Source: Burkholderia multivorans ATCC BAA-247 (GTDB taxonomy: Bacteria; Pseudomonadota; Gammaproteobacteria; Burkholderiales; Burkholderiaceae). From it: a stretch of 64,000 nucleotides of DNA. Where the stretch lies: assembly GCF_000959525.1 (NCBI RefSeq), contig NZ_CP009832.1, positions 2,852,001 through 2,916,000 on the forward strand. Direction: 5' to 3'. Shown one piece after another: positions 1-64,000 of this stretch (positions are counted from its first letter, which is position 1; each line of letters starts with the position of its first letter). Both the position numbers and the translations under genes were made by a program. The notes beneath the pieces were generated by a model. It was given only the letters and a program-made list of their open reading frames with translations. It did no database searches and was not told where the DNA came from.

Positions 1-49
1 CAGCGCGCGGCAGGCGCGCCGGCGCGCTGAGCATCGCGCGCGCCGCCGC

Positions 50-895
50 TCACAGCATCTCGAGCGGCCGCTTGCTGCGCGGCGCGCGGAAATACGCATC
101 GAGCTGCGCGTGCTCGTCGTCGGTCAGCACCAGTTCGAGCGCCGCGCGATTGTCGCGCACGTGCTCGATCCGCGACGCCTTCGGAATCGCGAACACGCCC
201 GGCTGCGCGAGCACCCACGCCAGCGCGACGCGCATCACCGACACGCCGCGTTGCCGCGCGATCTCGTCGAGCGGCGAGCGTTTCGGCAGCCGCGCGTGAT
301 CGACCGGGCTGTACGCCATCGCCGGCATCCGGTGCTCGGCAAGCCACGGCAGCAGGTCGAATTCGGGGCCGCGCCGCGCGATGTTGTAGAGGATCTGGTT
401 GGTCGCGCACGCGGCGCCGCCCGCTTCGTCGACGAGTTCGATCATGTCCGCGGTGTCGAAGTTGCTGACGCCCCAGTGGCGAATCTTGCCGGCGCGCCGC
501 AGCGCCTCGAAGCCTTCGACCGTCTCCTCGAGCGGCACCGAGCCGCGCCAGTGCAGCAGATACAGGTCGAGACGGTCGGTGCGCAGACGCTTCAGGCTCG
601 CCTCGCACGCGGCGACGACACCGCGCCGGCTCGCATGGTGCGGGTAGACCTTGCTGACGAGAAACACGTCGTCGCGCAAGCCGTGCAGCGCTTCGCCGAC
701 GAGCGCCTCGGTCGCGCCTTCGCCGTACATTTCCGCGGTATCGATCAGCGTCATCCCGAGCGCGATGCCTTCGCGCAGCGCTGCGATCTCGTCCGCGCGC
801 CGCGCCGGCCGTTCGCCCATTTCCCAGGTGCCCTGCCCGAGCTTCGGGATCGTCTCGCCGTCGGGCAGGACGACCGTGGCCATCGTGTCTGTCAT
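50..895 (-). CDS. Aldo/keto reductase
   Basis: Predicted cytosolic NADPH-dependent oxidoreductase of 281 residues that reduces aldehydes or ketones; the substrate cannot be read from sequence. The full family catalytic tetrad is visible: Asp52 and Tyr57 in DTAEMYG, Lys82 in SKVYP and His115 in LLHW. A cofactor-binding stretch IPKASRIEHVRDN lies near the C-terminus. The open frame extends upstream, but the ATG at 895 is chosen because GAGG sits just before it and because family similarity begins there. It is divergent from the GntR regulator at 1062, so that regulator may control it. Family assignment is firm; physiological role is unknown. Confidence 0.93.
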   Translation of the reverse strand: MTDTMATVVLPDGETIPKLGQGTWEMGERPARRADEIAALREGIALGMTLIDTAEMYGEGATEALVGEALHGLRDDVFLVSKVYPHHASRRGVVAACEASLKRLRTDRLDLYLLHWRGSVPLEETVEGFEALRRAGKIRHWGVSNFDTADMIELVDEAGGAACATNQILYNIARRGPEFDLLPWLAEHRMPAMAYSPVDHARLPKRSPLDEIARQRGVSVMRVALAWVLAQPGVFAIPKASRIEHVRDNRAALELVLTDDEHAQLDAYFRAPRSKRPLEML

Positions 896-1028
896 GAATT
901 CCTCGCTGCGGATTCGTGGCCGCGCACCGCGGCCGAAGCATCGAATGCGACGTATCAGTGTAGTCAATCGCCGCCGCACGCACCTGCAGGATCGCAAAAA
1001 CCGGCTATAACGGCGCCGCATGATGACT

Positions 1029-1034
1029 TAGAAT
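1029..1034 (+). promoter_or_regulatory. Candidate -10 box for gntR-family gene
   Basis: TAGAAT lies 27 bases before the ATG at 1062, in the 166-bp divergent spacer. No convincing -35 hexamer is seen 16-18 bp upstream, so a regulator-assisted or weak promoter is likely. Confidence 0.35.
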
Positions 1035-1061
1035 GGCCGCAACCTGATCGATACCCATTCC

Positions 1062-1808
1062 ATGAAGGCACCCACGGACGACCGCTGGCAGGACCTGCGC
1101 CCCGACCCCGACAACGACACGCCGCTCTATCTGCAGCTCGCCCGCAAGCTCGGCGATGCGATTCACGACAATCGCTGGGCGGCCGGCGAGGCGCTGCCTT
1201 CCGAACGTGTGCTGTCCGAGGCGCTCGGCGTGTCGCGGATCACCGCGCGCAAGGCGATCGCGCTGCTGGTCGAACAAGGGCTGATCCGTCGGACGCAAGG
1301 CGCCGGCAACTTCATCCGGCCGCGCTATGAAGATCCGCTGTCGCGGCTGTCGAGCTTCAGCGAAATGCTCGAGCGCCGCGGCTTCAAGCCGAGCTCGCAG
1401 TGGCTCGCGCGCGAGATCCAGCCCGCGAACCGCGACGAGGTGATTCAGCTCGGGCTGTCGCCGGCCGCATCGGTCACGCGCCTGAAGCGGCTGCGGCTCG
1501 CGGACGGCATCGTGATGGCCGTCGAGAACTCGACGTTCCCCGCGACGCTGATTCCCGATCCCGAAGCGATCGGCGGATCGCTCTACAGCTATCTCGAAGC
1601 GCGCGGCACGCCGATCGTGCGCGCACTGCAGCACTTCCGCGCGGTCAACGCGACCGACGAGATCGCCGCGCAGATGGGCATCGCGCCGCACGACGCGCTG
1701 CTGCTGATCACGCGTATCGGCTATACGGCCGATCAGCGCGCGATCGAGCTGACCGACACGTATTGCCGCAACGACTACTACGACTTCGTCGTCGAACTTC
1801 GCAAATAG
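1062..1808 (+). CDS. GntR/HutC-family transcriptional regulator
   Basis: A 248-residue DNA-binding regulator. The N-terminal winged helix (about residues 20-85) contains the typical GntR core: LPSERVLSEALGVSRITARK followed by a G-x-G-N-F wing (GAGNFI). The rest (about 95-240) reads as a UTRA ligand-binding domain, which in HutC-type members senses small metabolites such as sugar phosphates or histidine intermediates. It is divergent from an aldo/keto reductase and convergent with a CoA-transferase gene; neither neighbour identifies the ligand. The ATG at 1062 gives the normal family length. Confidence 0.92.
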   Translation: MKAPTDDRWQDLRPDPDNDTPLYLQLARKLGDAIHDNRWAAGEALPSERVLSEALGVSRITARKAIALLVEQGLIRRTQGAGNFIRPRYEDPLSRLSSFSEMLERRGFKPSSQWLAREIQPANRDEVIQLGLSPAASVTRLKRLRLADGIVMAVENSTFPATLIPDPEAIGGSLYSYLEARGTPIVRALQHFRAVNATDEIAAQMGIAPHDALLLITRIGYTADQRAIELTDTYCRNDYYDFVVELRK

Positions 1809-1833
1809 GCAAGCCGCGCTTCGCGCGCGGCGT

Positions 1834-3225
1834 TCAGAGCCAGCGGGCCTCGTCGCTGCCGAGCGGCACCGGCGGGCGCGCAAACGACGGCGGCGTCGCC
1901 GAGAGCCGCTCGGCCGGCCGGACCGTATCGATCGTGCCGAACGTCGACGCGATGCGATCGATCCGATCGCGTACGTCATCGAGCGCGAGATCGCGCGCCT
2001 GCATGCCGTCCGGCACCGCGCCGAACGATTGCAGCCAGTGCCCGGTCTGTGCGAGCGACACGCGCACATGCCAACTGCCCCCTTCCTGCGCGCGACGCAT
2101 CAGCGCGATCATCGCGCCGAATGCGGCCAGGTATCCGGTCGCATGATCGAGCGCCTGGCAGGGCAGATGGCGCGGTGCGTCCGCGTGCGCGGCCTGCTGC
2201 TCGCGCCACGCGATGCCGCTCGCCGATTGCACGAGACTGTCGAAGCCGCGCCGTGCGGCCCACGGGCCCGCATGCCCGTACGCCGACACCGATACGCAGA
2301 CGATGCCCGGACGCGATGCCGCCAGCGCCTCCGGTCCGAAGCCGCGCGCGGCGAGCGCGCCCGGGCGATATGCCTGCAGGAAGATGTCGGCGTCGCGCAC
2401 GAGTGCACGCAGCGCGTCGACGCCCGCCGTCTCGCGCAGATCGAGCCACGCGGAACGCTTGCCGCGACCGTTGTCGATCACGAGCGGCGCGATGTTCGGC
2501 AGGTGCGGCCCGTTCACGAGCAACGTCTGCGCGCCGTGCGAAGCGAGCGTACGCCCCGCGACCGGCCCCGCGATGATGCGCGTCAGATCGAGCACGCGTA
2601 CGCCGTCGAGCGGGCGCGCGGCGATGCCACTGCCGATCGGCTCCGGCGGCGCGTCGCCGATGCGTTCGATCTCGAACAGCGGCAGCGCCGCGATCGCGCG
2701 GGCCTGTTCGTGCGCGGCCCACTCGTCAGGCGTTCTGATCAATGCCGCGCACAGCCCGGCGTCGGCCAGCGCGGTATCGAGCGCGGCGCCGTCCCAGGTG
2801 CGGATCGCCGCGGCGACATCGGCCGGCCGTTCGCCGCAATCGAGCACGTCGAGGATGCCGTGCAGATGATGCGCAAAGTTCGCGTGCAGTTGGATCCAGC
2901 GGCCGTCGCGCGCCGCGTAGAAGCCCGTGACCGGATGGCGCAGCTCGGGCGGCGGTCCGTCGTCGACGCGCAAATAGCGTTCGCTGCGAAACGCGATGAG
3001 CGCGTCGCGCACCGACACGTCGACACGCTGCGCCACGCCGGTACGCAACCGATGGCACTCGGCCGCCGCGAGGCCGGCCGCCGCAATCGTCGCGGCCGCG
3101 AGCGTACCGATGCGAAACGTCGAGGGCAGGACCGGATCGTGTCCGGTCACGGCCGCTCGCGACAGCGCGTCGGCGTCGCCGTGCGCGCGTTGCCACAAAT
3201 GGGCCAGGGTGTGTTCGGGTGTCAT
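1834..3225 (-). CDS. CaiB/BaiF (class III) CoA-transferase with rearranged halves
   Basis: 463 residues from the ATG at 3225. Class III CoA-transferases move CoA between carboxylic acids through an active-site aspartyl-CoA. Here the canonical N-terminal signature (LDGVRVLDLTRIIAGP, about 206-221) occurs mid-protein. It is followed by the expected GRGKRSAWLDL, YRPGAL and GFDSLVQSASG motifs and an Asp360 in the position of the catalytic aspartate. The first 200 residues instead resemble the family's middle and C-terminal part (around 36-72, then HPVTGFYAARDGRWIQLH). The order is therefore C-like half, then N-like half. It is divergent from the HTH-citrate synthase at 3365, suggesting a shared acyl-CoA pathway. 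The enzyme class is clear; the substrate is unknown. Confidence 0.85.
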   Translation of the reverse strand: MTPEHTLAHLWQRAHGDADALSRAAVTGHDPVLPSTFRIGTLAAATIAAAGLAAAECHRLRTGVAQRVDVSVRDALIAFRSERYLRVDDGPPPELRHPVTGFYAARDGRWIQLHANFAHHLHGILDVLDCGERPADVAAAIRTWDGAALDTALADAGLCAALIRTPDEWAAHEQARAIAALPLFEIERIGDAPPEPIGSGIAARPLDGVRVLDLTRIIAGPVAGRTLASHGAQTLLVNGPHLPNIAPLVIDNGRGKRSAWLDLRETAGVDALRALVRDADIFLQAYRPGALAARGFGPEALAASRPGIVCVSVSAYGHAGPWAARRGFDSLVQSASGIAWREQQAAHADAPRHLPCQALDHATGYLAAFGAMIALMRRAQEGGSWHVRVSLAQTGHWLQSFGAVPDGMQARDLALDDVRDRIDRIASTFGTIDTVRPAERLSATPPSFARPPVPLGSDEARWL

Positions 3226-3283
3226 GGCGGCAGTCCGTCGTTGCGAAGACGGAATCGAGTCTAGAATTCGCCACACACGCGAT

Positions 3284-3304
3284 CAATCTTGATTGCGCGA
3301 ATCA
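3284..3304. promoter_or_regulatory. Overlapping inverted repeats, candidate operator
   Basis: In the spacer between the divergent CoA-transferase and citrate-synthase-like genes, CAATCTTGATTG (3284-3295) is a 5-2-5 palindrome and TGATTGCGCGAATCA (3290-3304) is a 5-5-5 palindrome overlapping it. This AT-rich symmetrical site is a plausible operator for the HTH-bearing neighbour or another regulator. The binding protein is not known. Confidence 0.4.
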
Positions 3305-3364
3305 ATACATAACGAATAGTTGTAGCGCGAGCGCGTCTTATGCGCGCCGACAGGAGCGATCGAC

Positions 3365-4597
3365 ATGACGTCTCTCAGCGCGCCCGAAGCGGCCGATCAG
3401 CTCGGCATCAGCGTGAGCACGCTCTACGCATACGTGAGCCGCGGGCTGCTGCGCTCGCTGCCGGACGGCGCGGGCAAGCGGCGTCGCTACGACGCCGACG
3501 AAGTGCGCCTGCTCGCGCGCCGGCGAGCCGATGCGAAACGGGCAGGCGGGGTCGCGGAGCGTTCGCTCGACTGGGGCGTACCGGTGCTCGAATCGCGGAT
3601 CACGCAGATCGCCGACGGCCGCCTGCGCTACCGCGGCGCCGATGCGATCGCACTCGCAAACGACGCGACGCTCGAAGCGACCGCCGCGCGGCTCTGGGAC
3701 TGCGCACCGGCGCGGCTCGCCGCCGCCTCGCTCGACGCGAGCGGCTTCGATCGCGCGCAATGGGACGACTGGGCGCGCCGCTGGGCGCATCTCGCCCCGC
3801 TCGACCGCGCGCTCGTGCTGCTGCCGGCCGCCGCCGCGTCGCTGCCGCGACTGTGGGCGCAGGAGCGCGACGCGCAGCTCGATTCGGCCGCCCTGCTGCT
3901 GCGTGTCGCGGCCGCCGCACTCGCCGGCTGTGCGCCGTCCGACGCGCCCGTGCATCGGCAACTCGCCGCTGCCTGGCGCGTGCGTCGAGGCGATCACACC
4001 GACTTGCTGCGCCGCGCGCTCGTGCTCTGCGCGGATCACGAACTGAACCCGTCGACGTTCGCGGTGCGCTGCATCGCGTCGACCGGCACGCACTTGTTCG
4101 GCGCGATCGCGGGCGGGCTCGCCGCGCTATCGGGACCGCGCCACGGCGGCGAGACGTTTCGCGCGGCGACGCTGCTCGACGAAGCGGCGCGCGCCGCCGA
4201 TCTCGACCGCTACCTCGCGCTGCGGATCGCGCACGACGAACGCGCGGACGGCGGCCGCACCGCGCTGGCCGGCTTCGGGCACCCGCTGTATCCGGACGGC
4301 GATCCGCGCGCGCGGGCGCTGCTCGACGCATTGCACGCGGCGATGCCGCAGCGGCCGGCCCTGCGCGCGGCGCGCACGTTGGCCGCACGCGTCGAAGCGG
4401 CGACCGGGCTGCAGCCGACGATCGACTTTGCGCTCGCGACGCTCGAACGCGCGCTCGCGCTGCCGGACGGCGCGGCCTTCACGCTGTTTGCGGCAGGCCG
4501 CACGGCCGGCTGGATCGCGCATGCGCTCGAACAGTCGGCGAACGGCAAGCTGATCCGGCCGCGCGCACGCTACGTCGGCAACGACGCGGCCGCGTGA
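3365..4597 (+). CDS. Citrate synthase-like protein with N-terminal HTH domain
   Basis: 410 residues. Residues 1-55 form a MerR/excisionase-type helix-turn-helix (SAPEAADQLGISVSTLYAY, then a basic RRRYDADEV stretch). The remainder is citrate synthase fold, shorter than housekeeping GltA. Citrate-synthase functional residues are all present: His225 in DHELNPST, His306 in GFGHPLYP, Arg315 in DPRA, Asp354 in TIDF and arginines in GRTAGW and RPRARYVG. It may condense an acyl-CoA with a 2-oxo acid, sense such compounds to regulate DNA, or both. Its divergent partner is a CoA-transferase, which supports acyl-CoA metabolism. It is not the housekeeping citrate synthase, given the fused DNA-binding domain and length. 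Confidence 0.85.
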   Translation: MTSLSAPEAADQLGISVSTLYAYVSRGLLRSLPDGAGKRRRYDADEVRLLARRRADAKRAGGVAERSLDWGVPVLESRITQIADGRLRYRGADAIALANDATLEATAARLWDCAPARLAAASLDASGFDRAQWDDWARRWAHLAPLDRALVLLPAAAASLPRLWAQERDAQLDSAALLLRVAAAALAGCAPSDAPVHRQLAAAWRVRRGDHTDLLRRALVLCADHELNPSTFAVRCIASTGTHLFGAIAGGLAALSGPRHGGETFRAATLLDEAARAADLDRYLALRIAHDERADGGRTALAGFGHPLYPDGDPRARALLDALHAAMPQRPALRAARTLAARVEAATGLQPTIDFALATLERALALPDGAAFTLFAAGRTAGWIAHALEQSANGKLIRPRARYVGNDAAA

Positions 4598-4881
4598 CGC
4601 CGTCCGTCGGGCGCGTGCCGCACCGCCGGTGCGGCGCGCGCAACGGGCGCGCGACGCGGCCCGAACGCGAACGTCGCACCGCCGCGCTCCGCGCCGATCC
4701 AGACGCGCATGCCGGGCGCGAACGTCAGCGCATCGCCTGCGCGCATCCAGTGATCGTCGAGCCGGCCTTCGATCGTGACCCACAGCACGCCGTGCGTCAC
4801 GTGCAGCGTGGTACGGTCGACGATCCGCCACCGGCCGGCCGGCTCGTCGCCGTCCATCGCGTAGAGTCGCCATTCGCGCAT
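4570..4881 (-). CDS. DUF2917 domain protein
   Basis: A small protein of 103 residues with a cupin-like beta-rich core (GVLWVTIEG, DHWMRAGDALTFAPGM) characteristic of DUF2917, whose function is unknown. It starts at the ATG at 4881, a few bases after a strong GGAGGGG ribosome binding site. The last 20 or so residues are Ala/Arg/Pro-rich and likely disordered. Its 3' end overlaps the end of the convergent citrate-synthase-like gene by 28 bases, so the tail is encoded antisense to that gene. Confidence 0.8.
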   Translation of the reverse strand: MREWRLYAMDGDEPAGRWRIVDRTTLHVTHGVLWVTIEGRLDDHWMRAGDALTFAPGMRVWIGAERGGATFAFGPRRAPVARAAPAVRHAPDGRRHAAASLPT

Positions 4882-5042
4882 CGCCCCTCCCGGTCGCCTG
4901 TGTCCGATGACGTCAGTATTTCGGACGGCAGCGGCACGCCGACAGATACGCCTGCAGACACTTTCGACAGAACTGTACTGCCGCGCGCACGAGACAGCGC
5001 CGCGCGAGGTGACGCCCGTCTGCACGGCGCGAGCGCTTTCCC

Positions 5043-5048
5043 TACAAT
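5043..5048 (+). promoter_or_regulatory. Candidate -10 box of the MFS exporter gene
   Basis: TACAAT at 5043-5048, with CTGCAC (weak -35) 17 bp upstream. The ATG contained in this box (5047) is therefore unlikely to be the start codon, which supports the ATG at 5080. Confidence 0.45.
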
Positions 5049-5079
5049 GTCGGGTGTCCTGCGCCCCCGCCCTCGCCTC

Positions 5080-6516
5080 ATGTCCGACCGCCCGTCTGCC
5101 GCCGCCCCCGGCGAAAAGAACCTCACCGTCATGCTCTGGCTCGTCGCCACGGGCTTCTTCATGCAGACGCTCGATTCGACGATCGTGAACACCGCGCTGC
5201 CGTCGATGGCCGCGAGTCTCGGCGAATCGCCGTTGCGGATGCAATCGGTCGTGATCGCCTATTCGCTGACGATGGCCGTGATGATTCCGGTGTCCGGCTG
5301 GCTCGCCGACACGTTCGGCACGCGCCGCGTCTTCTTCAGCGCGATCCTCGTGTTTTCGCTCGGCTCGCTGCTGTGCGCGAACGCACATACGCTGCCGCAA
5401 CTGGTCGTGTTCCGCATCGTCCAGGGCGTCGGCGGCGCGATGCTGCTGCCGGTCGGCCGGCTCGCCGTGCTGCGCACGTTTCCGGCCGAGCGCTATCTGC
5501 CCGCGCTGTCGTTCGTCGCGATTCCGGGGTTGATCGGCCCGCTGATCGGGCCGACGCTCGGCGGCTGGCTCGTGAAGATCGCGTCGTGGCACTGGATCTT
5601 CCTGATCAACGTGCCGGTCGGCATCGTCGGCTGCGTCGCGACGTTCTTCTCGATGCCCGACGCGCGCAACGCGGCCGTCGGCCGCTTCGACGTGAAGGGC
5701 TATCTGCTGCTGACGATCGGCATGGTCGCGATCTCGCTGTCGCTCGACGGGCTCGCCGATCTCGGGATGCAGCACGCGGCCGTGCTCGTGCTGCTGATCC
5801 TGAGCCTCGCCTGCTTCGTCGCATACGGCCTGTACGCGGTGCGCGCGCCGCAGCCGATCTTCTCGCTCGAACTGTTCAAGATCCATACGTTCAGCGTCGG
5901 GCTGCTCGGCAACCTGTTCGCGCGGATCGGCAGCGGCGCGATGCCGTACCTGATCCCGCTGCTGCTGCAGGTGAGCCTCGGCTATTCGGCGTTCGAGGCC
6001 GGGCTGATGATGCTGCCCGTCGCCGCGGCCGGCATGTTCTCGAAGCGGCTCATCACGCGGCTGATCATGAAGTACGGCTACCGCAAGGTGCTGCTCGCGA
6101 ACACGATCATGGTCGGCGTGATGATGGCGAGCTTCGCGCTGATGCGCGACACGATGCCCGTCTGGCTGAAGGTCGTGCAGCTCGCGCTGTTCGGCGGCTT
6201 CAACTCGATGCAGTTCACCGCGATGAACACGCTGACGCTCAAGGATCTCGGCACGGGCGGCGCGAGCAGCGGCAACAGCCTGTTCTCGCTCGTGCAGATG
6301 CTGTCGATGAGCCTCGGCGTGACCGTCGCTGGCGCGCTGCTCGCGACCTTCACCGGGATGCTGCGCACCGTGACGCCGAGCAACACGCTGCCCGCGTTCC
6401 ACGCAACCTTCATCTGCGTCGGGCTGATCACGGCCGCGTCGGCATGGATTTTCGGCCAGCTCGCGCCCGAGGTACGCGGCCGCGCGCACAAGACCGATCC
6501 GTCCGAGCGCACATGA
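5080..6516 (+). CDS. mdtD: MdtD-like MFS multidrug exporter (DHA2)
   Basis: Inner-membrane proton-driven drug:H+ antiporter of the DHA2 family, 478 residues with about 14 hydrophobic segments. Very close in pattern to E. coli MdtD: GFFMQTLDSTIVNTALPSMA (motif D1 region near residue 25), GWLADTFGTRR (motif A) and GGWLVKIASWHWIFLINVPV (motif C region). The MNTLTLKDL and ASSGNSLFSLVQMLSMSLGV stretches near the C-terminus are also MdtD hallmarks. In enterobacteria mdtD sits in the mdtABCD-baeSR operon; here it is alone. Native substrates are not predictable from sequence. Confidence 0.9.
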   Translation: MSDRPSAAAPGEKNLTVMLWLVATGFFMQTLDSTIVNTALPSMAASLGESPLRMQSVVIAYSLTMAVMIPVSGWLADTFGTRRVFFSAILVFSLGSLLCANAHTLPQLVVFRIVQGVGGAMLLPVGRLAVLRTFPAERYLPALSFVAIPGLIGPLIGPTLGGWLVKIASWHWIFLINVPVGIVGCVATFFSMPDARNAAVGRFDVKGYLLLTIGMVAISLSLDGLADLGMQHAAVLVLLILSLACFVAYGLYAVRAPQPIFSLELFKIHTFSVGLLGNLFARIGSGAMPYLIPLLLQVSLGYSAFEAGLMMLPVAAAGMFSKRLITRLIMKYGYRKVLLANTIMVGVMMASFALMRDTMPVWLKVVQLALFGGFNSMQFTAMNTLTLKDLGTGGASSGNSLFSLVQMLSMSLGVTVAGALLATFTGMLRTVTPSNTLPAFHATFICVGLITAASAWIFGQLAPEVRGRAHKTDPSERT

Positions 6517-6652
6517 CGCGCAGCGCGCACCAGCGCGGTGCGAGCGGGCGCGTCCCGTGCCCGCGCAGCGCGTGCGCGCCGGGGTCGCAACCGTGCATGC
6601 TTCTTGCTGGCCTATTCTGTAGGTAAACTGGCAGCTTCCCACGGCCGACATC

Positions 6653-7927
6653 ATGAGCATGCTCGACATCGACCCTCCCGGCTTTCAGCCGCCCCGCCCG
6701 GTCGCCGGCGACGACGGAAACCGGCGCACCGTGCTGTACGGCGGCTACACCGTGTTCAGCGTGTTCCAGCCCGTTTTCTCGGTGTCGCACCGCCGTGCGA
6801 TCGGCTATCACGCGTCGCTGCGCGCACACGACGAGGAAAACCGTCAGGTCGCGTCGCACGAGGTGTTCACGCAGGCCGCGCGGCGCGGCGATCTGCTCGA
6901 GCTCGGCCGCCTCGCCGAATCGCTGCATCTGGGCAACTTCCACGCCTTCGACAGCCACGACGAATGGCTCTTCCTGAGCCTGCATCCGGCCGCGCTGATG
7001 GATACCGTGTACGGCGACGCGCTGCTCGCGAACCTGAAGACGCTCGGACTGCCGCCGCACCGCGTCGTGCTCGAGGTGCCCGAGCAGGCGGGCGGCGAAA
7101 CGCCGCGCTATGCGGCGATCGTCGACGGGCTGCGCAAGGCCGGCTTCCTGATCGCGCTCGGCGGCTTCGGCGCGAAGCATTCGAACATCGACCGCGTCTG
7201 GCATCTGCATCCGGACATCGTCACGCTCGATCGCGGCATCCTCGCGCAGGCGAGCGAGCACTCGCATCTGGAGCGCGTGCTGCCGGGGCTCGTGTCGCTG
7301 CTGCACGAGTCAGGTCAGCTCGTGCTGATGGGCGGCCTCGCGACCGAGCGCGATGCGCTGATCGCGCTCGAATGCAACGTCGATTTCGTGCAGGGCCAGT
7401 ACTTCGCGGGGCCGAGCGTCGATCCGGTGCAACCGCAGGCCGCCGCGGGCTGCATGGACACGCTGTCGGCCGCGCTGCGGCTGCGCGTCGCGCAACGCGA
7501 GCGCACGCAGGCCGAGCGGCTCGCGCCCTACGTCGCCGCGCTCGAGGAGGCGAGCGCCCGGCTCGGCGCCGGCGACACGCTGATCGCGGCGGCCGCCGGC
7601 GTGCTCGGCTTGCCGGACACCGCGCGCTGCTTCCTGCTCGACGCGTCGGGCCGGCAGATCGGCGACAACGTGCTCGCGCGCGGCAGCGTGTCGCAGCGCG
7701 CGAAGCGCTTCCGGCCGCTGCTGCATTCGGAAGGCGCGAGCTGGGAGCGTCGCCCGTACTTCATCGACGCGATGCGCACGCCGGGGCGCGTGCATCTGAC
7801 CTCGCCGTACCTGTCGATCAACGAAGCGCACCTGTGCGTGACCGCGTCGATCGCCGCACCGGGCGCGACCGGCATGCAGGTGCTGTGCGTCGACATCAAC
7901 TGGGAAGCGGCGCTGAACCGCGAATGA
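6653..7927 (+). CDS. Degenerate EAL-domain protein, probably non-catalytic
   Basis: 424 residues. Residues about 35-255 align with the EAL cyclic-di-GMP phosphodiesterase fold: a QPVFS start, LEVPE, IALGGFG and QGQYFAG at the expected spacing. The signature EAL is replaced by HAS (53-55), the DDFG metal-binding pair by GGFG (170-173), the conserved Lys of the K-x-D motif by Thr191, and the AEGVE glutamate motif by MGGLA. Most metal ligands are therefore missing and hydrolysis is unlikely. The C-terminal part (about 275-420) resembles the PAS/Cache-like domain that follows EAL in YkuI-type proteins. No GGDEF domain or membrane segment is seen. It may act as a c-di-GMP receptor or protein-interaction module. 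Confidence 0.85.
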   Translation: MSMLDIDPPGFQPPRPVAGDDGNRRTVLYGGYTVFSVFQPVFSVSHRRAIGYHASLRAHDEENRQVASHEVFTQAARRGDLLELGRLAESLHLGNFHAFDSHDEWLFLSLHPAALMDTVYGDALLANLKTLGLPPHRVVLEVPEQAGGETPRYAAIVDGLRKAGFLIALGGFGAKHSNIDRVWHLHPDIVTLDRGILAQASEHSHLERVLPGLVSLLHESGQLVLMGGLATERDALIALECNVDFVQGQYFAGPSVDPVQPQAAAGCMDTLSAALRLRVAQRERTQAERLAPYVAALEEASARLGAGDTLIAAAAGVLGLPDTARCFLLDASGRQIGDNVLARGSVSQRAKRFRPLLHSEGASWERRPYFIDAMRTPGRVHLTSPYLSINEAHLCVTASIAAPGATGMQVLCVDINWEAALNRE

Positions 7928-7936
7928 CACGCGCGG

Positions 7937-8542
7937 CTACGCGGCCGGGTCTGCCTTGCGTGCGATCAGCCGATGCACGCGCTTGCCCGACGACGCGCTG
8001 ACGACTTCATGCTCGTCGATCACGCGCATGTCCGCGCCGAGCGCGGCGCGCATGCGCGCGGCATCGAGCGACGCGTACAGCCGGCCGCGCTCATCGCGCG
8101 ACGCGCCGCTGCCGGCTACGCGCCAGCTCAGATACAGCGTGCCGCCCGGCATCAGCAGATCGGCGAGCCGCGCGGCCGCGGCCGCCGCGTCGGCCGGCTC
8201 GAGGTGCATCACGACCGTCTCGCACAGCACGTTGCGAAACGCGCGCGACGGCACGCCGGCCAGCGCCGGCAGCGCAGCCACTTCGAACTGCAGCGACGGA
8301 TGATGGCGGCGCGCCTCGTCGAGCAGCGCCGCGCTCGCGTCGTAGCCGCGCACGTCGAATCCGCGCGCGGCAAGCCACGCGGTGTCGCGCCCGGCGCCGC
8401 AGCCGACGTCCGCGGTCGGGCCCGGCGCGAAATGCTGTTCGAGCAGCGCGTACATGTCGTCGGGCGGCGCCTGGTCGAGCCAGTCCTGCGCGTACTGCGC
8501 GGCGTGCGTGTCGTAAGCGTCGAGAGTCGGACGATCCGCCAT
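7937..8542 (-). CDS. Class I SAM-dependent methyltransferase
   Basis: 201 residues starting at the ATG at 8542. The SAM-binding motif I is TADVGCGAGRDTAWLAARG (near residues 45-65), followed by an acidic strand end GYDASAALLDEA. Further downstream is an LMPGGTLYLSWR strand typical of methyltransferase motif III. This pattern matches small Methyltransf_11/12 proteins such as TehB-like or Rebeccamycin-type enzymes, but the substrate is not evident. It is convergent with the EAL gene and its end lies 10 bp from that gene's stop. Confidence 0.85.
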   Translation of the reverse strand: MADRPTLDAYDTHAAQYAQDWLDQAPPDDMYALLEQHFAPGPTADVGCGAGRDTAWLAARGFDVRGYDASAALLDEARRHHPSLQFEVAALPALAGVPSRAFRNVLCETVVMHLEPADAAAAAARLADLLMPGGTLYLSWRVAGSGASRDERGRLYASLDAARMRAALGADMRVIDEHEVVSASSGKRVHRLIARKADPAA

Positions 8543-8631
8543 GGCGATTGCTCCGCAGGCGCGTCTTGCGACGCATGCTCCGCATCTTAGTCGTTGCGCA
8601 CGACGCGTGCGCGGCACGCGTTCCCCGCCGC

Positions 8632-9156
8632 TCAGACGTGCGAATGCCTGCCGCCGTGCGCCGGCCCCGCGCGCCGCTCGACTTCGCGCCGCACGTCGTC
8701 GCGCCACCCCGCGAAAAAGGCGAGTTCGGCGACGACGAACAGCGGCCCGATCGCCAGGCCGATCAGATCGTCGACGAATGCGGGCTTGCGCCCTTCGAAC
8801 CAGTGGCCGACGAACTGCACGATCCAGCCGATCACGAACGCACCGACGCCGATCGCGAGCCACTGCGCCGTGGGCAGCCGCGCGACCGTCTGCGCGGCCC
8901 ACAGTCCGAGCGCCAGCAACGCGGCCATCGCGATCCCGAAGCGCAGGTCGAGCCGCACGTAGAACACCGCGATCGCCACCGCGAGCAGCAGCGCCGGCGA
9001 CAGCGCGACGCCGGCCGCGACCGCGAGCGCCGGCCGCGACAGCAGCACCTCGACCGCGAACACGATCAGCGGAATGCCGACCAGATGCGTCGCGATATTG
9101 CGCGCATCGCGATGGTAGGCCGCGTATTGCGACAGATGGTCTTCGAGCGTCTTCAT
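8632..9156 (-). CDS. Mpo1-like (DUF962) membrane protein
   Basis: 174 residues with four hydrophobic segments. Members of this family include yeast Mpo1, an iron-dependent 2-hydroxy fatty acid dioxygenase. The conserved histidine regions are seen: YAAYHRDARNIATHLVGIP near the N-terminus and GWIVQFVGHWFEGRKPA in the second half. The start at 9156 has AGGAG nine bases upstream. It is divergent from the Crp/Fnr regulator at 9237 (80-bp spacer). An alpha-oxidation role for long-chain 2-hydroxy acids is inferred from the family. Confidence 0.85.
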   Translation of the reverse strand: MKTLEDHLSQYAAYHRDARNIATHLVGIPLIVFAVEVLLSRPALAVAAGVALSPALLLAVAIAVFYVRLDLRFGIAMAALLALGLWAAQTVARLPTAQWLAIGVGAFVIGWIVQFVGHWFEGRKPAFVDDLIGLAIGPLFVVAELAFFAGWRDDVRREVERRAGPAHGGRHSHV

Positions 9157-9236
9157 CGCGTCTCCTGAAACGGTCGTTGGCGCTATGATGCCCGTCACGC
9201 CTGCGTCCCTCTGTCAGCTACCCGACATCGCGCCCC

Positions 9237-9944
9237 ATGCCTGCCTCGCTCGCCCCGTACCTGCCGCAGCTCGACGCGCACCCGTGGTTCGCCGCGCTGC
9301 CGCCGGCGCTGCGCGCGCAACTGCTCGCCGCCGCCGAACTGCGCCGCCTGCCGGCCGGACACGCGCTGTTCCGGCGCGGCGATCCGCCGTGCGGGCTGTA
9401 CGCGGTGCTGGACGGCTCGCTGACGATCGGCGCGGTGGACGCGCACGGCAAGGAAGCGCTGCTGACGGTGGCGGATCCCGTCACGTGGTTCGGCGAAATC
9501 GCGCTGTTCGACGGGCAGCCGCGCACGCACGACGCGGTCGCGCTCGACGACGCGCTGCTGCTGCACGTGCCGCAGCCCGCGCTGCTCGCGATGCTCGACG
9601 CGACGCCGCAATACTGGCGGCAGTTCGCGCTGCTGATGGCGCAGAAGCTGCGCCTGAGCTTCCTGACCGTCGAATCGATGAGCGTGATGTCGGCCGCGCA
9701 GCGTCTCGCCGCGCGTCTGCTGATGATCGCCGACGGCTACGGCGGGATCAGCGCGGGCCGCACGCGCGTGCGGCTGTCGCAGGAGAAGCTCGCGGCGATG
9801 CTGTCGCTGACGCGCCAGACGACCAATCAGCTGCTGAATGCACTGCAGGCGGACGGCGTCGTGCGACTGCATGTCGGCGAGATCGAAATCGTCGACGTCG
9901 ACGCGCTGCGCCGCGCGAGCGGGCTGCATGACGGGCCGCGCTGA
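9237..9944 (+). CDS. Crp/Fnr-family transcriptional regulator
   Basis: 235 residues. A cyclic-nucleotide-binding beta-barrel (about 15-130; AGHALFRRGDPPCGLYAVLDG, then WFGEIALFDGQPRTHDAVA) is followed by a dimerisation helix. A Crp-type winged helix lies at about 150-225, with recognition region LSQEKLAAMLSLTRQTTNQL. There is no N-terminal cysteine cluster, so it is not an oxygen-sensing FNR. The GEIALFDGQPRTHDA segment lacks an obvious canonical cAMP-binding RS pair, so the ligand is uncertain. It lies 98 bp upstream of the co-directional chromate transporter and may regulate it. Confidence 0.9.
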   Translation: MPASLAPYLPQLDAHPWFAALPPALRAQLLAAAELRRLPAGHALFRRGDPPCGLYAVLDGSLTIGAVDAHGKEALLTVADPVTWFGEIALFDGQPRTHDAVALDDALLLHVPQPALLAMLDATPQYWRQFALLMAQKLRLSFLTVESMSVMSAAQRLAARLLMIADGYGGISAGRTRVRLSQEKLAAMLSLTRQTTNQLLNALQADGVVRLHVGEIEIVDVDALRRASGLHDGPR

Positions 9945-10042
9945 GCGCGCCGCCGCCCCGCCGCGCGCGCATTGCGCTATCGTGGCGGCTCGTCCGATCG
10001 GCCGATCGCCGCTCGTGTCCCATTCGTCTACGTGAACCGCCA

Positions 10043-11266
10043 GTGCGCCCCGCCTTGAACCCGTCGACGCTGTCCGCCTCCGGCCGACGCCCTTGGCCCG
10101 TGTTCGTCGCATTCCTGCGGCTCGGGCTCACGTCGTTCGGCGGTCCCGTCGCGCATCTCGGCTATTTCCGCGACGAATTCGTCACGCGGCGCGGCTGGCT
10201 GACCGAGCGCGCCTATGCGGATCTCGTCGGCCTGTGCCAGTTCCTGCCGGGCCCGGCGAGCAGCCAGGTCGGGATGGCGATCGGGCTGTCGCGCGCCGGC
10301 TATGCGGGGATGTGCGCCGCCTGGCTCGGCTTCACGCTGCCGTCGGCCGTGCTGATGATGCTGGCGGCGCTCGGCATGCACGCGGGCGGCGCGCCGCTCG
10401 GCGCGGGCGCGCTGCACGGGCTGCGGATCGTGTCGGTCGCGGTGATCGCGCAGGCGGTATGGGGCATGGCGCGCACGCTGTGCGCCGATGCGCGGCGCGC
10501 GACGCTGATGGCCGCGGCCGCGTGCGTCGCGCTGCTCGCGCCGGCCGCATGGACGCAGATCGCCGTGATCGCGGCGGCCGGTGCGGCGGGCGTCGTGCTG
10601 CTGCCGCAAGCGGCGCGCGATGCGCACGATCCGCTGCCGCTGCACGTGTCGCCGCGCGCCGGCGTGCTGTGGCTCGCGTCGTTTGCGGCGCTCGTCGTCG
10701 CGCTGCCGCTCGCCGCCCGCGCCTTGCATGCCGACAGCCTCGCGATCGTCGACGCCTTCTTCCGCACGGGCGCGCTCGTGTTCGGCGGCGGTCACGTGGT
10801 GCTGCCGCTGCTCCAGGCCGCCGTCGTCGCGCCGGGCTGGGTCGACGATTCGACCTTCCTCGCCGGCTACGGCGTCGCACAGGCGGTGCCCGGGCCGCTG
10901 TTCACGTTTTCGGCATTCCTCGGCGCGTCGCTGCGCATCGAGCCGAACGGCTGGCTCGGCGGCATGATCGCGCTCGTGTCGATCTTCGCGCCGTCGTTCC
11001 TGCTCGTGGCCGGCACCGCGCCGTTCTGGGCGCGCATGCGGCGCAACGCACGGATGCAGGCCGCGCTCGCGGGCGTCAACGCGGCCGTGGTCGGGCTGCT
11101 GCTCGCCGCGCTCTATCACCCGGTCTGGACCGACACGATCGTGTCGCCGCGCGACTTCGGCGCCGCGCTCGTCGCGTTCGTCGCGCTGACGTTCTGGCGC
11201 GTGCCGCCGTGGGCCGTCGTGATCGCGAGCGCGGCGCTCGGCTGGCTGGCGACGACGCTCGCGTGA
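10043..11266 (+). CDS. chrA: Chromate transporter ChrA (CHR family, long-chain)
   Basis: 407 residues, GTG start, about ten to twelve hydrophobic segments. Two homologous CHR domains are present. The first begins FLRLGLTSFGGPVAHLGYF with CQFLPGPASSQVG downstream; the second begins FFRTGALVFGGGHVVLPLL with AQAVPGPLFTFSAFLG. These FGGP/FGGGH and PGP motifs define the ChrA family, which exports chromate from the cytoplasm using the proton gradient. It is separated from the Crp/Fnr gene by 98 bp, and a shared terminator with sodB follows. Confidence 0.92.
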   Translation: MRPALNPSTLSASGRRPWPVFVAFLRLGLTSFGGPVAHLGYFRDEFVTRRGWLTERAYADLVGLCQFLPGPASSQVGMAIGLSRAGYAGMCAAWLGFTLPSAVLMMLAALGMHAGGAPLGAGALHGLRIVSVAVIAQAVWGMARTLCADARRATLMAAAACVALLAPAAWTQIAVIAAAGAAGVVLLPQAARDAHDPLPLHVSPRAGVLWLASFAALVVALPLAARALHADSLAIVDAFFRTGALVFGGGHVVLPLLQAAVVAPGWVDDSTFLAGYGVAQAVPGPLFTFSAFLGASLRIEPNGWLGGMIALVSIFAPSFLLVAGTAPFWARMRRNARMQAALAGVNAAVVGLLLAALYHPVWTDTIVSPRDFGAALVAFVALTFWRVPPWAVVIASAALGWLATTLA

Positions 11267-11294
11267 GGCGAACGCGAACGCGGCGCCCGAAAAG

Positions 11295-11323
11295 AAAAAA
11301 GCCCTCGAAACCGAGGGCTTTTC
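11295..11323. terminator. Bidirectional terminator between chrA and sodB
   Basis: Hairpin GCCCTCG-aaac-CGAGGGC flanked by an A-rich tract on the left and TTTT on the right, so it can stop transcription from both convergent genes. Confidence 0.9.
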
Positions 11324-11362
11324 GTCGACGTCGCGCGCCGCACGGCGCGGCGACGCAGGGAC

Positions 11363-11941
11363 TTACGCGAAGTTCTTCGCGGCGAAGTCCCAGTTCGCGA
11401 TGTTCCAGAACGCTTCGACGAACTTCGGACGTGCGTTGCGGTAGTCGATGTAGTACGCGTGCTCCCACACGTCGATCGTCAGCAGCGGCTTGTCGGCCGT
11501 CGTCAGCGGCGTGGCGGCGTTGCTCGTCGACACGATGTCGAGCGAACCGTCGGCCTTCTTCACGAGCCATGCCCAGCCCGAGCCGAACGTGCCGACTGCG
11601 GCCTTCGTGAACGCTTCCTTGAACGCGTCGAACGAACCCCACTTCGCGTTGATCGCGTCGCCGAGCGCGCCCGACGGTGCGCCGCCGCCGTTCGGCGACA
11701 GGCTGTTCCAGAAGAACGTGTGGTTCCAGACTTGCGCGGCGTTGTTGAAGATGCCGCCCGACGACTTCTTCACGATCTCTTCCAGCGGCATGTTCTCGAA
11801 CTCGGTGCCGGGAATCAGGTTGTTCAGGTTCGTCACATAAGCCTGGTGATGCTTGCCGTAGTGGTACTCGATCGTCTCTTTCGAGATGGTCGGCGCGAGT
11901 GCGTCTTCAGCGTACGGGAGCGGCGGGAGCGTATGAGCCAT
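11363..11941 (-). CDS. sodB: Superoxide dismutase [Fe]
   Basis: 192-residue cytosolic enzyme that dismutates superoxide to oxygen and peroxide. Metal ligands are His27 (EYHYGKHH), His74 (VWNHTFFW), Asp157 and His161 (DVWEHAYY). Gln70 before the second histidine (AAQVWNH) marks an iron rather than manganese enzyme. The ATG at 11941 follows GAAGGA; further in-frame upstream sequence lacks family similarity. It has its own promoter (11998-12026) and shares a terminator with chrA. In many proteobacteria sodB responds to iron; no clear Fur site is seen at its promoter. Confidence 0.97.
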
Positions 11942-11997
11942 GGCGATTCCTTCGTTGAGTATGTAGGGAGGCTGTGTTGAATGCTGCCGAGCGTCCG

Positions 11998-12026
11998 ATT
12001 GTAGGCGAGGACGAATAACCCCGCAA
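11998..12026 (-). promoter_or_regulatory. sodB promoter
   Basis: On the minus strand TTGCGG (12021-12026) and TACAAT (11998-12003) are exactly 17 bp apart, giving a predicted leader of about 50 nt to the sodB ATG. The GC-rich rest of the spacer (12040-12173), between here and the end of xseA, shows nothing further. Confidence 0.7.
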
Positions 12027-12173
12027 ACTCGTGGGCCATTTATCCGCGGTATGCGGAAAAGCGGCGTTCGCGCAACGGGCGGCACGCGGGCGAGACGCGC
12101 AGCGCGCGTGCCCGCGCCGCCGGCGTCCGCGCGGCGCGTTCGACGGCGCTCGCGCGTCGGCTCGCAGGTCAGG

Positions 12174-13556
12174 TCAGATCGTATCGGTCAGCCGCGGCTG
12201 CACGTCGGCCAGCGACACGTCGGCCGAGCCTTCGGCGAGATGCACGGTCAGCCGGCGCTGCGGTTTCAGCGCGCTCGGCGCGCGCACCGCGCGGCCCGTC
12301 TGCGCATCGATCAGCGCCGCGTAACCGCGCTCGAGCGTGCGCTGCGGGCTCAGCACCTCGAGCCGTGCCGCGCATGCGGCGACGCGCGCGGTATCGCGCT
12401 CGTGACGGCGCTGCAGCGCAACCGCGAGACGCTGCGACAGCCCGGCGAGCACGTGGCGCGCATGCGCCGGATCGGGCCGCGCGCGCTGCCAGCGCAACTG
12501 CGCGAGCGCAAACCGTGCGCGTGCGTCGCGCACCGGGCGCGCGGCCGCGGTCGCGAGCCGCACCGCGAGCTGGCCGACGTGCGCGCGCTGCCGCTGCAGC
12601 CGTTCGGCCGGGCTCACGAGCCGGCGCGCGAGCCAGTCGAGCTGCTGCGCGCGCTGCTCGAGCCCGCGCGCCAGTGCGCGGGCAAGCGCCCGTTCGCGCT
12701 CGGCCAGTTCGCGCAGCAGCAGCGCGCGCTGCGGGCTCGCGAGCTCGGCCGCGCCGGTCGGCGTCGGCGCGCGCACGTCGGCCGCGAAATCGGCGATCGT
12801 GAAATCGGTTTCGTGCCCGACGCCGCAGACGACCGGCAGTTCACTCGCCGCAATCGCGCGCGCGAGCGCTTCGTCGTTGAACGACCACAGATCTTCGATC
12901 GAGCCGCCGCCGCGACAGACGAGCAGCACGTCGACCTCGCGCCGCGCGTTCGCCGTTTGCACGGCCGCGACGAGCTTCTCCGCCGCGCCGGCGCCCTGCA
13001 CGGGCGCCGGATACACGATCACGGGGACATGCGGCGCGCGACGCGCGAGCGTGGTCAGCACGTCGCGCAGCGCGGCGGCCTGCAGCGACGTGACGATGCC
13101 GATCGCGCGCGGGTGCGCGGGCAGCGGCCGCTTGCGCTCGGGCGCGAACAGCCCTTCGGCCTCGAGCTGCGCCTTCAGCCGCAGAAACGCCTCGTAGAGC
13201 CGTCCCTGTCCGGTGCGCCGCACGGCCTCGACATTCAGCTGCACCTCGCCGCGCGGCTCGTACATCGTGACGACCGCGCGCACTTCGATGCGGTCGCCTT
13301 CGCGCGGCATGAACTCCGCGTATTGCGCGCGGCCGCGGAACATCACGCAGCGCATCTGCGCCTGCTGATCCTTGATCGAGAAATACCAGTGGCCGCTCGC
13401 CGCGCGCGTGAAGTTCGATACTTCGCCCGAGATCCACAGCAGCGGGAACGAGCGTTCGAGCGTCGTCGAAATCGCGCGGTTCAGCGCCGAAACGGGAATC
13501 ACTTCGTCGCCGCCGCGCGTCGCGCCGGGTGCGGCAAAAGGAGAGTCGGAGAGCAT
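12174..13556 (-). CDS. xseA: Exodeoxyribonuclease VII large subunit
   Basis: 460 residues. With XseB it degrades single-stranded DNA from both ends into acid-soluble oligonucleotides. An N-terminal OB-fold (about 15-115: [31 protein letters not shown]) is followed by the catalytic domain with [17 protein letters not shown] long arginine/alanine-rich coiled-coil region lies at about 270-400 and a C-terminal segment (RGYALI-type, here [10 protein letters not shown]) is recognisable. The start at 13556 is used because upstream in-frame codons lack similarity. xseB is not in this window. It heads away from the regulatory-looking spacer at 13557-14005. Confidence 0.96.
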
Positions 13557-13713
13557 GGAAGGTCGATTGAATGCTGGCGGCGACACGATAGTCCGACATC
13601 CGCGCGGCGTCCAGCGTCATGCCGCGCCGCTGCCATGCACCGAAGTGTCCACACTCTGGCAAGCGCCGGCGAAAACCGCTGAAAAATCGCGCAAAAAGCC
13701 TGACTATTTGGTT

Positions 13714-13726
13714 TAACTCATTGATT
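13714..13726 (-). promoter_or_regulatory. Perfect IHF consensus match
   Basis: The minus strand reads AATCAATGAGTTA, which fits WATCAANNNNTTR at every defined position. It lies in an unusually AT-rich block (about 13690-13760) of an otherwise GC-rich window. Confidence 0.45.
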
Positions 13727-13747
13727 TATAGCTCTTTTTAAACCTTT

Positions 13748-13766
13748 CGAAATGATTCTCATCCGA
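13748..13766. promoter_or_regulatory. Fur-box-like sequence
   Basis: The 19-bp stretch around AATGATTCTCAT matches the central 12 bases of the classical Fur box (GATAATGATTCTCATTATC); the outer bases do not match. No iron-related gene is adjacent. Confidence 0.3.
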
Positions 13767-13770
13767 TTCG

Positions 13771-13789
13771 AGGCCCGTCCGGCGGGCCT
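13771..13789 (+). terminator. Hairpin, possible weak terminator
   Basis: AGGCCCG-tccgg-CGGGCCT followed by TT. The short T-run makes termination uncertain. A plus-strand transcript ending here would have to start inside the 13557-13770 spacer, since no plus-strand gene precedes it. Confidence 0.35.
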
Positions 13790-13810
13790 TTGCGGCCAAT
13801 GGCAGGCAAG

Positions 13811-13831
13811 TTTTTCACAGAGTTATCCACA
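13811..13831 (+). other. DnaA box pair
   Basis: TTATCCACA (13823-13831) is a perfect consensus DnaA box. TTTTTCACA (13811-13819) is a 7-of-9 match 12 bp upstream in the same orientation. A further weak match, GTGTCCACA, is at 13645-13653. Together with the IHF match and AT-rich block this resembles a DnaA-binding locus, though one strong box is not enough to call an origin. Confidence 0.45.
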
Positions 13832-13955
13832 AGCTCGCGCGTTCCGTCCCCGTCTCGCGCTGCGTCGGCCCGCGCTTGCGGCGAGCGCGGCCGGCGCGCT
13901 AGAGTGCCGCCTTCCGAACCCCTTGCGGCACGCGCCGCCCAACGGAGAATCCGCC

Positions 13956-14009
13956 TTGACGAACCCGTCCCACGCTGCGGCGCCTGCGATGCCGCGTCCG
14001 GCCCGATGA
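13956..14009 (+). CDS. Candidate 17-residue leader peptide coupled to lpxK
   Basis: A TTG codon at 13956 lies 8-9 bases after a clear GGAG ribosome binding site and opens a 17-codon reading frame. Its TGA overlaps the lpxK ATG (ATGA at 14006-14009). lpxK itself has no visible ribosome binding site, so translation of this short frame could deliver ribosomes to lpxK. The peptide is Ala/Pro-rich and resembles nothing known to me. The candidate promoter upstream is TTGCGG (about 13877) with CTAGAG 17 bp later. Confidence 0.4.
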
Positions 14010-15034
14010 GCGCGGCCGACGGCCTGCTCGCGCGGCTCGAAACGCGCCTGACGCGCGAATGGCAGCGCCGCGGCGCGTTCGCGTGGGCGCTCACGCCGTT
14101 CGCGTGCGCCTTCGGCCTCTGCGCGGCGCTGCGGCGCACGGCGTACGCGCGCGGCTGGAAACAGGCGGTCGACGTCGGCGTGCCGGTCGTCGTGGTCGGC
14201 AACGTGACGGTCGGCGGCACCGGCAAGACGCCCACCGTGATCGCGCTCGTCGATGCGCTGCGCGCGGCCGGCTTCACGCCGGGCGTCGTGTCGCGCGGCT
14301 ACGGCGCGAACGTGAAAACGCCGACCGCCGTCACGCCCGCCTCGCGTGCCGGCACGGCCGGCGACGAGCCGCTGCTGATCGCGCGCCGCACCGGCGCACC
14401 GGTGTGGGTGTGCCCGGACCGCGTCGCGGCCGCGCAGGCGCTGCGTGCCGCGCACCCGGACGTCGACGTGATCGTCAGCGACGACGGCCTGCAGCACTAC
14501 CGCCTCGCGCGCACGGTCGAGCTCGTCGTGTTCGACCACCGGCTCGGCGGCAACGGCTTTCTGCTGCCGGCCGGGCCGCTGCGCGAGCCGCTGTCGCGGC
14601 ACCGCGATGCGACGCTCGTGAACGACCCGTACAGCGGCGCGCTGCCGCCGTGGCCCGACACCTATTCGCTCGCGCTGACGCCGGGCGCCGCATGGCATCT
14701 CGACCAGCCGACGCTGCGCCGCCCGCTGTCGCAGTTCGCGGACGAGCGCGTGCTCGCGGCGGCCGGGATCGGCGCGCCGGAGCGCTTCTTCGCGACGCTG
14801 CGGGCGGCCGGCCTCGCGCCGGCGACGCGCGCGCTGCCCGACCATTACGCGTTCGCGGACAACCCGTTCGTCGACGACGCCGTCGACGCGATCCTGATCA
14901 CCGAGAAGGATGCAGTAAAATTGGGCGCTTCCTGGCGCGACGCTCGGCTGTGGGTCGTCCCCGTCGAAGCCGCGCTCGATCCCCGCCTCATTGCCCTCGT
15001 TGTGGAGAAACTCCGTGGACGCTCGCCTGCTTGA
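14006..15034 (+). CDS. lpxK: Tetraacyldisaccharide 4'-kinase
   Basis: 342 residues. Phosphorylates the 4' position of the lipid A disaccharide precursor at the inner membrane, the sixth step of the Raetz pathway. A membrane-associated N-terminal helix ([17 protein letters not shown]) precedes the unusual Walker A motif [20 protein letters not shown] and a VSRGYG segment. [12 protein letters not shown] and [11 protein letters not shown] lie downstream. The ATG at 14006 overlaps the stop of a short upstream frame. lpxK-trm112-kdsB-adk are co-directional, combining lipid A, KDO and nucleotide functions as in other Burkholderia. Confidence 0.97.
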
Positions 15035-15209
15035 AATTCTTGTGTGCCCTATCTGCAAAGGCCCGCTCCACTATGACCGCGCCGCGCAGGAACTGATCTG
15101 CAACGCGGACAAGCTCGCCTATCCGGTTCGCGACGGCATCCCGGTGATGCTCGTCGACGAAGCGCGGCAGACCGTCGAAGGCACGCCGGTCGATCCGTCC
15201 GGCCGCTGA
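15015..15209 (+). CDS. Trm112-family protein (YcaR-like)
   Basis: 64 residues from the GTG at 15015, preceded by GGAG. It matches Yca[18 protein letters not shown], then [21 protein letters not shown]. The CPIC pair and later Cys recall the zinc-ribbon of eukaryotic Trm112, a methyltransferase activator; the bacterial role is not established. Its start overlaps the end of lpxK by 20 bases, indicating translational coupling. The gene is short and lies between lpxK and kdsB as in E. coli. Confidence 0.92.
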
Positions 15210-15262
15210 GCGCCGCGTCGCCCCACGCGGCCGCGCGCCGCATCCCGGCCGCCGCGGCCGCC

Positions 15263-15293
15263 GGGCGCCCCGCCGTCGCGACGGCGGCGCCCG
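15263..15293. other. Very stable GC hairpin in the trm112-kdsB spacer
   Basis: GGGCG...CCGCCGTCG pairs with CGACGGCGG...CGCCC around a tight loop. There is no T-tract, so it is not a standard terminator; it may slow transcription or protect the kdsB end of the mRNA. Confidence 0.4.
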
Positions 15294-15322
15294 TCCCGAC
15301 CTCCTCTCACCGCCCGATTCCG

Positions 15323-16114
15323 ATGACTCATCCGCAACCCTTCATCGCCGTCATCCCTGCCCGGCTCGCGTCGACGCGCCTGCCGAACAAGCCGCTCGCC
15401 GATCTCGGCGGCAAGCCGATGGTCGTGCGCGTGGCCGAGCGCGCGCGCGAAGCGGGCGCGCAGCAGGTGCTCGTCGCGTCCGACGCGCAGAGCGTGCTCG
15501 ACGCGGCGCGCGAACACGGCTTCGACGCGGTGCTCACGCGCGCCGATCATCCGTCCGGCACCGACCGGCTCGCGGAAGTCGCGGCCGCGTGCGGCTGGCA
15601 CGACGACACGGTGGTCGTCAACGTGCAGGGCGACGAGCCGCTGATCGATCCCGCGCTGGTGCGCGACGTTGCGTCGCATCTCGCCGCGCATCCGGCCTGC
15701 GCGATCGCGACTGCCGCGCACCCGATTCACGACGCGGCCGACGTGTTCAACCCCAACATCGTGAAGGTCGCGCTCGACGCGCAAAGCGTTGCGCTCTACT
15801 TCTCGCGCGCGCCGATTCCATGGAGCCGCGACGCCTATCAGCCGCACTGGCCCGACGTCGCCGCGATGCCGGCCCCGGCCGCGCCCGTCTATCGGCACAT
15901 CGGCCTGTACGCCTACCGCGCGCGTTTCCTGCGCACCTATCCGTCGCTCGCGCAGGCGCCGATCGAGCAGGCCGAGCAGCTCGAACAGCTGCGCGCGCTG
16001 TGGCACGGCGAACGCATCGCGGTGCTCGTCACCGAGCGCGCGCCCGCGGCCGGCGTCGATACGCCGGCCGACCTCGCGCGGGTGCAGGCCCTTTTTCGGC
16101 CGGATTCAAAATAA
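15323..16114 (+). CDS. kdsB: 3-deoxy-manno-octulosonate cytidylyltransferase
   Basis: 263 residues. Activates KDO with CTP to CMP-KDO for lipopolysaccharide inner core synthesis. The nucleotide-binding start [28 protein letters not shown] and the segments [19 protein letters not shown] and RAPIPWSRD are diagnostic. [10 protein letters not shown]-like sequence ([14 protein letters not shown]) is near residue 195. It is part of the lpxK-trm112-kdsB-adk series. Downstream, CATAAT at 16122-16127 could be the -10 box of a separate adk promoter. Confidence 0.97.
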
Positions 16115-16126
16115 CCCATGGCATAA

Positions 16127-16984
<858 letters not shown>

Positions 16985-17009
16985 TCGCGCGCATACGTTG
17001 CGCCACGCA

Positions 17010-17035
17010 AGCCGCCCTTCCGGGCGGCTTTTTTT
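17010..17035 (+). terminator. adk terminator
   Basis: GCCGCCC-tt-CCGGGCGGC hairpin followed by seven Ts, 25 bases after the adk stop. The convergent sirB1-like gene ends 17 bp further on. Confidence 0.92.
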
Positions 17036-17051
17036 GCGCGTTTGTGCCGCG

Positions 17052-17894
17052 TCAGTCTTCGGCGTCGCGCTGCATCCGCTGCCGCAACTCGCTGACCTGC
17101 GACTCGACGACGGTCGCGTCTTCGGCGTCCGGCCGCTCGCCGAGATACTGTTCGAGATCCTCGAGCGCGGGGCGCAGATAGTCGAGCCGCGCATACGCGA
17201 AGCCGCGATCGCGCACCTCGTCGACATGATCGGGCAGCAGGATCACGAGCCGCTGCTGGACCGCGAGCAGCCGCTGCCAGCGTTCCGTCTGCAGATAGAT
17301 CGTCTTCAGGTTGCGCAGCATCCGCGCGATGATCTCGCGGCTCGTCGCCGGCTGCAGCAGCGCGCGCAACGCGCTGTCGACGGCGCCCGCCGCACGCGCG
17401 ACGTACGGCTCGAGCATCTCGACCATCTCGGCTTCCGACAGCGAATGGCCGTTGGTCGGATCGATGATGAGGTCGCCGTCCGGCAGCGTCACGCGCAGCA
17501 GGAAATGACCGGGAAACGACACGCCGCGCGCCGGCACGCCGATCTGCTCGGCCAGTTCCAGATACAGCACCGACAGCGAGATCGGAATCCCGCGCCGCCG
17601 CTTCAGCACCGCGTTCAGGTGGCTGTTATCGGGGTCGTAGTAGTCGTTGTGATTGCACGCGAAGCCGAGTTCGCGAAAGAAGAAGTCGTTCAGCGCGACG
17701 ACGCGGTGCTTCAGATCCGCATCGTCGGCGAGCCGGCGCCGCAGCCGCGCGGCGAGCATGTCGATCTCGGCGAGCGTGCCCTGCAGATCGAGGTCGGGGT
17801 ACGCGTCCTGCGCCAGCGACAGCGCGGCTTCCGTGACGGGCAGGCTCTCGTCGTCCGCCACGAGCGTGCTGAAGTAGTCGAGGACGCGGGTCAT
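17052..17894 (-). CDS. SirB1-family transglutaminase-like/TPR protein
   Basis: 280 residues. The N-terminal two thirds carry the transglutaminase-like SirB1 core: FFRELGFACNHNDYYDPDNSHLNAVLKRRRGIP, then VSFPGHFLLRV and DPTNG. The C-terminal third looks like TPR helices (LAVQQRLVILLPDHVDEVRDRG). E. coli SirB1 lies near prmC/hemK and is linked to peptidase-like activity of unknown target. Here it follows murJ with an 8-bp gap, so the two are probably one transcript. The function is unproven. Confidence 0.88.
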   Translation of the reverse strand: MTRVLDYFSTLVADDESLPVTEAALSLAQDAYPDLDLQGTLAEIDMLAARLRRRLADDADLKHRVVALNDFFFRELGFACNHNDYYDPDNSHLNAVLKRRRGIPISLSVLYLELAEQIGVPARGVSFPGHFLLRVTLPDGDLIIDPTNGHSLSEAEMVEMLEPYVARAAGAVDSALRALLQPATSREIIARMLRNLKTIYLQTERWQRLLAVQQRLVILLPDHVDEVRDRGFAYARLDYLRPALEDLEQYLGERPDAEDATVVESQVSELRQRMQRDAED

Positions 17895-17902
17895 AGCGGT
17901 CG

Positions 17903-19453
17903 TCACTTGGCGCGCCTTCTGAAGTAAGCGTATTTGAAGCCCATCAGCCACAACATACCGAAATATAGTGCAGCGAACAGCACGAGGCACGCGCCCATCA
18001 GCACGATGCGCTCGAGCGGCTGCGTGCGCATGCCGGTCCAGTCGAAGCTGATCGAGAACCAGTGCATCAGCCCCGCCAGCACCAGCGACGCGCCGACGAG
18101 CTGCACGAAAAAGCGCAGCCAGCCCGGCGACGGCTGGTAGATCCCGCGGCGGCGCAGCCCGAGGAACAGCAGCAGCGAGTTCAGGCACGCGCCGACGCCG
18201 ATGCTGAGCGTAAGCCCCGCGTGCCCGATCAGCGGCACGAACACGTAGTTCGACAGCTGCGTGACGATCAGCACGCCGACCGCGATCTTCACCGGCGTCT
18301 TGATGTCCTGCTTCGCGTAAAAGCCGGGCGCGAGAATCTTGATCAGGATGATGCCGATCAGCCCGATGCCGTACGTCGCGAGCGCGCGCGCGACCATCGT
18401 CACGGTGTGCGCGTCGAACTTCCCGTAATTGAACAGCGTCGCCGTCAGCGGCGTCGCAAAGAAGAACAGCGCGAGCGCGCTCGGCGCGGCAAGCAGGAAC
18501 GTGACGCGCAGCCCCCAGTCGAGCAGCGCCGAATATTCGTGCGCATCGGCGTCGACGTGCGCCTTCGACAGGCTCGGCAGCAGGATCGTGCCGAGCGCGA
18601 CGCCGAGCAGCGCCGTCGGGAACTCCATCAGGCGGTCCGCATAGTTGATCCACGACACGGCGCCCTGCCCGAGCCGCGACGCGATGTTCGTGTTGATGAT
18701 CAGCGACAGCTGCGCGACCGACACGGCGAAGGTCGCGGGCACCATCTTCGCGAGCACGCGCTTCACGCCGCGGTGACGCAGCGCGCGCAGCGGGTTCAGC
18801 CCGATCAGCGGGACCATGTCGATCTTCTTCAGGCCCGGCAACTGCACGAGGAACTGCAGCACGCCGCCGGCGATCACGGCCCACGCGAGCGCGAACACCG
18901 GCACCTTCAGGTGCGGCGCGACGAACACCGCCGCGACGATGAACGCGACGTTGAGCAGCACGGGCGCGAACGCGGGCAGCGAGAAGCTCTTGTACGTGTT
19001 CAGCACGCCGGACGCGAGTGTCGTCAGCGAAATGAACACGATGTACGGAAACATGATGCGCGTCATCGTGACCGCGAGCGGGAACGCCTGGCCGTCGGTG
19101 CGCAGGCCCGAGGCGACCGCGAACACGACCCACGACGCGCCGGCGATCCCGACGATCGACAGCACGGCGAGCGCCCACGCGAGCACGGTCGACATCGCGT
19201 CGACGAGCGCCTTCGTCGCATCGTGGCCCTGCTGGTTCTTGAACTCGGCGAGGATCGGCACGAACGCCTGCGAGAACGCACCTTCGGCGGACAGCCGGCG
19301 CAGCAGGTTCGGAATGCGGAACGCGACGTAGAACGCGTCGGTGTATTGACTGGCGCCGAACGCACGGGCGATCAGCGTCTCGCGGGCCAGTCCGGTCACG
19401 CGCGACAGCAGCGTGAAGCCGCTGACCGTCAGCAGGGCTCGGAATAGATTCAT
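17903..19453 (-). CDS. murJ: Lipid II flippase MurJ (MviN)
   Basis: 516 residues with 14 hydrophobic segments. Flips the peptidoglycan precursor lipid II across the inner membrane. The start (LLTVSGFTLLSRVTGLARETLIARAFGAS), RIPNLLRRLSAEGAFSQAFVP and the conserved positively charged cavity residues of the MOP superfamily are all typical. It leads an operon with the SirB1-like gene and is divergent from rpsT. TATAAT on the minus strand (19463-19468) lies only nine bases from the ATG, so the transcript may be nearly leaderless. Confidence 0.96.
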   Translation of the reverse strand: MNLFRALLTVSGFTLLSRVTGLARETLIARAFGASQYTDAFYVAFRIPNLLRRLSAEGAFSQAFVPILAEFKNQQGHDATKALVDAMSTVLAWALAVLSIVGIAGASWVVFAVASGLRTDGQAFPLAVTMTRIMFPYIVFISLTTLASGVLNTYKSFSLPAFAPVLLNVAFIVAAVFVAPHLKVPVFALAWAVIAGGVLQFLVQLPGLKKIDMVPLIGLNPLRALRHRGVKRVLAKMVPATFAVSVAQLSLIINTNIASRLGQGAVSWINYADRLMEFPTALLGVALGTILLPSLSKAHVDADAHEYSALLDWGLRVTFLLAAPSALALFFFATPLTATLFNYGKFDAHTVTMVARALATYGIGLIGIILIKILAPGFYAKQDIKTPVKIAVGVLIVTQLSNYVFVPLIGHAGLTLSIGVGACLNSLLLFLGLRRRGIYQPSPGWLRFFVQLVGASLVLAGLMHWFSISFDWTGMRTQPLERIVLMGACLVLFAALYFGMLWLMGFKYAYFRRRAK

Positions 19454-19462
19454 GGGGCGCTT

Positions 19463-19468
19463 ATTATA
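19463..19468 (-). promoter_or_regulatory. Candidate murJ -10 box
   Basis: Perfect TATAAT on the minus strand nine bases upstream of the murJ ATG. No good -35 hexamer is seen 17 bp further up (GCGTCC). Confidence 0.4.
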
Positions 19469-19551
19469 CGGACGTTGCGCGACCGGACGCGGCGCGATGC
19501 CGAAAACGCGCCGCGCCGCCGGCGCCCGTGTCCGGCGGGATTACGCCGAAC

Positions 19552-19581
19552 TTGCCACGCGCTTGATTTTGTTGCTATAAT
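19552..19581 (+). promoter_or_regulatory. rpsT promoter
   Basis: TTGCCA (19552-19557) and a perfect TATAAT (19576-19581) separated by 18 bp. The leader to rpsT is about 170 nt. A second -10-like TAAAAT sits at 19634-19639. This promoter and the murJ promoter account for the 304-bp murJ-rpsT spacer. Confidence 0.75.
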
Positions 19582-19757
19582 CGCCGGTTTCTGAGCCTGT
19601 TACATGCACGGCGGCTGCCGTTTCCATGTCTCGGCCTCGGTTAAAATCACCGTTTTTTTATGCGCCCCTGGGCAATCGTTCTCAGGGGACGGATCGAAAA
19701 GCAGCGCTTGGCCGTCAGGCTCCAAGCTCTGGAAACAGGACAGGATAAGGAACCGTC

Positions 19758-20030
19758 ATGGCTAACTCCGCACAAGCACGCAAGCGCGCCCGCCAGGCCG
19801 CGAAGGCAAACTCGCACAACTCGGCGCTGCGCTCGAAATTCCGTACCGCGATCAAGGCTGTTCGCAAGGCCGTTGACGCCGGCGACCAGGCAAAGGCTGC
19901 CGAGCTGTTCAAGGCTGCCGTCAAGACGATCGACACGATCGCCGACAAGAAGATCGTTCACAAGAACAAGGCCGCTCGCAGCAAGAGCCGCCTCGCCGCA
20001 GCCGTCAAGGGCCTGCAGGCAGCAGCGTAA
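19758..20030 (+). CDS. rpsT: 30S ribosomal protein S20
   Basis: 90 residues, very rich in Lys, Arg and Ala, beginning [20 protein letters not shown] as in all proteobacterial S20. It binds 16S rRNA early in 30S assembly. AGGATAAGGA precedes the ATG. The long leader is notable because S20 represses its own translation in E. coli. It is monocistronic: divergent from murJ and closed by a strong terminator. Confidence 0.98.
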
Positions 20031-20038
20031 ATTCCGGC

Positions 20039-20106
20039 GTGCCCGCCTCGTGCGGGCACTCCTGTTTCCTGCGATCGCAAAAAAGCCCGCTTCGGCGGGC
20101 TTTTTT
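20039..20106 (+). terminator. rpsT terminator (two hairpins)
   Basis: First hairpin GTGCCCGC-ctcgt-GCGGGCAC (20039-20059). Then a classical AAAAAA-GCCCGC-ttc-GGCGGGC-TTTTTT (about 20079-20106), whose symmetrical A and T tracts could also stop the convergent DUF3579 transcript. Confidence 0.9.
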
Positions 20107-20172
20107 GCGTGGGCGCTGCATACCTGCGCGGTGTCATGCAATACCGCAACAGGCGCGGCGCGCCCGTGCGCC

Positions 20173-20493
20173 TCACTTCTTCTCGTTATAGTCCGGCAGT
20201 TCGCACGCCTCGGTCACGACGAGATTGTTGTCCTTCGCGAAGTTCATCACGAAATCGAAGGCCATCGGCTCGACATCGCGCAGCCGCGAGTCGAGGATCA
20301 CGCATTTGGTGTCGCCGAGCAGCGTCGGGCGCACGTAGAGCGAGTACTGGAGACGCGCATTCGGCCCGCTCGCCCCTGGCCCGAAACAGGACATCACGCC
20401 GGCCAGACGTTCCGACCAGTCGCTCGGGCGAAACTTTTTCCCGTCTTTCGTGACGCCCTGGATGAAGTATTCGGTCGGGGGGGTTTCAGCCAT
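20173..20493 (-). CDS. DUF3579 protein
   Basis: 106 residues of unknown function, conserved beside argF in beta-proteobacteria. Seen features are an aromatic N-terminal strand YFIQGVTKDGKKFRPSDWSERL, a CFGPG turn, SLYVRPTLLGDTKCVILDS and an acidic/lysine tail. There are no membrane segments or known catalytic motifs. The ATG at 20493 is chosen from similarity; its ribosome binding site is poor. A minus-strand TATAAT at 20710-20715 would give a leader of about 210 nt. Confidence 0.82.
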   Translation of the reverse strand: MAETPPTEYFIQGVTKDGKKFRPSDWSERLAGVMSCFGPGASGPNARLQYSLYVRPTLLGDTKCVILDSRLRDVEPMAFDFVMNFAKDNNLVVTEACELPDYNEKK

Positions 20494-20907
20494 GTGGTTA
20501 CCCAAGTGACGGCCCGGCGATACCCACGCGACAGTGCGTGAGCACGCGAACACAAAGCTGGAATCGACGCCGCTCGCGCGTGCCGGCGCGCCGAAAAACG
20601 GGCGATCGACACGTGCGGCCGGCACGCCGCACGGGATTTGTGCAGCGCACGGCTTGTGTCCGGCAGAACCGCGAAACGGCTTGCGTGCCGGGCTGGAGAA
20701 AACTTCGAAATTATACCGCAGCGCGCCATCGCGCGTCGTTTCGCCGCCCCTGCCGGACAGCGGGCCGCGCTGCGCCGCGATCGATCCCCGTTCGCCTGCG
20801 CGGCTCGTCAAAGCACGGAAAATCCTTTATGCTGCTTTGAGTTATTCACATCCGACGGCGGCGCCGTCCGGCGTCGCCGCCGGGTGAAGCCCGCCGTATT
20901 TCGTTTC
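20494..20907. other. DUF3579-argF divergent spacer
   Basis: A 414-bp spacer without a credible gene. It holds a minus-strand TATAAT (20710-20715), a plus-strand TATGCT-like box near 20828, and TTATTCACA (20842-20850), which fits the DnaA box consensus TTATNCACA. No arginine-repressor site was recognised. Confidence 0.4.
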
Positions 20908-21837
20908 ATGACCGCCAAAACCATTCGTCACTACCTGCAGTTCAAGGATTTCTCGCTGGAAGACTACGAGTACGTGCTCGAACGCACGGGTATCCTGAAG
21001 CGCAAGTTCAAGAACTACGAGACCTACCATCCGCTGCACGACCGCACGCTCGCGATGATCTTCGAGAAGAGCTCGACGCGCACGCGCCTGTCGTTCGAAG
21101 CGGGGATCTTCCAGCTCGGCGGCCACGCGGTATTCATGAGCACGCGCGACACGCAGCTCGGCCGCGGCGAGCCGGTCGAGGATTCCGCGCAGGTCATCTC
21201 GCGGATGGTCGACATCATCATGATCCGCACGTTCGAGCAGGACATCATCCAGCGCTTCGCGGAAAACTCGCGCGTGCCGGTGATCAACGGGCTGACCAAC
21301 GAATACCATCCGTGCCAGGTGCTCGCCGACATCTTCACGTACTACGAGCACCGCGGCCCGATCGCCGGCAAGACGGTCGCATGGGTCGGCGACGCGAACA
21401 ACATGCTCTATACGTGGATTCAGGCCGCGCAGATCCTCGGCTTCAAGCTGCGCCTGTCGACGCCGCCCGGCTACGCGCTCGACATGAAGCTCGTGTCGCC
21501 CGACAGCGCACCGTTCTACGAGGTGTTCGACGATCCGAACGAAGCATGCAAGGGCGCCGATCTCGTCACGACGGACGTCTGGACGAGCATGGGTTTCGAG
21601 GCCGAGAACGAGGCACGGATGAAGGCGTTTGCCGACTGGTGCGTCGACGAGGAAATGATGGGCCACGCGAATCCGGACGCGCTGTTCATGCACTGCCTGC
21701 CCGCGCATCGCGGCGAGGAAGTGACGGCCGGCGTGATCGACGGCCCGCAGAGCGTCGTGTGGGACGAAGCGGAAAACCGCCTGCACGTGCAGAAGGCGCT
21801 GATGGAGTTCCTGCTGCTGGGCCGCCTCAAGCACTGA
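20908..21837 (+). CDS. argF: Ornithine carbamoyltransferase
   Basis: 309 residues. Makes citrulline from ornithine and carbamoyl phosphate in arginine biosynthesis. Diagnostic motifs are carbamoyl-phosphate-binding SSTRTRLSFE (near residue 55), NEYHPCQVLAD (near 133), VWTSMG, and the ornithine loop HCLPAHRGEEV (near 265). A transcription terminator follows 40 bases after the stop. It is monocistronic and divergent from DUF3579, as in other Burkholderia. Confidence 0.97.
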   Translation: MTAKTIRHYLQFKDFSLEDYEYVLERTGILKRKFKNYETYHPLHDRTLAMIFEKSSTRTRLSFEAGIFQLGGHAVFMSTRDTQLGRGEPVEDSAQVISRMVDIIMIRTFEQDIIQRFAENSRVPVINGLTNEYHPCQVLADIFTYYEHRGPIAGKTVAWVGDANNMLYTWIQAAQILGFKLRLSTPPGYALDMKLVSPDSAPFYEVFDDPNEACKGADLVTTDVWTSMGFEAENEARMKAFADWCVDEEMMGHANPDALFMHCLPAHRGEEVTAGVIDGPQSVVWDEAENRLHVQKALMEFLLLGRLKH

Positions 21838-21877
21838 ACGCAGCCGCTGCGCGGCCTGCGCCGCGCGCATCGCATGA

Positions 21878-21904
21878 AAAACGCCGATCGTCCGATCGGC
21901 GTTT
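21878..21904 (+). terminator. argF terminator
   Basis: AAACGCCGATCG-tc-CGATCGGCGTTT, a 12-bp palindrome followed by CCTTTT. It also sits beyond the end of convergent murB. Confidence 0.85.
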
Positions 21905-21963
21905 CCTTTTGTACGGCACGGGAAACCGGCGCGCCGGCCGCAGTCGGCCGGGATCCGTCCGCA

Positions 21964-23013
21964 CTACAGGCAGACCGGCTCGGGCTCGAGCTCGACGCCG
22001 AACTGCGTGCGCACGTCGTGCTGGATCGCGCGCGCGAGCGCGAGCACGTCCGCGCCCGTCGCGCCGCCGCGATTGACGAGCACGAGCGCCTGCCGCTCGT
22101 GCACGGCCGCCGCGCCGAGCGCGCGCCCTTTCCATCCGCAGCGGTCGATCAGCCAGCCCGCCGCGAGCTTCACGCGGCCGTCCGGCTGCGGATACGACAC
22201 GATGCCCGGCGCGCGCGCATGCAGCGCGTCGAACTGCGCGCGATCGATCACCGGATTCTTGAAGAAGCTGCCCGCGTTGCCGAGCTCGCGCGGATCGGGC
22301 AGCTTCGCGCGCCGGATCGCGACGACCGCATCGAACACGTCGCGCGGCGTCGCCGCGTCCGGCGAGATGCCGCGCGCATCGAGTTCGCGCGTGACGTCCG
22401 CATAGCCGAGCCGCGGCGTCCAGCGTTTCGGCAGCCGGAACGTCACCGATACGATCGCGAAGCGCCCGCGCCCGTCGCGCTTGAAAAAGCTGTCGCGATA
22501 GCCGAACGCGCAGCGCGCGGCGTCGAAACGCTCGCTGCGCCCGGTCGCGAGTTCGACGGCGACGAGCGAATCGAAATACGCGTTCATTTCGAGGCCGTAC
22601 GCGCCGATGTTCTGGATCGGCGCCGCGCCGACGGTGCCCGGAATCAGCGCCAGGTTCTCGAGCCCCGGCATGCCGTGCTCGAGCGTCCATCCGACGAACG
22701 CGTGCCAGTTCTCGCCGCCGCCGGCTTCGACGTACCACGCGTCGTCGTCGTCGCGCACGACGCGGCGCCCGGCGATTTCATCGAGCAGCACGAGGCCGTC
22801 GAAGTCGCGCGTGAACACGACATTGCTGCCGCCGCCTAGCACGAGATGCGGCAGCGTCGCGACGCGCGCGTCGCGATGCAGCGCCTCGAACTGCGCGGGA
22901 TGCGTGATGCGCGCGGCATAGCGCGCCCTCGCGTCGATGCCGAACGTGTTGTGCGCGGCGAGCGGATGGTCGGGGAGCAGCGACAGGGCGGATTCGTCAG
23001 GAGGCATCGGCAT
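21964..23013 (-). CDS. murB: UDP-N-acetylenolpyruvoylglucosamine reductase
   Basis: 349 residues, FAD-dependent, NADPH-using enzyme that completes UDP-MurNAc synthesis for peptidoglycan. FAD-binding [26 protein letters not shown] and the proton-donor serine in [10 protein letters not shown] are present. The intact GYRDSFFK region marks a type I MurB. The start could be ATG 23013 or the in-frame ATG 23007; the former is reported. It is divergent from yajQ. Confidence 0.96.
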
Positions 23014-23052
23014 TCGCGCTCGCGTCCGCCCGACGGGCCGCACGGCGCGGCC

Positions 23053-23081
23053 TTGGGCAAACGGAAGGGCATCGGTAAAAT
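23053..23081 (+). promoter_or_regulatory. yajQ promoter
   Basis: TTGGGC (23053-23058) and TAAAAT (23076-23081) with a 17-bp spacer. A GTGCCCG/CGGGCAC hairpin (23107-23129) follows in the leader. Confidence 0.6.
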
Positions 23082-23157
23082 GGCAAACAGTCCGCAATTA
23101 TAGCGAGTGCCCGCGCGCCGGCCGGGCACCGTGCCTCAAGTCTCAAGGGAGAATGCC

Positions 23158-23643
23158 ATGCCATCGTTCGACGTCGTTTCCGAAGCGAACATGATCGAAG
23201 TGAAGAACGCCATCGAGCAGTCGAACAAGGAAATCTCGACGCGCTTCGACTTCAAGGGCTCCGACGCGCGCGTCGAGCAGAAGGACCGCGAGCTGACGCT
23301 GTTCGCCGACGACGATTTCAAGCTCGGTCAGGTGAAGGACGTGCTGATCGGCAAGATGGCCAAGCGCAATGTCGACGTGCGCTTCCTCGATTACGGCAAG
23401 GTCGAGAAGATCGGCGGCGACAAGGTCAAGCAGGTCGTCACGGTGAAGAAGGGCGTGACGGGCGACCTCGCGAAGAAGATCGTGCGGCTCGTGAAGGACA
23501 GCAAGATCAAGGTTCAGGCCAGCATCCAGGGCGACGCGGTGCGCGTGTCCGGCGCGAAGCGCGACGATCTGCAGAGCGTGATCGCGATGCTGCGCAAGGA
23601 CGTGACCGATACGCCGCTCGACTTCAACAACTTCCGCGACTGA
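23158..23643 (+). CDS. yajQ: YajQ-family nucleotide-binding protein
   Basis: 161-residue cytosolic protein starting [20 protein letters not shown] after a strong AAGGGAG site. The rest ([21 protein letters not shown] end) is typical. Family members bind nucleotides; some, such as Xanthomonas XC_3703, bind cyclic di-GMP and regulate virulence. The duplicated ferredoxin-like fold is inferred from the family. It is monocistronic between murB and plsY. Confidence 0.94.
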
Positions 23644-23706
23644 CCGGTCGCGAGACGGGCGCCGGCACGCTGCTGCCTGCAGCGCGCGGGCGCCCTTCCC
23701 GCTGCA

Positions 23707-24345
23707 TTACGCTTTCCCGCCGCCCTGCGCGTTGCCGTTCGCGGCCGCCTTCTTCTTGTCGCCGATCCGGCTCTCCTCCCCCGCCAGCAGTTTCGCGATG
23801 TTGCCGCGATGGCGCCATACGAGCAGCACGCTCATCGCGAGCACCGCCCATGCGATCGGATTGTGACTCGTGCCGAACAGGAACACGTCGAACAGCGGCG
23901 CGAACACGGCCGCGACCAGCGCGGCGAGCGACGAATAGCGGAAGAAGAACGCGATGATGAGCCACGTGAGCGCGGTGGCGAGCCCGAGCACCGGATGAAC
24001 GGCGAGCAGCACGCCGGCTGCGGTCGCGACGCCCTTGCCGCCCTGGAAGCGGAAGAACACCGGATACAGGTGGCCGATGAACACCGCAATCGCGACCCAC
24101 GCGATCGCGACGTCGGGCAGGCCGTAACGGCGCGCCAGCCACACGGCGATCCAGCCCTTGAACGCATCGCCGATCAGCGTCAGGATCGCGGCCTTCTTGT
24201 TGCCGCTGCGCAGCACATTGGTCGCGCCGGGGTTCTTGGACCCGTACGACCGGGGATCGGCGAGGCCCATCGCGGCGCTGACGATGACGGCAAACGACAC
24301 CGAGCCGATCAGGTAGGCAATGAGGGCGGCGAGCAGGATCTGCAT
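23707..24345 (-). CDS. plsY: Acyl-phosphate glycerol-3-phosphate acyltransferase
   Basis: 212 residues with five hydrophobic segments. An inner-membrane enzyme that transfers the acyl group from acyl-phosphate to glycerol-3-phosphate, the first step of phospholipid synthesis with PlsX. The three conserved loops are visible: [32 protein letters not shown] and the C-terminal [14 protein letters not shown]. The Lys/Ala/Asn-rich tail is poorly conserved. It reads toward yajQ (convergent). Confidence 0.95.
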
Positions 24346-24521
24346 GCGGGAAACTCTTCTTTCAACGTATCGGTGAAGGGACGGCTCGCGCGCGGCGGGC
24401 GCGCCATGCGACGCAGGCGCGGCAGCGCGGACGGCCGGCCGACCGGCGCCGACGCGGCGCGGCGAGCCGAAACGGCGCCCATTCTACCGAACGCGCGCGG
24501 CCTGCCACGAAGGTGAAACCC

Positions 24522-25013
24522 TCAGTCGACGCTCGCGCACTGCACGGGCTTCGCGCCGAGCAGCGTCGTCAGCACCGACGGCGCGACGCTCACGAGATAG
24601 CCGCGGCGGCCGCCGTTCAGATAGATCGTCGGCAAGTCGAGAATCGTCGACTCGACGTAGACCGGCATCGGCTTGCGCGTACCGAACGGCGACGTCCCGC
24701 CGACCAGATAGCCGGAATGACGGTTCGCGACCTCCGGCTTGCAGGGCTCGACGCGCTTCGCGCCGATCTGGCGCGCGAGATTCTTCGTCGACACCGTGCG
24801 ATCGCCGTGCATCAGCACGATCAGCGGCTTCGCATGCTCGTCTTCCATCACGAGCGTCTTCACGACGATGTGCTCGTCGACGCCGAGCTGCCGCGCCGAT
24901 TCGCCGGTGCCGCCGTGTTCGACGTATGCGTACGGATGCTCGCCGAACGCGACGCCGTGCCGGCGCAGCAGCTGGGTCGCCGGCGTTTCTGATACGTGTC
25001 TCGATTTGCTCAT
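24522..25013 (-). CDS. ybaK: Cys-tRNA(Pro)/Cys-tRNA(Cys) deacylase YbaK
   Basis: 163 residues. Trans-acting editing enzyme that hydrolyses mischarged Cys-tRNA(Pro). The YbaK/EbsC core is evident: VVKTLVMEDE with the catalytic-site lysine, DRTVSTKNLARQIGAKRVEPC, GYLVGGTSPFG and YLNGGRRGYLVSV. It starts at ATG 25013 in a 230-bp spacer divergent from the acyl-CoA ligase. The upstream spacer between plsY and this gene (24346-24521) holds nothing I can identify. Confidence 0.93.
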   Translation of the reverse strand: MSKSRHVSETPATQLLRRHGVAFGEHPYAYVEHGGTGESARQLGVDEHIVVKTLVMEDEHAKPLIVLMHGDRTVSTKNLARQIGAKRVEPCKPEVANRHSGYLVGGTSPFGTRKPMPVYVESTILDLPTIYLNGGRRGYLVSVAPSVLTTLLGAKPVQCASVD

Positions 25014-25244
25014 GGCGGCATTCTAATGGCGAACGGCGCACGACGAACCGCCGGCGCGCGCCGGGCTATACTCGCGGCCCGCTGCGCGGTACACGGCACG
25101 CGTCGTGCCCACTCATGATCGTTGCGAATCGCGCGAAGCGCCATTGACCGAACGGCCGATTGTGGCGCGCGCGCCGTCATGGCACGATCGTTCGCATTCT
25201 CATGCCGCCGCGCCGATGCCGCCGGCCCCTTTTCCGGAGACGCC

Positions 25245-26804
25245 ATGACCTCATCGATCCGTTCACCCGAGCCCGACGTCGACGCGCTGCTCGCCGCGCT
25301 GCCGCCGCGCATCGCCGACGTGCCCGCGCGCTGGGCCGCCCAGGCGCCCGAGCGGCCCGCGCTGATCGAGGACGCCCGCCGGCTCTCGTACGCCGAGCTC
25401 GCACAGGCCGTCGATGCCGTCGCGTCGCGGCTCGCGGCGCTCGGCGTGCGCGGTGGCGATCGCGTGATGATCGTGGCGGAAAACAGCGTCGCGCAGGTCG
25501 TGCTGCTGTTCGCGGCCGCGCGCATCGATGCGTGGGCGCTCGTATCGAACGCGCGGCTGTCGGCGGCCGAGCTCGACGCAATCGCCGCGCATGCGCGCCC
25601 GAAGCTGACCGCGTTCGTCACCGACACGTCGCCCGACGCTCGCGCGCATGCCGCGCGGCACGAGGCCGTGCGTGCCGATGCACTGCCCGTCGACATCGGC
25701 GCATGGTCGTATCGGCTCGACGCCCACGCCGGCAGCGAACCGGTGGCCGCCGACGGCGCCGCCCAGTGCGCGGCGCTGATCTATACGACCGGCACGACCG
25801 GCACACCGAAAGGCGTGATGCTGTCGCACCGCAACCTGCTGTTCATCGCGGCGATGTCGAGCACGCTGCGGCGCGTGTCGCCGGACGACATCGTCTATGC
25901 GGTGCTGCCCGTGTCGCACGTCTATGGGCTCGCGTCGGTCTGTCTCGGCAGCCTCTATGCCGGCGCGACGCTGCGGCTCGCGCCCCGTTTTTCGCCCGAA
26001 GCCGTGCGCGTCGCGCTGGCCGACGAGGGCGTGACGATCTTCCAGGGCGTGCCCGCGATGCATGCGAAGCTGATCGAGCACCTGCGCACGCACGGCCATG
26101 CATGGCATGCGCCGCGGCTGCGCTTCGCGTATTCGGGCGGCTCGCCGCTCGACGCCGCGCTGAAGGCGCGCGTCGAGCGCGTCTACGGCATCCCGCTGCA
26201 CAACGGCTACGGCATGACCGAAAGCAGCCCGACGATCACGCAAACGCCGCTCGATGCGCCGCGCGCCGACTGCTCGGTCGGCATGCCGATTCCCGGCATC
26301 GAAATGCGCATCGTCGGGCCCGACGGCGCCCACGTGCCGCGCGGCGAAGTCGGCGAGATTCGCGTGCGCGGGCCGAACGTGATGCTCGGCTACTACCGCA
26401 ACGCCGACGCGACGCGCGCGGCCGTGTCGCCGGACGGCTGGCTGAGCACCGGCGATCTCGCGCGGCAGGATGCCGACGGCGCGGTGACGATCGTCGGCCG
26501 CAGCAAGGAGCTGATCATCCGCTCGGGCTTCAACGTGTATCCGGTCGAAGTCGAGCAGGCGCTGAACTCGCATCCGGACGTCGTGCAGGCCGCGGTAATC
26601 GGGCGCCCCGTCGAAGGCAACGAGGAAGTGCTCGCGTTCGTCGAGCTGGCGCCCGGCGCGACGGCAACCGACGCGACGCTGCACGCGTGGTGCGCGGAGC
26701 GGCTCGCGCCGTACAAGCGCCCCGCGCGCATCCGCGTGCTCGATGCGCTGCCGGCCGCGTCGACCGGCAAGGTGCTCAAACACAAGCTGCGCGAGCTGGC
26801 ATGA
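25245..26804 (+). CDS. AMP-dependent acyl-CoA synthetase (ANL family)
   Basis: 519 residues from ATG 25245, preceded by CCGGAGA. Adenylates a carboxylic acid and transfers it to CoA. The ATP/phosphate-binding loop YTTGTTGTPKGVMLSH (near 183), GYGMTESSP (A5), STGDLARQD (A7), GRSKELIIRSGFNVYPVEVE (A8) and the catalytic lysine in STGKVLKHKL (A10) are complete. It resembles long/medium-chain or aryl-CoA ligases; chain specificity cannot be assigned. It stands alone between divergent ybaK and convergent xerD. Confidence 0.92.
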   Translation: MTSSIRSPEPDVDALLAALPPRIADVPARWAAQAPERPALIEDARRLSYAELAQAVDAVASRLAALGVRGGDRVMIVAENSVAQVVLLFAAARIDAWALVSNARLSAAELDAIAAHARPKLTAFVTDTSPDARAHAARHEAVRADALPVDIGAWSYRLDAHAGSEPVAADGAAQCAALIYTTGTTGTPKGVMLSHRNLLFIAAMSSTLRRVSPDDIVYAVLPVSHVYGLASVCLGSLYAGATLRLAPRFSPEAVRVALADEGVTIFQGVPAMHAKLIEHLRTHGHAWHAPRLRFAYSGGSPLDAALKARVERVYGIPLHNGYGMTESSPTITQTPLDAPRADCSVGMPIPGIEMRIVGPDGAHVPRGEVGEIRVRGPNVMLGYYRNADATRAAVSPDGWLSTGDLARQDADGAVTIVGRSKELIIRSGFNVYPVEVEQALNSHPDVVQAAVIGRPVEGNEEVLAFVELAPGATATDATLHAWCAERLAPYKRPARIRVLDALPAASTGKVLKHKLRELA

Positions 26805-26957
26805 GGCGGGCGCAGGCGTTGCGCTCGACCGTGCACGGCGGCAATCGCCAGTCGACGTCGCACGGCAGACCGGCGCGGGCCGCGCGCATCGCCCTCAGCA
26901 CCCTTAGCGCCCTCACCGATGCCCGGCCCGCGCGCGAGTCCCCAGCGCCGCCGGCGC

Positions 26958-27908
26958 TCAACCCCGCGGATGATGCTGCGCGTGCAGCGTGCGCAGGCGC
27001 TCGCGAGCGACGTGCGTATAGATCTGCGTGGTCGAGATGTCCGCGTGACCGAGCAGCAGTTGCACGACGCGCAGGTCCGCGCCGTGGTTCAGCAGATGCG
27101 TCGCGAACGCGTGCCGCAGCGTGTGCGGCGACAGATGCGCACGTACGTCCGCCTGCTGCGCGTGGCGCTTGATGATGTTCCAGAACTGCTGACGCGTCAT
27201 CCCGTCGCCGCGCGCCGTCACGAACAGCGCGTCGGCCGCGCGCGCGCCGAGCAGCGCGGGCCGCGCCTCGCGCAGGTAGCGTTCGATCCAGCCGTGCGCG
27301 ACCTCGCCGAACGGCACGAGCCGCTCCTTCGAGCCCTTGCCCATCACGCGCACGACGCCTTCGTTGAGCCCGACCTCGACCGTCTTCAGCGTGACGAGTT
27401 CGCTCACGCGCAGCCCGCTCGCATACATCAGCTCGAGCATCGTGCGATCGCGCAGCCCGAGCGGTGTCGCGATGTCGGGCGCGCCGAGCAACGCTTCGAC
27501 CTGCGCCTCGGACAGTGTCGACGGGAACCGCGCCGCCTGCTTCGCGGACGCGATGCGCAGCGTCGGATCGGCACTCGCGCGATGCTCGCGCACGGCCCAG
27601 CCGTAATAGCGGCGAAACACCGACAGCCGCCGGTTCGACGACGTCGCCTTGCCGTCCCTGCGGGCGGCGATATAGCCGGTCAGCATCGTTTCGTCGGCCG
27701 CGTCGAGCGCCGCGTCGTGCGTCGCCGCGAGCCATTGCGAAAACAGCGTCAGGTCGCGCCGGTACGCATCGAGCGTGTTGCGCGCGAGCCCGTGCTCGAG
27801 CCACAGCGCATCGCAGAACAGGTCGATCGACGCGCGGCTCGCGAGCAGCGCGGGCGACGGCGCGGCGGTACCCTCGTCGGCTTCGGGAGAAAGCAGCGGT
27901 TCGCTCAT
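26958..27908 (-). CDS. xerD: Tyrosine recombinase XerD
   Basis: 316 residues. With XerC it resolves chromosome dimers at dif under FtsK control. The N-terminal SAM-like core-binding domain starts DLFCDALWLEHGLARNTLDAYRRDL. The catalytic set is complete: Arg in ASGLRVSEL, Lys in GKGSKERLVP, HTLRHAFATHLL, LLGHADISTTQIYTHV with the nucleophilic Tyr. It overlaps ogt by ATGA, so the pair is one transcript. Confidence 0.94.
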   Translation of the reverse strand: MSEPLLSPEADEGTAAPSPALLASRASIDLFCDALWLEHGLARNTLDAYRRDLTLFSQWLAATHDAALDAADETMLTGYIAARRDGKATSSNRRLSVFRRYYGWAVREHRASADPTLRIASAKQAARFPSTLSEAQVEALLGAPDIATPLGLRDRTMLELMYASGLRVSELVTLKTVEVGLNEGVVRVMGKGSKERLVPFGEVAHGWIERYLREARPALLGARAADALFVTARGDGMTRQQFWNIIKRHAQQADVRAHLSPHTLRHAFATHLLNHGADLRVVQLLLGHADISTTQIYTHVARERLRTLHAQHHPRG

Positions 27909-28375
27909 CGGTACGGCACGCCCTCGTGCGCCAGCAGCCAGCGCTTCACTTTCAGGTAATAGCCGCCGTCGTCGTGATTCGCGAAGCCGCCGAGCCCGCT
28001 CGCCGCGACGACGCGGTGACACGGGATCACCAGCGGAAAATAGTTCGCGCCGCATGCCTGGCCGACCGCGCGCGGCGCGCTGCCGATCCGCTTCGCGACC
28101 TGCCCGTACGTCAGCACGGTGCCAGGCGGAATATCGCTGATCACGTCCCACACGCGGTGCTGGAATGCGCTGCCGACCGGTGCGAGCGGCAGGTCGAAAC
28201 GGGCGGACGCGCGCTCGAAATACCGCTCGATCTGCTCGGCCGCGCGCTTCGCGAGCGGCGTGTCCGGCGCGACGGACTTCACCGATTCGGGCAGATAGAC
28301 GATTTCGCGCACCGCGGCCGCATCCGTGCGGATGCCGACCTTGCCGAACGGCGCGTCGATTACTGCGTTGAACAT
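27905..28375 (-). CDS. ogt: Methylated-DNA-[protein]-cysteine S-methyltransferase
   Basis: 156 residues. Suicide repair protein removing O6-alkyl groups from guanine in DNA. The acceptor cysteine is in the canonical IPCHRVV motif. The DNA-binding RAVGQACGANYFPL segment and the GGFANHDDGGYYLKVKRWLLAHEG tail follow the Ogt pattern. There is no N-terminal Ada zinc domain. It overlaps xerD by four bases and lies about 100 bp downstream of queG. Confidence 0.94.
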   Translation of the reverse strand: MFNAVIDAPFGKVGIRTDAAAVREIVYLPESVKSVAPDTPLAKRAAEQIERYFERASARFDLPLAPVGSAFQHRVWDVISDIPPGTVLTYGQVAKRIGSAPRAVGQACGANYFPLVIPCHRVVAASGLGGFANHDDGGYYLKVKRWLLAHEGVPYR

Positions 28376-28479
28376 GGCATTCTCCTCACCGTCGCCGGCG
28401 CCAATGCGACGCGCATCCCGCCGGCCAAGGCCGTCGCGCACGCGTCGCGCTCACGCGCCGACGACACTTTACGCCGCCT

Positions 28480-29694
28480 TCACGCGGCACGCAGCGCCCA
28501 CTCGACATGTTCGCGCACGATCGGCGACGGATCGTCGGCGCGCGCGCGCAGCGCGGCCACGATCGCATCGCGCGCCTCGGGCGCGAGCCGCTGCGCGGGC
28601 GCGCGCAGCGCATTGCCGAGCCCGACCGCGAGATTGCGCAGCCAGCTTTCGTAGCCGATGCGGCGGATCGCGCTGCCCTGCATCCGCGTGTCGAATTCGC
28701 CGGCATCCCAGCCGAACAGCTCGACGAGCGTCGCGCGATCGAGCCCGTGCCGCACGTCGAAGTCGGCCACCGGCGCGGCCTGCGCGAACTTGTTCCACGG
28801 ACACACGAGCTGACAGTCGTCGCAGCCGTACACGCGATTGCCGATCAGCGGCCGCAGCGGCTCGGGAATGCTGCCCTTCAGCTCGATCGTCAGATACGAG
28901 ATGCAGCGGCGCGCGTCGACGCGATACGGCTCGACGATCGCGCCGGTCGGACACGCGTCGATGCAGCGCGTGCAACTGCCGCAATGCGCGCCGGGCGACT
29001 CGGGCGCCGCGTCCGGCGACGTCTGTGCGTCGGTCGGCAGCGGAATGTCGACGTAGATCTCGCCGAGGAAGAACAGCGAACCCGCATCGCGCTGCAGCAG
29101 CAGCGTGTGCTTGCCGCGCCAGCCGACCCCGGCCTTCTGCGCGAGCTCGACTTCGAGCACCGGCGCCGAATCGGTAAAGACGCGATGGCCGAATGCGCCG
29201 ATCTCGCGCTCGATGCGCTCGGCGAGCGTCTGCAGCCGGTTGCGCAACACCTTGTGATAATCGCGGCCGCGCGCATAAATCGACACGACGGCCGCCTGAG
29301 GATCGTCGAGCCGCGCGCGTTCGCGTGCGCGCCAGTCGGAGCTGCCGGACGCGTCGCCGGCCAGCGTGTCGGCCGGCAGATACGCGAGCCGCGCGGAAAT
29401 CACGCGTCGCGTACCGGCCACAAGTTCGGCCGGCCGCGCACGTTTCATCCCGTGTTTGGCCATATAATCCATCTCGCCGTGGCAACCGGCTTCCAGCCAG
29501 GCGGCGAGGCCTGCTTCGGCATCCGAGAGATCGGTGTCGCTAATCCCGATCGCCCCGAAACCCAATTCGCGCCCCCACGCCCTGATGCGCACGGCGAGCG
29601 CAGTCAACGCCGCATCGTCGAGCGCGCACGACGCCGCGCCTTCGTCACGAGTCGAAGTTCGGTCGGATGCGGCGAGTTCCGGTAATCGGTTCAT
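28480..29694 (-). CDS. queG: Epoxyqueuosine reductase
   Basis: 404 residues. Cobalamin-dependent iron-sulfur enzyme performing the last step of queuosine synthesis in tRNA. The two 4Fe-4S cluster motifs are CGSCTRCIDACPTGAI and CDDCQLVCPWNK. The cobalamin/substrate region includes YMAKHGMKRARPAELV and GRDYHKVLRNRL. The C-terminal HEAT-like segment (REHVEWALRAA end) is present. It is divergent from tsaE, with only 17 bp between start codons. Confidence 0.95.
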   Translation of the reverse strand: MNRLPELAASDRTSTRDEGAASCALDDAALTALAVRIRAWGRELGFGAIGISDTDLSDAEAGLAAWLEAGCHGEMDYMAKHGMKRARPAELVAGTRRVISARLAYLPADTLAGDASGSSDWRARERARLDDPQAAVVSIYARGRDYHKVLRNRLQTLAERIEREIGAFGHRVFTDSAPVLEVELAQKAGVGWRGKHTLLLQRDAGSLFFLGEIYVDIPLPTDAQTSPDAAPESPGAHCGSCTRCIDACPTGAIVEPYRVDARRCISYLTIELKGSIPEPLRPLIGNRVYGCDDCQLVCPWNKFAQAAPVADFDVRHGLDRATLVELFGWDAGEFDTRMQGSAIRRIGYESWLRNLAVGLGNALRAPAQRLAPEARDAIVAALRARADDPSPIVREHVEWALRAA

Positions 29695-29711
29695 CGCACT
29701 ATTTTACGAGA

Positions 29712-30266
29712 ATGCCAGCCACGCCCAACCATCCGTCCCATGCCGTCACGCTGCCGGCCCCGCTCGCCGCGCGCGTGATCGCGCTGGCCGACGAAGCGGC
29801 GACCGAGGCGTTCGGCATCCGCTTCGCGCACGCGCTCGACGCGGCGCGCAGCGAACTCGCACGCGCCCACGCGTTCGACGGGCTGCAGATCCAGCTCGTC
29901 GGCGATCTCGGCGCCGGCAAGACGACCCTCGTGCGCGCGATCCTGCGCGGCCTCGGCCACCGCGGCCGCGTGCGCAGCCCGACCTATACGCTCGTCGAAC
30001 CGTACGCGCTCGAACGCGACGACGGGGAACTCGAGGTCTATCACTTCGATCTGTATCGATTCAACGATCCGGCCGAATGGTCCGATGCAGGCTTTCGCGA
30101 ATATTTCAATTCCAGCGCGATCTGTCTCGTCGAATGGCCGCAACAGGCGGGCACCCTGCTCGGCGTGCCCGATCTGGTCTTCTCGCTCGACGTGGACGGC
30201 GACGGCCGCGCCCTCACCGTCCGGGCGTATAGCGCTTCAGGAAACGCATGTCTCGAAAGATGTTGA
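29712..30266 (+). CDS. tsaE: tRNA threonylcarbamoyladenosine biosynthesis ATPase TsaE
   Basis: 184 residues. ATPase partner of TsaB/TsaD in t6A37 tRNA modification. Walker A GDLGAGKTTLVRAI, SPTYTLVEPY, HFDLYRFNDPAEW and the CLVEWPQQAG strand identify it. ATG 29712 is chosen over upstream in-frame codons that would overlap queG. It is followed by amiC, whose start overlaps its end by 19 bases, the widely conserved tsaE-amiC pairing. Confidence 0.94.
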   Translation: MPATPNHPSHAVTLPAPLAARVIALADEAATEAFGIRFAHALDAARSELARAHAFDGLQIQLVGDLGAGKTTLVRAILRGLGHRGRVRSPTYTLVEPYALERDDGELEVYHFDLYRFNDPAEWSDAGFREYFNSSAICLVEWPQQAGTLLGVPDLVFSLDVDGDGRALTVRAYSASGNACLERC

Positions 30267-31765
30267 TCAAACCGTTCCGCTCGATCGAATCGGCGGCCAC
30301 CGCGACGCACAACTGGCGGCGCCGTCAGATTCTTTGCGCGGGCGCCTCCACGCTGGTGCTCGGCCTCGTCGCGCCGCGGCTCGCGCACGCGTCGTCGGTG
30401 CTCGGCGTGCGCGTGTGGCCCGCACGCGATTACACGCGCGTGACGATCGAATCCGATCAGCCGCTGCAGAATAGCCAACAGCTGCTGCAGGGTCCCGACC
30501 GGCTCGTCGTCGACCTGACCGGCCTCGAACTCGACCAGGCGCTGCGCGACCTCGTGTCGAAGATCGCGCCGAACGATCCGCAGATTCAATCGGTGCGCGT
30601 CGGCCAGTATCAGCCGCACGTCGTGCGCATGGTGTTCGACCTGAAAGGCTCGGTGAAGCCGCAGGTGTTCACGCTGCCGCCGGTCGGCACCTACAAGTAC
30701 CGGCTCGTGTTCGATCTGTATCCGGCCGTCGCGCCCGATCCGCTGACCGACCTGATCGCGCAGACCGAACGCAAGGAGCAGGCGTTGAACGATGCGGCGC
30801 GCGCGCAGCAGATGCAGCCGCCGACCGCGCTGAACGGCCCGGCGGCCGCGCCCGCGCCGAGCGACAACAGCGACGCGTTCTTCCAGCGCTTCGCGCAGAA
30901 CACGCCGGCTGCGCCGCACACGCCGCCGGCCGCGCCTTCGGCGCCCGCGAAGCCGGCCGTCAAGCCGCCGCCCGTGATCGCGCGCCGCGACGACGGCGAC
31001 GACGACGCCGATGCCTACAAGTTCACCGCGCCGAAGTCCGGCAAGGGCAGCACCGTGCGGCTGCTGACCGTCGCGATCGATCCGGGCCACGGCGGCGAGG
31101 ATCCGGGCGCGATCGGCGGCGCCGGCACGTACGAGAAGCACATCGCGCTCGACATCGCGAAGAAGCTGCGCGCGAAGATCGATGCCGCGCCGAACATGCG
31201 CGCGATGATGACGCGCGACGCCGACTTCTTCGTGCCGCTGAACGTGCGCGTGCAAAAGGCGCGCCGCGTCGGCGCCGATCTGTTCGTGTCGATCCACGCC
31301 GACGCATTCACGACGCCGTCCGCGCGCGGCTCGTCGGTGTTCGCGCTGTCGGATCACGGCGCGTCGAGCGCGGCCGCGCGCTGGCTCGCGAACAAGGAGA
31401 ACGCGTCCGATCTGATCGGCGGGATCAACATCAAGACGCAGGACGCGGCGGTGAGCCGCGCGCTGTTCGACATGTCGACCACGGCGCAGATCCGCGATTC
31501 GCTGCGCTACGGCAACTACGTGCTGAAGGAAGTCGGCAGCATCAACAAGCTGCACAAGGGCTCGGTCGAGCAGGCGGGATTCGCGGTGCTGAAGGCGCCC
31601 GACATTCCGTCGATCCTCGTCGAGACCGCGTTCATCAGCAACCCGGACGAAGAGCGCCGGCTCAACGACGACAGCTATCGCGACCAGATGGCCGACGCGA
31701 TCTTCCGCGGCATCAAGCGCTACTTCGCCGCGAATCCGCCGCTCGCGAAGAACCGCATGGCCTGA
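30248..31765 (+). CDS. amiC: N-acetylmuramoyl-L-alanine amidase AmiC
   Basis: 505 residues. Periplasmic zinc amidase that splits septal peptidoglycan during daughter-cell separation. A twin-arginine signal is visible (NWRRRQILCAGASTLVLGL, cleavage after LAHA), as in E. coli AmiC. An AMIN domain (about 50-165) is followed by a Pro/Ala-rich linker. The Amidase_3 catalytic domain (about 270-500) contains AIDPGHGGEDPGAIG, DLFVSIHADAF and SILVETAFISNPDEE with the zinc and catalytic residues. It is translationally coupled to tsaE. Confidence 0.96.
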   Translation: MSRKMLIKPFRSIESAATATHNWRRRQILCAGASTLVLGLVAPRLAHASSVLGVRVWPARDYTRVTIESDQPLQNSQQLLQGPDRLVVDLTGLELDQALRDLVSKIAPNDPQIQSVRVGQYQPHVVRMVFDLKGSVKPQVFTLPPVGTYKYRLVFDLYPAVAPDPLTDLIAQTERKEQALNDAARAQQMQPPTALNGPAAAPAPSDNSDAFFQRFAQNTPAAPHTPPAAPSAPAKPAVKPPPVIARRDDGDDDADAYKFTAPKSGKGSTVRLLTVAIDPGHGGEDPGAIGGAGTYEKHIALDIAKKLRAKIDAAPNMRAMMTRDADFFVPLNVRVQKARRVGADLFVSIHADAFTTPSARGSSVFALSDHGASSAAARWLANKENASDLIGGINIKTQDAAVSRALFDMSTTAQIRDSLRYGNYVLKEVGSINKLHKGSVEQAGFAVLKAPDIPSILVETAFISNPDEERRLNDDSYRDQMADAIFRGIKRYFAANPPLAKNRMA

Positions 31766-31808
31766 CGGCCGCATCGCCGCCGGCACGTCACGCGCGTGCC
31801 GGCGCGCC

Positions 31809-32690
31809 TCACGACGCCGCGAAGCGGCGCATCAGCTTCCCGCCGAAGACGTTCACCGCGAGCCCGCCCATCACGAGCGCCGCGCCGATCAGCTGCGCAG
31901 ACGTCAGGTGCTCGTCGAGCAGCAGCGCGGACGATGCAAGCCCGACGATCGGCACCAGCAGCGAAAACTGCGCGACCTGCGCGGCCGGATAGCGCGACAT
32001 CAGGCGGCTCCAGAGCCCGTAGCCGAGCAGCGTCGCAACGAACGCGAGATAGACGACCGCGAAGATCGACGAGACGTTGAGCGCGGCCAACGCGGCGCCG
32101 ATTCGCTGCGGCCCTTCGAACCACAGCGACAGCGCGAAGAACGGCACGGGCGGCACGAGGCTCGCCCAGACGACGAGCGACACGAGATTCGCGCTGCCGA
32201 CCTTCTTCGTGACGATATTGCCGAACGCCCACATCGCCGCCGACGCGATCGTCAGCAGGAAACCGGCGAGCGTCATTGCGCGGCCGCCCTGCGATGCAAT
32301 CACGAAGAGCCCTGCGGCGGCGATCGCGAGACCGATCAGGTTCTGCACGCGCAGGCGCTCGCCGAGAAACAGCATCGCGAACACGAGCGTGAAGAACGCC
32401 TGCGACTGCAGCACGAGCGACGCGAGGCCGGCCGGCATCCCGACGTACATGCCGGTGAACAGAAACACGAACTGGCCGAGCTGGATCGTCGCGCCGTACA
32501 GTACGAGCATCCGCCACGGAATCTGCGGACGGCGCACGAAGAACACGGCCGGCACGGCCGCGAGTGTGAAGCGCAGCGTGCCGAGCAGCATCGGCGGCAT
32601 CCCGTGCAGGCCGACCTTGATCACGACGAAGTTCACGCCCCATGCGAGGATCACGACCAACGCCAGCAACAAATCCTTCGGGGCCATCAT
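31809..32690 (-). CDS. EamA/RhaT-family drug/metabolite transporter
   Basis: 293 residues with ten hydrophobic segments arranged as two EamA repeats. The first starts LALVVILAWGVNFVVIKVGL, with TLRFTLAAVPAVFFVRRP; the second carries WAFGNIVTKKVG and LLVPIVGLASSALLLDE. E. coli EamA exports cysteine pathway metabolites, and similarity to it (IPWRMLVLYGATIQLGQF) is suggestive. ATG 32690 or 32687 follows GGAGACG. The substrate is unknown. Confidence 0.87.
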   Translation of the reverse strand: MMAPKDLLLALVVILAWGVNFVVIKVGLHGMPPMLLGTLRFTLAAVPAVFFVRRPQIPWRMLVLYGATIQLGQFVFLFTGMYVGMPAGLASLVLQSQAFFTLVFAMLFLGERLRVQNLIGLAIAAAGLFVIASQGGRAMTLAGFLLTIASAAMWAFGNIVTKKVGSANLVSLVVWASLVPPVPFFALSLWFEGPQRIGAALAALNVSSIFAVVYLAFVATLLGYGLWSRLMSRYPAAQVAQFSLLVPIVGLASSALLLDEHLTSAQLIGAALVMGGLAVNVFGGKLMRRFAAS

Positions 32691-32825
32691 CGGCGTCTCC
32701 TCGCGTGTCGAATGTCGTTCCGAAACGGCGAGTCTAACCGCGTTCGCGTGCGGCCCGCTCCGATACCCGCGTGGCGCGCGTGGAATCGCATCCGTGCGCA
32801 AGACCTGCGAATCGGCGCCGGCCGG

Positions 32826-32831
32826 TACAAT
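32826..32831 (+). promoter_or_regulatory. Candidate -10 box of pirin gene
   Basis: TACAAT 33 bases upstream of the pirin ATG; the -35 region is weak. Confidence 0.4.
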
Positions 32832-32864
32832 GGTCCGCATCTTCGCCGCCCCACAGGACTCGCC

Positions 32865-33746
32865 ATGACCGCCCCGATCCATGCCCTGCTGAAGCCGCAC
32901 GTGCGCGACGTCGGCAACCTGCAGGTGCGCCGCACGCTGCCCGCGCTCGCCGCGCGGCTCGTCGGCCCGTTCATCTTCTTCGATCACATGGGGCCGGCCA
33001 CGCTGCCGCCCGGCACCGGCCTCGACGTGCGGCCGCATCCGCACATCGGCCTGGCGACCGTCACCTACCTGTTCGACGGCGCGATCCTGCACCGCGACAG
33101 TCTCGGCTCGCTGCAGGAAATCGTGCCGGGCGACGTGAACTGGATGACGGCCGGCCGCGGGATCGTGCACTCGGAACGCACGCCGGCCGCGCAGCGCGCG
33201 AGCGGCCACACCGTGCACGGGATCCAGACCTGGGTCGCGCTGCCGCGCACGCATGAAACCGTCGAGCCGTCGTTCGAGCACCATGCGGCCGACACGCTGC
33301 CGAAGCGCACCGAAAACGGCGTGTCGCTGACGGTGATCGCCGGCGACGCGTTCGGGCTGCGTTCGCCCGTCACGACGTTCTCGCGCACGCTCTACGTCGC
33401 GGCCGAGTTCGCGGCCGGCGGCCGCCTCGCGCTCGACGCGTCGCACGAGGAGCGCGCGGTGTATGTGGTGGACGGCGATCTCGCGGTCGACGGCACGCCG
33501 CTTGCGGCCGAGCAGATGGCCGTGCTCACGCCGGGCGCAAACGTCACGCTGACGAGCGACGGCGGCGCACGCGCGATGCTGCTCGGCGGCGACCGGATCG
33601 ACGGCGAACGCTTCATCGAATGGAACTTCGTCGCGAGCAGCCGCGACGCGATCGAGCGCGCGAAGCTCGCATGGACGCGCCAGGAGATGGGCAAGGTACC
33701 GGGCGAAACGGAATGGATTCCGTTACCGGAATCGAAGCCGCGTTGA
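32865..33746 (+). CDS. Pirin-family bicupin protein
   Basis: 293 residues. The N-terminal cupin has RPHPHIGLATVTYLFDG and WMTAGRGIVHSE, giving the His/Glu metal-binding set of pirins. The C-terminal cupin_2 region (SHEERAVYVVDGDLAVDG) is also clear. Bacterial pirins such as YhhW can have quercetinase activity; others act as regulators. The biological substrate here is unknown. It is followed after 52 bp by the thioredoxin/TPR gene. Confidence 0.9.
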   Translation: MTAPIHALLKPHVRDVGNLQVRRTLPALAARLVGPFIFFDHMGPATLPPGTGLDVRPHPHIGLATVTYLFDGAILHRDSLGSLQEIVPGDVNWMTAGRGIVHSERTPAAQRASGHTVHGIQTWVALPRTHETVEPSFEHHAADTLPKRTENGVSLTVIAGDAFGLRSPVTTFSRTLYVAAEFAAGGRLALDASHEERAVYVVDGDLAVDGTPLAAEQMAVLTPGANVTLTSDGGARAMLLGGDRIDGERFIEWNFVASSRDAIERAKLAWTRQEMGKVPGETEWIPLPESKPR

Positions 33747-33798
33747 AAAGCGCGCAAGCTGCCCCCAATCTGACGACATCCGAACCGCAGGGAACGAC

Positions 33799-34647
33799 AT
33801 GGACACCACGCTAGCCACTTTCGAAAGAGACGTCATCGAGGCGTCGCTGGACACGCCCGTGCTGGTCGACTTCTGGGCGCCGTGGTGCGGCCCGTGCAAG
33901 ACGCTCGGCCCGCTCCTCGAAAAGCTCGAACGCGATTACGCGGGCCGCTGGAAGCTCGTGAAGGTGAACGTCGACGAGAACCAGGAACTCGCCGCGCATT
34001 TCCAGACGCGCAGCATTCCGCACGTGATCGCGTTCGCCGATGGTCGCCCCGTCGACCAGTTCATCGGCGTGCTGCCGGAAGGCCAGTTGCGCGCGTTCCT
34101 CGACCGGCTGCTGCCGGCGCCCGAAGAAGCCGAGCGCCGCGCCGCGCAGATCGCGATCGCGGAAGCGCGCTTCGACGACGGGCTCGCGCACCTCGAAGCG
34201 GCGCTCGCGCTGAATCCCGGTTTCGACGATGCGCGGCTCGACCTGATCGAATTGCTCCTCGCGAGCAACCGGATCGACGACGCGCGCGCGGAAGCCGAGC
34301 GGCTGTCGCCGCAAACGGTGCAGGGCGCCGATCCGCGCTATCAGGCCATCAAGACCCGTTTCGACGCGCTCGACGCAACGGCCGACCTGCCGCCGACCGA
34401 CGCGCTCGAAGCGCGCATCGCGGCGAATCCCGGCGATCTCGACGCGCGTTTCGATCTCGCGCAAAGCCTGATCGCGCGGCGCGCATACGAAGGCGCGCTC
34501 GAGCAGCTGCTGGAAATCGTCACGCGCGACCGCACGTATGGCGACGACCTCGGCCGCCGCACGATGATCTCGGTGTTCGAGCTGGCCGCCGACCGGCCGG
34601 ATCTCGTCGCCGCGTGGCGACGCAAGCTGAGCATGGCGCTCAACTGA
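33799..34647 (+). CDS. Thioredoxin-TPR protein, CnoX/YbbN-like
   Basis: 282 residues. A thioredoxin domain (1-108) with active site WAPWCGPCK (Cys30, Cys33) is followed by TPR-like helical repeats (about 115-280), the architecture of CnoX (YbbN). That protein holds and protects unfolded proteins and hands them to GroEL/DnaK during oxidative stress. Enterobacterial CnoX has lost the CxxC, but here it is intact, so reductase activity is likely. No signal peptide is seen; it is cytosolic. The 142-bp spacer to convergent tcdA shows no clear terminator. Confidence 0.9.
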   Translation: MDTTLATFERDVIEASLDTPVLVDFWAPWCGPCKTLGPLLEKLERDYAGRWKLVKVNVDENQELAAHFQTRSIPHVIAFADGRPVDQFIGVLPEGQLRAFLDRLLPAPEEAERRAAQIAIAEARFDDGLAHLEAALALNPGFDDARLDLIELLLASNRIDDARAEAERLSPQTVQGADPRYQAIKTRFDALDATADLPPTDALEARIAANPGDLDARFDLAQSLIARRAYEGALEQLLEIVTRDRTYGDDLGRRTMISVFELAADRPDLVAAWRRKLSMALN

Positions 34648-34789
34648 GCGCGGCAGGCGGGAAGCCGGGCGCCGCAGCGGCCGGCCTTCTGCTTGTGCGC
34701 ACGCTGCTCCTGCGCTGTTCGCACGCACCGCCGTCGCGCGGCATGTGCGCGCTCCCGGCCGGCGCGCAACGCCGGCGCCCTCTCCCCTG

Positions 34790-35647
34790 CTACCCCGCCG
34801 CGCGCGCTGCGATCGCGCGCAACGCATGCGCGGCCGCCGCGAACCCGAAGCTCGCCGTCACGCAGACGCTCGAACCGAATCCCGCGCAGTTCAGCCCCGC
34901 GACGTGCGCGGCCGTCGACGGCTCCGCGCCGTCCTCGATATCGCACGCGGGCGCGTCCGGATAGATCAGCGGCTCGTCCGAATAAACGGCGCTGACTTTG
35001 AAGCGCGCCTTCGGCCCGCGCGGAAAGCCGTGCTGCTTGCGCAGCTGCGCGCGCACCTTCGAGAGCAGCGGATCCTGGATCGTCAGCGCGAGATCGTCGA
35101 TGCGAATGCGCGTCGGGTCGAGCTGGCCGCCGGCACCGCCGACCGTCACGAGCGGCTGCCCTTTCGCGACGCACCATGCGATCAGCGCGACCTTCGTGCG
35201 CACGCTGTCGATCGCATCGATCACGTAGTCGAAGCCGCCGCCGAGCAGCGCGTCGAAGTTGTCCGGTTCCGCGAAATCCTCGATGCGGTTCACGCGGCAG
35301 GCGCGATCGATCAGCGCGATGCGCTCGGCCATCGCATCGACCTTCGGCTTGCCGTAATTGCCGTCGAGCGCGTGGATCTGCCGGTTGGTATTGCTCTCCG
35401 CGACGTTGTCGAGATCGATCAGCGTCAGCGTACCGATCGCACTGCGCGCGAGCGCCTCGGCCGTCCACGAGCCGACGCCGCCGATGCCGATCACCGCGAC
35501 ATGCGCGCGCTCGAACGCAGCGAGCGCCGGTGCGCCGTACAGCCGCGCGATGCCGCCGAAGCGCCGCGCGCGATCCGCGTCAAGCTGGATCGTCGGGCTC
35601 GGGGTAAGATCGGAGAAATTCGGCGGGACGGTGTCGGCGGCTGACAT
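34790..35647 (-). CDS. tcdA: tRNA threonylcarbamoyladenosine dehydratase
   Basis: 285 residues. E1-like enzyme that cyclises t6A37 to ct6A using ATP. The nucleotide-binding HVAVIGIGGVGSWTAEALAR, DLDNVAESNTNRQ and VIDAIDSVRTKVAL are the signature of TcdA (CsdL). A glycine-rich C-terminal helix (FGSSVCVTASFGFAAA) probably mediates membrane association. With tsaE this gives two genes of the same tRNA modification route within 6 kb, although they are not linked in an operon. Confidence 0.95.
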   Translation of the reverse strand: MSAADTVPPNFSDLTPSPTIQLDADRARRFGGIARLYGAPALAAFERAHVAVIGIGGVGSWTAEALARSAIGTLTLIDLDNVAESNTNRQIHALDGNYGKPKVDAMAERIALIDRACRVNRIEDFAEPDNFDALLGGGFDYVIDAIDSVRTKVALIAWCVAKGQPLVTVGGAGGQLDPTRIRIDDLALTIQDPLLSKVRAQLRKQHGFPRGPKARFKVSAVYSDEPLIYPDAPACDIEDGAEPSTAAHVAGLNCAGFGSSVCVTASFGFAAAAHALRAIAARAAG

Positions 35648-35740
35648 GAAGAAAGGAAAACGTAAGTCGTACAGCCTCTATTTTGCCTGATCTCCCCGCC
35701 GCGACGCGCCGCTGTGCACGCACGATTCTTCCGCGTTCGC

Positions 35741-35746
35741 TATACT
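35741..35746 (+). promoter_or_regulatory. Candidate pdxH -10 box
   Basis: TATACT 27 bases before the pdxH ATG; no strong -35. Confidence 0.4.
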
Positions 35747-35773
35747 GGCCCCCGATTGAAGCGTTTGCATAAC

Positions 35774-36418
35774 ATGACGACTCTCGCCGATCTCCGCATC
35801 AACTATTCGCGCGCTTCGCTCGACGAAGCCGATGCCGCCCCCGATCCGTTCGCCCAGTTCGACCGCTGGTTCAACGAGGCGCTCGCCGCCAAGCTTCCGG
35901 AGCCGAACACGATGACGCTCGCGACTGTCGGTGCCGACGGTCGGCCGTCGGCGCGCATCGTGCTCGTCAAGGGCGTCGACGAGCGCGGGTTCGTCTTCTT
36001 CACCAACTACGAAAGCCGCAAGGGCCGCGATCTCGCTGCGCATCCGTACGCGGCGCTGCTGTTCTACTGGATCGAGCTCGAGCGCCAGGTGCGCATCGAA
36101 GGCCGCGTCGAGAAGACGAGCGCCGACGAAAGCGATCGCTATTTCGCCTCGCGTCCGGTCGGCTCGCGCATCGGTGCATGGGCGTCCGAGCAGAGCGCCG
36201 TGATCGACAGCCGCGCGACGCTCGAAGCGCGCGAGAAAGCATTCAGCGAGCGCTACGGCGACGACCCGCCGCGCCCGCCGCACTGGGGCGGCTATCGCGT
36301 CGTGCCCGATACGCTGGAATTCTGGCAGGGCCGCCCGTCGCGGCTGCACGATCGTCTGGTCTACACGCGCGATGCCGCGGCACCGCACGGCTGGACGATC
36401 TCGCGACTGTCGCCGTAA
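35774..36418 (+). CDS. pdxH: Pyridoxamine 5'-phosphate oxidase
   Basis: 214 residues. FMN-dependent oxidase producing pyridoxal 5'-phosphate from PNP or PMP. The start [18 protein letters not shown] and motifs [56 protein letters not shown] and the C-terminal [13 protein letters not shown] are those of PdxH. The FMN-contacting arginines and lysine are all present. It is monocistronic, followed after 117 bp by the cyclopropane synthase gene. Confidence 0.97.
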
Positions 36419-36535
36419 GCGCGGCGCCGGCGTGCCGCCGGCCGCATCACGTGTTGCATCCGGGCGCGTCGCAGCGCGGCGCGCCGGTCAAGATACTTGG
36501 CTGTATTCGATTCAACGAACAAACGGAGAATCCAA

Positions 36536-37756
36536 ATGTTCTGGGAAAAGAAGCTGGCACAGTGGGCGGACGAAGTACGGGCGAAGGCGAACATACCGGC
36601 GCGCCTCGTGCTGTGGAATGGCGAACAACTCGATTTCGGCAATTTCAGCGCGCCGCAGGTCACGCTGAAGGTCAACAACGCGTCGGCGCTGCCGCTGCTG
36701 CTCGAACCGAGCCTCGACAATCTCGGCGAGGCGTACGTGAAGGGCAAGATCGACATCGAAGGCAAGCTGTCGGACATCATCAACATCGGCTATTCGCTCG
36801 CGCGCAGCACCGTCACGAGCGCGAGCAAGCTCGCGCGCGTGAAGCGCTACTTCAATCATACGAAGAGCACCGACAAGAAGGCGATCCAGTACCACTACGA
36901 CGTGTCGAACGAGTTCTACAAGCTGTGGCTCGACGAGAACATGGTGTATTCGTGTGCGTACTTCGAGAACGGCGACGAGGATCTCGGCACCGCGCAGATC
37001 AAGAAGATCGACCACATCCTGACGAAGATCCGCCTCGAGCCCGGCCAGCGGCTGCTCGACATCGGCTGCGGCTGGGGCGCGCTCGTGCTGCGCGCCGCGC
37101 AGAAGTTCGGTGCGCAGTGCGTGGGCGTCACGCTCTCGCAGAACCAGTTCGATCTCGCGACCGAACGCGTGAAGGCGGCCGGCCTGGAGGATCGCATCGA
37201 GATCCGCCTGCAGGACTATCGCGAGATCGAAGGCCAGTTCGATCGCATCACGAGCGTCGGGATGTTCGAGCACGTCGGCCGCAAGAACCTGCCGCTGTAC
37301 TTCTCGCGGATCCGCGAACTGCTCGTCGACGACGGCATCGCGATGAACCACGGCATCACGTCGACCGACGCGGAAAGCGGCGAAACGGCGCTCGGCGGCG
37401 GCGAATTCATCGACCGCTACGTGTTCCCGGACGGCGAGCTGCCGCACATCAGCCTCGCGCTCGAAGCGGCGCAGCGCGGCGGCCTCGAGGCCGTTGACAT
37501 CGAAAGCCTGCGGCGACACTATGCGCGCACGCTGGAGATCTGGACCGAGAACTTCGAAGCGAAGGCCGACGAGGCGCGCAAGCTCGTCGACGACGAAAAA
37601 TTCCGCATCTGGCGCGTCTATCTGGCCGGCTGCGCCTATGCCTTCGAACACGACGACGTGTCGATCTTCCAGATCGTGTGCCGCAAGGCCGGCCGCAGCG
37701 CGAAAACGCTGCCGTGGTCGCGGCGCTATATGTACGAACATGCGCTGCCGCGCTAG
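36536..37756 (+). CDS. cfa: Cyclopropane-fatty-acyl-phospholipid synthase
   Basis: 406 residues. Adds a methylene from SAM across double bonds of membrane phospholipid acyl chains, usually on entry to stationary phase or acid stress. An N-terminal lipid-binding region (LDFGNFSAPQVTLKVNN) precedes IQYHYDVSNEFYKLWLDENMVYSCAYF, SAM motif DIGCGWGALVLRAA and VGMFEHVGRKNLPLYF with the bicarbonate-binding glutamate region. The ATG follows GGAGAATCCAA. A DUF72 gene starts 23 bp downstream and may be cotranscribed. Confidence 0.94.
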   Translation: MFWEKKLAQWADEVRAKANIPARLVLWNGEQLDFGNFSAPQVTLKVNNASALPLLLEPSLDNLGEAYVKGKIDIEGKLSDIINIGYSLARSTVTSASKLARVKRYFNHTKSTDKKAIQYHYDVSNEFYKLWLDENMVYSCAYFENGDEDLGTAQIKKIDHILTKIRLEPGQRLLDIGCGWGALVLRAAQKFGAQCVGVTLSQNQFDLATERVKAAGLEDRIEIRLQDYREIEGQFDRITSVGMFEHVGRKNLPLYFSRIRELLVDDGIAMNHGITSTDAESGETALGGGEFIDRYVFPDGELPHISLALEAAQRGGLEAVDIESLRRHYARTLEIWTENFEAKADEARKLVDDEKFRIWRVYLAGCAYAFEHDDVSIFQIVCRKAGRSAKTLPWSRRYMYEHALPR

Positions 37757-37779
37757 GCGGCGCTTCACGCAGGGCATGC

Positions 37780-39087
37780 ATGGGTGACGGCAGCACGCGG
37801 CGCAGCAGCACGCCGCAGCGACGGCAAGACGAAGCGCACGACGCGCGCGCCGACGGGCAGTTCGATCTGTTCGGCGCGCTGCCGTCGCCGGACGATGTGC
37901 ACGCGTCGTCACACGACGCAGCCGATACCGACGATGCACGGGCGCACGCGACGCGCGCGCCGCGTGCGCCGAAGCCTGCCCGACCGAGCGCCGCATCCGA
38001 CGCGGGCAACGCCGCACGCGACGACGAAGCGGCCGCACCGCCGTCTACCGGCATGCTCTGGGACGATCCCGCGCCGCCGCCCGAACCGCGCAAGCGCGCG
38101 CGACGACGCGGCGTGCCGCCTGCGCCGGTCGCGCCCGAGGTCGCCGCCGCGGCCGCCGCATTGCCGCCGAACGTGCGGCTCGGCACGTCGTCGTGGTATT
38201 TCCCCGGCTGGAACGGCATCGTCTTCGACGGCGATTTCGCGCAGACGAAGCTGTCGCGCGAAGGACTCGAAGCGTACGGCGCGCATCCGCTCCTGAAAAG
38301 CGTAAGCCTCGACCGGTCGTTCTACGCGCCGCTGTCCGTCGCCGACTATCTGCGCTACGCCCAGCAGGTGCCCGACGATTTCCGCTTCGTCGTGAAGGCG
38401 CCCGCGTCGGTCACCGATGCGGTCGTGCGCGGCCATCGCGGCGAGCCGTCCGGACCGAATCCGACCTTCCTCGATGCGTCGCTCGCCGCCGACGAGTTCG
38501 TGCGTCCATGCCTCGAAGGACTCGGCAAGAAGGCCGGCGTGCTCGTGTTCCAGTTCTCGCCGCTGCCCGACCGGTTGCTGGCCGAGCCGGCCGCGCTGAT
38601 CGAGCGGTTGTCGGCGTTCTTCGCGGCACTGCCGCCGTTGCCGCCCGAGGCAGACGGTCCGCGCTACGCGATCGAGATCCGCGACGCGAGCCTGCTCACG
38701 CCGCGCTTCATCCGCACGCTCGCCGCGCACGGCGTGCGCTACTGCGTGGGCCTGCACGCGCGGATGCCCGATCCGCTGCGCCAGGCAGCCGCGCTCGCGC
38801 TGCTCGACGGCGACGCACCGGGGCCGCTGATCGTGCGCTGGAGCCTGCACGGCGGCTTCAAGTACGAACAGGCGAAAGCGAAGTACGAACCGTTCGACAA
38901 GCTCGTCGACGAAGATCCGGCCACGCGGTCGGCGCTTGCCGAACTGGCCGCCCGCTATGCGCTCGCCGGGCAGCCGGTGATCATCACGATCAACAACAAG
39001 GCCGAAGGCTCCGCGCCGCTGTCGTGCATCGCGCTCGCGCGCGAAATCGCGGCGGCCTGCGCGCACTGGCGCAGCGAAGCCGCGTAG
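37780..39087 (+). CDS. DUF72 protein with long disordered N-terminus
   Basis: 435 residues. DUF72 TIM-barrel core from about 127 onward: NVRLGTSSWYFPGWNG, then FYAPLSVADYLRYAQQVPDDFRFVVKAP, FQFSPLP, YAIEIRDASLL and a late NNKAEGSAP motif. Function is unknown across the family. The first 125 residues are Asp/Ala/Pro/Arg-rich and probably unstructured, with an embedded FDLFGALPSPDD motif. The ATG at 37780 is best placed, but a later start near the core cannot be excluded. It is close behind cfa. Confidence 0.82.
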   Translation: MGDGSTRRSSTPQRRQDEAHDARADGQFDLFGALPSPDDVHASSHDAADTDDARAHATRAPRAPKPARPSAASDAGNAARDDEAAAPPSTGMLWDDPAPPPEPRKRARRRGVPPAPVAPEVAAAAAALPPNVRLGTSSWYFPGWNGIVFDGDFAQTKLSREGLEAYGAHPLLKSVSLDRSFYAPLSVADYLRYAQQVPDDFRFVVKAPASVTDAVVRGHRGEPSGPNPTFLDASLAADEFVRPCLEGLGKKAGVLVFQFSPLPDRLLAEPAALIERLSAFFAALPPLPPEADGPRYAIEIRDASLLTPRFIRTLAAHGVRYCVGLHARMPDPLRQAAALALLDGDAPGPLIVRWSLHGGFKYEQAKAKYEPFDKLVDEDPATRSALAELAARYALAGQPVIITINNKAEGSAPLSCIALAREIAAACAHWRSEAA

Positions 39088-39124
39088 CGCGAGCGCGCCA
39101 CGCGACAACGGTGCGCAGCGCCGC

Positions 39125-39685
39125 TTACGCGCCGCGCTGCGACTTCAGCCGGTGCGCGAATTTCTGGCGGAACTTCGCGAGCTTCGGCCCGATCACGACT
39201 GCGCAATAGCCCTGCCCCGGATTGCGCGCGTAATAGTTCTGGTGATAGTCCTCGGCCGGCCAGTAGTTGCCGTCGAGCGGCACGACTTCGGTGACGATCG
39301 GCTGCCCGAACACCTGTTCGCGCTCGAGCTCGCGGATCACGTCGAGCGCGGTGTCGCGCTGCGCGTCCGAATGCGTGAACACGACCGAGCGGTACTGCGT
39401 ACCGACATCGTTGCCCTGCCGGTTCAGCTGCGTCGGATCGTGCGTCGCGAAGAAGATTTCCAGAATCTCGCGGTAGCCGATACGCGACGGGTCGAACGTC
39501 ACGTTGACGACTTCCGCGTGACCGGTGTCGCCGTCGCAGACGTCGCGATAGCCGGGATTGCGCGTATGACCGCCCGCATAGCCGGACTGCACGGCCGTCA
39601 CGCCGTCCACGTCGAGAAACACGGCCTCCGTGCACCAGAAGCACCCGCCTCCGAGCGTCGCCGTTTCAAGCATCTCGTTCGCCAT
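39125..39685 (-). CDS. msrA: Peptide-methionine (S)-S-oxide reductase
   Basis: 186 residues. Repairs methionine S-sulfoxide in proteins using thioredoxin. The catalytic motif is GGGCFWC (Cys15), followed by SGYAGGHTRNPGYRDVCDGDTGHAEVV and HDPTQLNRQGNDVGTQYRS, all hallmarks of MsrA. AGGAG precedes ATG 39685. It is not fused to MsrB. Divergent from the selenium-binding protein gene; the 358-bp spacer (39686-40044) contains TACACT near 39850 and a short direct repeat CCGAATTG at about 39990 but no gene I can support. Confidence 0.95.
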   Translation of the reverse strand: MANEMLETATLGGGCFWCTEAVFLDVDGVTAVQSGYAGGHTRNPGYRDVCDGDTGHAEVVNVTFDPSRIGYREILEIFFATHDPTQLNRQGNDVGTQYRSVVFTHSDAQRDTALDVIRELEREQVFGQPIVTEVVPLDGNYWPAEDYHQNYYARNPGQGYCAVVIGPKLAKFRQKFAHRLKSQRGA

Positions 39686-40044
39686 CGAATCCACTCCTGT
39701 CAATGAACGGAGCCGGCATGCGCGCGCCGGCTCGTCCGATCGGTTTCGCCGTTCCGGACCCTTTCCGTCCGCAACGGCCGCTGCGGCAAGTATCGCACTC
39801 GCACGCGAAGCCGGCACGCCGCCGCGCGCCCGGCTCGCCGCGCGTTTCTCGACTACACTTAGGCACGCGTCATCATCGCGCCCGGTGCCGCCATGCCGGC
39901 GTGCGCGACGATACGTTCGACGTCTGCCTGAACATCGTTCCGTCTGCGCGCGCAGCAGCCGGCCGCGATCGCGCGATTGCCTGCCGAAGCGCCGAATTGC
40001 CGAATTGCCGCGCCGACGCGCGCGCATCACCGAGGGGGCTTCTC

Positions 40045-41451
40045 ATGAACATGCGGCCTGACCCGACGTTTCACGCATCGCCCGAGCTCGCGATGCAGGC
40101 ACCGCCCGAAGCATTCGCCTATACGTTGTTGCTGAGTCCCGATTTTTCCAGACCCGACGCGCTCGCCGTGATCGACGTGCAGCACGGCTCGCCGACCTAC
40201 GGCAAGATCGTGCATACGGTCACGATGCCGAATACCGGCGACGAGTTTCACCACTTCGGCTGGAATGCATGCTCGTCCGCGCTGTCGCCGCTCACGGGCC
40301 ATGCGTTTCTCGAGCGCCGCTATCTGATCATCCCCGGCCTGCGTTCGTCGCGCGTCTACGTGATCGACACGAAACCGCATCCGACGCAGGCGCGCATCCA
40401 CAAGATCGTCGAGCCCGACGAGATCTTCCGCAAGACCGGCTATTCGCGCCCACATACCGTGCATTGCGGCCCGGAAGGCATCTACGTCAGCACGCTCGGC
40501 GGCGCGGGCAAGGACGGCACCGACGCCGCGCCCGGCATCTTCATCATGGACTGCGAGACGTTCGACGTGCTCGGCCGCTGGGAGATCGATCGCGGGCCGC
40601 AGGACAAGCATTACGACTTCTGGTGGAACCTGCCGCGCGACTACATGGTGTCGAGCGAATGGGCGCTGCCGCCGCAGTTCGAGAATGGCATCGTGCCCGA
40701 CGACCTGCTCGCGAACCGGTACGGACACCGGCTGCATTTCTGGGATCTGCGCGCGCGGCGCAACGTGCAGACGATCGATCTCGGCGCGCATCATCAGATG
40801 GCGCTCGAAGTGCGTCCCGCGCACGATCCGGTGCGCGAATACGGATTCGTCGGCGTCGTGATCGACACGACCAATCTCGAAGGCTCGATCTGGACGTGGT
40901 GGCGCGAAGGCGGCACGTTCCACGCGAAAAAGACCGCGACGATCGCGCCCGAGCCCGCCGCGGCCGACGAATTGCCGCCGCTGCTGAAGCCGTTCGGCGC
41001 GGTGCCGCCGCTCGTCACCGACATCGATCTGTCGCTCGACGACCGCTTTCTCTACGTGTCGTGCTGGGGCACCGGCGAGATGCGTCAGTACGACGTGTCC
41101 GATCCGCACCATCCGAGGCTCGCGGGCTCGGTACGAATCGGCGGCATCGCGCGCCGCGCGCCGCATCCGAACGGCCGCCCGTTCGCCGGCGGCCCGCAGA
41201 TGGTCGAGATCAGCCGCGACGGCCGGCGCGTGTACTGGACCAATTCGCTCTACTCGACGTGGGACGACCAGTTCTATCCGGACGGCGTGCCGGCCGCGCA
41301 GGTGCTCGCCCACGCAGGCCCGGACGGCGGGCTGACGCTGGCCGACGACTTCTGGGTCGAATTCCCCGACGGCTATCGCGCGCATCAGATCCGGCTCGAA
41401 GGCGGCGACTGTTCGACCGACTCGTTCTGCTATCCGTCGGTCGGACGTTGA
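40045..41451 (+). CDS. Selenium-binding protein/methanethiol oxidase family (SBP56)
   Basis: 468 residues with a seven-bladed propeller pattern. The family includes human SELENBP1 and bacterial MtoX, copper-dependent methanethiol oxidases. Conserved histidine-rich motifs are seen: DEFHHFGWNACSS, YSRPHTVHCGPEGIYVSTLG, KHYDFWWNLPRDYMVSSEW, GHRLHFWDL and HQIRLEGGDCSTDSFCYPSVG. No obvious signal peptide, unlike the secreted Hyphomicrobium MtoX, so it is probably cytosolic. CGAGGGGG precedes ATG 40045. Its stop overlaps a TTG start of a membrane protein gene (TTGA). Confidence 0.9.
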   Translation: MNMRPDPTFHASPELAMQAPPEAFAYTLLLSPDFSRPDALAVIDVQHGSPTYGKIVHTVTMPNTGDEFHHFGWNACSSALSPLTGHAFLERRYLIIPGLRSSRVYVIDTKPHPTQARIHKIVEPDEIFRKTGYSRPHTVHCGPEGIYVSTLGGAGKDGTDAAPGIFIMDCETFDVLGRWEIDRGPQDKHYDFWWNLPRDYMVSSEWALPPQFENGIVPDDLLANRYGHRLHFWDLRARRNVQTIDLGAHHQMALEVRPAHDPVREYGFVGVVIDTTNLEGSIWTWWREGGTFHAKKTATIAPEPAAADELPPLLKPFGAVPPLVTDIDLSLDDRFLYVSCWGTGEMRQYDVSDPHHPRLAGSVRIGGIARRAPHPNGRPFAGGPQMVEISRDGRRVYWTNSLYSTWDDQFYPDGVPAAQVLAHAGPDGGLTLADDFWVEFPDGYRAHQIRLEGGDCSTDSFCYPSVGR

Positions 41452-42125
41452 GCGGCGCGCTCGATCCGCACGCCGCGCCGCAGCTCGCGCTGTGGGCGGC
41501 CGTCGCTGCAAGCGGCGTCTATCACGGGCTCAATCCCGCGATGGGCTGGCCGCTCGCCGTGTCGAACGCGCTGATGGCGCGACGCGCCCGCGCGCTCGTC
41601 GCGGCCCTCGGCTACCTCGCACTCGGGCATGCGCTTGCCGTCTTCGCGGTGATGCTGCCGTTCGGACTGCTTGCCGCGCTACTCGCCTGGCAAGCGACGA
41701 TCCGCATCGGTGCGAGCGCCGTCGTGATCGGCTTCGGCATCGCGCTGCTGATGCGGCGGCGACACCCGCGCGCGCTCGCGCGAATCGCGCCGGCGCGGCT
41801 CGGCTTATGGTCGTTCGCCATCGCGATCGCGCATGGGGCCGGGCTGATGCTCGTGCCGATCTATCTCGGGCTCTGCGGGCTCGATGACGATCCCGGTCAT
41901 CGTGCGGCCGCCGCGCTCGCGGCGCTGCACGTCGGGATGGCGCTCACGGTGGCGGCAGTCCACGCGGCCGCGATGATCGCCACCGGCGGCGCGCTCGCGT
42001 GGCTCGTGTACCGCTACGTCGGGCTCGCGTTCGTGTCGAAGAGCTGGTTCAATCTCGACGCGGTATGGGCGTCGAGCCTGATCGTGATCGGCGCGCTGTC
42101 GCTGGGATTTGCGGCGACGCAGTAA
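41448..42125 (+). CDS. Integral membrane protein coupled to SBP56
   Basis: 225 residues with about six hydrophobic segments, starting at a TTG that overlaps the SBP56 stop (TTGA). I do not recognise a named family. An early conserved-looking motif YHGLNPAMGWPLAVSNALM in or near the first membrane segment and a later AIAHGAGLMLVPIYLGLCG place histidines within the bilayer, as in some metal permeases. By position it might supply or remove copper or sulfide for the methanethiol oxidase homologue; that is inference only. Confidence 0.72.
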   Translation: MSGALDPHAAPQLALWAAVAASGVYHGLNPAMGWPLAVSNALMARRARALVAALGYLALGHALAVFAVMLPFGLLAALLAWQATIRIGASAVVIGFGIALLMRRRHPRALARIAPARLGLWSFAIAIAHGAGLMLVPIYLGLCGLDDDPGHRAAAALAALHVGMALTVAAVHAAAMIATGGALAWLVYRYVGLAFVSKSWFNLDAVWASSLIVIGALSLGFAATQ

Positions 42126-42341
42126 CGCAGCGGCGGCCCGCGCCGCGGGCCCGCTTGCTGTGTTCGCTACGTCACGCTCGCGGCGCGATGCGCGGCCGGA
42201 CGCGGCCCGCCGGGCGCGATTCCGCTAAAATCGCGGCATGCGCACCACTTCCCATGCCACCGCCTCGCCGCCTTTCGTCCGTCGCGCCTGCCGCCGTTGC
42301 CGCGCGACGCATCCGTCCGCTTCGTCCGGAAGGGTGGCGCG

Positions 42342-42851
42342 ATGAGCCGGGCCAATCCGCCGGACTTCGATTCGGCCGCCTTCCGGCAGGCGCTCGGCCA
42401 GTTCGCGACCGGCGTGACCGTCATCACGACGCGCGCGCCGTCCGGCCAGCTGATCGGCATCACCGCAAGCTCGTTCAATTCGGTGTCGCTCGACCCGCCG
42501 CTCGTGTTGTGGAGCCTTGCGCACAAATCGGCGTCGATGCCGGTGTTCCGCAACAACAGCCATTACGTCGTGAACGTGCTCGCGGCCGCGCAGCTCGACC
42601 TGTGCATGCGCTTTTCGAGCTACAAGGGCGACCGCTTCGAAGGCATCGCGCACGCGGCCGGCAACTCGGGCATGCCCGTGCTCGACGGTGCGCTCGCCTG
42701 GTTCGAATGCCACAACCGCAGCCGCTATGACGAAGGCGACCACGTGATCTTCGTCGGCGAAGTCGAACGCTGCGGCGTACGCACGCCGCAGAACGCGACA
42801 CCGCCGCTCGTGTTCCACGGCGGCGGCTTTCACGGTCTCACACCGCTCTGA
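42342..42851 (+). CDS. Flavin reductase (FMN-binding split-barrel)
   Basis: 169 residues. NAD(P)H:flavin oxidoreductase-type protein supplying reduced flavin to a monooxygenase. Motifs are FRQALGQFATGVTVITT, GITASSFNSVSLDPPLVLWSL, HYVVNVLA and the C-terminal HVIFVGEVERC, as in HpaC/RutF-type enzymes. GGAAGGG lies before ATG 42342. A TAAAAT at about 42226 may be the -10 box. Its end overlaps the end of convergent kynR by 14 bases. No partner monooxygenase is in the window. Confidence 0.9.
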   Translation: MSRANPPDFDSAAFRQALGQFATGVTVITTRAPSGQLIGITASSFNSVSLDPPLVLWSLAHKSASMPVFRNNSHYVVNVLAAAQLDLCMRFSSYKGDRFEGIAHAAGNSGMPVLDGALAWFECHNRSRYDEGDHVIFVGEVERCGVRTPQNATPPLVFHGGGFHGLTPL

Positions 42852-43338
42852 TCGGGCCGGTGCGCGCGAGCCCGACCGGCGCACCCGCTTCGTCCTTCAG
42901 CGTCTGCAGCACGATGTTCGAACGGATGTCCATCACGCCCGGCGCCTTGTACAGCCGGTTCAGCACGAAATCGGAATAGTGCTTCAGGTTGTGCGCGAGC
43001 ACGCGCAGCAGATAGTGGCTCTCGCCCGTCACGACGAACGCGCCCACCACCTCCGGCCATTCGCGCAACGCCTCCGCGAACCGTTCGTGCCACTGGTTCT
43101 CCTCGTTGCGCATCGACACCTGCACGAACGCCTCGAGCTCGAACCCGAGCTTCTCGCGGCTCAGGCACGCGCGGTAGCGCTCGATGACGCCCTGCTCCTC
43201 GAGCAGCCGCATCCGTCGCAGGCACGCGGACGGCGACAGCGAAATCCGTTCCGCGAGATCGAGATTGCTGATTCTGCCCTCTTCCTGCAGCACGGCCAGG
43301 ATCCGGCAGTCGGTAGCGTCCAGCGTGATCGCGTGCAT
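42838..43338 (-). CDS. kynR: Lrp/AsnC regulator of kynurenine genes
   Basis: 166 residues. An N-terminal helix-turn-helix ([33 protein letters not shown] region) and a C-terminal RAM ligand domain ([18 protein letters not shown]) make it an Lrp/AsnC protein. It is divergent from kynB, the position of KynR in Pseudomonas, where kynurenine acts as the inducer of kynBU and kynA. The assignment rests on family plus position. Confidence 0.88.
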
Positions 43339-43468
43339 TTTTGGTCCCCCTTTTCCCTCTGATTCGAATTATCTGCCAATCGAGCGGATTGTCCATGTTT
43401 ATTTCGCAAGCACTTTCTGCAAGCGTCCGCCTATCATTCGAAGGATCGATTCATCGCTTCGTCATGCC
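43339..43468. promoter_or_regulatory. kynR-kynB divergent regulatory region
   Basis: A 130-bp AT-richer spacer. ATTCGAAT (43362-43369) and ATTCGAA (43436-43442) are repeated, both inside larger imperfect palindromes, and TATCAT (about 43433) could be a kynB -10 box. These are candidate KynR half-sites. Confidence 0.45.
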
Positions 43469-44110
43469 ATGGACATACTCTGGGACATCTCCCCGCCCAT
43501 CAGCGCCGCCACGCCCGTGTGGCCGGGCGACACGCCGGTGTCGGTCGAGCGCGTCTGGCGGATCGAGGCCGGCTCGCCCGTCAACATCGCGCGGCTGACG
43601 CTGTCGCCGCATACCGGCGCGCACTGCGACGCGCCGCTGCACTACGATGCGGACGGCGCGGCGATCGGCGCCGTGCCGCTCGACACCTATGTCGGCCCGT
43701 GCCGCGTGATCCACTGCATCGGCGCGTCGCCGGTCGTGCGGCAGGCCGACGTCGCGACCGCGCTCGACGGCGTACCGCCGCGCGTGCTGCTGCGCACCTA
43801 CGCGAATGCGCCGACCGCGCACTGGGACAGCGCGTTCTGCGCGGTCGCACCGGACACCGTCGATCTGCTTGCCGCGCACGGCGTGAAGCTGATCGGCATC
43901 GACACGCCGTCGCTCGATCCGCAGGAATCGAAGACGATGGACGCGCACCACCGCGTGCGCGCCCACCGGATGGCGATCCTCGAAGGCATCGTGCTCGACG
44001 AGGTGCCGCCCGGCGACTATGAATTGATCGCCCTGCCGCTCAAATTCGCGACGCTCGACGCGAGCCCCGTGCGCGCCGTCCTGCGCGCGCTGCCCGCGCG
44101 CGCCGCCTGA
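43469..44110 (+). CDS. kynB: Kynurenine formamidase
   Basis: 213 residues. Zinc-dependent hydrolase converting N-formylkynurenine to kynurenine. The metal-binding motif is HTGAHCDAP with His48, His52 and Asp54, and the [17 protein letters not shown] region supplies further active-site residues. It is the first gene of the kynB-kynU-kynA operon and starts at ATG 43469. The kynU gene follows after 23 bp. Confidence 0.96.
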
Positions 44111-44133
44111 TTCTTTCGACCGACGAACCCACC

Positions 44134-45390
44134 ATGATGATCAAGACCCGTGAAGATGCGCTCGCGCTCGATCGCGACGATCCGCTTGCCCCGTTGCGCA
44201 GCCAGTTCGCGCTGCCCGACGGCGTGATCTACCTCGACGGCAACTCGCTCGGCGCGCAGCCTCGCGCGGCGGCCGCACGTGCGCAACAGGTGATCGGCGC
44301 CGAATGGGGCGAAGGCCTGATCCGCAGCTGGAACACCGCAGGCTGGTTCGCGCTGCCGCGCCGGCTCGGCGACAAGCTCGCGACGCTGATCGGCGGCGCG
44401 CCCGGCGAAACGGTCGTGACCGACACGATTTCGATCAACCTGTTCAAGCTGCTGTCGGCGATGCTGCGCCACCAGGCCGAACGCGCGCCCGAGCGCCGCG
44501 TGATCGTGTCGGAGCGTTCGAACTTCCCGACCGATCTCTATATCGCGCAAGGGCTCATCGAGCAGCTCGGCGGCGACTACGAACTGCGCCTGATCGACGA
44601 TCCCGCCGAGCTGCCCGACGCGCTCGGCGCGGACACCGCCGTCGCGATGATCACGCACGTGAACTACCGCACCGGCTACATGCACGACATGGCCGCCGTC
44701 ACGCAGCTCGCGCACGATGCTGGCGCGCTGATGCTCTGGGACCTCGCCCATTCGGCCGGTGCGGTTCCGGTCGACCTGAACGGCGCGCATGCGGACGGCG
44801 CGGTCGGCTGCACGTACAAGTATCTGAACGGCGGCCCCGGCTCGCCGGCATTCGTGTGGGTGCCGCAGCGCCACCACGCGCATTTCTCGCAGCCGCTGTC
44901 CGGCTGGTGGGGCCATCGCGCGCCATTCGCGATGCAGCCCGGCTTCGCGCCCGACCCCGGCATCGCGCGCTTCTTGTGCGGCACGCAGCCGATCGTGTCG
45001 ATGTCGATGGTCGAATGCGGGCTCGACGTGTTCCTGCAGACCGACATGCAGGCGATCCGCCGCAAGTCGCTCGCGCTGACCGACGCGTTCATCGCGCTCG
45101 TCGAGGCGCGCTGCGCGGGCCGCTCGCTGAAGCTCGTCACGCCGCGCGCGCACCATCAGCGCGGTTCGCAGGCGAGCTTCGAGCATCCGCACGGCTATGA
45201 AGTGATGCAGGCGCTGATCGCGCGCGGCGTGATCGGCGACTACCGCGAGCCGTACGTGCTGCGCTTCGGCTTTACGCCGCTCTATACGCGCTTCGTCGAC
45301 GTGTGGGATGCCGTCGAAACGCTGCGCGAGATTCTGGACACCGACGCGTGGAAGGCGCCCGAGTACGCCGAGCGCGGCGCGGTGACCTGA
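44134..45390 (+). CDS. kynU: Kynureninase
   Basis: 418 residues. PLP enzyme splitting kynurenine to anthranilate and alanine. The start region [16 protein letters not shown], the [15 protein letters not shown] segment with the PLP-binding Asp, and the Schiff-base lysine in [15 protein letters not shown] are typical. ATG 44134 or 44137 are adjacent alternatives. It is the central gene of the kyn operon; anthranilate fate genes are not in this window. Confidence 0.97.
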
Positions 45391-45457
45391 TCGCCGGCCG
45401 CCGCGGGCGCGCGAGCAGTGCGCGCCGCGCCCCCGTCATTCAATCGTGGAGACACTC

Positions 45458-46405
45458 GTGAATTCTGGTCATATGCAGCCGCCCGGCAACGATGCGCCGG
45501 CGGGCTGCCCGTTCTCGGGCGCACGCGCGCAAGGTACGCAAGCCGCGCACGAGGCGCCGCACGTGCCGGGCGACGCCGGCGAGCAAGCCGGCTGGCACAA
45601 CGCACAGCTCGATTTTTCGAAGTCGATGAGCTACGGCGACTACCTGTCGCTGAATGCGATTCTGAACGCGCAGCATCCGCTGTCGCCCGATCACAACGAG
45701 ATGCTGTTCATCATCCAGCATCAGACGAGCGAGCTGTGGATGAAGCTCGCGCTGTTCGAACTGCGCGGCGCGCTCGATGCGGTGCGCGGCGATGCGCTGC
45801 CACCCGCGTTCAAGATGCTCGCACGCGTCTCGCGGATCCTCGAGCAGCTCGTGCAGGCGTGGAACGTCCTGTCGACGATGACGCCGTCCGAGTACTCGGC
45901 GATGCGACCGTATCTCGGCCAGTCGTCGGGCTTCCAGTCGTACCAGTACCGGCAGCTCGAATTCCTGCTCGGCAACAAGAACGCGCAGATGCTGCAGCCG
46001 CACGCGCACCGGCCCGACATCCTCGAACAGGTGCGCGCGACACTCGACGCGCCGTCGTTCTACGACGAGGTCGTGCGTCTGCTCGCGCGGCGCGGGTTCC
46101 CGATCGCGCCGTCGCGGCTCGACCGCGACTGGCGACAGCCGACGCAGCACGACGAAACCGTCGAGGCCGCGTGGCTCGAGGTGTACCGGCATCCGCAGCA
46201 GCACTGGGAGCTGTACGAAATGGCCGAGGAACTCGTCGATCTCGAGGACGCGTTCCGCCAGTGGCGCTTCCGGCACGTGACGACGGTCGAGCGCATCATC
46301 GGCTTCAAGCAGGGCACCGGCGGCACGAGCGGCGCGCCGTATCTGCGCAAGATGCTCGATGTCGTGCTGTTCCCCGAGCTCTGGCACGTGCGCACGACGC
46401 TGTAA
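45458..46405 (+). CDS. kynA: Tryptophan 2,3-dioxygenase
   Basis: 315 residues from the GTG at 45458, which has GGAG six bases upstream; the in-frame ATG 45473 and GTG 45446 are alternatives. Heme enzyme opening the indole ring of L-tryptophan to N-formylkynurenine. The body matches family: [37 protein letters not shown] with the active-site His, [17 protein letters not shown], and [20 protein letters not shown] with the heme-ligand His. The first 40 residues are a variable extension. Terminal gene of the kyn operon. Confidence 0.96.
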
Positions 46406-46498
46406 CGCCTGACGCTCCCGCCGCCCGGTAGCATCCGGTGGCACCCGGCGGCATCAGGCAAGCAGCGCGAATGTGCAGTGCATGCGCGCTGCCCGACG

Positions 46499-47896
46499 TC
46501 ACGGCGACGTGCGAACCAGCTCCTCCCGCTCGCGCGGCTGCGCCGGCTCGCGCGACAGCTTCGGGATATGCCGCCGCACGACCAGCAGCGCGACGCACAC
46601 GATGCCCATCGCGATGGCCAGCATCGTCAGATACGCGGTTGCGCCGCCCGTCGTGATCACGAAAGCACCGGCGAACGCGCTGAGGATGGCACCGAGCCGG
46701 CCGAACGCGAGCGCGCTCGCGGTGCCGGTCGCGCGCACCGCCGTCGGGTAGATGTACGCGCACAGCGCATACATCGTCGACTGCACCGCGTTGACGAACA
46801 GGCCGTGCGCGCCGAGCCCGACGATCAGCCAGCGCGTATGGCTGCCCGCATCGACGCTCATCAGCCACAGCGCGCTCGCCGCGCCGCCGACGCTGCACAG
46901 CACGAGCGGCCAGCGCGAACCGACACGTGCGATCGTCCATGCGCACAGCAGCGCGCCGATCACGCCGCCGAGGTTGTATGCGGTGAGCCCCGCGCCTGCG
47001 AGCGACACGCTGAGCCCGCTCGCGGCGAGCATCGTCGGCAGCCAGCTGAAGGCCGCATACACGGCGAGCAGACACATGAAGAACGCGCACCACAGCGCGA
47101 TCGTGTCGCGCGCCTGGCCGCCCGCGAACAGCGAGCGGAACCCGCCGCTGCCGCCCTGCGCCTGCGCGTCCCTCAAATCGGTGAACACGGTGCCCGCCGC
47201 GACCGGACGCTTCATGCGCGCCAGCAGCGCGCCGAGCTCGGCCCAGCGTGCGGGACGCCGCGCGAGGTAGCGCGGCGATTCGGGCAACGCCGCCGCCAGC
47301 ACGAAGCCGAGCACGAGCGGCAGCGCGCCGCCCGCGAAGAACAGCGTGCGCCACCCGTAGCGCGGCAGCACTTCGTGGGCGAACAGGCCGGCGAGCATGC
47401 CGCCGAGCGGCACGCAGACGATCGTCGCGGTGACCATCATCGTGCGGCGCCGCGCGGGCGTGTATTCGGCGGTCATCGTGGTCGCGGTCGGCAGGGCGCC
47501 GCCGATGCCGAGACCGGCGACGAAGCGCAGCGCGGCGATCGTCTCGACGTTGTGCGCGAGCCCGATCGCGCAGGTCGCCGCGCCGAACAGGAACACGCTG
47601 CCGAGCACCGCGCCGCGCCGGCCGAAACGGTCGGCGACGAGTCCCGCGCAGGCGCTGCCGATGCCCATCCCGATCAGCCCCGCCGCGACGGCCGGTGCAA
47701 ATGCGCCGCGCGTGATGCCCCATTCCTTGATCAGCACCGGAATCGCGAAGCCGATCAGCTGGCCGTCGAAGCCGTCGAGCACGATCGAGAGCGCGGCCAG
47801 CAGCACCACGCATTTCTGCATCGTCGTAAAAGGACCGTCGTCGAGCGTTGCGCCGATGTCGACGGCGGGTGCGGTAGCGTCGTCGCGCGTGCTCAT
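46499..47896 (-). CDS. MFS aromatic acid:H+ symporter (AAHS type)
   Basis: 465 residues with 12 hydrophobic segments. LDGFDGQLIGFAIPVLIKEW contains the DGxD signature of AAHS transporters such as PcaK and BenK. GLVADRFGRRGAVLGSV is MFS motif A, and PESPRYLARR follows segment six. It is probably the uptake system for the aromatic acid processed by the adjacent decarboxylase/dehydrogenase cluster. ATG 47896 is reported; an in-frame ATG 12 bases upstream is possible. The 248-bp gap to the next gene suggests a separate transcript or a processed operon. Confidence 0.9.
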   Translation of the reverse strand: MSTRDDATAPAVDIGATLDDGPFTTMQKCVVLLAALSIVLDGFDGQLIGFAIPVLIKEWGITRGAFAPAVAAGLIGMGIGSACAGLVADRFGRRGAVLGSVFLFGAATCAIGLAHNVETIAALRFVAGLGIGGALPTATTMTAEYTPARRRTMMVTATIVCVPLGGMLAGLFAHEVLPRYGWRTLFFAGGALPLVLGFVLAAALPESPRYLARRPARWAELGALLARMKRPVAAGTVFTDLRDAQAQGGSGGFRSLFAGGQARDTIALWCAFFMCLLAVYAAFSWLPTMLAASGLSVSLAGAGLTAYNLGGVIGALLCAWTIARVGSRWPLVLCSVGGAASALWLMSVDAGSHTRWLIVGLGAHGLFVNAVQSTMYALCAYIYPTAVRATGTASALAFGRLGAILSAFAGAFVITTGGATAYLTMLAIAMGIVCVALLVVRRHIPKLSREPAQPREREELVRTSP

Positions 47897-48144
47897 GCGT
47901 GCCTCCATCCCGCGCGCGGCGCAACCGTGCGCAGGCCATGCGCGTCGAAACTGCGGCAATCGAGTGCTTTCATCCTGTCTCCCTCCGATGCTTCCAGTCG
48001 GCCCGCGCCGGCGCCGCGGCGCCGATGCGGACCCCGTGCCTCGCACGCCAGTTCGTGCCAGGCGAGATGACGATCCGGCGCCGTGGCCATGCCCGGCGCT
48101 CTTGTGTCTCGTCGCGCGGCGCAAGCCGGCCGCCGGCGTGACGC

Positions 48145-49077
48145 TCAGCCCGCTTGCGCGTCGATCACGCGCACCAGACTCAGCATCGTTTCGGTATGCG
48201 GGACCGCCAGCCCGACCTCGCGCGCGGCGGCGACCACCTTGCCGCCGATCGCATCGATCTCGGTGCGGCGGCCCGCGAGTACGTCCTGCAGCATCGACGG
48301 GCGATGGCCGCGATGTTCGCGGATCGCATGATCGACGTTTCGCGCGATGCGCGCCGCATCGACCGCGATGCCCTTCGCCCGCGCGACGGCGGCCGTCTCG
48401 GCGACGATCGCCTGCGCGAGGCGCGGCCCGTCGTGATGTTCGCCGAGCTGGTCGACGGTGCAGCGCGTCACCGCGCAGAGCGTGTTGAGCGCCGCGTTGA
48501 ACGCGACCTTCTCCCAGATCGCGGCCCACACGTCCGCATCGAGCGTGCAGGCGAGCCCCGCGCGCGACAGCGCGTCGGCCACCGCCGCCGCGAACGGGCT
48601 CGCCGCGCCGTCGGCCGTCATCATGCGGATCGTGCCCGCGCCGTGCGAGTGCACGTGCGCAGGCCCGGCGAGATCGGCCGGCCAGGTCGTGACACCGACG
48701 AGGATCCGCTCGAGCGGCACGAACGCATTGAGCGTCTCGACATTGCCGAGCCCGTTCTGCAGCGTCAGCACATGCGTGCGCGGCGTCAGCAGTGCGCGCA
48801 CGCCGTCGAGCGCGACGCGCGTATGCAGCGACTTCGTGAAGACGATCAGCAGATCGAACGGTGTGTCGGCCGACGCATTCGCGGCCTCGGGCCGCAGCGC
48901 CTGCAACGTCGTGACGCGGCGCTCGCCGCGGTCGTCGTCGATGCGCAGCCCGTCGCGACAAATCGCGTCGAGATGCGCGTCGTTGACGTCGATCAGCGTG
49001 ACGTCCTCGCCGCTTTCCGCGAGCAGGCCGCCGAACAGCGAGCCCATCGCGCCCGCGCCCAGAATCGCGATTCTCAT
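48145..49077 (-). CDS. Ketopantoate reductase-family dehydrogenase
   Basis: 310 residues. NAD(P)-binding GAGAMGSLFG at 7-16, KSLHT, LQNGLGNVE, and the family catalytic residues Lys190 and Asn194 (WEKVAFNAALN) and Glu273 (MLQDVLAGRRTEIDAIGG). PanE reduces 2-dehydropantoate, but relatives include D-mandelate dehydrogenase of Enterococcus. Its place 13 bp downstream of an aldehyde dehydrogenase gene and next to benzoylformate decarboxylase suggests oxidation of (R)-mandelate or a related 2-hydroxy acid. Pantothenate synthesis remains the alternative. Confidence 0.85.
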   Translation of the reverse strand: MRIAILGAGAMGSLFGGLLAESGEDVTLIDVNDAHLDAICRDGLRIDDDRGERRVTTLQALRPEAANASADTPFDLLIVFTKSLHTRVALDGVRALLTPRTHVLTLQNGLGNVETLNAFVPLERILVGVTTWPADLAGPAHVHSHGAGTIRMMTADGAASPFAAAVADALSRAGLACTLDADVWAAIWEKVAFNAALNTLCAVTRCTVDQLGEHHDGPRLAQAIVAETAAVARAKGIAVDAARIARNVDHAIREHRGHRPSMLQDVLAGRRTEIDAIGGKVVAAAREVGLAVPHTETMLSLVRVIDAQAG

Positions 49078-49090
49078 GGTCGGCGGCCTC

Positions 49091-50542
49091 TCAGAACGGA
49101 TAGTGACGCGGCGCGGTCTGCACGGTGATCCAGCGCAGGTCCGTGAACGCCGCGATGCCGGCCTTGCCGCCGAAATGGCCGAAGCCGCTGTCCTTCACGC
49201 CTCCGAACGGCATCTGCGCCTCGTCGTGCACGGTCGGGCCGTTCACGTGACAGATGCCCGACTCGATGCGGGCGGCGACGCGCAGCGCGCGCGCGACGTC
49301 GCGGCTGAACACGGCCGACGACAGGCCGAACGCGTTGTCGTTCGCGCAGCGGATCGCGGCCTCCTCGCCGTCGACGCGCACGATGCCCTTGACCGGACCG
49401 AACGATTCCTCCGCATAGACGCGCATCGCGGGCGTCACGTGGTCGAGCAGCGTCGCCGGGAACAGCGTGCTGTCGGCCTTGCCGCCGCACAGCAGCGTCG
49501 CGCCGTGCGCGAGCGCATCGTCGATCAGCGCGTTGCAGCGTTCGACGGCCTTCGCGTCGATGAGAGAGCCGAGCACGACCGGCCCGTTTCGCGGATCGCC
49601 GAGCGGCAGCGACGCGGCCTTGTCCGCGAGCTTTGCGACGAACGCATCGGCAATCGATGTGTCGACGACGATCCGCTCGGTCGACATGCAGATCTGGCCG
49701 GAATTCGCGAACGCCCCGAACGCGGCGGCGTCGACGGCCGCATCGAGATCGGCATCGTCGAGCACGACGAACGGCGCCTTGCCGCCGAGCTCCAGCACGG
49801 CGGGCTTCAGATGCCGCGCGCAGGCTTCGGCGATGATGCGCCCGACGCGCGTCGAGCCGGTGAAGTTCACGCGCCGCACGGCCGGATGCGCGATCAGTGC
49901 GGCGACGACCGCGCCGGCATCGTCGGGCGCGTTTGTCACGAAGTTCACGACGCCCGGCGGCAAGCCGGCCTCCTGCAGCGCGTCGACGATCAGCCCGTGC
50001 GTCGCCGGGCACAGCTCCGAGCCCTTCAGCACGACCGTGTTGCCGCAGGCGAGCGGCAGCGCGAGCGCGCGCGTGCCGAGAATCACCGGCGCGTTCCACG
50101 GCGCGATCCCGAGCACGACGCCGGCCGGCTGCCGCACGCCCATCGCGAGCGAGCCAGGCACGTCGGACGGGATCAGCTCGCCGCCGACCTGGGTAGTCAG
50201 CGACGCGGCCTCGACGAGCCCGCTCACCGCGAGCTGCACGTTGAATTCGGCCCACAGCGCCGATGCACCCGTCTCCGCGGCCATCGCCGCGACGAACTGC
50301 GCGCGCTTCGCGTCGAGTGCGTCGGCCGCCTTCAGCAGCAGCGCACGCCGCGTGCCGGGGCCGAGCGCGGCCCATTCGGGAAACGCACGGCCGGCCGCCT
50401 CGGCCGCCGCGCGCGCATCGTCGACAGTACACGCGGGCGCTTCGGACGCGATCGCGGCGTCGAGCGGATTGCGGCGCACGAAAGTCGCGCCGTTGGACGA
50501 TTGGCGGCGTTCGCCGCCGATCAGCATCGATACAGTCTGCAT
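49091..50542 (-). CDS. Aldehyde dehydrogenase, probably benzaldehyde-type
   Basis: 483 residues. NAD(P)-dependent oxidation of an aldehyde to its acid. Catalytic Cys285 (NSGQICMSTER), general base Glu251 (LELGGKAPF), Asn150 (APWNAPV) and the GSTRVG cofactor turn are present. Similarity is to vanillin/salicylaldehyde/benzaldehyde dehydrogenases. It lies 29 bp downstream of the benzoylformate decarboxylase gene with GGAG before its ATG, so it likely oxidises the benzaldehyde that enzyme produces to benzoate. Confidence 0.9.
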   Translation of the reverse strand: MQTVSMLIGGERRQSSNGATFVRRNPLDAAIASEAPACTVDDARAAAEAAGRAFPEWAALGPGTRRALLLKAADALDAKRAQFVAAMAAETGASALWAEFNVQLAVSGLVEAASLTTQVGGELIPSDVPGSLAMGVRQPAGVVLGIAPWNAPVILGTRALALPLACGNTVVLKGSELCPATHGLIVDALQEAGLPPGVVNFVTNAPDDAGAVVAALIAHPAVRRVNFTGSTRVGRIIAEACARHLKPAVLELGGKAPFVVLDDADLDAAVDAAAFGAFANSGQICMSTERIVVDTSIADAFVAKLADKAASLPLGDPRNGPVVLGSLIDAKAVERCNALIDDALAHGATLLCGGKADSTLFPATLLDHVTPAMRVYAEESFGPVKGIVRVDGEEAAIRCANDNAFGLSSAVFSRDVARALRVAARIESGICHVNGPTVHDEAQMPFGGVKDSGFGHFGGKAGIAAFTDLRWITVQTAPRHYPF

Positions 50543-50571
50543 GGTTTCTCCGGAAGGACGTGCGGCGCGCA

Positions 50572-52182
50572 TCAGGCGATTTCGACGTCGACGACGACCG
50601 GCGCGGTCGCACGCAGCGCGTCGGCCAGCGTGTCGCGCAGGCGCGCCGGATCGCCGACGCGCACGCCGCGGCAGCCGAACCCGGCCGCGAGCGCGACGAA
50701 ATCGAGATCGGGCAGATCGGTGCCCTGCACGGGATCGTCGGGCCCGAAGCCGAAGACCGGCGCGAAATCCTGCAGCGCCGCGTAGCGGCGGTTGTTGAGA
50801 ATCACAAACGTGATCGGTAGCCCGAGCTGCGCGGCGCTCCACAGCGCCTGGATCGAATACAGGCTCGAGCCGTCGCCGATCAGCGCGATCACGCGCCGCT
50901 CCGGCTGCGCGAGTGCGACGCCGACGGCGGCCGGCATCCCGTAGCCCAGCCCGCCGCTGTCCATCGTGTAGAACGTGCCGCTGCGCGTGAACGGCAGGTG
51001 CTCCTGCATGATGGGCCGCGCGCTCGGCGCCTCCTCGACGACGATGTCGTGCACATCGCGCAGGTCGGCGAGCGTCTGCAGCGCGAAGGCGGCCGACATG
51101 CGCTCGCCGGCGACCGGCGGTGCGACGCGCTGGCGCGGTGCGCGCGCGGCCGGCATCGGCCGCTCGGCGGGCGCGGGCCGCGCGAGCAGATCGCGCGCCG
51201 CAAGCTTCAGATTGCCGACGACCGCGTCGCCCTGCGGCGTCCACGCGGCCGTGCCCGGATCGTCGACGAGTTGCACGAGCGTCGCGCCGGGCGGCACATG
51301 CGGGCCGAAACCCTCGATGTGGTATGTGAATGCGGGCGCGCCGAACGCGAACACGAGATCGTGCCCGTCGAGCCGCGCGACGATCTGCTCGCGAATCGCG
51401 GGCAGGAAGCCGGCGAACAGCGGATGGTCTTCGGGAAAGCTGCAGCGCCCCGACATCGGCGCAACGTACACGCGTGCGCGGTGCCGTTCGGCGAGCCGCA
51501 CGGCCTCGTCCCACGCGCCCGCACGATCGAGCGCCGCGCCGACGACGAACGCCGGACGCTGCGCGGCGTCGAGCGCGTCGCCGAGCCGCGCGAGCGCGTC
51601 GGGGTCGGGCCGCACGACCTGGCTCACGTCGCGCGGCGGCAGCAGTTCGGCCGGCTGGTCCCAGTCGTCGACCGGGATCGACACGAACACGGGCCCGCGC
51701 GGCTCCTGCATCGCGATCCGGTACGCGCGCGCGATCGCGGCCGGCACGTCCTGCGCGCGCGCCGGCTCGATGCTCCATTTCACGTACGGCTTCGGCAGCT
51801 CGGTGGCCTGCGCGGCGCCGAGGAACGGCTCGAACGGCAGAATCGCGCGCGCCTGCTGGCCGGCGGTAACGATCAACGGCGTGCGGTTCTTGTACGCGGT
51901 GAAGAGATTGCCCATCGCGTTGCCGACGCCGGCCGCCGAATGGAGATTGACGACCGCCGCATTGCCGGACGCCTGCGCGTAGCCGTCGGCCATGCCGACG
52001 ACGACGGCCTCCTGCAGCCCGAGCACATAGCGGAAATCGTCCGGGAAATCGCGGAACATCGGCAGCTCCGTCGAGCCGGGATTGCCAAATACGCGGTCGA
52101 TGCCGAACTGGCGGAACAGATGGATCACGGCGTCGCGAACGGTGGTCGCGGGCGTGGCGGCGGCGTGCGGTTGGCCGGACAT
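50572..52182 (-). CDS. mdlC: Benzoylformate decarboxylase
   Basis: 536 residues. Thiamine diphosphate enzyme converting benzoylformate to benzaldehyde and CO2. Residues known to be catalytic in the Pseudomonas enzyme are conserved: Ser37 (NPGSTELP), Glu58 (GLQEAVV), His81 (NLHSAAG) and His288 (FTYHIEG). The TPP/Mg site is IGDGSSLYS to ILNN. This combination favours benzoylformate decarboxylase over acetolactate synthase or oxalyl-CoA decarboxylase. GAGGAG precedes the ATG at 52182. It heads a minus-strand operon and is divergent from a LysR regulator. Confidence 0.9.
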   Translation of the reverse strand: MSGQPHAAATPATTVRDAVIHLFRQFGIDRVFGNPGSTELPMFRDFPDDFRYVLGLQEAVVVGMADGYAQASGNAAVVNLHSAAGVGNAMGNLFTAYKNRTPLIVTAGQQARAILPFEPFLGAAQATELPKPYVKWSIEPARAQDVPAAIARAYRIAMQEPRGPVFVSIPVDDWDQPAELLPPRDVSQVVRPDPDALARLGDALDAAQRPAFVVGAALDRAGAWDEAVRLAERHRARVYVAPMSGRCSFPEDHPLFAGFLPAIREQIVARLDGHDLVFAFGAPAFTYHIEGFGPHVPPGATLVQLVDDPGTAAWTPQGDAVVGNLKLAARDLLARPAPAERPMPAARAPRQRVAPPVAGERMSAAFALQTLADLRDVHDIVVEEAPSARPIMQEHLPFTRSGTFYTMDSGGLGYGMPAAVGVALAQPERRVIALIGDGSSLYSIQALWSAAQLGLPITFVILNNRRYAALQDFAPVFGFGPDDPVQGTDLPDLDFVALAAGFGCRGVRVGDPARLRDTLADALRATAPVVVDVEIA

Positions 52183-52243
52183 GCGGGGCGTCTCCTCGAG
52201 AACGGATGGGTCCGCACAGTATCGAAGTGCAGACCATTCTCGG

Positions 52244-52271
52244 ATACTGTATTTTTGGCGAAAACCCATAC
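52244..52271. promoter_or_regulatory. Candidate LysR operator in mdlC-lysR spacer
   Basis: ATACTGTAT (52244-52252) is a 4-1-4 palindrome. GTAT (52249-52252) is also mirrored by ATAC at 52268-52271 around a TTTTTGGCGAAAA core. This gives T-N11-A style dyads typical of LysR-type sites, in the 98-bp spacer. Confidence 0.45.
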
Positions 52272-52280
52272 CGTTTGCGC

Positions 52281-53192
52281 ATGACTTTCGACCTCCGCCA
52301 GCTTCGCGCCTTCACCACGATCGTCGCGTGCGGCAGCCTCGGCCGCGCGGCCGACGCGCTGCACGTCACGCAGCCCGCGCTGTCGCGCATCCTGAAGCGT
52401 CTCGAGGACCAGGTCGGCGCGCCGCTGTTCGAGCGCCACTCGAAAGGCGTGCAGCTCACCGCGTTCGGCGAAGCGCTGCTGCCGCATGCGACGCTGCTGC
52501 AGCACGAGGCCGAACACGCGCGCGAGGAGCTCGACGCGATGCGCGGCCTGGCGAAGGGCACGATCAAGGTCGGTGCGGTCGGCAGCATCGCGAGCCTCGT
52601 GTTGCCGATCGCGATCGGCCGCGTGCTCGATCGCTGGCCGAACCTGCGCGTCGAGATTCTCGAAGGCGTATGGGACCGGCTCGCCGAAGGGCTCTGCAAG
52701 CACGAGATCGACCTCGCGCTGTCCGCGCAGGCGCCCGACACCGACGAGATCGTCGCGATTCCCGAATGCCGGTGGACCGATCGCAGCCATATCGTTGCCG
52801 CGCCGCACCATCCGCTGCGCGCGCTCGGCCGGCCGCCGACGCTCGCCGACACGCTGCGCGCACGCTGGGCGCTGCCGCCGCGCGGCACCGCGCCGTTCGA
52901 CCAGGTGCGCACGACCTTCGATTCGCATGGCTTGCCGCTGCCCGACATCGCGGTCGAGACGCGTTCGGTCACGACGCTGAAGAGCCTCGTCGCGCATGCG
53001 GGTTTCCTGTCGTGGATGCCGGAGCCGATGTTCGGCGCCGAGCAGCGCGCGGGCACGATCGACGTGCTGCCGGTGCGCAACGCGCTCGCGCGGCGCATGC
53101 TGACCGCGTTCCGACGCCGTCACGGGATCCTGCCGGGGCCTGCAGCCAAGCTGCTCGAGGAACTCGTCGCGCTAACGCGCGAAGGCGGCTGA
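52281..53192 (+). CDS. LysR-type regulator, divergent from mdlC
   Basis: 303 residues. LysR winged helix at 1-60 (LRQLRAFTTIVACGSLGRAADALHVTQPALSRIL split over this region) and a substrate-binding domain from about 90. Position suggests it activates the benzoylformate/aldehyde dehydrogenase operon in response to an aromatic acid. ATG 52281 is 98 bp from the mdlC start; CATACCGTTTGCGC precedes it, with no strong ribosome binding site. Confidence 0.9.
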   Translation: MTFDLRQLRAFTTIVACGSLGRAADALHVTQPALSRILKRLEDQVGAPLFERHSKGVQLTAFGEALLPHATLLQHEAEHAREELDAMRGLAKGTIKVGAVGSIASLVLPIAIGRVLDRWPNLRVEILEGVWDRLAEGLCKHEIDLALSAQAPDTDEIVAIPECRWTDRSHIVAAPHHPLRALGRPPTLADTLRARWALPPRGTAPFDQVRTTFDSHGLPLPDIAVETRSVTTLKSLVAHAGFLSWMPEPMFGAEQRAGTIDVLPVRNALARRMLTAFRRRHGILPGPAAKLLEELVALTREGG

Positions 53193-53258
53193 TCCGAGCC
53201 ATCGCACGGCGCCGGAGGCCTCCGGTGCGGCGCACCATCGAAATGCCAGGTTGACGCC

Positions 53259-53313
53259 TTGACTTTCATTCGGCCGAATACGATCATTCGCTCACGTAAC
53301 GAGCAAATGATCG
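53259..53313 (+). promoter_or_regulatory. dalD promoter with overlapping operator
   Basis: TTGACT (53259-53264) and GATCAT (53282-53287) are 17 bp apart. A 13-bp inverted repeat with one mismatch, CGATCATTCGCTC (53281-53293) and GAGCAAATGATCG (53301-53313) around a 7-bp centre, covers the -10 box and predicted start site. This is the geometry of a repressor site, probably for the SorC-type regulator at 56756. The transcript leader would be about 360 nt. Confidence 0.65.
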
Positions 53314-53413
53314 TGCCGACGTACCGCCACGCCGCGACGCCCCGAGCCAACGCCGAACGCGGCGGCGTGCGCGCCGACGCGCGGACCGCGGCCGGTCCGT
53401 AGAGCAACGACGC

Positions 53414-53648
53414 CCTGGGGAAGCACTGAAGCGCCAGCCGAGGCCGACCGCGAAGCACGGAGCTCCGGTAAGCGCTAAAGCGCAAACGGGAGCCGACCGC
53501 GAAGCATGGGGCTCCGGCAAGCGCTGAAGTGCTAATCGGAGCCGACCGCGAAGCATGGGGCTCCGGCAAGCGCTGAAGCGCTAACCGGAGCCGACCGCGA
53601 AGCATGGGGCCCCGGTAAGCGCTGAAGCGCTAACCGGGGCCGACAGGA
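53414..53648 (+). repeat. 49-bp tandem repeat array forming hairpins
   Basis: Units begin at 53414 (degenerate), 53463, 53512, 53561 and 53610 (last one incomplete), each exactly 49 bp. A typical unit folds as GGCTCCGG-ca-AGCGC-tgaa-GCGCT-aa-CCGGAGCC, joined by a conserved linker GACCGCGAAGCATGG. In the last unit the stem is CCCCGG/CCGGGG instead of CTCCGG/CCGGAG, a paired change. The array lies in the predicted dalD leader and ends three to four bases before its AGGAG site. The minus strand is open in several frames but this follows from composition. Confidence 0.9.
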
Positions 53649-53656
53649 GACACCGG

Positions 53657-55051
53657 ATGACCGAATCGCCCTCCGCCCGCACGCCCGTGCTGCTGCACAT
53701 CGGCGCGGGCTCGTTTCACCGCGCACATCAGGCGTGGTATCTGCATCGCGTCAACGAAGCCGTGCCGGCCGACCAGCGCTGGTCGCTCGTCGTCGGCAAC
53801 ATCCGCGACGACATGCGCGCCACGATGGACGCACTCGCCGCGCAGCACGGCGTCTACACGCTCGAGACCGTCACGCCGCAAGGCGAGCGCGAATACGAGA
53901 CGATCCGCGCGATCGCGCGCGTGCTGCCGTGGTCGATCGATCTCGCCGCGCTGATCGACGCCGGCGCCGATCCGGCCTGCCGGATCGTGTCGTTCACCGT
54001 CACCGAAGGCGGCTACTACCTCGACGAACACAACCGGCTCGACGTCGCGAACGCCGATCTCGCGGCCGACCTGCAGGGCGCGCGCACGACGCTCTACGGC
54101 GCGCTCGCCGCGCTGCTGGCCGAACGCATGCGGCGCGGCGCGGGTGCCCTCACGCTGCAGAGCTGCGACAACCTGCGCAGCAACGGCGCGCGCTTTCGCG
54201 CGGGCATGCGCGAGTTTCTCGAACGCCGCGGGCAGACCGACGTGCTCGCGTGGTTCGATGCGAACGTCGCATGCCCGAGCGCGATGGTCGATCGCATCAC
54301 GCCGCGTCCGACCGCCGACGTGCGCGAACGCGTGCGCGCGGCCACCGGCATCGACGACGCATGCCCGGTGATGGGCGAATCGTTCATCCAGTGGGTCATC
54401 GAGGACCGCTTCGCGGCCGGCCGGCCGCGCTGGGAGCTGGCCGGCGCCGAACTGGTCGACGACGTGCATCCGTACGAGGAAGCGAAGATCCGCATTCTCA
54501 ACGCGACGCACAGCTGCATCGCGTGGGCCGGCACGCTCGCAGGCCACACGTACATCCACGAAGGCACGCACGACGCGTCGATCCGCCGCTTCGCGCACGA
54601 CTACGTGACGCAGGACGTGATCCCGTGCCTCACGCCGAGCCCGCTCGATCTCGCGCGCTACCGCGACGTCGTGCTCGAGCGCTTCGGCAACCCGTACGTG
54701 CTGGACACGAACCAGCGCGTCGCGGCAGACGGCTTCTCGAAGATTCCCGGCTTCATCGCGCCCACGCTCGCCGAATCGTTCGCGCGCGGCGCAACGCCGG
54801 TCGCGACGGCCGTGCTGCCCGCGCTGTTCCTGCGCTTTCTCGAACGCTGGGCGCGCGGCGCGCTGCCATACACGTACCAGGACGGCGTGATGGACGACGG
54901 CGCCGCGCGCGCGATCGTCGGCGCCGCCGATCCGGTCGCCGCGCTCGCCGCGAGCCGCGCGCTGTGGGGCTCGATGGCCGGCAGCGCAGCGCTGAGCGAT
55001 GCGCTGCGCGCGGGGCTCGCGCGCGTCGACGCGTGGCTCGCCGCGCGCTGA
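53657..55051 (+). CDS. dalD: D-arabinitol 4-dehydrogenase (mannitol dehydrogenase family)
   Basis: 464 residues. Polyol-specific long-chain dehydrogenase, probably NAD-dependent oxidation of D-arabinitol to D-xylulose. The catalytic K-x4-N-x2-H set is Lys277, Asn282, His285 in EEAKIRILNATHS. The N-terminal LHIGAGSFHRAHQAWYLH, VTEGGYYLDEHNRLDVANADLAADLQG and NQRVAADGFSKIP closely follow Klebsiella DalD; mannitol 2-dehydrogenase is the nearest alternative. AGGAG (53645-53649) precedes the ATG. First gene of dalD-xylB-regulator; the enzyme fits the kinase that follows. Confidence 0.88.
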   Translation: MTESPSARTPVLLHIGAGSFHRAHQAWYLHRVNEAVPADQRWSLVVGNIRDDMRATMDALAAQHGVYTLETVTPQGEREYETIRAIARVLPWSIDLAALIDAGADPACRIVSFTVTEGGYYLDEHNRLDVANADLAADLQGARTTLYGALAALLAERMRRGAGALTLQSCDNLRSNGARFRAGMREFLERRGQTDVLAWFDANVACPSAMVDRITPRPTADVRERVRAATGIDDACPVMGESFIQWVIEDRFAAGRPRWELAGAELVDDVHPYEEAKIRILNATHSCIAWAGTLAGHTYIHEGTHDASIRRFAHDYVTQDVIPCLTPSPLDLARYRDVVLERFGNPYVLDTNQRVAADGFSKIPGFIAPTLAESFARGATPVATAVLPALFLRFLERWARGALPYTYQDGVMDDGAARAIVGAADPVAALAASRALWGSMAGSAALSDALRAGLARVDAWLAAR

Positions 55052-55106
55052 TGCGCGAGCGCACGTGCGCCGGCCGGCCGCGGCGCGCGATGCGGGCGAA
55101 CCGGCG

Positions 55107-55136
55107 TTGGCATGCGGCCGGCCGCGGGGCTAAAGT
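55107..55136 (+). promoter_or_regulatory. Candidate internal promoter of xylB
   Basis: TTGGCA (55107-55112) and TAAAGT (55131-55136) with 18-bp spacing in the 119-bp dalD-xylB gap. Confidence 0.45.
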
Positions 55137-55170
55137 AGCGGCTCCTGACTGACGGAACGGATCGCTATCT

Positions 55171-56652
55171 ATGTATCTCGGCATCGACCTCGGCACTTCG
55201 GAAGTGAAAGTGCTGCTGCTGGCCCCGGACGGCTCGGTCGTCGGCACGGCCGGCACGCCGTTCACCGTCTCGCGGCCGTATCCGCGCTGGGCCGAGCAGC
55301 ATCCGGAAGACTGGTGGCAAGGCACGCTGGCGGCACTCGCGACGCTGCGCGAACGGCATCCGGACGCATTCGTGCAGGTGCGCGGCATCGGCCTGTCCGG
55401 CCAGATGCACGGCGCGGTGCTGCTCGGGCGCGACGATCGCGTGCTGCGTCCGGCGATCCTCTGGAACGACATGCGCAGCGCCGACGAATGCGCGCTGCTC
55501 ACCGAGCGCGCCCCCGATCTGCATGCGCTCGCCGGCAATCTCGCGATGCCCGGATTCACCGCGCCGAAGCTGCTCTGGGTCGCGAAGCACGAACCGCAGG
55601 TATTCGCGGCGACGGCATGCGTGCTGATGCCGAAGGACTACCTGCGATTCCGGCTGACCGGCGCGAAGGTGTCCGATCCGTCCGACGCGGCCGGCACGCT
55701 GTGGCTCGACGTCGCGCGCCGCGACTGGTCCGACGCGCTGCTCGCCGCGTGCGACATGACGCGCGACCAGATGCCGCGCATCGTCGAAGGCAATGCGCCG
55801 TCCGGCACGCTGCGCGCGGACGTCGCACGCGCGCTCGGGCTGTCCGAGGCGGTCGTCGTCGCGGGCGGCGGCGGCGACAACGCGACGAGCGCGCTCGGCA
55901 TCGGCGCGATCCATGCGGGCGACGGCTTCGTGTCGCTCGGCACGTCGGGCGTGCTGAGCGTCGTCGGCGACCGCTTCATGCCGAACCCCGCCTCGGCCGT
56001 GCACGCGTTCTGCCATGCGATCCCCGATCGCTGGCAGTTGATGAGCGTCGTGCTGTCGGCCGCGAGCTGCCTGCGCTGGGTCTGCAAGCTGACCGGCACC
56101 GACGAGCCCACGCTGCTCGCCGAAGTCGAAGCGCTCGACGCGGGCGCACTCGCGACCGCGCCGCTGTTCCTGCCGTACCTGTCCGGCGAGCGCACGCCGC
56201 ACAACGATCCGTATGCGCAAGGTGTGTTCTTCGGAATGACGCATGCGACCGAGCGCGCGCATCTCGGCTATGCGGTGCTCGAAGGCGTGACGCTCGGCCT
56301 CGCGGACGGCCTCGACGCGCTGCATGCGGCCGGCGTCGAAACCGATCGGCTGTCGCTGATCGGCGGCGGCGCGCGCAGCGCGTTCTGGGCGCAGCTGATC
56401 GCCGATGCACTCAACGTCCGCACGCGCCGGCACGGCGGCGGCGAGACGGGCGCCGCGCTCGGCGCGGCACGGCTCGGCTGGCTCGCGGTCGGCGCCGATC
56501 CCGAGGCTGTACTGACCAAGCCGCCGGTGCGCGCCGACTACACGCCGAACGCCGCGCGTCACGCGCTGCTGCGCGAGCGCCTCGATGCGTTTCGCGCGCT
56601 GTACCGTCACGTGCGTCCGCTTTACGAACCGTCGCGCACGCGTCTCGCGTGA
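55171..56652 (+). CDS. xylB: Xylulokinase
   Basis: 493 residues. FGGY-family kinase phosphorylating D-xylulose to xylulose 5-phosphate for the pentose phosphate pathway. Motifs are MYLGIDLGTSEVKVLLL (phosphate 1), GIGLSGQMHG, LWNDMRSADEC with the catalytic-type Asp, GGGGDNATSALGIG and LIGGGARSAFWAQLIADAL (FGGY signature). It uses the product predicted for DalD, so the two genes form a complete D-arabinitol route. Confidence 0.94.
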   Translation: MYLGIDLGTSEVKVLLLAPDGSVVGTAGTPFTVSRPYPRWAEQHPEDWWQGTLAALATLRERHPDAFVQVRGIGLSGQMHGAVLLGRDDRVLRPAILWNDMRSADECALLTERAPDLHALAGNLAMPGFTAPKLLWVAKHEPQVFAATACVLMPKDYLRFRLTGAKVSDPSDAAGTLWLDVARRDWSDALLAACDMTRDQMPRIVEGNAPSGTLRADVARALGLSEAVVVAGGGGDNATSALGIGAIHAGDGFVSLGTSGVLSVVGDRFMPNPASAVHAFCHAIPDRWQLMSVVLSAASCLRWVCKLTGTDEPTLLAEVEALDAGALATAPLFLPYLSGERTPHNDPYAQGVFFGMTHATERAHLGYAVLEGVTLGLADGLDALHAAGVETDRLSLIGGGARSAFWAQLIADALNVRTRRHGGGETGAALGAARLGWLAVGADPEAVLTKPPVRADYTPNAARHALLRERLDAFRALYRHVRPLYEPSRTRLA

Positions 56653-56755
56653 GCGGCCGCTGCCGCGCGGGTGCCGAACGGCGGCCCGCGCCGCATGCGG
56701 TACAGTGGATCCCGTTGCGCCGCACCGCCGGCCCGCTCCGAACCGAATCGCTATC

Positions 56756-57709
56756 GTGTCCAAGTCTTCAGAAAAACTCGATCTCGCCACGCGCGCCGCG
56801 TGGCTCTATTACGTCGCGGGCGACACGCAGAACGAAATTGCCGAGAAGCTGCAGGTGTCGCGCCCGGTCGCGCAGCGCCTCGTCGCCTTCGCGATCGAGA
56901 AGAACCTGATTCGCGTGCGCGTCGATCACCAATTGGCCGACTGCCTCGATCTCGGTGCGCAGTTGTCGAAGCGCTACGGGCTCTCGATGTGCGAAGTCGT
57001 GCCGGTCGATGCCGACGCGCCCGATGCGATCGACCGCAAGCTCGCGGTCGCCGGTGCGCAGGTCATGGAACGCTATCTGAGCGAGACGCGGCCGATGGTG
57101 ATCGCGGTCAGCAGCGGCCGGACGCTGAAGGCGGCCGTCGCGCAGATCGCGCAGATCGATCGCCCGCAGCACCGGCTCGTGTCGATGGTCGGCGCGATCG
57201 CGGCCGACGGCTCGTCGAACCGCTACGACGTCGCGCAGTACATCTCCGAGAAGACGGGCGGCAAGCACTTCCTGCTGCCCGCCCCGCTGTTCGCCGACAG
57301 CGACGCCGAGCGCGCGCAGTGGTGCAATCACCGGCTCTACCGGATCGTCGACGCGCTGTCCGCGGAAGCCGACGTCGCGTTCGTCGGCGTCGGCAACATC
57401 GGCCCGCACTGCCCGCTGTACGAAGACGGCTTCATCACCGAGCAGGAACGCGACGAGATGATCGCGCGCGGCGCGGTCGCCGAACTGCTCGGTGTACCGA
57501 TCGATGCTCAGGGCCGGCTCGTCGACGTGTCGACGAGCGCGCGCGTGACGAGCGTGCCGCTCGAGACGCCGCCCAAGCGCCCGACGATCGCGTTCGCGGG
57601 CGGGCCGAAAAAGCGCGACGCGGTGATCGCCGCGCTGCGCGGCGGCTGGGTGTCGGGGCTCGTGACGGACGAGACCTGCGCGCGCGCGGCGCTCGACGCG
57701 ACGCTCTGA
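56756..57709 (+). CDS. SorC/DeoR-type sugar-binding transcriptional regulator
   Basis: 317 residues from a GTG at 56756. N-terminal helix-turn-helix (AAWLYYVAGDTQNEIAEKL, then VSRPVAQRLV) and a SorC effector domain (about 60-315) with VIAVSSGRTLKAAV, DVAFVGVGNIG, GAVAELLG and AFAGGPKKRDAVIAALRGG. Such proteins bind phosphorylated sugars. Position matches DalR-like regulators of polyol operons. It is the probable ligand of the inverted repeat at 53281-53313. TACAGT at 56701 may be an own -10 box. Confidence 0.9.
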   Translation: MSKSSEKLDLATRAAWLYYVAGDTQNEIAEKLQVSRPVAQRLVAFAIEKNLIRVRVDHQLADCLDLGAQLSKRYGLSMCEVVPVDADAPDAIDRKLAVAGAQVMERYLSETRPMVIAVSSGRTLKAAVAQIAQIDRPQHRLVSMVGAIAADGSSNRYDVAQYISEKTGGKHFLLPAPLFADSDAERAQWCNHRLYRIVDALSAEADVAFVGVGNIGPHCPLYEDGFITEQERDEMIARGAVAELLGVPIDAQGRLVDVSTSARVTSVPLETPPKRPTIAFAGGPKKRDAVIAALRGGWVSGLVTDETCARAALDATL

Positions 57710-57734
57710 CGCCGCGCCGCGCGGCCCGCAGCCG

Positions 57735-58937
57735 TCATGCCGCGCGCTGCGCCGCCGCAAACGCATGCCCGCGCGCACGCCATGCGCCGAGCGCGGCTGC
57801 GCTCAGCAGCGCGACGAGCGCCCACGGAATCGGGCCGGCGCCCGCCGCGTCGAGCAGCATGCCGCCCGCGATGCCGCCGCCGGCGATCGCCAGATTCCAG
57901 ACCGTGACGAGCATCGACTGCGCGACGTCGGCCGCGTCGCCCGCCGCCTGCGCGGCGGCCGTCTGGAACAGCGTCGGTGCGCCGCCGAACGCGATGCCCC
58001 ACAGCGCGACGCCCGCATAGACGATCACCATCCCGTTGCCGGCGCCGAGCATCAGCGCCGCGAGCGCGAACAACGCGATGCTCGCGAACGTGAGCCGCCG
58101 CTGCGCGGCGCCGATCCACGCGCCCGTCAGCCCGAGCCCGCCCAGCGACGCGATGCCGAACACGAACAGCACCGCATCGACCTGCGTGCCCATCCGTTCA
58201 CCCGCGAGAAACGGCGCGATGTACGTGTAGAGCATGTTGTGCGCAAGCACGTACGCGAACATCACCGTCAGCACGGCACGCACGCCGGGCATCTTCAGCA
58301 CCGCGAGCACGGGCTCGCGCGAGCCGGCCGGCTGCCCCGGATAGTCGGGCAGGCGCAGTCGCACCCATCCGATCAGCGCGAGCGCCGCGAGCGTGATGCC
58401 CGCGAACGCGACGCGCCAGCCGACTGCCGCACCGAACGCGGTGCCGGCCGGAATGCCGATCGACATCGCGACCGGCACGCCGAGCATTGCGACCGCGATC
58501 GCGCGGCCACGCAGGTGTTCGTCGACCATCCGGCTCGCGTAGCCCGCGAGCAGCGCCCACAGCAGCCCGGCGGCCATGCCGGCGACGAAGCGCGCGGCGA
58601 GCGTGAGCGCGTAGTACGGCGACACGGCCGTCAGCGCGTTCGACACGACGAAGCCGGCCAGCGCGGCGATCAGCAAGCGGCGGCGTGCGATCCCGCGCGT
58701 CGCGGCAACCAGTGGAATCGCGGCGACGATCGAGCCGAGCGCATAGACGGTCACGAGCTGGCCGATCAGCGCTTCGGTCACGCGCAGATCCGCGCTCATC
58801 AGCGGCAACAGGCCGGCCGGCAGCGCTTCGGTCAGGACCGTGATGAAGCCGGCCGTCGCGAGCGCGAGCAGGTTCCCGACCGGCAGACGCACGCGGTCGC
58901 CGGCCGCCGTCGCGGACATCGATACGCATTCGCTCAT
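57735..58937 (-). CDS. MFS transporter, AraJ/DHA1-like
   Basis: 400 residues with 12 hydrophobic segments. The start LLALATAGFITVLTEALPAGLLPLM, RRRLLIAALAGF, and the motif MSIGIPAGTAFGAAVGWRVAF (motif C) resemble sugar-efflux and arabinose-exporter DHA1 proteins (AraJ/SotB). The ATG overlaps the stop of the esterase gene upstream (ATGA), so both are one operon. Convergent with the SorC gene across 25 bp. Substrate is unknown. Confidence 0.88.
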   Translation of the reverse strand: MSECVSMSATAAGDRVRLPVGNLLALATAGFITVLTEALPAGLLPLMSADLRVTEALIGQLVTVYALGSIVAAIPLVAATRGIARRRLLIAALAGFVVSNALTAVSPYYALTLAARFVAGMAAGLLWALLAGYASRMVDEHLRGRAIAVAMLGVPVAMSIGIPAGTAFGAAVGWRVAFAGITLAALALIGWVRLRLPDYPGQPAGSREPVLAVLKMPGVRAVLTVMFAYVLAHNMLYTYIAPFLAGERMGTQVDAVLFVFGIASLGGLGLTGAWIGAAQRRLTFASIALFALAALMLGAGNGMVIVYAGVALWGIAFGGAPTLFQTAAAQAAGDAADVAQSMLVTVWNLAIAGGGIAGGMLLDAAGAGPIPWALVALLSAAALGAWRARGHAFAAAQRAA

Positions 58938-60124
58938 GCCGCCCTCCCCGCGCCGTAGACCGCATCGCGCACGTCGGTGACGAATCGGCCGTGCGCGCCC
59001 TCGTACAGCGTGTTCGTCAGCGCGACGACCGTGAGCCCGGCCGCGCGATCGACGAACCACGCATGCCCGTACGCGCCGCCCCAGCGCCACGTGCCGACCG
59101 ACTCCGGCGACTGCGCGGCAACGGGATCGCGCAGCACCGAAAAGCCGAGCCCGAAGCCGAAGCCGGGGGCGTCCGGCACGTCGTGTGCGCCCGGCTGGAT
59201 GCGCGCCATCTCGTCGATCCATTCGGGCGCGAGCCAGCCGTCGCGGCCGGTGCGCAGCGCGTCGAGTAGCGCGACGCAGTCCGCCGCGCAGCCGATCATG
59301 CCGGCGCCGCCCGACGGCCATGCGTCGCGATCGAACGCGCGCGCCGGTTCGAAGCGGATGCCGACCGTACCGTCGCGCGGCGGTACGACCTCGACGGCCG
59401 CCATCCGACGCGGCGCGCCTGCCGTACTCACGTACGGTGTCGCCACGCGCGCGGCATCGGGCGCGACGAACGCGGTCGCGGTCATGCCGAGCGGTGTCGT
59501 GACGAGTTCGGCGATCGCCTCGGCGAGCGGCCTTTCGTGGACGGCCTCGATCAGCGCGCCGACCACGTCGGTCGCGAGCGAATAGCACCACGACGTACCG
59601 GGCTCGAATTGCAGCGGCACGCTCGCGATGCGCCGCACGTTCTCCGCGAGCGACACGGGCGTGCGATCCATGCCGTCGGATACGCCGGCTCGCGCATACG
59701 GGCCGTCGTCGTCGGGTTCGAGAAAGCGATAGCCGAGGCCCGCCGTATGCGACAGCAGATGCCGCAACGTGATGCGGGCCGGCGTGCCGTCGCGCAGCGT
59801 CGGCCGGAACGCGGGCAGCCAGCGCGCGACCGGTTCGTCGAGCGCGATGCGGCCGGCCGCGACGAGCCGCATCGCGGCGGCCGTCACGATCGGCTTCGTG
59901 ACCGATGCGAGCCGGAACAGCGTGTCCTCACGCATCGGCGTGCGCGCCTCGCGGTCGGCAAGGCCCGCCGCACGCGTGTAGCGCAGCACGCCGCCGCGCG
60001 CGACCATTACGACCGCGCCGACGATCCGTTGGTCCGCGAGCGCGCGCTCGAGCGCGTCGTCGAGCCGCGCGTGCAGCGCGACGTCCGGCTCGCTGTCGCG
60101 GGCAATCACAGGCAGGGATGACAT
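58934..60124 (-). CDS. EstB-type serine esterase (class C beta-lactamase fold)
   Basis: 396 residues. The catalytic residues Ser74 and Lys77 in SVTK and Tyr181 in CYSLAT coincide almost exactly with those of Burkholderia gladioli EstB (Ser75, Lys78, Tyr181), a family VIII esterase without true beta-lactamase activity. A WGGAYGHAWF motif replaces the KTG box. No signal peptide is seen, in contrast to AmpC. It is first in an operon with an MFS transporter and divergent from a LysR regulator, suggesting regulated ester detoxification. Confidence 0.9.
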   Translation of the reverse strand: MSSLPVIARDSEPDVALHARLDDALERALADQRIVGAVVMVARGGVLRYTRAAGLADREARTPMREDTLFRLASVTKPIVTAAAMRLVAAGRIALDEPVARWLPAFRPTLRDGTPARITLRHLLSHTAGLGYRFLEPDDDGPYARAGVSDGMDRTPVSLAENVRRIASVPLQFEPGTSWCYSLATDVVGALIEAVHERPLAEAIAELVTTPLGMTATAFVAPDAARVATPYVSTAGAPRRMAAVEVVPPRDGTVGIRFEPARAFDRDAWPSGGAGMIGCAADCVALLDALRTGRDGWLAPEWIDEMARIQPGAHDVPDAPGFGFGLGFSVLRDPVAAQSPESVGTWRWGGAYGHAWFVDRAAGLTVVALTNTLYEGAHGRFVTDVRDAVYGAGRAA

Positions 60125-60242
60125 GGCAGTGACCTCGATGAATCAATGAACGAACGCTCATCGTAGGGAGCCGGCAAACGAAGAAAAACTGGGCTAGAGT
60201 TCCGGACAATCCGGACATCGATGTCCGCAATCGGGAATCTGC

Positions 60243-61127
60243 ATGGAGAATCTGGGCGGCTTCTTCGTCTTCGTTCAAGTCGCGGAAACGCGCAGCTTCG
60301 TCGCGGCCGGCCGCGCGCTCGGGATCTCCGCGTCGGCGGTCGGCAAACGCATCGCGCGGCTCGAGGCGCGGCTCAACGTGCGGCTCTTTCATCGCAGCAC
60401 GCGCAGCGTCACGCTGACGGCCGAAGGCGCGCGCTTTCTCGAACGATGCCGGCGCGTGATCGCCGAAATCGATGCGGCCGAGCGCGAGCTCACGCAAAGC
60501 GTCGAAGCGCCGCGCGGGCGGCTGCGCGTGAGCCTGCCGACGATCGGCACGCTGATGCTGCCGGTGCTCGCCGGCTTCATGAGCGCGTATCCGGAGATCG
60601 AACTGGATCTCGATTTCAGCGACCGGCTCGTCGATGTCGTCGACGAAGGCTTCGATGCGGTCGTACGCACCGGTCGCCCGGCCGATTCGCGGCTCTCGTC
60701 GCGGCTGCTCGGCCATTTCCGCCAGCATCTGGTCGCGTCGCCCGATTACCTCGAACGGCACGGCACGCCACGCACGCCGGCCGATCTCGCTCGCCATCGC
60801 TGCCTGCACTACCGGTTTCCGGCCACCGGCAAGCTCGAGATCTGGCCGCTGCCGGTGCCGCGTTCGCACACGCCGCCGGACGTGCCCGTGTCGATGGTCA
60901 GCAACAACGCGGAAACGCGCCTCTGCTTCGCGTTGCGCGGGCTCGGCATCGCGTGCCTGCCCGAGTTCTTCGTGCGCGAGCCGATCGATGCCGGCACGCT
61001 GCGCACGGTGCTCGACGACTACGTCGCGAGCCGCACGCCGGTGTACGTGCTGTGGCCGTCAGGCCGCCATCCCACGCCGAAGCTGCGCGCGTTCGTCGAC
61101 TACCTCGTCGAGCATCTGCAGCTGTGA
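60243..61127 (+). CDS. LysR-type regulator, divergent from esterase
   Basis: 294 residues. LysR helix-turn-helix (about 5-60: VAETRSFVAAGRALGISASAVG-type region, RLEARLNVRLFHRSTRSV) and an effector domain from about 90. The VDVVDEGFDAVVRTG and ARHRCLHYRFP stretches are those of the CrgA-like LysR subgroup. It sits 118 bp from the esterase start and probably controls the esterase-MFS operon. The ligand is unknown. Confidence 0.9.
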   Translation: MENLGGFFVFVQVAETRSFVAAGRALGISASAVGKRIARLEARLNVRLFHRSTRSVTLTAEGARFLERCRRVIAEIDAAERELTQSVEAPRGRLRVSLPTIGTLMLPVLAGFMSAYPEIELDLDFSDRLVDVVDEGFDAVVRTGRPADSRLSSRLLGHFRQHLVASPDYLERHGTPRTPADLARHRCLHYRFPATGKLEIWPLPVPRSHTPPDVPVSMVSNNAETRLCFALRGLGIACLPEFFVREPIDAGTLRTVLDDYVASRTPVYVLWPSGRHPTPKLRAFVDYLVEHLQL

Positions 61128-61140
61128 CGCGCGCCGCGCG

Positions 61141-62250
61141 TCAGGCCGCCTTCGCATGCACGCCGAGCCGGCGGAACGCGTGGCCCTGCTCGTCGAACAG
61201 ATGGCAGTGCTCGGCGTCGGCGTGCATGTGCAGCACTTCACCCGTGCGGTACGTGTCGAGCGGCGGAATCCGCGCGATCAGCCCGTCCGGCGCGACCGGC
61301 GATTCCGCGTACAGATAGGCGGCGTCGCCGAGCGATTCGACCGTCATCGTCTTCGCGGCGACGCCGTCAGCCGCCGCGCCGACCTTCAGATGCTCCGGCC
61401 GCACGCCGACCGTCACCGGCGCGCCGCGCTGCACGCCGGTCGCGTCGACCGCGACGCGCTGCGTATCGCCGCTGTCGAAGCGCACGAGCACGCCGCCCGC
61501 ATCGGCGGCCTCGACCGTGCCCTTCAGGAAATTCATTTTCGGCGAGCCGATGAAGCCCGCGACGAACAGGTTCGCCGGCGCGTGATACAGCGCATTCGGC
61601 GTGCCGACCTGCTGCACCGCGCCGCCCGACAGCACGACGATCTTGTCCGCGAGCGTCATCGCCTCGACCTGATCGTGCGTCACGTAGATCATCGTCGTCT
61701 TCAGCTCGTCGTGCAGCCGCGCGAACTCGAGCCGCATCTTCACGCGCAGCGCGGCGTCGAGGTTCGAGAGCGGCTCGTCGAACAGGAACACCTTCGGCTT
61801 GCGCGTGATCGCGCGGCCGATCGCGACGCGCTGCCGCTGCCCGCCCGACAGCTGCTTCGGCTTGCGGTCGAGCAGATGGTCGATGTGCAGGATCTTCGCG
61901 GCCTGCTTCACGGCCTGGTCGATCTCGGGCTTCTTCGCGCCCGCGAGCTTCAGCCCGAACGCCATGTTGTCGTACAGCGTCATGTGCGGATACAGCGCAT
62001 ACGACTGGAACACCATCGCGATCCCGCGCTTCGCGCTCGGCACATCGTTGACCTTCACGCCGTCGATCAGCAGGTCGCCGCTCGAAATGTCCTCGAGCCC
62101 GGCGATCATCCGCATCAGCGTCGACTTGCCGCAGCCGCTCGGGCCGACGAACACGACGAATTCGCCGTTGGCGATGTCGAGATTCACGTTGCGCAGCACT
62201 TCGTTGTCGTCGTAGCGCTTCGCGATATTGCGCAGGAGCACGCTTGCCAT
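61141..62250 (-). CDS. smoK: Polyol/sugar ABC transporter ATP-binding protein
   Basis: 369 residues. Energises uptake with the two permeases encoded upstream. Walker [10 protein letters not shown] (36-44), Q-loop FQSYALYPH, signature LSGGQRQ (134-140), Walker B KVFLFDEP (153-160), THDQVEAM switch and a C-terminal TOBE/MalK regulatory domain (GVRPEHLKV). Similar to SmoK/MtlK of sorbitol-mannitol operons and to UgpC. Last gene of the operon seen here, after the HAD gene. GGAGACAG precedes the ATG. Confidence 0.92.
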
Positions 62251-62305
62251 GGTCTGTCTCCGTTTCGTTCGTGATGCGCCGCGCAGAAACGCAGCGCGAT
62301 CGTTG

Positions 62306-63034
62306 CTAGTTCGGCAGCACCGCGCCCGTCGCCTGCCAGCGCGCGACGTAGCCGGGCAGCTCGTGCATGTCGTCGAATACGTGGCGTGCGCCGATGCCGC
62401 GCAGCGCGTCGCTCTGCGCGGCCGGCGCATGCCCGCCGCCGACGAACGCGAGCACCGTCATGCCGGCCGCGGCGGCCGCGGTGATCCCGGTCGCGCTGTC
62501 CTCGACGACGAGGCACTGCGCGGGCGCGACACCGAGCGCGTGCGCGGCCGCGAGATAGACGTCGGGCGCGGGCTTCGGCCGCGCGACCGCATCCGCGCAG
62601 AACAGCCGGTCGCCGAAGAAGCGCGCGAGGCCCGTGCGCGCGAGCGCCGCTTCGACGTAGCCGCGATAGCTGTTGCTCGCGCAGGCCTTCGGCAGCTCGA
62701 TCGCCGCGAGCGCCGCGTCGATGCCCTCGACCATCGGCGCATGCACGGCCGCCGCTTCGACGGCGCGGCGAATCGCGTCGACGTCGTCCGCCGACAGCGT
62801 GCGGCCGACCGCTTCGCTCGCGCCGGCCAGCACGCGCTCGATGCGCAGCCCGAGCAGCGGCATCACGGCCGGCCGCGCATCGACGCCCGGCCAGCGCGCC
62901 TCGAGCTCGCGCACGAGCACGTCGGCGGCGACGGCCTCGCTGTCGATCAGCACGCCGTCGCAGTCGCAGATCAGCACGCTTGCGCGTTCGTCGGCCAGGC
63001 CGCTGCCGGCCGCGCCTCTGCCGGCCGCGCTCAC
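62306..63034 (-). CDS. HAD-superfamily phosphatase in polyol operon
   Basis: 242 residues from a GTG at 63034 that overlaps the upstream permease stop (GTGA). HAD motif [11 protein letters not shown] (Asp24, Asp26), motif II SNS, motif III lysine in [12 protein letters not shown] and motif [14 protein letters not shown] are complete. It belongs to the beta-phosphoglucomutase/GPH-like group. Such phosphatases are found inside sorbitol and mannitol ABC operons; they may dephosphorylate a sugar phosphate that builds up. The first 16 residues are Gly/Ala-rich with little conservation. Confidence 0.88.
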
Positions 63035-63882
63035 TTGACCGCTCCGAACGTGAGCCCGCGCACCAGCTGCTTCTGCGAGATCCAGCCGACGATCAGGATC
63101 GGCGCGACCGCGAGCAGCGATGCCGCGGACAGCTTCGCCCAGAACAGGCCCTCGGGGCTCGAGTACGACGCGATGAATACCGTCAGCGGCGCCGCGTTCG
63201 AGCTCGACAGGTTGATGCTCCAGAACGCCTCGTTCCACGACAGGATCACGAGCAGCAGCGCGGTCGACGCCAGCCCGGGCAGCGCCATCGGCATCAGCAG
63301 ATAGACGATCTCCTGCCAGGTCGACGCGCCGTCGATGCGCCCCGCTTCGAGAATGTCCTTCGGAATCTCGTTGAAGTACGTGAAGGTCATCCACACGGCG
63401 ATCGGCAGATTGATCAGCGTGTAGACGATCACGAGGCCCGACACCGTGTCGAGCAGCCCCGCGTTCTTCCAGAGCAGATAGATCGGCACGAGCACGCCGA
63501 CCGACGGCATCATCTTCGTCGACAGCATCCAGAGCAGCACCTTCTGCGTGCGGCGGTTCGGAAAGAACGCCATCGCGTACGCGGCCGGCACCGCGAACAG
63601 CAGGCTGATCAGCGTGACGCCGGCCGAGATCAGCACCGAGTTCCACGCGAACGCGAAGTAGTTGCTGCGCGCGAACACCTCGCGGAAGCTGTCGAGCGTC
63701 GGCACGAAGAACAGCGTCGACGCATAGGCCTGCTGCTCGGTCTTGAACGCGGTGATCGCCATCCAGAAGATCGGGAAGAACAGCAGCAGCGCGATCAGCC
63801 ACGCGAGCGTGCCGGGCAGCGCGCGCCGCACGAGGTCGAACACGGCGGGTGCGCGCCGGTTTTCGAAAGTCAGGTCGCTCAT
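63031..63882 (-). CDS. smoG: Polyol ABC transporter permease (SmoG-like)
   Basis: 283 residues with six hydrophobic segments. MalG-type permease with the EAA loop EAGRIDGASTWQEIVYLLMPM that docks the ATPase. WMLSTKMMPSVGVLVPIYLL and LTFGAVK end resemble SmoG/MtlG of sorbitol/mannitol systems. It overlaps the upstream permease stop by ATGA and the downstream HAD start by GTGA, so the operon is tightly coupled. Confidence 0.93.
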   Translation of the reverse strand: MSDLTFENRRAPAVFDLVRRALPGTLAWLIALLLFFPIFWMAITAFKTEQQAYASTLFFVPTLDSFREVFARSNYFAFAWNSVLISAGVTLISLLFAVPAAYAMAFFPNRRTQKVLLWMLSTKMMPSVGVLVPIYLLWKNAGLLDTVSGLVIVYTLINLPIAVWMTFTYFNEIPKDILEAGRIDGASTWQEIVYLLMPMALPGLASTALLLVILSWNEAFWSINLSSSNAAPLTVFIASYSSPEGLFWAKLSAASLLAVAPILIVGWISQKQLVRGLTFGAVK

Positions 63883-64000
63883 TTCTCGTACTCCCCCTTC
63901 AGGTTGCGCGCGAGCATCCGTACCAGGAAGAACGACACGACGTTCGCGACCACCACGGCGATGATCCCGCCCGCGGACGCGAGGCCGACGTCGAACTGCT
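63879..64000 (-). CDS. smoF: Polyol ABC transporter permease (SmoF-like), 3' end only
   Basis: Only the last 39 codons lie in the window. They encode a hydrophobic segment (GIIAVVVANVVSFFLVRMLA) followed by RNLKGEYEK, the conserved end of SmoF/MtlF-type permeases. The gene continues beyond 64000, where the solute-binding protein gene is expected. Its stop overlaps the next start. Confidence 0.8.
   Translation of the reverse strand, partial: QFDVGLASAGGIIAVVVANVVSFFLVRMLARNLKGEYEK

Follow-up and report, generated by a model that had tools for sequence, protein, structure and literature searches.

Organization of the dalD-like operon and its leader

The analyzed window, i.e., the whole stretch of 64,000 nucleotides from the genome of Burkholderia multivorans ATCC BAA-247 (NZ_CP009832.1, positions 2,852,001 to 2,916,000), contains a series of plus-strand genes around a gene of the mannitol dehydrogenase family (dalD-like, 53657..55051, Pfam PF01232 and PF08125), whose ATG is located at 53657. 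This gene is followed by an FGGY carbohydrate kinase (55171..56652, PF00370 and PF02782) and by a gene with a "putative sugar-binding domain" (56585..57709, start uncertain, PF04198), which we take to be a SorC-type regulator. A LysR-family regulator is located upstream (52206..53192, PF00126 and PF03466). In front of the dalD-like gene we predict a sigma70-type promoter (TTGACT-17-GATCAT, 53259..53287, plus strand), which agrees with the consensus at 9 of 12 positions, with 0.1 such matches expected, and a very similar sequence is present in most of the 30 orthologous dalD leaders printed for comparison. The predicted promoter is overlapped by a 14-nucleotide inverted repeat (ACGATCATTCGCTC/GAGCAAATGATCGT, 53280..53314), which is also found in orthologues without the array described below and is likely the operator of the sugar-alcohol operon. 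Based on the promoter-like sequence, a leader of about 360 nucleotides is plausible for the dalD-like transcript, in line with the first-pass annotation, which had placed the array in a leader of this length. The Shine-Dalgarno sequence AGGAG is located at 53645..53649 (plus strand), and the array-less orthologues have a Shine-Dalgarno stretch as well (ACAGGAGACACCGG).

Most of the predicted leader is occupied by a tandem array. Using Tandem Repeats Finder it was detected at 53421-53644 with a period of 49, 4.6 copies, 88% matches, no indels and a score of 336, which makes it the strongest tandem repeat in the window by far (the runner-up scored 103). In detail, the array consists of four good 49-bp units and a degenerate one, which together cover 53408-53644 on the plus strand. 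Unit 1 (CGACGCCCTGGGG-AAGCACTGAAGCGCC...CGAC, 53408..53448) is degenerate and was recognized by eye. The covariance model, which was built from 11 units with dalD units 2 to 5 among them, detected unit 2 (53445..53497, linker, hairpin and CGAC) with 66.4 bits, unit 3 (53494..53546) with 71.7 bits, unit 4 (53543..53595) with 78.9 bits and unit 5 (53592..53644) with 80.2 bits. The hairpin of unit 5 ends 3 nucleotides 5' of the Shine-Dalgarno sequence. The units read CGACCGCGAAGCATGG-[34-nt palindrome], and the linker between the hairpins is 15 nucleotides long (GACCGCGAAGCATGG). The stem is composed of an outer part of 8-9 bp, an A·A mismatch and an inner part of 5 bp, and it is closed by a TGAA or TAAA loop (TNAA). 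Folding of the array region was better than all 200 shuffled sequences on either strand (z = -6.0 for the plus and -6.8 for the minus strand). The repeat finder, the covariance model and the folding thus bear out the unit anatomy and the exact 49-bp period that had been noticed at first sight. A search against Rfam with 52800-54300 of the window returned MIR1437 as the sole match, at 27.7 bits and far below the gathering score of 168, and the same search with six array-bearing loci gave nothing but a tRNA. No intrinsic terminator or attenuator was found at 53190-53680.

The unit is dispersed in Burkholderia sensu lato

A BLASTN search identified six places in the B. multivorans genome, and the dalD leader is one of them. 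The covariance model yielded 19 unit matches at E<0.02 in the same genome, which belong to dalD, to seven other places (at two of these the match is weak, with 37.3 and 34.0 bits) and to two native hairpins in rRNA spacers. Each of these two related hairpins occupies the 16S-23S spacer of one of the two rRNA operons seen (C1:207031-207083 and C3:611344-611396, 47.1 and 45.7 bits), and similar hairpins were noticed by eye near the apparent 3' end of the 23S gene in other genomes (L154, L162, L181, L187 and L233). An origin of the element from the rRNA spacer is possible.

At the level of the genus, all 37 genomes contain units, with 4 to 57 units each (covariance model, E<=0.001), and with this model no unit was found in 24 genomes that belong to the same order but to different families. 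An exact 20-nucleotide core pattern matched in at least 120 sequence stretches. Among the 80 matches listed with names, 76 belong to Burkholderia, Paraburkholderia, Caballeronia or Trinickia, and the remaining four to Thiobacillus, Selenomonas and, twice, Lacticaseibacillus. We do not regard these four as copies of the element, as they are devoid of the GCATGG and GACA flanks and look like chance matches or unrelated palindromes. The Lacticaseibacillus pantheris contigs (L160 and L194) and L202 share another common context, also without the flanks of the element, and probably represent an unrelated repeat. None of 50,697 phage records matched in a search for a phage origin, and a single exact match of the core pattern was found in viral contigs.

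The distribution among dalD orthologues is patchy. We read the leaders of 30 of the 58 genomes with an orthologue and detected arrays in two of them with the covariance model, and one more leader contains a degenerate unit, as judged by eye. In addition, a unit adjoins dalD in genome G009, as judged from the coordinates of the unit and gene matches. The other 27 of the 30 leaders are devoid of the unit and most of them have kept the promoter-like sequence and the inverted repeat. The first-pass annotation had interpreted the array as an element of the dalD leader, and a dedicated regulatory leader would fit the large share of the predicted leader that is taken up by the array and its position 3' of the promoter-like and operator-like sequences. 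However, the same unit precedes many unrelated genes. We therefore consider a dedicated leader to be a scarcely credible explanation and have rejected a riboregulator specific for dalD, in view of the dispersal of the unit and its absence from the majority of the dalD orthologues read. A scatter of the unit over unrelated gaps of the genome had been named beforehand as a result that would refute a leader element. The scatter is indeed found, but the gaps are not unrelated, as the units are located at the 5' edge of Shine-Dalgarno sequences and in sense orientation.

Units abut Shine-Dalgarno sequences in sense orientation

To describe this position we evaluated the at least 120 loci selected by the core pattern, which gave 128 arrays with 230 units and still include the four matches outside of Burkholderia sensu lato. 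Among these pattern-selected loci, the downstream gene is on the same strand in 84 of the 101 arrays with called genes on both sides, and the distance between hairpin and start codon is 13-22 nucleotides in 67 of 93 cases. The upstream gene also points in the same direction in 53 of the 101 arrays and therefore positions inside operons are likely. Neighboring units were found in the same direction in 102 pairs and in opposite direction in none, with a spacing of mostly 45-55 bp. If the hairpin is required to be preceded by ATGG or followed by GAC, 114 of the 128 arrays remain, and 80 of these are in front of same-strand genes. Of the 80, 76 have GACA directly 3' of the hairpin, and in 57 AGGAG starts 0 to 2 nucleotides past the GAC. 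The motif AGGAG occurs in 72% of 54 array leaders and in 12.5% of 608 others, a contrast that is probably exaggerated since the gene starts are crude: they were called from codon scores with a bonus for Shine-Dalgarno sequences and some of them are wrong.

With the aim of less pattern bias, we also inspected 70 sites, which are the listed rows of 162 units in three complete unit-rich genomes. At 65 of these 70 listed sites the downstream gene is on the same strand, and at 59 a Shine-Dalgarno sequence and a start codon follow within 24 nucleotides after the unit. The 11 listed sites without this arrangement include, by eye, sites beside tRNA genes or terminator-like repeats and units followed by a degenerate unit. 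Overall, there is a strong association of the unit with the 5' edge of Shine-Dalgarno sequences, with the hairpin in sense orientation and with downstream genes that are unrelated to each other.

The downstream genes are diverse: 82 downstream proteins of the pattern-selected loci fall into 62 clusters. Judged from the protein starts, they presumably include quinolinate synthase, the epsilon and gamma subunits of ATP synthase, LpxD and enoyl-ACP reductase, and we assume that HisC, CysN, transporters and regulators are among the others. Some filled sites are common to different genera, namely atpG, atpC and a glycosyltransferase-like gene.

Filled and empty leaders

Orthologous leaders differ by one period of 48-50 bp set directly against AAGGAG. 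In a pair of atpG leaders from the same genus, GATCAAGGAG in one genome compares with GATC-[48 bp]-AAGGAG in the other, and in a second atpG pair CTTCGATCA-AGGAG compares with a copy carrying an insert of 49-50 bp. None of the filled and empty pairs read has a target duplication of more than 1-2 nucleotides. Within the family, 12 of 70 atpG loci read contain a unit (113 genomes with a match). For two further sites of the B. multivorans genome, 3 of 30 and 4 of 30 orthologous leaders are filled, with leaders read from 30 of 56 and 30 of 61 genomes with a match. These counts were obtained with the covariance model, which drops overlapping neighbors so that tandem units are undercounted, and which also gave one weak off-leader match at L329; an automatic unit counter was set aside, as it gave doubtful matches in dalD leaders (L257, L258 and L266) and missed units at atpG.

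The same picture emerged for an rRNA operon. One 16S-23S spacer of the B. multivorans genome contains a unit 5' of the sequence GAGACAG and another rRNA operon is without it. This site is not translated and therefore the preference is at least partly one for sequence and not for gene starts.

Copy number varies even between strains. In the leader of a regulator gene the genome analyzed here has two units and B. multivorans 2023CK-01339 has seven, and the unusual linker is the same in both. This leader is without units in B. arboris, B. cenocepacia and B. stagnalis. Apparently the same regulator gene has units in genomes G008 and G024, which suggests that units can be gained as well as lost. 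A further site has three units (by eye) in each of the two B. multivorans strains, but from one strain to the other both stem arms have changed in concert. Taken together, units are present or absent between otherwise matching leaders, against the 5' edge of the purine-rich (A)AGGAG, with fixed orientation toward the gene and with a strain-variable copy number at one site.

We infer the direction from empty to filled from these sequence comparisons, and precise loss is the alternative. Given that there are filled sites common to genera as well as pristine empty sites within the genus, a part of the empty states may indeed go back to precise losses. Moreover, the filled sites shared between genera may be old insertions that selection has retained and not recent ones, which would argue against a mobile element.

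Two further observations concern the structure of the arrays. In the atpC leader of genome G006 (L344, C1:127450-128100) two types of unit, A and B, alternate and form a higher-order repeat of about 92 bp. At five loci (L161, L169, L210, L221 and L236) the unit is followed by much the same partner sequence (GACAGCGAACGATAGTGAGCGTGGGGG, with few changes), perhaps as part of a larger composite repeat.

Conservation of the palindrome and effects at the RNA level

The palindrome is kept although its sequence varies. In 298 distinct units, for which 5 or more of the 9 pairs of the outer stem and a 4-nucleotide TNAA loop were required, we counted 95 different left arms, and 2477 of 2682 cells of the outer stem are Watson-Crick pairs, compared with a mean of 1905 and a maximum of 1950 if the arms are shuffled among the units. 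The first stem pair is G-C in 289 of the 298 units. This conservation fits a hairpin-recognizing mobility, a function of the RNA or correction by template switching.

A function of the RNA would imply that the unit is a clade-wide cis-acting element, in which the hairpin next to the Shine-Dalgarno sequence is selected as insulator that holds this sequence open, as mRNA stabilizer or as a place where an RNA-binding protein or a small RNA can dock. The constant strand and spacing relative to the start codon, the outer stems that vary in sequence and yet remain paired, and the fact that some of the same genes are filled across genera are all in line with such a role. Folding predictions point in the same direction, as the Shine-Dalgarno sequence is slightly more unpaired with the native than with shuffled upstream sequence (0.514 versus 0.454; seen in 39 of 59 leaders; p=0.015 in a Wilcoxon test); the predicted effect is small and has the direction expected for an insulator. 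If pairing in the mRNA were under selection, however, G·U pairs should be tolerated better than A·C mismatches in the mRNA-sense stem, and they are not in excess (61 versus 80 in the outer and 18 versus 50 in the inner stem), with the limitation that these cells are not independent because the units share ancestry. The diversity of the downstream genes, whose 82 proteins form 62 clusters, the patchy presence among orthologues, the unit in the rRNA spacer and the units that adjoin tRNA genes and terminator-like sequences, as judged by eye, also speak against a cis-acting RNA as the primary identity of the unit, which we consider unlikely.

Apart from the stem, the units contain an AUG-N9-UAA arrangement, as in 53592-53644: a start-like triplet is present in 288 of the 298 units (272 ATG, 15 GTG and 1 TTG) and a stop follows after exactly four codons in 266. 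A Shine-Dalgarno-like motif upstream of these mini-ORFs was found in only six units.

Relation to known repeats and search for a mobilizing enzyme

The closest formal similarity is to the CGTC-tagged REPs, which are characterized by a CGTC tag (TGTC in many of them), mostly a CCA tail, loops of 4-5 nucleotides and the lack of a dedicated transposase, and which are located mainly downstream of coding regions according to the sections of the description available (Di Nocera et al., 2013; PMC3733652). Read opposite to the gene strand, the unit has the same order of TGTC, hairpin and CCA(TGC) (PMC3733652). The unpaired tag is represented by GACA/TGTC in the 76 of 80 arrays mentioned above and stems perhaps partly from the target. 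The CCA tail corresponds to the TGG directly before the hairpin (per-base frequencies of 0.90, 0.96 and 0.99 in the 80 arrays), and the loop of four is short as well, but the units had been selected by a 4-nucleotide TNAA loop. In contrast to the CGTC-tagged REPs as far as they are described there (PMC3733652), the stem of the unit is interrupted (9+5 bp versus 8-9 bp), its first pair is G-C where the REPs usually have A-T pairs, the units form same-direction tandem arrays instead of head-to-head dimers, and they are located just 5' of start codons and not near the 3' ends of genes. A word count for that paper gave no occurrence of Burkholderia (PMC3733652). As stem form, type of dimer and genomic address do not match, we did not file the element as a CGTC-tagged REP.

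With the GTAG REPs and BIMEs the unit shares that it is a dispersed, extragenic, imperfect palindrome and non-autonomous; it differs by the missing GTAG tag and by the lack of any association with a RAYT (REP-associated tyrosine transposase) in our searches. A classical REP mobilized by a resident RAYT would account for a short imperfect palindrome with a conserved unpaired tag, for the strand specificity and for the absence of a clear target duplication. Yet, in addition to the missing tag and the address in 5' leaders instead of 3' ends, no Y1 transposase (PF01797) was found at E<=1e-5 in the genome analyzed here (G000) or in the unit-rich genomes G006, G008 and G024. The family is present in 3 of 12 complete genomes of the genus and in 45 of 150 genomes of the family, and the stretches around the gene at 33 Y1 loci (of 50 Y1 places) contain no convincing unit, the best match having 16.6 bits and an E-value of 0.55. 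A resident RAYT or IS200 is therefore not supported by the Y1 searches and mobilization by a resident RAYT seems very improbable. No mobilizing enzyme was found in a transposase search that covered the Y1 family (PF01797) alone.

IS200/IS605-type elements insert strand-specifically beside a short target, have a hairpin near the end and do not duplicate the target, and the unit would resemble them in these points. The unit differs from them by its size of 48-50 bp and by the fact that no transposase gene was identified.

The core of the unit has been listed in a different context. In the accessible part of a published compilation, orphan "CRISPR" repeats of P. terrae strains contain the core and one of P. 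oxyphila contains a part of it (PMC5968390). The array in the window is a contiguous tandem of hairpins with a 49-bp period and conserved 15-nucleotide linkers, which is unlike a CRISPR array, and an orphan CRISPR was rejected as its identity because there are no spacers. For the same reason we take the CRISPR label on the core to be a misannotation, a judgment derived from the array in the window and not from the P. terrae and P. oxyphila loci. Otherwise, no description of the element was found in the openly licensed literature of PubMed Central, where searches were directed at the core sequence as well as at Burkholderia repeats of the palindromic, leader or tandem kind, and the accessible part of a paper on small RNAs of B. 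cenocepacia (PMC5688073) does not mention such a repeat. The first impression of an undescribed form is in agreement with this literature, where we came across the core only among the orphan CRISPR repeats in the available portion of PMC5968390.

A palindromic element in 5' leaders

The unit is not a motif of the dalD leader but a clade-wide palindromic element that abuts Shine-Dalgarno sequences and expands in tandem. It comprises 48-50 bp with GCNNNGCATGG, an imperfect palindrome of 34 nucleotides and GAC. In our opinion the array in front of the dalD-like gene is probably a local tandem expansion of this dispersed, non-autonomous element of Burkholderia sensu lato. We read the element as REP-like, with hallmarks of the CGTC/TGTC-tagged REPs but with the opposite address, in 5' leaders and not at 3' ends. 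The opposite strand reads CTCCT(N)TGTC-hairpin-CCATGC, which to us looks like a single-stranded-DNA element of the IS200/REP type with the target next to one end. Such an element would have spread as a short palindromic mobile sequence whose target includes the Shine-Dalgarno motif, and arrays would grow afterwards through tandem duplication. As a by-product, each insertion would place a stable hairpin just 5' of a ribosome-binding site, which folding predicts to be left slightly more open than with shuffled upstream sequence. A putative regulatory effect of the units is plausible, and any effect on dalD would be a quantitative tuning of translation or of mRNA stability and not a dedicated sugar-alcohol switch. 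That units bind a regulatory RNA or protein, or that their copy number sets expression, as the first-pass annotation had proposed, may be considered with reserve, as the support for it is weak and indirect.

A more far-reaching interpretation, which we put forward tentatively and with considerable doubt, is that the element targets ribosome-binding sites as such and represents a self-spreading module of post-transcriptional tuning, with tandem expansion as a strain-variable dosage. Insertion would then set a hairpin with its AUG-N9-UAA mini-ORF against the Shine-Dalgarno sequence in the right orientation.

An element that is adjacent to Shine-Dalgarno sequences, has one orientation and a strain-variable copy number and is found in at least four named genera supplies leader variants that have arisen in nature. 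With these it becomes testable whether a mobile repeat can alter translation while the promoters stay as they are, and by what means a short element could choose ribosome-binding sites. Furthermore, it may account for some of the "orphan CRISPR" calls in Paraburkholderia.
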